Shown here: piece after piece, positions 1 through 21,711 of the stretch
Numbering within the stretch: the first letter of the stretch is position 1
How the letters are laid out: each line of letters opens with the position of its first letter
Source of the DNA: a virus
IMG/VR virus record: IMGVR_UViG_3300000154_000017
Span: 1-21,711 of that record
Length of the DNA: 21,711 nucleotides
Reading direction: 5' to 3' (one strand)
Position numbers and translations under genes: made by a program
The notes under the pieces: model-generated
Told to the model about the DNA's origin: nothing
Seen by the model: the letters and a program-made list of their open reading frames with translations, nothing else
The model's database searches: none

Positions 1-214
1 GTTTTGTAAGCGGGGGAAAGCCACGGGGTCGAGTGGTGACGACCAAGTGATGGACGTAAACTCAGCGTCCAAAAATAAATGAATAAGACCGAGTGGGTCA
101 CCTCCGCATGCGGGTAAGCACCCCCGCAGGGCAACCTTGGATGGTTGCAACTCCCCAAGCTCTCCTTTCCCCGCAGGGGTCGCCATAATTGGCACGGAGA
201 CTTGGGGTTTTTTT
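1..214 (+). ncRNA. Possible structured RNA ending in an intrinsic terminator
   Basis: No protein gene is supported here, but the plus strand is dense in complementary segments. GCGGGGG (10-16) can pair with CCCCCGC (121-127), enclosing a multi-branched domain. Inside it are TGGACG/CGTCCA (51-56 with 66-71) and GACC/GGTC (87-90 with 96-99); GGTGAC (35-40) can alternatively pair with GTCACC (97-102). CCAC/GTGG and GGTC/GACC between 21 and 44 interleave as an H-type pseudoknot would. A GCAACC/GGTTGC hairpin (131-136 with 143-148) and then a terminator follow. I do not recognise the family, and the RNA may begin left of the window. Hand folding cannot exclude chance pairing in GC-rich DNA, so this is a hypothesis. 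Confidence 0.35.
153..214 (+). terminator. Intrinsic terminator with a branched stem
   Basis: CCCCAAG (153-159) pairs with CTTGGGG (201-207). After a single bulged C, TCTCC (161-165) pairs with GGAGA (196-200), giving 12 bp, directly followed by seven T (208-214). The apical part holds a small CCCC-GCA-GGGG hairpin (169-179). The T-tract sets the direction as plus strand. No plus-strand protein gene precedes it in the window, so it ends either an RNA gene here or a transcript entering from the left. Confidence 0.75.
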
Positions 215-230
215 ATGCCCAAAAATAGTG

Positions 231-236
231 TATACT
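231..236 (+). promoter_or_regulatory. Isolated -10-like TATACT between two terminators
   Basis: TATACT (231-236) matches the sigma-70 -10 hexamer and sits in GTATACTA, the same 8-mer found at the plus-strand promoter near 1322. There is no good -35: the 17-bp position is only T-rich. A start near 243 would give a transcript of about 50 nt consisting almost only of the next hairpin. Nine bases here, TAGTGTATA (226-234), recur inverted at 296-304 on the other side of that hairpin. This could be a promoter remnant, an operator half-site or chance. Confidence 0.2.
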
Positions 237-253
237 AGGTACATCCTTTCGCT

Positions 254-293
254 AAAGCCCCCATGTCAAACAATTCTTGGCGTGGGGGTTTTT
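254..293 (+). terminator. Intrinsic terminator beyond the holin stop codon
   Basis: CCCCCATG (258-265) pairs with CGTGGGGG (281-288), with one G-T wobble and a 15-nt loop, followed by five T (289-293). Weaker pairs extend the stem outwards (254-257). The T-tract favours plus-strand termination. Read on the minus strand the same stem is followed only by CTTTAGC, so it may also stop the holin transcript, which ends at 295, but less efficiently. It separates plus-strand transcription on the left from the lysis genes. Confidence 0.65.
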
Positions 294-294
294 G

Positions 295-912
295 CTATAC
301 ACTAATCCATGTTTCACACTTAGAGCAAAAGAACCTCTCTGAACCCCTCTCTACAATATAGACGGTGTGGCAGTCAGGGCACTCTTTGTAAAATGGCTCC
401 ATTTTGGTCCCGTTGAGCGGCTTATCGGACCCCTGGTCAAGCACCAAGGTCTTAGTTTCTTCATCAACATGATCTTTCAGGTGTTGCTTCACATACTCTT
501 TTTGAAACACCTTAATGACTTCCGCTTTTCTTTTGACAGAACCGTACTTTTCAATGCTTCGACCAATCCCATAGATTCCACCGATGGAACCCAATAGCGC
601 CCAAAGTTCCGGTGGAATCGTCAGTGAGCGGAACTCACCTGATTGAAGCATCAAAAGAAACTGAAAGACGATATGATTCCAAACCACCAAAGAAAAAAGA
701 AGCCACATAAAAGCAGGTCGCCAACCCCCCACAAAGAAATTACCGGCGGAAGCTTCCGCAAGATTTGTCTGACGCTCAAGAATAGCCTGCGCTCTTTCAT
801 GCTTTAACTCCCTAGATTTTATGGCTTTTTTGGAATCAGGAATGTACCCCGTGACCTTTTTAACCAATGGCTCTATTAGTTTTGCAGGATTTAGCAGGGA
901 CAATAGGTTCAT
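295..912 (-). CDS. Holin of the GTA 3-TM type with C-terminal zinc ribbon
   Basis: This 205-aa protein probably forms the inner-membrane lesion that releases endolysin. Residues 58-72 (GNFFVGGWRPAFMWL) and 98-122 (IPPELWALLGSIGGIYG, then GRSIEK) match the pattern of the 'holin of 3TMs, gene-transfer release' family: a short gap, GWRP, two hydrophobic helices (about 66-90 and 101-117), and a basic residue plus EK after the last helix. A charged helix (25-50) precedes the membrane part. After a hydrophilic linker the protein ends in CPDC (178-181) and CSKC (196-199), a classical four-cysteine zinc ribbon that I do not expect in this family. ATG at 912 overlaps the upstream TGA as ATGA, with GGGGAAG upstream, so it is translationally coupled to the 130-aa gene. 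No endolysin is in the window. The holin call is good by family pattern; the ribbon's role is unknown. Confidence 0.8.
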   Translation of the reverse strand: MNLLSLLNPAKLIEPLVKKVTGYIPDSKKAIKSRELKHERAQAILERQTNLAEASAGNFFVGGWRPAFMWLLFSLVVWNHIVFQFLLMLQSGEFRSLTIPPELWALLGSIGGIYGIGRSIEKYGSVKRKAEVIKVFQKEYVKQHLKDHVDEETKTLVLDQGSDKPLNGTKMEPFYKECPDCHTVYIVERGSERFFCSKCETWISV

Positions 913-1301
913 AAATACTCAGGCTTCCCCTCAAACATTTTTTCGATTTTGGTGTTGACCGTATTTTTGATTTCGTTGAGAAAAGGTTCAGTATCAATAC
1001 CCGTCTCTTTCTCTACTGCCTCAACCAAGGACTCTAGGATGGCTTGCGCTTGCTCCAGGTCTTCCTCGGCGTCTCTAAGGCTCATAGCACGACCTTTTGC
1101 TAAGTTTTTGAGGTCGTAGATATGGTCTAAAACTGGCTTAGGTATCTCAAGCCTAACTCTATCCCCGTCAACCTCAAGGATCAATTCAGCCATCGGGTAT
1201 GCCTTGATGACTTCCCCTGCGGTTTCTTTAAGCCCTCTGTAAAACAACCGTTTCCAAATATCCTTGATTCGTTCACGCAATGGAACCCATTTTGAAGCCA
1301 T
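909..1301 (-). CDS. Unknown 130-aa protein coupled to the holin
   Basis: I do not recognise this protein. Residues 1-30 are basic and amphipathic (KWVPLRERIKDIWKRLF). A short beta-like segment (38-54) includes the strand pair LILEVDGDRVRLEI, and residues 60-125 are helical and acidic with probable coiled coil. There is no membrane segment or signal peptide. It is the first gene of a minus-strand pair with the holin, overlapping it by 4 bp. ATG at 1301 follows a GGGGG ribosome site about 7 nt upstream and a good promoter 30-60 bp upstream. By position it could be a lysis accessory or a structural protein, but nothing in the sequence decides this. Confidence 0.7.
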   Translation of the reverse strand: MASKWVPLRERIKDIWKRLFYRGLKETAGEVIKAYPMAELILEVDGDRVRLEIPKPVLDHIYDLKNLAKGRAMSLRDAEEDLEQAQAILESLVEAVEKETGIDTEPFLNEIKNTVNTKIEKMFEGKPEYL

Positions 1302-1328
1302 TAAAATCCCCCTATGTTTTGGTATACT
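1301..1328 (+). promoter_or_regulatory. Plus-strand promoter of the 157/150-aa operon
   Basis: The -10 TATACT (1323-1328) is good; the best -35 is TTAAAA (1301-1306), 16 bp away and only 4 of 6. Initiation would fall near 1335, one or two bases before the ATG at 1337, so the first message would be essentially leaderless. Only a weak AAGAG is available as a ribosome site. The promoter faces and overlaps the minus-strand holin promoter. Confidence 0.45.
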
Positions 1329-1337
1329 AAGAGTATA
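1323..1337. promoter_or_regulatory. 15-bp palindrome joining two opposed -10 hexamers
   Basis: TATACT-AAG-AGTATA is a perfect 6-bp inverted repeat with a 3-bp centre. Each arm is the -10 of one of the two opposed promoters. The palindrome ends on the first base of the 157-aa start codon. Size and symmetry suit a dimeric HTH repressor; the 150-aa XRE-like protein of the same operon is the obvious candidate. That link is inference. Confidence 0.4.
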
Positions 1338-1360
1338 TGCTGATAATTTATAAAAGTGAA
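1332..1360 (-). promoter_or_regulatory. Sigma-70-type promoter for the 130-aa protein and holin
   Basis: Read on the minus strand, -35 TTCACT (1360-1355; 4 of 6 matches to TTGACA) is separated by exactly 17 bp from -10 TATACT (1337-1332; 5 of 6). Transcription should start near 1325, leaving a leader of about 24 nt with a GGGGG ribosome site before ATG at 1301. The -35 lies inside the first codons of the oppositely oriented 157-aa gene. This is the best promoter I see in the window. Confidence 0.6.
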
Positions 1361-1810
1361 GACCTGCCCGTAGGTGTTACTACGTGCAAAGGGATTTTCT
1401 TGCTCTCAAAGGATATCCAGGAGGAGTTAAGGGGTCAACTCGTTTGGACGGGAGGACTGATATTCTTGCCCGCTGAAATTGACCCACCAGATGGCGCAGA
1501 ACTAATCAAGTCGTTTTCGTGCCGTGGGCCTAATGTAGAGCCATGTTCTAAGTGTGAAGAAAGGGTGTACCTAGTATTTATCCCACATAAGAACATTATT
1601 CACCAGCACTACACTCGTTACCAACGCCCCAACAAGACTAGAACCTTTTGGAGAGTTTCAAAAGACGACGACACATACAAGAGGAAAGCCTGGGGCTATA
1701 GAAGAGGCTGGAACACATGGGAAATCTTCACAAGCCATGAACAAGCATTGGAGAGTCTACTAGAATACGAGTCTATGAGGAACCTATTCAAGGGGAAATA
1801 TGCCAAATAA
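1337..1810 (+). CDS. Unknown 157-aa protein with Cys/His cluster
   Basis: I do not recognise this protein. The N-terminal half is mixed beta/alpha. C62 and the CSKC motif (C70, C73) are followed by H84, H89 and H91, enough ligands for a metal site, though the order matches no finger I know. The C-terminal half is basic and aromatic (W105, W119, W125, W128) and ends in a helix. It opens a plus-strand operon against the direction of the phage's other genes, and its stop overlaps the ATG of the 150-aa HTH gene by 11 bp, so the two are made together. ATG at 1337 sits almost on the predicted transcription start. Pairing of an unknown protein with an HTH regulator resembles toxin-antitoxin, exclusion or moron cassettes, but I see no toxin motif. 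Confidence 0.7.
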   Translation: MLIIYKSEDLPVGVTTCKGIFLLSKDIQEELRGQLVWTGGLIFLPAEIDPPDGAELIKSFSCRGPNVEPCSKCEERVYLVFIPHKNIIHQHYTRYQRPNKTRTFWRVSKDDDTYKRKAWGYRRGWNTWEIFTSHEQALESLLEYESMRNLFKGKYAK

Positions 1811-2252
1811 AACAGAAACTATAAAAGGTTTAGGTCCACGCCACTATTACTTGTCTGGACCCGCCTCAAAAGAGATTAAGAAGCTTATGAAGGCGTGGGG
1901 GCTTGACCGAGATGTTATCTCCGTGACCACGGGCATAGCGGTGTCCAGGGTCAAGTCAATACTGCATCACGATTCCGCGCCCTCCCCCATGGAGTCAATG
2001 GCTCTAGGGGCTTTATTCCACCTACCCGACGACTATTTTTATCTAAAATGGCAACGGTGGCGATTTATACAGCAATCAAAAAAGATTAGTCGAGATCATC
2101 CACGGGCTCGGGATGTAGCGTTGAAGCGTGGGAAGCTTTTGAGGGAAGCGGTTGTGAGGGAGCGTGGGCGGTTGCCGTCTGTTGTGGATCCTTACGTTGC
2201 GGCACTGGAACAACACTTCCAGGATTATCCTTGTCCATCTCAAACTGGTTGA
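1800..2252 (+). CDS. XRE-like helix-turn-helix protein, antisense to the terminase 3' end
   Basis: This 150-aa protein is probably a DNA-binding regulator. Residues 25-80 follow the Cro/CI-type HTH layout: a first helix (EIKKLMKAWGL), helix 2 (RDVISVTTGI), recognition helix (AVSRVKSILHHD), then a P-x-x-E helix and a final helix ending LPDDYFY. The match is by pattern and several consensus positions are degenerate. Residues 83-150 are Arg/Lys-rich and lack a recognisable domain; residues 96-150 are encoded opposite the last 55 codons of the terminase small-subunit gene. ATG at 1800 overlaps the upstream gene's end (its TAA is at 1808-1810), implying coupling. The likely target is the palindrome at 1323-1337, making it autoregulatory and possibly a switch against the lysis genes. 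It could instead be an antitoxin-type protein. Confidence 0.65.
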   Translation: MPNKTETIKGLGPRHYYLSGPASKEIKKLMKAWGLDRDVISVTTGIAVSRVKSILHHDSAPSPMESMALGALFHLPDDYFYLKWQRWRFIQQSKKISRDHPRARDVALKRGKLLREAVVRERGRLPSVVDPYVAALEQHFQDYPCPSQTG

Positions 2253-2775
2253 TAACATTGATTTGGATTCCATCAGCGTCGATCTTAAACCCATCGGTAT
2301 ACATTCCAAGGGACTTTAGCATCATTTCAAGAACTTTGGTCTTATCGTGCATTTCAAGCGTTATCTGACCGTCTTTATTCCTAGTAACCTTTTTGATCGA
2401 GGATTGCTGAGCCAATTCAAGAGACTTGCTATCCTTTAGCTCTAATATAGTTTCTCCATCGGCGTTGGTTTTCCACCTAATCACATCGGTTATATTTGAG
2501 AAAGCAATTCTCGAAGCCTCATCAATAGACCTTTGAGCCAAGACATCCGACCTCTTGAAATTATCCAGTAGGGTCTCACGTATAAACTTTGCTATGCCAT
2601 CCTTTTCAAGGAGTTCCTTGCCCTTGTAAACTGCCTCCGTCTTGGAACTCTTAAACACTTTTTGATGCGCTCTTGCAGCATCCCACTTCTGCACGTATTC
2701 TATGCAAAACAAAATTTCATCGGTGGTTATAACCACCTTTGGCTCTGGGTTATATGGGTTGGCTTCTACTAGCAT
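2086..2775 (-). CDS. Terminase small subunit (Terminase_2-like)
   Basis: This 229-aa protein should recognise the packaging site and regulate the large terminase. It follows the Terminase_2 layout: an N-terminal HTH region (about 15-70) in which EILFCIEYVQKWDAARAHQK, then KTEAVYKGKELLEKDGIAKF, correspond to the family's 'KQ..F...Y....N...AA..AGYS..TA...G..LL....V...I' pattern. SRIAFSNITDVIRW (88-101) and DKTKVLEMMLKSLGMY (144-159) are family landmarks. After about residue 178 there is a Pro/Ser/Thr-rich, probably disordered tail, which is exactly the part overlapped in antisense by the 150-aa gene. ATG at 2775 follows the giant gene's stop (TAA ATG with one base between), with AGGAAAG upstream. 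It is the last gene of the late operon, far from the portal; the large subunit is not in the window, and P22 places both terminase genes before the portal. Confidence 0.88.
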   Translation of the reverse strand: MLVEANPYNPEPKVVITTDEILFCIEYVQKWDAARAHQKVFKSSKTEAVYKGKELLEKDGIAKFIRETLLDNFKRSDVLAQRSIDEASRIAFSNITDVIRWKTNADGETILELKDSKSLELAQQSSIKKVTRNKDGQITLEMHDKTKVLEMMLKSLGMYTDGFKIDADGIQINVINQFEMDKDNPGSVVPVPQRKDPQQTATAHAPSQPLPSKASHASTLHPEPVDDLD

Positions 2776-2776
2776 A

Positions 2777-5700
2777 TTACTTTCCTAACGAGGTCTCATG
2801 TTTCTCAATTTGCTTCTTAAAGCCCTCCTTGTGCGCTTTTCTTGCGTGGGTCTTAAAGTTCTTGGAAACCCTTTGTGCCAATTCAACTAAGCGCCTGGAA
2901 AGCTCGTCATACTCGCGTGGCTTTTGTCGCAACTCCTCTAGCTTAGGCAGGTTCTCCTTGAATAATTTGTAGCTACTTGATTTTTTTGCATCAGGATAGG
3001 ACTTGATGACATCGTACATTTTACGGACTCTAGCATCTTGCGTAACCTTGTGGTTTCGCGTCACGCCCGTTAGCCCTGATAAGGCAGTTCTAAATATCGC
3101 ACCTACTCCATCCTCTGCCACATTGGATAGGTTCAATGCTTTTGACCCCCAATAAGGCACCAACTTTCTTATGGCGTGGTCAACATTCCGAGGGTCGTAT
3201 TCTACGTCCACCCCAAAATTCTCAAAGAAGTTATTGACCGCAAAATATATTTCCTTATTTAACCTAGAAGCCCTTGATATATCCCTCTTGGGAACGGGTA
3301 AACCTTTTTCGTGTCCAGGGATGTAGTGATACTGAGAAAACGTATCGTACCCCGTTTGCATCTCATAAGGGGTGCTAAGTATTGGCCCCAGAATGTTTGT
3401 GAAATCCAATGGGTTTATAGATGAGGCCCCCAACGAGACAGCTTCCATAGCCTTACCCATATCATCGCCACCCTCCCCTGCAATCATTTCATAGGATGCT
3501 ATAATTGGAGCAAACACGATTCCAGCTGAATGACCCCTTGGGATAGTCAGCCATTTTGGGAACCCTAGTTCTCGCATAACATCAGGCATAGGGAAATTAA
3601 ACGTAAGAGCCCTACGCCACATGGGTAGATTCATCCACTCTTCCAAGTCACCACTTTCGCTAGCCACCATCATCTCAAGCCCTACTATGGGGGCATTCAT
3701 TAGTAGCATTCTACCAGTCACGGCTCCTGGACTACGCTTAAACGCCTGATAAAATGAGTCCATACCCGTGATTGTGGGACGCATAAATGGTGAAAGTGAG
3801 GATAGTTTAGCCATGCTGCGCCCTATCCTGGCGAAGTTATTAAGCCCAGCCTGACGGTAGCCAGCGTATTGAATAGCCTCCCTCTCACCCAACCCTTTGG
3901 CTTTGGCATCAACATAATGCTTATGGAATTCAGGAATACGATTAAGAATCTCAGATCCACCGAGAAGAGGCTGGAACATATCTTGGAAAACATACTTGGG
4001 TAGGTTGCGTAACTTCTTTGGGTCAATTACTTTTGTCCCATCAGAGGCCGCCTCCTTTAGAAACCTCCTAAGCAGTGTCTCAAAGTGCTTTTCATTAAAA
4101 GCACTCGACCAGCCTACAGCGGTGCCTGACTCAAGCACTTTTGCTAACGCTTCCCCTCGTAGGGTAGGGTTCAATATCGCCGTTTTGATGCTGTTCTTTA
4201 AGTATTTACCAACAAGCGGTAGGCTCCCTAGGAAACCTGCCAGGTAACTCTTTTCAACTTCATCGGCTGAAACCACTCCCGCATTCTGATAGTCTCTTGT
4301 CGCGTTGGCGATTGGGAACGCTGGGTTCAATAGGGCAAAACTTTGCCACAGCTTTAATGCCTTGCTTAAAAATGGGACGTTTAGTGATTCCTGAACCATG
4401 GTGTCTGCGGCTTCTTTGATGTCTTGTGCTGGCTTCCAATACTCAGGCTTCCCATTGATAAAAATTGCAACCGTCCCAGGCGTGCCTTTTTTTGCCCGAT
4501 GGATTAGCGTATCAAACGCCGCCTCTTTCATTTCTGTGACTTCATCCTTGTCTAACTGGTGCGCCATATTCTGAGTTGCGCCCTGTGAGATATCGTTGGT
4601 CATCAGCATAATTTCTCTAAAATACCGCCATACTTCGTTTTTATGAGCCGCCACAACCACGTTACGGGTGTGCGCCATCATCTGCATAAGGGTATTCTCA
4701 ACTGGCTTTGAAGAACCCATAAACTTATGTATTAGCTCTTTGTGCCGCACAATGGAATCACCCCCACCGGATTCACGCTGTACCGCTTGATGAAAGGTAG
4801 AATCCTCTGTCATAACCCTTTGGAGTTGGATATAGTCGATATTTTCCTCTTGCATGGCATCCATAAAGGCTTGGGTATAGAGTTGTGCATCAACCGAGTA
4901 TTGAGCCAACTGCTTATACCAATTTTCAATGAAGTCACCCATTTTAATCAAGGTGTCGTAGTCTTCCCTTTTGGAAAACACCTTTACCCGTTCAATGGCG
5001 GTATCATAATCGCTTTCCTCGCCGCCTAATTCCCCTGTAATCAACTGCTTAAAAAGCTCTTTCTTTCCTTCTGCAAGTAGCTGGGTAGACTTAGACAGCC
5101 CTTTCGCAAGAAGCTCAGGCATTTTTACCTTCATGCCCTCTAATCGCCTAATAACCGATGCTGCCGCCTTGGTTTCCCCACCTTCATCATCTATTTCTAG
5201 GAGTGCTTTTTGTGCCGCCCTAGCATCTTCGATAACCAAGTCAACCTCATCCATGATAGATGTCATAAACCCAAACAATTCAGAACTAGAAACCGTCTCA
5301 GTCTCAGTGGTGTATTGGTAAATGTCAGCGATAACCTGATCGGTGGTATCCCATAGTGGTTCAAGTAGTCTTGACTTGTAGATAAATCCCAGCATTGGTT
5401 CAAGCGCAGAACCAATAATTCTGATGTTCTCACGCTCGACCAATGGGATGGTTCGCCTAGAAATTTTCAAATCACTAGCAAGGTCTATAGCCGAGATTAT
5501 TTGGTCTACGGTTTTATTCTCTCCACCCATCTTAAATAGTTCAATAACGCCAGGAGACATAGTGCTTTCATGGTCAAAGCTCTTTAGCCCGTCCATGATA
5601 TATTTCTCAACCTCTGTTCCCATTGAGTTAAGTGCTGTGAGTACCCCATTCATTTTTGAGATATAATCAGTGGCATCTGCTTTACTAAGTGGGACTTCGA

Positions 5701-8700
5701 TACCTGCAAGTGACAAGGCTTCCGTAGTTGCTTCAATGAAGGGGTGTAGTGAGTTGATTACTTCCCATTTAAACCTTTCTTTAGACACCCAATTCATATC
5801 ACTTGTTTCGACCTTCTCATCCAATAGATGTTCCCGAATAGAAACTTGTTGAGAGGAATATGGGCTACTCGCAGCGTGACGAGCCTTCTTACTGAGTTCT
5901 CTTAGGTTTGACAGCGCGCCTTTCCCCGCATACTTTGGAAAGCGATTCTCAAAGGACTTAAAGAATCTTGGGGCTAGCGCCCTTGTTTTCCCAGGAGCCA
6001 TCACGTACCCCTCTAAAAATGAAGCAAACCCGTACTTAGCAAGGGCTTGTCTTTCCTCGAAACCACCCGCGTCTATCTTGAACTTGGATAGAATTTCGTG
6101 CTTGTCTTTTGCTGAGAGCATATTGCCAAGTTCGTCGGAATACTCATCTACTACCCTTTTCCCAAGAAACCCACCCTCGACACGCATTGAGTCTGCCTGT
6201 AATCTAAGGTACTGCCTGAATTTCCCCTCTTTGACATACCCTGATAAAGTTGCGGGGTCTAGCTCAGGGATGTGCCAATCCTCGGCAGATTGCTTGACCG
6301 TCTTTTGTCCACGGGTGTTATGCCATACACGCTTATTAAATAGCTCCGAGAACCCCTGTAGAACAGTCTTAGGCTCTATTCGTTCTGTACTATCCTCCAT
6401 ATCAAGGTCGGTCTCTAGGGGCAGGTGGTGTTCTTCTTGGTTGGTGGCGTTCTTGTTTCTTGTTGCTGGCTCCTTGATTTGGAATAGTGGCCCATTAAAC
6501 TCCTCTTGTGATATGTCAACCTCAGACAGGTCTAGTCCACCTGTTTTACCGACTTGCTCAGTGAAAGACTCATACTCCGATGGCTTAAATCCATACTTTG
6601 AGAAGAGTTCTACCTCAACCTCAGACCCATAACGCTGTGCCATACCCACTAATGACTTTAGCCAATCAACTATTTTTGATAAAAAGGACTTATCATCCCC
6701 CTTATACCCAGCCACATCCTCAAAGAATCTACGGCCATTTTCAGCAAACAACTCCCTTGAATCAGTCGTCCAATCACCGCCCTCACTAACACCGTATTGT
6801 CTGCGTAGATCAATGGTCTCTTCATCGGTCAGCAACCCTTCAAGAGCATGGATATTTTCATGGATCAAAGTACCCAAGTCAGCGTCCTTGAAGAACCTAA
6901 GAACGGACTTCCCACCCTCTATGCTGAATGCACCTGCCACCTGTCCGGTTTCCGTAGGCTGGTTGGTAAATAAATCCATCCCTTGGGGCGCATTTTGTCT
7001 CTCCCACCACTGGGAAGAGTCGTTGTTGGTGCCGTCTATCCTATCAGCGTACTCCTGAGTTCCAGCCGTTGGCACCGTATCGTCTAGTGCGTAGGTTGCA
7101 ACATCAATATCTCCACCACTTTCTTGATTAGCCACCCTTGAGGCAGTACGCAAATTAAGTTCCACGATAAAATCAATATCACTACTTGATATATTGGGAC
7201 TATCTTTGGTTGCCTCAACATACCTAGCCCGCAACTCCTGAACCGCCTTGCCTAGTTCGGCAAGTTGGCTATCTGTTCCAATAAGCCCATACTCTGTAAG
7301 CCTAGCCCTCCGCTTCACAATGTCGTTTAGGGGGCTAGAGGTGTTTTGTATTGAGTCTAGTCTACGGAATTGATATAGAGGTTGCGTGGCAAATACAGTA
7401 CCATGTGAATCAACTGACGCTCCTGCCTCTGCCTCTTCAACGGCACTACTCATTGTCTGTAGTGCTCGGTCATGCGCCTTTTGTCGCTTAATCTGTTCCC
7501 TGCTAGGGTTCTTTTTACCCGCGTCGCGCTCTTTTTGTATCTCAAGCTCTTTATGCAGTAGGGTTATCTCATCCTCAAGGGCTAATGCTTTTTTCAATTT
7601 AAGCAACCTAGACCGCTTTGAACGATACTCATTGTCCTCTTGCTCTAGGGCATCAAATAAATCCAGAGCACTCGTAAGGTCTAAGCCAATTTCATCCCTT
7701 AGCGACTGTATCGCTACTCCAGTCGATGACGTTCTTGTTCCGTCCTTGGCTATACCAGAGGGCATTCCACCAGTGTAGTCACGGGTCTTACTACCATCGT
7801 GTTTTTTGGTGCGCTTATATGCGCCTGATGACTTAGTAAGCTTCAAGAATTTGCGTGGTATTTCAGTTCCATAGTCCAGAAAGATTTGGTCGGAGTCAAG
7901 GGGTAGATGTTTTGAGATAATTGAGTATATGGGCTTGCCAGCTAGGTCCATGTCATTTAATTCACTTATAATCCCTTCACGGGATATAGGCGTACCCTCT
8001 ACCTCTTGCGTTTTTAATTCAGGATCCACATCTGTATCCCCATAGTCCATCATGTGGCTTACGTTAGCCTGTGTGTTTTCTGTTTCGTTTAGTCTCTGGT
8101 TGAATCCATCATCGCTCATTGAGTCCATAAAGCCTTGCGAAACCCTATCCCGACCATCCCCATCAAGCCCTTCGTACCACGTTACGAACTCATCATGTGG
8201 CATCACCTCTAGTTCTGTTTTTAGCTGTGCCTCGTTATCCGCAAGCGTGGGCTCAGGTGGTCGTATGACAACGGTTTCATCAGGCGCTACAACCTCATCT
8301 TTAGGTGTTGGGAATAAGTCTAGAATTTGGTTGGTGACGGCCTCAGAGATAGCCTCCATTTCCGAGTCGCCTTGCGTTGCTATTTCTAGTGGGCTATCCC
8401 CTGCTATAACGCTTCCTGCCTCTGCCCTTAAAGCGTCTACTATTTCAGCCCCATCGTCTTTATCGGGCTTACTCACCACAGGCTGTTGTGCAATAATGGC
8501 TTTCTCAGCCCTTACCGCTTCTGCTTTATTCACAACCTCACTAATAGAGATAGGCTGCTCTACCCCTCGTGGGGCTGGTAAGCCCTCCACCCCTCGTGGG
8601 GCTGGTAAGCCCTCCACCCCTCGTGGGGCTGGTAAGCCCTCCACCCCTCGTGGGGCTGGTAAGCCCTCCACCACATGGGTCGATTCCTGGTACTCCTTAA

Positions 8701-10261
8701 AGCCGTCTAATCCATCGCCTAAGTCAGGGCGTACCCTAACAACCTCTTGGTGGTTAGGCTTCTCTCCGCTCTCTACACGCTCAAACCTGCTGTCTATTTC
8801 CGCGCGAACAACCCCGCGCTCATCCCTGAGTATTTCAAGGTCGGCCTCTATTTGTGAGCGTAGCTTGTCTGATACGCCAGGGGATTCCAAGGTATCCAAC
8901 CTCTCGGCGATATGCCCGTCGATTTCGGCGCTTATAGCTCGTAGCGTGCTTATCGGGGTGGCGGCCGTGTCAAGCGGCACATCCTTTAATTGGGATGGTT
9001 CGCTTCTATCCCCTCTTATGTAATCCACGGCACCCATAGCTCCACCAATAGTGGCCACCCCCGAAAGAGTTTGGTCCTTAATGGCGTAATACGACTGCAT
9101 AACCGTCATTGGCTTTCCCCTAAGCCCTATTTCTGCCTCGGTTCCAGACTGTAAATATGCCGTGGCTGTTTCTGTTCCCAATTCAACGGGTAATTCAGCC
9201 GCAACTTTTAGAGCCGTTCGCTTGCCAACGGTGTCGGTGTACATTTGCATGAACTTCTCAATGGACTTAGTCTTGGCTAGCCTTGTTGGGGCCTTGGCAA
9301 ACACTAAACCATAGGTTATGAGATTGGCAAACGCCTCTGGACCAGCCTCTTGCCACCCCACCAAAGATGCCTTAGCCTCCCATATTGCCGCTTTATCCTC
9401 TTCCCACTGTAACCTTGTAAGATTAGGGGCTTGCTTCATCCTCATATCAAAGATTCGCTTTAGTGTGTCCTGTGAAGTAGATGGCTGAATAAGTGCGATG
9501 GAGCCACCTAATGCCCCCACCCCTTGAGCAATGCCACCACCAACCGCTGGGGCAGCAACCCCTAGCCTTGCCAAACCCCCCGCTCCAAGGGCATAACCAC
9601 CCTTCATTAAAGCACCGCCCACTAAAGCACCTGCCATATTAGCCGATGAGTGTAGCCCCTCTTCAACATCGCCAGCGGTTTGGGTTCCGAATATAGTTTG
9701 CATCCCAGCCACACCGATGCCAGCACCAATAGGGCCGCCAAGCATGAACCCACCCAAGCCACCGATCATGGCCGCCATCGGGTAGTCCAGTTTTTTCATC
9801 TCCTCTGATATGCCGACAGATTCTTTATCCTTTTTCTGTTGCTCAATTTGTTCGTGATACCAATGGGAGTCTGTGTTTTTTGGATCGCCATCTTTCCAAA
9901 TAGGCACGTCAAACATCCATTGGGCCGATTGTAAGACCTTCATCTGTAGATCATCTACAACGCCAGGGGCTGACTTTATTAGCGGTATAGCCGTTCCAAA
10001 TACATTTTGAACGGGCTTAATTACATTGGAGAAAAACCCTGCTTGCTCACCTAACCTCATAACCTCTTGCCCATTATCACCGTAGCGGTTTACAACCCCA
10101 TCAATAGTGGGTGGGGGTGTAACGGGAGGTTCATAGTCAATATCAAACTCTCGCGTCTCCTCGGCTGTGGGAGCAGGTGTCGAGTACTCGTACTCGTCGG
10201 GGTCGTCTGAAAATGAGAAACCATCATCGTAAGCTAACTCAGAAAGGGGGGTATACTTCAT
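2777..10261 (-). CDS. Giant virion polyvalent protein with zincin and LPD38-like regions
   Basis: This 2494-aa protein is probably packaged in the head and ejected with the DNA. The N-terminus is acidic and Pro-rich. Residues 159-260 are Gly/Ala-rich hydrophobic segments that could insert in a membrane. Four exact 9-aa repeats lie near 531-567. A charged coiled coil spans about 870-930. A zincin region follows: strand FFKDADLGTL, then HENIH (H1134, E1135, H1138), with a candidate third ligand in ELFAEN (E1170 or E1174) and a Trp-rich helix after. Long helical segments follow. The C-terminus from about 1950 (NPAFPIANATRD, N1979) resembles LPD38 of phage polyvalent proteins. I chose ATG at 10261, not the in-frame ATG at 10312: it forms TAATG with the upstream stop, as at three other junctions, and has GAGGGGG 5 nt upstream; 10312 would overlap the upstream gene by 52 bp with no such site. 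The coding sequence is intact. Confidence 0.85.
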   Translation of the reverse strand: MKYTPLSELAYDDGFSFSDDPDEYEYSTPAPTAEETREFDIDYEPPVTPPPTIDGVVNRYGDNGQEVMRLGEQAGFFSNVIKPVQNVFGTAIPLIKSAPGVVDDLQMKVLQSAQWMFDVPIWKDGDPKNTDSHWYHEQIEQQKKDKESVGISEEMKKLDYPMAAMIGGLGGFMLGGPIGAGIGVAGMQTIFGTQTAGDVEEGLHSSANMAGALVGGALMKGGYALGAGGLARLGVAAPAVGGGIAQGVGALGGSIALIQPSTSQDTLKRIFDMRMKQAPNLTRLQWEEDKAAIWEAKASLVGWQEAGPEAFANLITYGLVFAKAPTRLAKTKSIEKFMQMYTDTVGKRTALKVAAELPVELGTETATAYLQSGTEAEIGLRGKPMTVMQSYYAIKDQTLSGVATIGGAMGAVDYIRGDRSEPSQLKDVPLDTAATPISTLRAISAEIDGHIAERLDTLESPGVSDKLRSQIEADLEILRDERGVVRAEIDSRFERVESGEKPNHQEVVRVRPDLGDGLDGFKEYQESTHVVEGLPAPRGVEGLPAPRGVEGLPAPRGVEGLPAPRGVEQPISISEVVNKAEAVRAEKAIIAQQPVVSKPDKDDGAEIVDALRAEAGSVIAGDSPLEIATQGDSEMEAISEAVTNQILDLFPTPKDEVVAPDETVVIRPPEPTLADNEAQLKTELEVMPHDEFVTWYEGLDGDGRDRVSQGFMDSMSDDGFNQRLNETENTQANVSHMMDYGDTDVDPELKTQEVEGTPISREGIISELNDMDLAGKPIYSIISKHLPLDSDQIFLDYGTEIPRKFLKLTKSSGAYKRTKKHDGSKTRDYTGGMPSGIAKDGTRTSSTGVAIQSLRDEIGLDLTSALDLFDALEQEDNEYRSKRSRLLKLKKALALEDEITLLHKELEIQKERDAGKKNPSREQIKRQKAHDRALQTMSSAVEEAEAGASVDSHGTVFATQPLYQFRRLDSIQNTSSPLNDIVKRRARLTEYGLIGTDSQLAELGKAVQELRARYVEATKDSPNISSSDIDFIVELNLRTASRVANQESGGDIDVATYALDDTVPTAGTQEYADRIDGTNNDSSQWWERQNAPQGMDLFTNQPTETGQVAGAFSIEGGKSVLRFFKDADLGTLIHENIHALEGLLTDEETIDLRRQYGVSEGGDWTTDSRELFAENGRRFFEDVAGYKGDDKSFLSKIVDWLKSLVGMAQRYGSEVEVELFSKYGFKPSEYESFTEQVGKTGGLDLSEVDISQEEFNGPLFQIKEPATRNKNATNQEEHHLPLETDLDMEDSTERIEPKTVLQGFSELFNKRVWHNTRGQKTVKQSAEDWHIPELDPATLSGYVKEGKFRQYLRLQADSMRVEGGFLGKRVVDEYSDELGNMLSAKDKHEILSKFKIDAGGFEERQALAKYGFASFLEGYVMAPGKTRALAPRFFKSFENRFPKYAGKGALSNLRELSKKARHAASSPYSSQQVSIREHLLDEKVETSDMNWVSKERFKWEVINSLHPFIEATTEALSLAGIEVPLSKADATDYISKMNGVLTALNSMGTEVEKYIMDGLKSFDHESTMSPGVIELFKMGGENKTVDQIISAIDLASDLKISRRTIPLVERENIRIIGSALEPMLGFIYKSRLLEPLWDTTDQVIADIYQYTTETETVSSSELFGFMTSIMDEVDLVIEDARAAQKALLEIDDEGGETKAAASVIRRLEGMKVKMPELLAKGLSKSTQLLAEGKKELFKQLITGELGGEESDYDTAIERVKVFSKREDYDTLIKMGDFIENWYKQLAQYSVDAQLYTQAFMDAMQEENIDYIQLQRVMTEDSTFHQAVQRESGGGDSIVRHKELIHKFMGSSKPVENTLMQMMAHTRNVVVAAHKNEVWRYFREIMLMTNDISQGATQNMAHQLDKDEVTEMKEAAFDTLIHRAKKGTPGTVAIFINGKPEYWKPAQDIKEAADTMVQESLNVPFLSKALKLWQSFALLNPAFPIANATRDYQNAGVVSADEVEKSYLAGFLGSLPLVGKYLKNSIKTAILNPTLRGEALAKVLESGTAVGWSSAFNEKHFETLLRRFLKEAASDGTKVIDPKKLRNLPKYVFQDMFQPLLGGSEILNRIPEFHKHYVDAKAKGLGEREAIQYAGYRQAGLNNFARIGRSMAKLSSLSPFMRPTITGMDSFYQAFKRSPGAVTGRMLLMNAPIVGLEMMVASESGDLEEWMNLPMWRRALTFNFPMPDVMRELGFPKWLTIPRGHSAGIVFAPIIASYEMIAGEGGDDMGKAMEAVSLGASSINPLDFTNILGPILSTPYEMQTGYDTFSQYHYIPGHEKGLPVPKRDISRASRLNKEIYFAVNNFFENFGVDVEYDPRNVDHAIRKLVPYWGSKALNLSNVAEDGVGAIFRTALSGLTGVTRNHKVTQDARVRKMYDVIKSYPDAKKSSSYKLFKENLPKLEELRQKPREYDELSRRLVELAQRVSKNFKTHARKAHKEGFKKQIEKHETSLGK
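8562..8669 (-). repeat. Four perfect tandem 27-bp repeats inside the giant gene
   Basis: Four identical copies (8562-8588, 8589-8615, 8616-8642, 8643-8669) each encode the 9 residues VEGLPAPRG in the frame of the giant protein, followed by a break at the right side. There is no divergence between copies at any codon position, which indicates recent or ongoing copy-number change. The length is a multiple of 3, so gain or loss keeps the frame. The site is a disordered linker between the membrane-like N-terminal segments and the coiled-coil/zincin part. Confidence 0.97.
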
Positions 10262-11538
10262 TATTCCCCCTCTTGATTCCTTGGGTGCTTTACTTTGTAG
10301 TCTTTTTTCCATTGACCACTTCTGATATATCTTCTAAATCCTCTCAAGGTCTCCATCTGCTTTTTTTTGACGACCTCCACATTGACCCCCCACCATTTCC
10401 CAGGGACCTCTCTCGTTACCTCTTTTAGTGACTCCGACTCAAGGTAATAGCCAAACAATTCTACTACCGATGGCATGACGGGTTTACCATTGCGCTTGAA
10501 TCTACCAACCCATTTACCTATACCCGTAGTCTTATCCACCTCGATTGTGGCGAATACCTCCTCCTGGATTTGCAGTAGCCCATTCTCAAGGTCTTCCCTG
10601 CTAAGCCCCTGCCTCTCACGGTCGGCCTTCACAATACCCCGCCTTTCCAATAAAACCAGGGCACCCCTAGCTAACTCCTGTTTCGCCCTCTTTCGAATGG
10701 GTTCTTTTATTCTATTTTCAAGGGTTAGGCTACGTGTTGCAGATAAATCAAGCTCACCCTGACGCTTCGCCCTTTTTAGCTCAGGGTCTTGTCCGTTGTT
10801 AAGTCGATCTCCCAAGACCTTACGAAGCTCTTTCACATTGGAAAACTTTTGCCCCGCCAATGTAATTAAGAACTCTTTTCTATTCTCGTCAGGCATGAAT
10901 TGTCCAGGTTTTAGCAGGTGTTCAGTTATGAGTGGTGAGTAGGCATCAAGAAGGCGGTCTGTTGAGTCCTTATCGTCTTTTGGAATCGACATCAACTGCG
11001 TGGCAAACGTAACCACCTTATCGCCTAGTTCTTTAGCCCTCTCATCTAACCTCAAGTCCTGCAACTGCTTTTGGCTTTTGACACCCTTCATCCCCTGATT
11101 AAATTTTTTCATAAGGTCTGGGTCCACGCCTTGGGACAAGAACAGATTAGACCATTTCGAAACACTATCCTCATCATAGCCAATGCCTTGTCCGGCACCC
11201 TTGACCAATGCGTTTTGAAACTTCTCCTCACCCTTCCGCTTTCTTTTTAAGCTACCTAGTTTAATTCCCTGCTCTTCTTTGAGCATGTTTTGACGCTCTT
11301 GTGCCATACCAAGCTTTTCGCGTGACATCCCCATCCGCTCTTTATCCATGCCTAGTTTTGTGTCGGCCATGGCGTTTTGCTTCTGCTGCTGCTGTTGCTT
11401 CTGCTGGTCTAAGCGGTCACGGCGTTCAATCTTATTCAGCGTCAATGCGTTTCTAAGCCCTTGTTCGGGGTGTAAGTCAATGGGCTTAAACCTCTCTATG
11501 TCTTTCAACGGTCGCATTCCAGGCATTGGTGATACCAT
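10261..11538 (-). CDS. Probable internal virion (ejection) protein, 425 aa
   Basis: I cannot assign this to a family by sequence. Residues 40-55 are Gln/Lys-rich (a run of Q at 49-52). Residues 62-95 carry an imperfect 7-residue repeat of the form LGM-x-[KR]-E-R/K, predicting a long charged helix or coiled coil. Residues 105-260 look helical, and the C-terminal third is mixed and basic (KWVGRFKRNGKP; WKKDYKVKHP). There is no signal peptide or membrane segment. It lies between two very large virion proteins, 2 bp after the stop of the 1555-aa gene and in TAATG overlap with the giant gene; P22 has gp7 and gp20 in a comparable position, so an ejection role is likely from context only. ATG at 11538 follows AAAGAGG. 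Eight A in a row near codon 390 do not lead to a useful frameshift. Confidence 0.75.
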   Translation of the reverse strand: MVSPMPGMRPLKDIERFKPIDLHPEQGLRNALTLNKIERRDRLDQQKQQQQQKQNAMADTKLGMDKERMGMSREKLGMAQERQNMLKEEQGIKLGSLKRKRKGEEKFQNALVKGAGQGIGYDEDSVSKWSNLFLSQGVDPDLMKKFNQGMKGVKSQKQLQDLRLDERAKELGDKVVTFATQLMSIPKDDKDSTDRLLDAYSPLITEHLLKPGQFMPDENRKEFLITLAGQKFSNVKELRKVLGDRLNNGQDPELKRAKRQGELDLSATRSLTLENRIKEPIRKRAKQELARGALVLLERRGIVKADRERQGLSREDLENGLLQIQEEVFATIEVDKTTGIGKWVGRFKRNGKPVMPSVVELFGYYLESESLKEVTREVPGKWWGVNVEVVKKKQMETLRGFRRYIRSGQWKKDYKVKHPRNQEGE

Positions 11539-11540
11539 GA

Positions 11541-14500
11541 CTACCTCTTTTTGTTCAGGGCGTTGATAAGCCCTTGGTTTTGCTGTTGTTGGTCCAACTG
11601 ACCTAGCGTTGATCCCACGTTATTGTAAAATTGAGCCCTAGCATTAGCCGCACCTATTATGCCCGTATTCAAAGCATCTTGAGCTTGAATAGCCCCCCTG
11701 CCAAGTGCATCCGCGCCAGCTTGAGTGTTTCTACCTGCACCTTGAGCATAGGTAGCCCCTGCATCCCCTAGCTGGTTTGCAAATTGGGAACCACTAGCAC
11801 CTAGCCTAGTTGATGTCTGCTGTCCTGTTTGGGCTAGGGATTGCACGGGCTCTAAACTAGCGTAGTATTCGTTCAAGGCGTTCTGACGCTCTTTTGTAGA
11901 ATCCTCTTTCTGATGGTAGTATTCGGTCAAGAACTCACGCCTACGCCTGTCTGAATTGGCTTGCTGTCCGTAATACTCACTAAAGAATTGTCCACGCCTT
12001 GAGTCGTACTCGGCTTGATCTGCCCTTTCTTCGTTTAGTGCTTGACCACGTTGGTCATAGTGCCTACCCTCGTCCTTAGCGCGTTCTGAGATAGCCGCAT
12101 CCCTCAGCGTACTTTCTTGGGTTTCCTCTCTCAATCTATCGTCTACAGCCTCTTTTCGTCTAGCGTAAAACTCTGCTTCATCATAGCGGTTCTCTTGCAA
12201 AGCTTGTAATCTACGCCGATCATATTCTTGGGCCTGTTGTAAAGCCTGTGAGATAGCCTCTTGCCTACGCCTGTCATGCGCCCCACGTTCTTGATCGAAG
12301 TCTTTGTAAGCGTAGTCTTGGGAATAGCGAGCAAGGTCTTTTTGAGCCGCACCCGACAACGCTCCTGTCTTGGCCGCCGCCCCACGTTGCATAGCCTTCT
12401 CAGCCTCATCCAACCTGAATTGATACCCAGGGCTTTTCTCATAGTCAAAGTCTTGAAGTCTAGCGTCTTGTGACGGGTTTAAGGCGTTTTGTAGATCAAA
12501 CCCCTGACTAACCCTAGCATCCGCGCGAATATCTGTTATAGGGTCGTAATTGCCTATCCTAGGGTCGCCCTTATCAGTCATGTACTCGCGTTGCTGTAGC
12601 CGTGGGTCGGTGTCGTAATCAACTAACTGTTGATATTCAGCCATTCTAGGATCACTAGATAGGTCGGTGGTAGGCGTGTAATCGCCTAATCGCTCATCTA
12701 TGGTTTCACCAGGGCTTCGTTCATAAGCGAATTGATCCATCCTGCCTTGGGATGGGTCTGTCGCTAAGGCGTTTCCCGTCGCCCCCGTTCCAACTCCACC
12801 AACCCCCGTAGATTCAGGGGGGAGCCCCTGTTCTTCTCTGTACTGGTTTATGCTGAATTGCCTTGACGCTGCTTCGTGCTTATTCCGTTCCGTATTAAGT
12901 AATTGGTCGAACCTATTTTGGTCATTAGCGGTTGGATTGGGATAATTACTCTCAAATTGAGCTCTAAGACCCGTCTCCTTATCAGACCAAAGCCCAGGGT
13001 CAACGACTCCGTTACCCTCGTCACCCGTAAACGTATTAATAAAATCCGTCTCTGCTCTTGTAGTTTGTGATACGCCAAACTCTTTTAAGTTTTCAAAGAG
13101 TGCGTCATAGGCGGGTCTCTCTAATACCGCCGACAAGGGCTCTATAATCTGCAATACAGCATCGTCTAGCCTTTGTGACTTTGCCCCGCTTTCTATACTG
13201 GAGTAGGTCTCGAACATCCTATCCTTGAGAGAGTCTAATTCAGATTCCTCAAGGAACGTATCTATATTAGAACTCAGCCAACCACCTATATCGTCTTTGG
13301 ATACGGGAGCCGATGTCCATGGGTCTAAACCAAGTAGACCCCTAAACTGTTGGTCTGCATCAACATCATTGGTCATTTCATTGTCGTAGGTCTTGCGGTA
13401 GGTGTCAATATCTGATATTGCTTGTTGTAACTCACCAGAGGTTTCCAGCCTAGCCCTACCGCTTGTACTTCTGACAGCTTCTGAAAGAAGTCGAACATCA
13501 TCCCAGGTCTCTTCAAATAGGGCTTGTCTCGTGAAATCCGTGGTGAGCTTTGAATTGTTGTTATGTGCGAAGTCGCTTATGCTCTCCGTTGGTGGAAGAG
13601 TGCCGTCACCTACGCCTTGCGCTACAAATAACTTTTCTGTCGAAGTCTTATTGTAAAATCGTGGGTTTCGATGTGCGAAATCAGAAAATGCACTAGCGTT
13701 TTCAGATCCACCATTCTTTAGTGAGTCCATGAATGCACTTTGAAGCGCACCACCCAACTCATCTTCAAGGGCTTCACGGTTTTTACCACCGTGGCTCTCC
13801 CTGTTTACAAACTCGCTAACTATTGGGTTTCTTAGGGTTTCTTCTGATAAACTTCGAGTTGTTTTTTCTAATGGGGAACCCGCCTCGTTCATAAACTCGC
13901 CAAAGAATTTCTCTACCTGAAACACTTCTTGAGGTGGTAGACCTCTACCCATAAATATATTGTCATACACCCTTTTACTAGAACCACTAAATACCCCTTG
14001 AAGCTCTAACGACAACCCACTAGACCCGCTTGAATAATTAGCTCCAGGGGTAAAGTCACTATCTGGATTCCCACTAATACTACTGATGGACGACTGTAGA
14101 AGAGCTATAGCCTCATCCCCACCCCCTGATTGCAATAGAGACGTGTACTCCTCTAGCTTACCTGACGCTTCTAGCAAATCCTTGGCCGTGGCATTGTCTG
14201 ACTGGTAATACCACCTACCAGCTTGTGCCTTGCGCTCCTCTGGACTTGTCAACTCTTGCGGGATATCCCCATGGGTAAATGTATACTCATCTATATAAGC
14301 ACGCAGTGGCCCGAAGTCTTTGAGCTCTCCTGGCGTTCTCCCGTCCGCAGTAGCGGTAGCCACATATTCATTATAGCTGTCCATAATGTATTGCGGAATC
14401 TCCTGTGCCTCAGAGTCTGTTACACGTATACTATGCCCCTGCGAGTCAGTTCTCATAAACCCCTGTAATGGGGGTGCGGGTTCGTGGTACATATCTCTAC

Positions 14501-16208
14501 GATTACGCATGTTCTCTGGTGGGGTGAAACCCTCTTCACCATAAGGCATCCACGCCTTAAAAGTTATTCCGCTTGAGCCAGTTCCTAGCCCTTCCTCAAT
14601 GAGAACGTCTGAGGTTATTTTAGACCTGCCTATGTCACCAATACCCCTATATGTAAACTCCTCCCCCCCGAGACTACGGATTGTGTTGCTCGACCTAACT
14701 TGATCCCCTCTGGACTCTTCAAACAACTCATCGAGCTTATTGTTCCTAGTGTAGTGAGCTATCCACTTTATAGGGTCTTCTGTCGCGTCTATTGTGGCCA
14801 TTTTTACGCTATCTGCTGCAACTCTTGGCTCTTCCCCATTGATGGTCCTAGTTGACCCTCCACCTTGACTCGAAAGCCAAGACACGTTCCCAACCCCTAG
14901 GGGGATAGAAGGCTTATCCATAATGTCGTTAAATGGCACAACCTCCCTATCCTCTCTTACTGCATTTCCGGTCACAGGAGGGGGTTCGCCAGAACTCTTG
15001 GTAAGCTCGTTGGGCTGTTGATTCGGATTTGGGAAAGGGACATTGCTAGGGCTTAGCCCCTGAGTGCCAACATCTTGCCCTTCATTAGCGCCTGGAAATC
15101 CTGGAATCCTCGATACTGTCCGTAGTGCGTTTCTTTCCTGTAAAAAACCCTGTTCCACCTCCGGCACTGTAATGGGTTGCTCGGCTGGTTGAGTGGTGTC
15201 CACTAGGCTATTGGTAGTCTGGAGTTGTCCCAATGATTTAGATGCGCCCCCTACTTGCTGCTCCGAGCCAAGCGTCAGTTGTGATACTTGCCCTGTTGAT
15301 GGCGCATTTTTAACCCAGCTTATAGGTTTCCCGTCTGGACCAGCACCAAAACCATGTGTTCCCTGGTAAACCCCTTGTATCTCTTCTTCCGAAAGCCCTT
15401 CTAATTCGGTTGGGTCTATTGCACCTAGACCGCTGGATTCACGTCTCCAGCTTTCCCAAAACACCTCTGGATCGTTAGATGAGTCAGCCAAATTCTGAGC
15501 CCACTCAGCTTGATCTACATTAGTGGGACGTAGCATTTCTATCTGACCGTCAGTTCTCACCATAACCCTGCCAGCTAACCCATTTATCCACCCGTGTTCC
15601 TCAGTCTTCATGGCTAAATAACCATTATGATCTATGTAGGCATCCTCGGTTATCTCAGACTTAACCCCTGTAGTTGGGTGTTCTGTGAAAATCTTTCCAG
15701 TTGAGTCAACCGTGACCCCAGGGGTTCTTATAAATCCAGGCTCAAAGGCTTGCTCACGCTCTGGAAGACCAAGGGTGTCTCTATTCCTACCCTGTGGACC
15801 AAAACCCTCAAAACGGCTATCGGGCGTCCCCTGTTGGCTCATTACACCTGGAGGGGTCTCACGTTTTTGAACATCTGGAATGAACGCCCAATCCCTCATT
15901 CTAGGGTCGTTCATATTTGGTCCTGCTAAAATCTTTTGACTTAGAACAGATAAAGCGTGCGCCCCTGACTCAGCGTAAGGCATTAAAAGAGATTGCCCCC
16001 TATCATATTGGTGACGCAATTCCTTTAGCTGTAGGTCAAACTGCTCTTTGAGAAGAGTATTAGATGCTTCTGTAGATTCAAACTGCTTGTCCGCAGCATA
16101 GCGTTGAGCCGCCGCTGAACCAGCCGCCGCCTCAGTGGTCGCCCTAGCCTGTGCCTTAGATGCTTTATTCCCCAACAACAATGATACTACCCCTGAAAAC
16201 CAGCCCAT
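11541..16208 (-). CDS. Large DNA-transfer/internal virion protein with long central insert
   Basis: This 1555-aa protein has two ends recalling much shorter podoviral 'DNA transfer' proteins. Residues 1-92 are a short hydrophobic start, Ala-rich helix and LMPYAESGAHALSVLSQ. Residues 1258-1300 contain SPGYQFRLDEAEKAMQRGAA (G1261), then ALSGAAQKDL and a RYSQDYAYKDF segment. From about 1300 to 1450 there are imperfect Asp/Glu-Arg-rich repeats with DRRR and EYY blocks, probably a long coiled coil, followed by a Gly/Ala/Gln-rich tail resembling the family C-terminus. In between lie over 1000 low-complexity acidic residues I cannot assign. A D-x-R-hydrophobic-x-x-Tyr/Phe motif recurs about six times before residue 1256 and once at D101. 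ATG at 16208 forms TAATG with the upstream stop, with GGAGGT upstream. Likely role: part of the ejected conduit or cargo. Confidence 0.8.
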   Translation of the reverse strand: MGWFSGVVSLLLGNKASKAQARATTEAAAGSAAAQRYAADKQFESTEASNTLLKEQFDLQLKELRHQYDRGQSLLMPYAESGAHALSVLSQKILAGPNMNDPRMRDWAFIPDVQKRETPPGVMSQQGTPDSRFEGFGPQGRNRDTLGLPEREQAFEPGFIRTPGVTVDSTGKIFTEHPTTGVKSEITEDAYIDHNGYLAMKTEEHGWINGLAGRVMVRTDGQIEMLRPTNVDQAEWAQNLADSSNDPEVFWESWRRESSGLGAIDPTELEGLSEEEIQGVYQGTHGFGAGPDGKPISWVKNAPSTGQVSQLTLGSEQQVGGASKSLGQLQTTNSLVDTTQPAEQPITVPEVEQGFLQERNALRTVSRIPGFPGANEGQDVGTQGLSPSNVPFPNPNQQPNELTKSSGEPPPVTGNAVREDREVVPFNDIMDKPSIPLGVGNVSWLSSQGGGSTRTINGEEPRVAADSVKMATIDATEDPIKWIAHYTRNNKLDELFEESRGDQVRSSNTIRSLGGEEFTYRGIGDIGRSKITSDVLIEEGLGTGSSGITFKAWMPYGEEGFTPPENMRNRRDMYHEPAPPLQGFMRTDSQGHSIRVTDSEAQEIPQYIMDSYNEYVATATADGRTPGELKDFGPLRAYIDEYTFTHGDIPQELTSPEERKAQAGRWYYQSDNATAKDLLEASGKLEEYTSLLQSGGGDEAIALLQSSISSISGNPDSDFTPGANYSSGSSGLSLELQGVFSGSSKRVYDNIFMGRGLPPQEVFQVEKFFGEFMNEAGSPLEKTTRSLSEETLRNPIVSEFVNRESHGGKNREALEDELGGALQSAFMDSLKNGGSENASAFSDFAHRNPRFYNKTSTEKLFVAQGVGDGTLPPTESISDFAHNNNSKLTTDFTRQALFEETWDDVRLLSEAVRSTSGRARLETSGELQQAISDIDTYRKTYDNEMTNDVDADQQFRGLLGLDPWTSAPVSKDDIGGWLSSNIDTFLEESELDSLKDRMFETYSSIESGAKSQRLDDAVLQIIEPLSAVLERPAYDALFENLKEFGVSQTTRAETDFINTFTGDEGNGVVDPGLWSDKETGLRAQFESNYPNPTANDQNRFDQLLNTERNKHEAASRQFSINQYREEQGLPPESTGVGGVGTGATGNALATDPSQGRMDQFAYERSPGETIDERLGDYTPTTDLSSDPRMAEYQQLVDYDTDPRLQQREYMTDKGDPRIGNYDPITDIRADARVSQGFDLQNALNPSQDARLQDFDYEKSPGYQFRLDEAEKAMQRGAAAKTGALSGAAQKDLARYSQDYAYKDFDQERGAHDRRRQEAISQALQQAQEYDRRRLQALQENRYDEAEFYARRKEAVDDRLREETQESTLRDAAISERAKDEGRHYDQRGQALNEERADQAEYDSRRGQFFSEYYGQQANSDRRRREFLTEYYHQKEDSTKERQNALNEYYASLEPVQSLAQTGQQTSTRLGASGSQFANQLGDAGATYAQGAGRNTQAGADALGRGAIQAQDALNTGIIGAANARAQFYNNVGSTLGQLDQQQQNQGLINALNKKR

Positions 16209-16543
16209 TATGTTACCTCCACGCCGCCGCCGATGATTGAACTTGCCCCATTAACGCTACCAAGGGTTTGCAACATATCCCCCTCCGCTAATACTAGCCC
16301 CTCAACCTCCGTCAATCGCTGACTTATGTTTGCTGCTAGCGTAACCTTCGCAATCTTGTAACCATTAGCCGCACTCTGACCCGTAGGAACCACCCACACC
16401 TCGATAGTAACATTCCCCGCCGAGCTATTATGCAAAGATAAAGCCCTAAACACTGCCTTGGTATTAGCTGGACAGGTGTAGAATGTTTGATTGGTGTTTG
16501 GAACCAACGAGGGAGCCACTAATTGTCGTATCTTTACTGCCAT
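16208..16543 (-). CDS. Small beta-rich virion protein, 111 aa
   Basis: This 111-aa protein is predicted to be almost entirely beta: alternating hydrophobic strands such as TFYTCPANTKAVFRALSLHN, VTIEVWVVPTG and YKIAKVTLAA, then a Gly/Ser-rich end. The 'ready-made contact' pattern (xLVPNxNQTFYTCPANT, then a strand ending in HNSS) is familiar from small phage decoration or fibre-like proteins, which I know only as a loose group. It starts 10 bp inside the 72-aa gene and ends in TAATG overlap with the 1555-aa gene. The ribosome site is weak, so expression probably depends on coupling. Alternatives are a tail-tip or head-fibre subunit. Confidence 0.6.
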   Translation of the reverse strand: MAVKIRQLVAPSLVPNTNQTFYTCPANTKAVFRALSLHNSSAGNVTIEVWVVPTGQSAANGYKIAKVTLAANISQRLTEVEGLVLAEGDMLQTLGSVNGASSIIGGGVEVT

Positions 16544-16752
16544 AATCCTATCCCTATCAGCCTTTCAATATCCTCAGAGCGCATAGACGTTTTAGATAAC
16601 GCCCCTGAATCCCCAAACACACTATCTATTTGCTGGAGCTCTAAATCTTTCGCCGCTAAATCTATCTGTTTCTTCAACTCATTAAACCACCGCTCCCAAG
16701 CTGGGTCGCCTGGGTTTGATCGTGTTGGGAAAGGGGTTAGCTTTAGACTCAC
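16534..16752 (-). CDS. Unknown 72-aa protein, GTG start
   Basis: I do not recognise this small protein. An N-terminal Pro-containing segment (PFPTRSNPGDPAWERWF) leads into an amphipathic helix (WFNELKKQIDLAAKDLELQQ) and a second short helix near the C-terminus. The start codon is GTG at 16752, chosen because it forms GTGA with the stop of the gp10-like gene and has GGGGAG about 7 nt upstream; no ATG gives a longer frame. It lies after gp10, where P22 encodes the gp26 tail needle, but at 72 aa it is far too short and not trimeric-coiled-coil-like over its length. Confidence 0.6.
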   Translation of the reverse strand: MSLKLTPFPTRSNPGDPAWERWFNELKKQIDLAAKDLELQQIDSVFGDSGALSKTSMRSEDIERLIGIGLWQ

Positions 16753-18140
16753 TCTAGCTCCCCGTCTACGTCCGCATAGGCACCAAGAACGTGAATCTTG
16801 ATGGGAGCCACAACCTCTAGCTTAAAAATACGCTCTCTGAATTGTGCTAACCCACGCCATTCAACCCTTTGGGAATAAGCACCTGAAACACCCAAACTTT
16901 GATCTATCGGTGTGTTATAAGTGTGCCCGCCATCATCAGACCATGACAGACTTGCTACCGCTGTTCCAGATGGGTCGGTTCCCTCTTCAAAATCAACGAT
17001 CAAATCATTCATGGTTATTCTGTCATTTTTATTGGCTATCACCTGTGTCGTTCGGGTTCTTGTGACCGTTGCCGTGTCCTCTGTGTAAACCGTTGGGCTC
17101 ATCGTGTAAATCTTCCCATTCGTGTAATCCCCGACATACGTAACCCCGTCCAGATCGCAAGCAAACGAGGCTCGGAAGCGACCTATAGACGGGCTTTTTC
17201 TTTGGTGCCATGCTTGTGTCGTTAGGTCGAATACCCATGTAACCCCCTCGGTTGGGAATGTAAGAGCATAGAAGTAGTGGCCGTCTTGACCATAAGTAAA
17301 CCCCTCAGCATCATATACTACCGAGTATTCTGCAATAGCCTCGTGAAGCGCATCAGTTCCTATATTCTTCGCTTGCCATTGTTGAGCCATTACGACCGTC
17401 TTGTAATTGGTTAGCCAAAATTTTGCATCCGCTATGGTAGCAATAGACCATCTGGCAATACACCCATACTCAGTGATTCCACCTGATATCCTGCCTAGTG
17501 GGTAATCCGCACCACCCGTGTTATACCAAAACTCTGTAGAGCGCTTCCCACATATCATCAACTCTCTTTGATCTACTGCTATACCAACCACATTATCGGG
17601 GTTTATCTCAGCACTCGCAAAATCAAGGGAGTCCCAGGTTGCACCATCGTAAAGGGTGGAAACATAAATCTTTTGCGTTGCCGACTGGAATACCACAAAA
17701 TACCCGTCCAGAAATACAACTTGGTCGGCTCCTGGGTAACTGCCTCCAACCGATGATAGCGTCGTGGTGGACTTGGTATACAGATACCCCGTAGATGTCC
17801 CGTTAGCCATGAATACCTGCGTCCCATTTTCCGCAAACGAAACAGGGCTAGACCCTGGGATAGTACCCCTGTCAGTAGCCACGCCTCCTGTTGTGATTGT
17901 GTAGAGCTTAGTGCCACAAACAGCGTAGATGATAGAACCATCTGCCATCATCCCTCGCACTTTTGAAGCGGCGGCTAATGTGACCAAAGCTGTTAGCCCA
18001 GGCGTAGGGTATAAAACGGTAGGTGACTTAGCCTCTGGGCCACCTCCACGGACATACCAATTTATGCACTCTTGGGCGTTGAGGTTAGATACCCTAGCTT
18101 TGTAAGCTGGGCCAACAAAGGGTATAACCACTGACGGCAT
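16749..18140 (-). CDS. P22 gp10-like DNA-stabilisation / tail protein
   Basis: This 463-aa protein closes the portal channel after packaging and forms part of the short tail tube. The opening PSVVIPFVGPAYKARVSNLN, then QECINWYV and LYPTPGLTALVTL, is the N-terminal signature of the P22 gp10 'phage stabilisation protein' family (G-P-x-Y...QxxxNWY...PTPGL). The middle is a run of beta-propeller-like strands (YAVCGTKLYTI; VFMANGTSTGYLYTKS; YFVVFQSATQKIYVS; LMICGKRSTEFWYN), as expected. Length is close to P22 gp10. It follows gp4 by a TAATG overlap, the P22 order. Start at 18140 has GAAGGCGG upstream. Confidence 0.9.
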   Translation of the reverse strand: MPSVVIPFVGPAYKARVSNLNAQECINWYVRGGGPEAKSPTVLYPTPGLTALVTLAAASKVRGMMADGSIIYAVCGTKLYTITTGGVATDRGTIPGSSPVSFAENGTQVFMANGTSTGYLYTKSTTTLSSVGGSYPGADQVVFLDGYFVVFQSATQKIYVSTLYDGATWDSLDFASAEINPDNVVGIAVDQRELMICGKRSTEFWYNTGGADYPLGRISGGITEYGCIARWSIATIADAKFWLTNYKTVVMAQQWQAKNIGTDALHEAIAEYSVVYDAEGFTYGQDGHYFYALTFPTEGVTWVFDLTTQAWHQRKSPSIGRFRASFACDLDGVTYVGDYTNGKIYTMSPTVYTEDTATVTRTRTTQVIANKNDRITMNDLIVDFEEGTDPSGTAVASLSWSDDGGHTYNTPIDQSLGVSGAYSQRVEWRGLAQFRERIFKLEVVAPIKIHVLGAYADVDGELE

Positions 18141-18880
18141 TAGTAACCGCCTTCAAAACTTCCAATGCCCCCACGACGATAACGCCCTCCAAAATCTGAA
18201 TCGAATCGGCTTATACTCGATGGGCCGTACTGTACTTGTTTTAGATTATGCTTCAAGTCCTTGGCTAGCTTCTTAACCTCATTATCAGGGGTCTTTCCAA
18301 ACATAGTCGAGATTCTAAGCGCCAGCAAATACATCAATGGCTCCATGTATTCCGTAGGATAACCTAGTTCTGCCGTAGTATCCGAGATAAATACAAAGGA
18401 TTTTAGTACCGATAGTTTTACATTATAAGATTCTGATGGCAGTGGGTAGACAGCGATATAGCCCGTCAACCATCCTGGTTTATAAGCGATAAACGCAGGT
18501 CGTCCTGACGTTGCTTTTCGCCTGAACCTCTCGTCATAATCTTTCCACGACACTAAGTCCAAAGGGTATTCCTCTCCACCCGTGCTTTGGAGCTTGGCAC
18601 GCCCTAAATCTAGCGGCCTAACCTGCGCTATATGGGAGCCCCCATAAACAGACGACCCACCTGGATCAAGGCCGATTGAAACGGGAGCGGTTATCGCTGT
18701 GCTAATCCCGTAACTCATCTCCTCCTCATTAGGAACAAAGTATTGCTCAGAATAAAGGGAAGACAGCATCATATTAAGCCGCTCCAATATCCGCGTCTTT
18801 TCCGTTGCAGTAGGAGACTGCCCTATAGCAATAGCGCCAATTATCTCCATAGCCGATTGAATTAACTCCTCGCCCGTCAT
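18140..18880 (-). CDS. P22 gp4-like tail accessory factor / head-completion protein
   Basis: This 246-aa protein binds beneath the portal ring and forms the platform for gp10. Residues 1-45 (MTGEELIQSAMEIIGAIAIG, then SPTATEKTRILERLNMML) match the gp4 opening of two helices around a G-E/Q-x-P-T/S turn. The later YIAVYPLPSESYNVKLSVLK, TAELGYPTEYMEPLMYLLAL and a C-terminal basic helix are also typical, and the length is right. P22 gp4 additionally cleaves peptidoglycan; no catalytic residues can be assigned from this sequence alone. It overlaps its neighbours on both sides by TAATG. AGGAAAAGG lies about 10 nt before the ATG. Confidence 0.87.
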   Translation of the reverse strand: MTGEELIQSAMEIIGAIAIGQSPTATEKTRILERLNMMLSSLYSEQYFVPNEEEMSYGISTAITAPVSIGLDPGGSSVYGGSHIAQVRPLDLGRAKLQSTGGEEYPLDLVSWKDYDERFRRKATSGRPAFIAYKPGWLTGYIAVYPLPSESYNVKLSVLKSFVFISDTTAELGYPTEYMEPLMYLLALRISTMFGKTPDNEVKKLAKDLKHNLKQVQYGPSSISRFDSDFGGRYRRGGIGSFEGGY

Positions 18881-19149
18881 TAGATAGACCTTTTCCTAGA
18901 TCTTTGGGTGGGCTTTGACTTAATAGGCGTGACCTCAACCAACTCAATATCTGACACATCGTCAGACACTTTTGGCTCTGGCTCTGGTAATGGCTTAGGT
19001 CCAGGGGCTACGGACTCAAGGTATTTCTCCCAAAAAGCCTTTGGGGAATTTACCCACCCGAACTTACCCTTGGTCATAGGGCTATCATTCTCAACGATCT
19101 TTCCAGCGGGACATAACTTCTCATGGTATACCCATTGTTTGTTTCTCAT
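18880..19149 (-). CDS. Unknown small virion-region protein, 89 aa
   Basis: This 89-aa protein sits between coat and gp4, where tailed phages often keep small head-associated proteins. Residues 5-38 (WVYHEKLCPAGKIVE, then KGKFGWVNSPKAFWEKYLE) form a compact segment of the kind seen in small phage proteins beginning 'x-YH...P.GK.F'. The rest is Pro/Glu-rich and ends in a basic tail (QRSRKRSI), probably disordered. AGGAGAGG precedes the ATG at 19149. Function is not known; P22 has no obvious equivalent at this place. Confidence 0.65.
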   Translation of the reverse strand: MRNKQWVYHEKLCPAGKIVENDSPMTKGKFGWVNSPKAFWEKYLESVAPGPKPLPEPEPKVSDDVSDIELVEVTPIKSKPTQRSRKRSI

Positions 19150-19174
19150 TAAACCTCTCCTAGAATTAGTGGGA

Positions 19175-19199
19175 GTCGGGACAGACCAGCCGCCCCGAC
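19175..19199 (-). other. Hairpin between the coat gene and the next gene
   Basis: GTCGGG (19175-19180) pairs with CCCGAC (19194-19199) around a 13-nt loop, in the only sizeable gap of the late operon (69 bp). Transcribed on the minus strand, it comes 20 nt after the coat stop and is not followed by a T-tract, so it is not a classical terminator. It could stabilise the coat message or act as a processing site that uncouples coat level from the minor tail genes. Confidence 0.45.
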
Positions 19200-19218
19200 A
19201 ACCCTGATTCTCAAACGA

Positions 19219-20433
19219 TTACCCAATCAGCCTACAAGCTAACTCTGGTCGTAAGGTCTTAACCCCAAACTGAATATCTGCCCTGACTCTCTGCTGATCT
19301 GACATGAAGTCGTGATCTGCAATAATCCTGACGGAAATATCCTGGAACTTCTGACGTGCCCCAAACCTTGCGCCCACTGGAACCTCTAAAGGCACAACGC
19401 CCATAATGAAAGCGTCTTTATGAAACGCTAGGTTCTGTGGGTGTGTCTCGTCGGCTCCACCCGTTTTGAACACCAATGCTGCCGTGGTGACAGGGAGCGC
19501 ATCAATAGTCGCATACGGGGCATTCCCAGACGTGTCCGCAGCACTTCTAAACTCTGGGCTAAAGTTGAGAACAGCCGCACCAGCACCATCCGAAGTAGCA
19601 TCGGCAGTCAGCGTGTAATTACGCAATGCGCCCGTACTCACATACGACCTAGTGTTGATTGCGTTCACACCTGCAATCGTGAAAACATCACCCTTTTTAA
19701 GGGTTTTGCTCACACCAGCACCAGCCACCGTCATCGAAGTGTCTCCCTCGGCTATAGAGCCATCGTTGATCGTGATCCCAGCGTAGGTACAGCTACCCGT
19801 AAGGTGGCTATTAACTTGTTGATCCATAAAGAAGTCCATTTGGAGGAGTTCACCAACCCGACCCTTACGAACCAAACCCTCAGCTAGGGATTGATTGAAG
19901 TATGACTTCAAATCCCCTGTGGTTAGCTTGTTGTTCATAGCTGGGCCCATAACAAAGCAGCGGTCCTCATGCGGAACGTTTTCCTCGTTCAATAACTGCT
20001 GAACATCACCGATAATACCAAGAGTCGATGGCGTAGTTCCAGGTGTCCCAATGACATTATAGATGTCCGTATACAGCCCCAATACCGTTTGATTGACTTG
20101 GTGGGCCAAGGCAATCGATGCTGGCTTTGCATAGCGCTCTCGGTAATTCTTCATAGACATCGTAAGGTCTTGAGTCGAGTGGTCCCAAGACGTGTTAAAC
20201 CTTTGGTCAATGGTTAGAGTTTGCTTCTTCTCTACCGTGTCTGGAATGCTTGCAATGACGGCACCACTTACAGCCTTCATTTTAACAGGTTCCAAAATAT
20301 CCACAGATTGTCCAATCTTTTTGAACTCCTTAGTGTATTGTGTGTTGATAAGACCCATGGCTACTAATTGAGCGGACAGGTCGATTGCGATGGCCTCAGC
20401 CACCATGTTAGGCGTAATAATTACATCAGCCAT
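19219..20433 (-). CDS. Major capsid protein, P22 coat (gp5) family
   Basis: This 404-aa protein builds the icosahedral shell. The N-terminus (ITPNMVAEAIAIDLSAQLVA, then INTQYTKEFKKIGQSVDILEP) and the block FNTSWDHSTQDLTMSMKNY, then RYAKPASIALAHQVNQ follow the P22 coat pattern: an N-terminal helix, 'Y..EF...G..V.I..P', and 'FS.QDLTLS...Y..RY..PA...LANQVD'. Residues about 215-310 are a Gly/Thr/Ala-rich beta segment in the place of the P22 insertion domain, and QRVRADIQFGVKTLRPELAC ends the HK97-type fold. GGAGG lies 5-9 nt before the ATG, one of the strongest sites in the window, as suits the most abundant virion protein. Confidence 0.93.
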   Translation of the reverse strand: MADVIITPNMVAEAIAIDLSAQLVAMGLINTQYTKEFKKIGQSVDILEPVKMKAVSGAVIASIPDTVEKKQTLTIDQRFNTSWDHSTQDLTMSMKNYRERYAKPASIALAHQVNQTVLGLYTDIYNVIGTPGTTPSTLGIIGDVQQLLNEENVPHEDRCFVMGPAMNNKLTTGDLKSYFNQSLAEGLVRKGRVGELLQMDFFMDQQVNSHLTGSCTYAGITINDGSIAEGDTSMTVAGAGVSKTLKKGDVFTIAGVNAINTRSYVSTGALRNYTLTADATSDGAGAAVLNFSPEFRSAADTSGNAPYATIDALPVTTAALVFKTGGADETHPQNLAFHKDAFIMGVVPLEVPVGARFGARQKFQDISVRIIADHDFMSDQQRVRADIQFGVKTLRPELACRLIG

Positions 20434-20448
20434 GTTATTCCTCCAGGA

Positions 20449-21513
20449 TTAAAAGCCCCTTATCCTCTTTTCCCTGCTTTCTTTGTCCCATTGAGCCATT
20501 TTCTTGGCTAGTCCTTCGCCTGACACGGGCTCTCCATGACTTCGTGACGAGGAAGCTCCACGTACCGTATTAACAGGCGGCGGTGCTTTGGGGGTTTTGG
20601 GATTGGGTGGGGGCTGTGATAGTTGATAATCAATGCGACCGTCAATTCTCGCTATCTCCAACGCCGCTTGTGCAGGGGAAAGTGAAGCTATTGACAGGCT
20701 TAATTCCGTGTTCTGTCCTAAGTAACGGGCTATTTCAGCAAAATTATCTGACAACACCATAGGCTCAAGCATTTCAGGGGTGATAGCTATGTTGGGGTTG
20801 TTTAATACCAGCCTATCGAAATCAGGGTGAGAGGCCACAGCCTCAGACTTCTTTTTTTCGATTAACTGACTCAAGGCGACTTTTCTATCGTCTGCCAATT
20901 TCTTACCCTCAATCTCCATATCTGCCCGTCTCTGCTTCTCGGCCTCTTGGCTCGATGTCTCGACCTGCTTTTTAACTCGCCAATCGCTTACTGCTTCGTT
21001 GTATTGCTCTTCATCCTTAAACCCGCCTTCTTCTGGGCGTGACCCTGATATAGACTTTAGTTTTTCGGACTGAGACGCTATCAATGCTTCTTGACGTTGG
21101 ACAACGCTTTTGAAGTTTTCTGCATCCCTCTCTAAACCACGAACCTTTTTTGTAAGCTTGTCGAACCTTTTTTGAACTCCCTTTTTGACAGGGGTCGCAG
21201 TTGATTCCTCACTGGGGGCTTTGTCTGATACCGCCTCAGACTGAACCTGTGGTGCTACACCTTCGGTGGGCACCACGGCTTCGGTGGTTGACACGCTTTC
21301 ACTACCATCATCCCCAGACCATGAATGGGGTTCAGTCACGTAAGTATCAACAACCTCATCGGTTATTCCATCCGCAACATCTGTAGACTCCGTAGTTCCT
21401 GTGTCATCGGCCTTAACAGGGGTAGGTATGGGCTTATTAGCATCGTCTCCGTAGACTGCCTTCATAGCCCCTCTCTGTGCCTCCGTTAGCTCCTGATCGT
21501 TTACCTTACTCAT
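20449..21513 (-). CDS. Scaffolding protein
   Basis: This 354-aa protein should guide coat assembly and then leave the procapsid. It is highly charged. Residues 25-108 are acidic and Ser/Thr-rich with little order. Residues 112-155 and 185-225 are coiled coils. Residues 229-292 (HPDFDRLVLNNPNIAITPEM, then LSDNFAEIARYLGQNTELSL and LSPAQAALEIARID) are a segment widely shared by podoviral scaffolds. The C-terminus is a Pro linker followed by a basic helix ending REKRIRGF, in the place where P22 scaffold carries its basic coat-binding end. It lies between portal and coat, the standard place. AGGAG precedes ATG at 21513, which overlaps the upstream gene by 8 bp. Confidence 0.85.
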   Translation of the reverse strand: MSKVNDQELTEAQRGAMKAVYGDDANKPIPTPVKADDTGTTESTDVADGITDEVVDTYVTEPHSWSGDDGSESVSTTEAVVPTEGVAPQVQSEAVSDKAPSEESTATPVKKGVQKRFDKLTKKVRGLERDAENFKSVVQRQEALIASQSEKLKSISGSRPEEGGFKDEEQYNEAVSDWRVKKQVETSSQEAEKQRRADMEIEGKKLADDRKVALSQLIEKKKSEAVASHPDFDRLVLNNPNIAITPEMLEPMVLSDNFAEIARYLGQNTELSLSIASLSPAQAALEIARIDGRIDYQLSQPPPNPKTPKAPPPVNTVRGASSSRSHGEPVSGEGLAKKMAQWDKESREKRIRGF

Positions 21514-21711
21514 CTTTGCTCCTTTGTTTTGCTTTGTTTAATAGCTCTAGGACAGTTTGAGCGGCAATCCTCTGGACTTGCTGCTCATCCATTACCTGAG
21601 CCTTTTCCACTTGTGCGGAGGCTTTTTGAACCTCCATTTGTTTTTTCTGAACCTCAAGCTCTTGAAGCTGTATTTCCATCTGGGCTTTTTGCATCTCCAT
21701 TTGTTGCGCTG
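21506..21711 (-). CDS. C-terminus of the portal protein (partial)
   Basis: The frame is open to the window edge, so the start lies outside; the visible part is the last 67 or so codons. It is one long Gln/Glu/Lys helix with a repeating MEMQKAQMEIQLQELEVQKK pattern, a form common at portal C-termini, where the helix makes the barrel. Only the position directly before scaffold and coat makes this a portal; the visible sequence alone would fit any coiled coil. No portal core residues are visible. Confidence 0.6.
   Translation of the reverse strand, partial: AQQMEMQKAQMEIQLQELEVQKKQMEVQKASAQVEKAQVMDEQQVQRIAAQTVLELLNKAKQRSKDE

Follow-up and report, generated by a model that had tools for sequence, protein, structure and literature searches.

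The question raised by this locus is how two opposed gene units, one of them encoding a holin, could be transcribed from a divergent gap of 35 bp (1302-1336, a length that presupposes a start of the 157-aa frame at ATG 1337). The window, i.e. the whole stretch of DNA analysed, is a complete IMG/VR virus record of 21,711 bases and covers part of the genome of a podovirus-like phage. Every late gene is encoded on the minus strand (scaffold, P22-like coat protein, head-closure Hc3, several long proteins, TerS, a 130-aa protein and the holin), and a pair of plus-strand frames of 157 and 150 aa is located between TerS and the 130-aa gene. The gap between the 130-aa/holin unit and the 157/150-aa unit is thus a divergent junction at which a promoter is needed.

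In the minus-strand unit, the 130-aa gene (909-1301) has no family match and its function is unassigned. Its coding score (0.20) was like that of the late genes, and it is preceded by a strong Shine-Dalgarno sequence, AGGGGGA (1307-1313, minus strand; duplex energy -9.3 kcal/mol). Its stop overlaps the start of the holin gene (295-912, minus strand), whose identity had been proposed from the sequence and was established here by matches to PF11351 (E 7.3e-12, 46.3 bits against a cut-off of 24.8) and phrog_3427 (E 9.4e-16). The holin is of the GTA_holin_3TM type with a C-terminal zinc-ribbon-like tail, and its codon-usage score was low (0.06). No endolysin was recognised in the 130-aa/holin unit.

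The earlier note described an inverted repeat, TATACT-AAG-AGTATA, at 1323-1337, and direct reading together with a promoter scan showed that all of its coordinates were correct. The repeat is perfect, with 6-bp arms that supply one -10 hexamer per strand, and reads TATACTAAGAGTATA. Both promoters proposed on it were present: on the plus strand, a weak -35 (TTAAAA, 1301-1306, overlapping the 130-aa start codon), a 16-bp spacer and TATACT (1323-1328); on the minus strand, a weak -35 (TTCACT, 1360-1355, within the 157-aa frame), a 17-bp spacer and TATACT (1337-1332). Each -10 matches the consensus at five of six positions and each -35 at four of six, the spacing is legal on both sides, and the consensus score is 9/12 for either promoter. 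These elements, their spacing and the gene context were read directly from the DNA. When the usual distance of 7 nt from -10 to +1 is applied, the predicted start is an A on both strands (1335 on plus, 1325 on minus); these starts would be separated by 10 bp, and each would fall within the -10 of the other promoter, in line with the earlier note. The geometry of opposed sigma70-type promoters on one palindrome also agrees with the further claim that two polymerases would exclude each other.

How often such an arrangement arises by chance was estimated in several ways. Neither promoter match is significant alone, as the first 4 kb contained 8 promoter-like sites of this quality, compared with 6.2 +/- 2.7 in shuffles. 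The symmetry of the repeat means that a -10 on one strand necessarily creates the other, and the two hexamers count as one coincidence, not two. Outward -10s on both strands were found in 2.2% of random 35-bp intervals of the window, and in 1.0% at a spacing of 10, 18 or 23 bp. The corresponding values in AT-matched simulated gaps were 18% and 8%, which are overestimates because the AT-matched model includes the palindrome; a 6-bp palindrome was present in about 5% of these gaps. Overall, the chance rate was roughly 1-8% of gaps. The full palindrome has one copy in the window, and copies with up to three mismatches (11 including the exact one, 8 expected) were at chance level. A set of 22 short divergent gaps (20-60 bp), called heuristically in related podovirus contigs, contained no symmetric -10s.

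The frequency of equally good promoter matches in shuffles, and the simulated rates of up to 8% for the geometry and about 5% for the palindrome, would suit a reading in which an AT-rich palindrome arose by chance and has no promoter role, the true promoters lying elsewhere or being those of a phage-specific polymerase. This reading is improbable, as 1323-1337 is the only -10 pair in the window with exactly 10-bp spacing, it falls exactly in a short divergent gap, and the rate in real intervals is about 1%. The site is suitably positioned and its arrangement is of moderate rarity; as a promoter it remains a prediction not proven by sequence alone.

The two sides of the gap are not identical in every respect. 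On the plus side alone, TGG stands directly 5' of TATACT and forms an extended -10 (1320-1328), a feature absent from the earlier note. It could indicate a single true promoter that serves the 157/150-aa unit, with the minus -10 a by-product of symmetry and the 130-aa/holin genes read from the late operon through the cassette in antisense. The late genes do form one long minus-strand array ending in the 130-aa/holin genes, which could simply be read from it, and the minus-strand scan detected no terminator-like site between TerS and the 130-aa gene. Nevertheless, the minus side scores as well against the consensus, its predicted start is also an A, and the 24-nt leader, which contains a Shine-Dalgarno sequence, is well placed; a single plus promoter is considered unlikely.

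The plus-strand unit consists of the 157-aa frame (1337-1810), which has no family match and no assigned function, and the helical 150-aa frame (1800-2252), a candidate HTH protein, which overlaps the 157-aa stop and has a strong Shine-Dalgarno sequence inside the end of the 157-aa frame. Codon-usage scores of these frames (0.03 and 0.04) exceeded those of all sampled antisense frames (mean -0.28, maximum 0.007), but were below those of structural genes (0.10 or more). Because the holin scores low too, these values give only a hint of foreign origin. Structure models of both proteins were of low confidence (pLDDT 54 for 150 aa, 37 for 157 aa). At their 3' ends, the 150-aa gene (plus) and TerS (minus) overlap by 167 bp (2086-2252), both frames being open.

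ATG 1337 has no Shine-Dalgarno sequence (-2.8 kcal/mol), whereas nearly all other genes of the window have one. With a predicted plus start at 1335, the 157-aa mRNA would be leaderless at this codon. An alternative start, TTG 1400, is preceded by AAAGGG (-5.1 kcal/mol), and the first 21 codons of the frame as counted from ATG 1337 scored poorly; if translation began at TTG 1400, the divergent gap would be 98 bp.

The earlier note had gone further and proposed a choice between lysis and a regulator, made by an HTH protein of 150 aa. Resemblance of this protein to HTH proteins was not significant: the Pfam match to HTH_60 was below threshold (E 0.31, 11.8 bits against a cut-off of 24.1), phmmer reached an HTH_3 regulator only at E 1.1 (the second-best match), and the low-confidence fold had no Foldseek match at E <= 0.001. 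A true switch, in which this protein would bind the palindrome, block both promoters or favour its own, and so decide between holin and regulator, would be in keeping with the operator-like size of the palindrome (15 bp), the helical pattern of the protein and the many best, albeit non-significant, fold matches to Xre-type repressors (P22 c2, HigA, C.BclI). However, lysis/lysogeny switches usually have several operators over divergent promoters, and here there is one exact palindrome, with no second operator above chance level; no lysogeny gene was recognised within the window, and a regulator sitting over both -10s would repress both genes instead of choosing between them. Moreover, the bidirectional promoters examined in published work do not compete at their basal level of activity (PMC12825309). 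A switch of this kind is quite improbable, and apart from the geometry the proposal found no support. More specific still, and very unlikely, is a minimal lysis control in which a product of the plus unit would bind a single palindrome that is at the same time both -10s, making holin and regulator exclusive within 35 bp, with the first gene of the regulator unit leaderless.

Searches for relatives did not recover this junction elsewhere. Single-protein scans of IMG/VR with the 157-aa, 150-aa, 130-aa, holin and TerS proteins gave no relatives, and tblastn against phage records gave no match for the 150-aa, 130-aa and holin proteins. A match of the 157-aa protein in Gordonia phage Erutan (36% over 77 aa, E 0.008) lay on the opposite strand to the annotated gene and was discounted. 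Among 103 loci of the Hc3 alignment (A3), nearly all with at most 40% identity in Hc3, none had homologues of the 130-, 157- or 150-aa proteins. The scan with the major capsid protein (MCP) detected two contigs 100% identical to the window, i.e. the same phage, both of which end before the gap. It was also observed that L114 (2695/2696) carries a 63-bp tandem duplication relative to window positions 19167-19229, at the end of the coat gene, which is either a variant or an assembly artefact.

Several other features of the window were recorded. Positions 1-222 (plus strand) are non-coding and strongly structured (MFE -91.6 kcal/mol, z -4.0); the stretch is truncated at the contig end and closes with a hairpin and U-run at 153-215 that resemble a terminator. 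Rfam gave no match in 1-2800, and the stretch is possibly a structured RNA of the phage. At 231-293 (plus strand), TATACT is followed directly by a 16-bp hairpin and a U-run (z -5.9), forming either a second plus-strand terminator or an RNA of roughly 55 nt with its own -10. Pairing of such an RNA, as an antisense, with the 157-aa mRNA was considered and rejected, the duplex energy being unexceptional compared with the rest of the window. Likewise rejected as a phage-specific promoter motif was the 8-mer GTATACTA (230 and 1322), which has three exact copies and a one-mismatch total near chance. A segment of 34 nt in the 157-aa gene (1544-1577, encoding CSKCEERVYLV) recurs inverted at the 3' end of the holin gene (232-250 and 313-327, 32/34 matching), split by about 62 nt that contain the holin stop and the hairpin, which points to the duplication of a zinc-ribbon segment and its interruption by a terminator. 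A 323-aa plus-strand ORF (8052-9023) runs antisense to the 2511-aa gene, and codon scores favour the minus strand; opposite this ORF, a VEGLPAPRG-type repeat occurs four times in the 2511-aa protein. The start given for the 2511-aa ORF (10261-10312) falls within the 425-aa gene and is preceded by a poor Shine-Dalgarno sequence, and the true start is probably further in.

The geometry of the gap matches that of a published class of promoters. Bacterial bidirectional promoters have a symmetric -10 on which polymerase loads in either orientation but never in both; in E. coli, 19% of the RNAs detected originate from them, and 24% of these promoters sit between divergent genes and yield two mRNAs; they are also enriched in acquired DNA (PMC12825309, PMC10268837). 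Their opposed starts are most often 18 bp apart, and distances of 10 and 23 bp are also common (PMC12825309). Five natural examples were tested in E. coli, and in all of them basal activity was too weak for polymerase competition, which arose only upon strong activation of one side (PMC12825309). At 1323-1337 there are symmetric -10s usable on both strands, with predicted starts 10 bp apart. As this is a published spacing, the gap is read as a bidirectional sigma70-type promoter of the 10-bp class, a reading to which we give a somewhat better than even chance; the site is probably best regarded as a further example of a known and very common kind. A caveat is that the phage could rely on an RNA polymerase or sigma factor of its own.

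If the gap is a bidirectional promoter, host RNA polymerase would load on the symmetric sequence in either orientation, and binding one way would exclude the other. In the minus orientation it would start near 1325 and produce the 130-aa/holin mRNA, whose 24-nt leader holds the strong Shine-Dalgarno sequence; in the plus orientation it would start near 1335 and produce a 157/150-aa mRNA, which would have practically no leader ahead of ATG 1337, or one of 65 nt if translation began at TTG 1400 instead. Promoter activity, start points, polymerase type and cassette origin are predictions throughout. Given the weak -35s (4/6) and the basal weakness of the published examples, the site would be a shared low-level start region for two units and not a decision switch, and, as long as neither direction is activated, transcription would probably be low in both and independent. 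The 157/150 pair is probably a small cassette with its own promoter, set against the late operon. The site by itself reveals no new mechanism; if active, it would be a clean natural phage example of the 10-bp class with a lysis gene on one arm, and would show how little intergenic DNA is needed to place a cassette next to a late operon.

Compared with known systems, the junction shares divergent promoters with the PRM/PR immunity switch of lambda, which has multiple operators, a cI/cro pair and a leaderless cI mRNA from PRM; the mRNA on the putative regulator side here may likewise be leaderless. Unlike lambda, neither multiple operators, nor a cI/cro pair, nor lysogeny genes were seen, and the opposing unit encodes a holin and not an early regulator. 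Overlapping divergent promoters are also present on plasmid pLS20, where one of Pr and Pc is thought to drive the regulator RcoLS20; that regulator is proven, and the system includes DNA looping and two multi-site operators, whereas the phage site has one palindrome and a putative regulator (PMC4207663). The bidirectional promoters described by Warman, Grainger and colleagues differ from the present site, which is predicted from sequence only in an uncultured phage and has its hexamers 3 bp apart in a perfect inverted repeat, but they resemble it in the symmetric -10, starts 10 bp apart, the position between divergent genes and the expected exclusive binding of polymerase (PMC12825309, PMC10268837).
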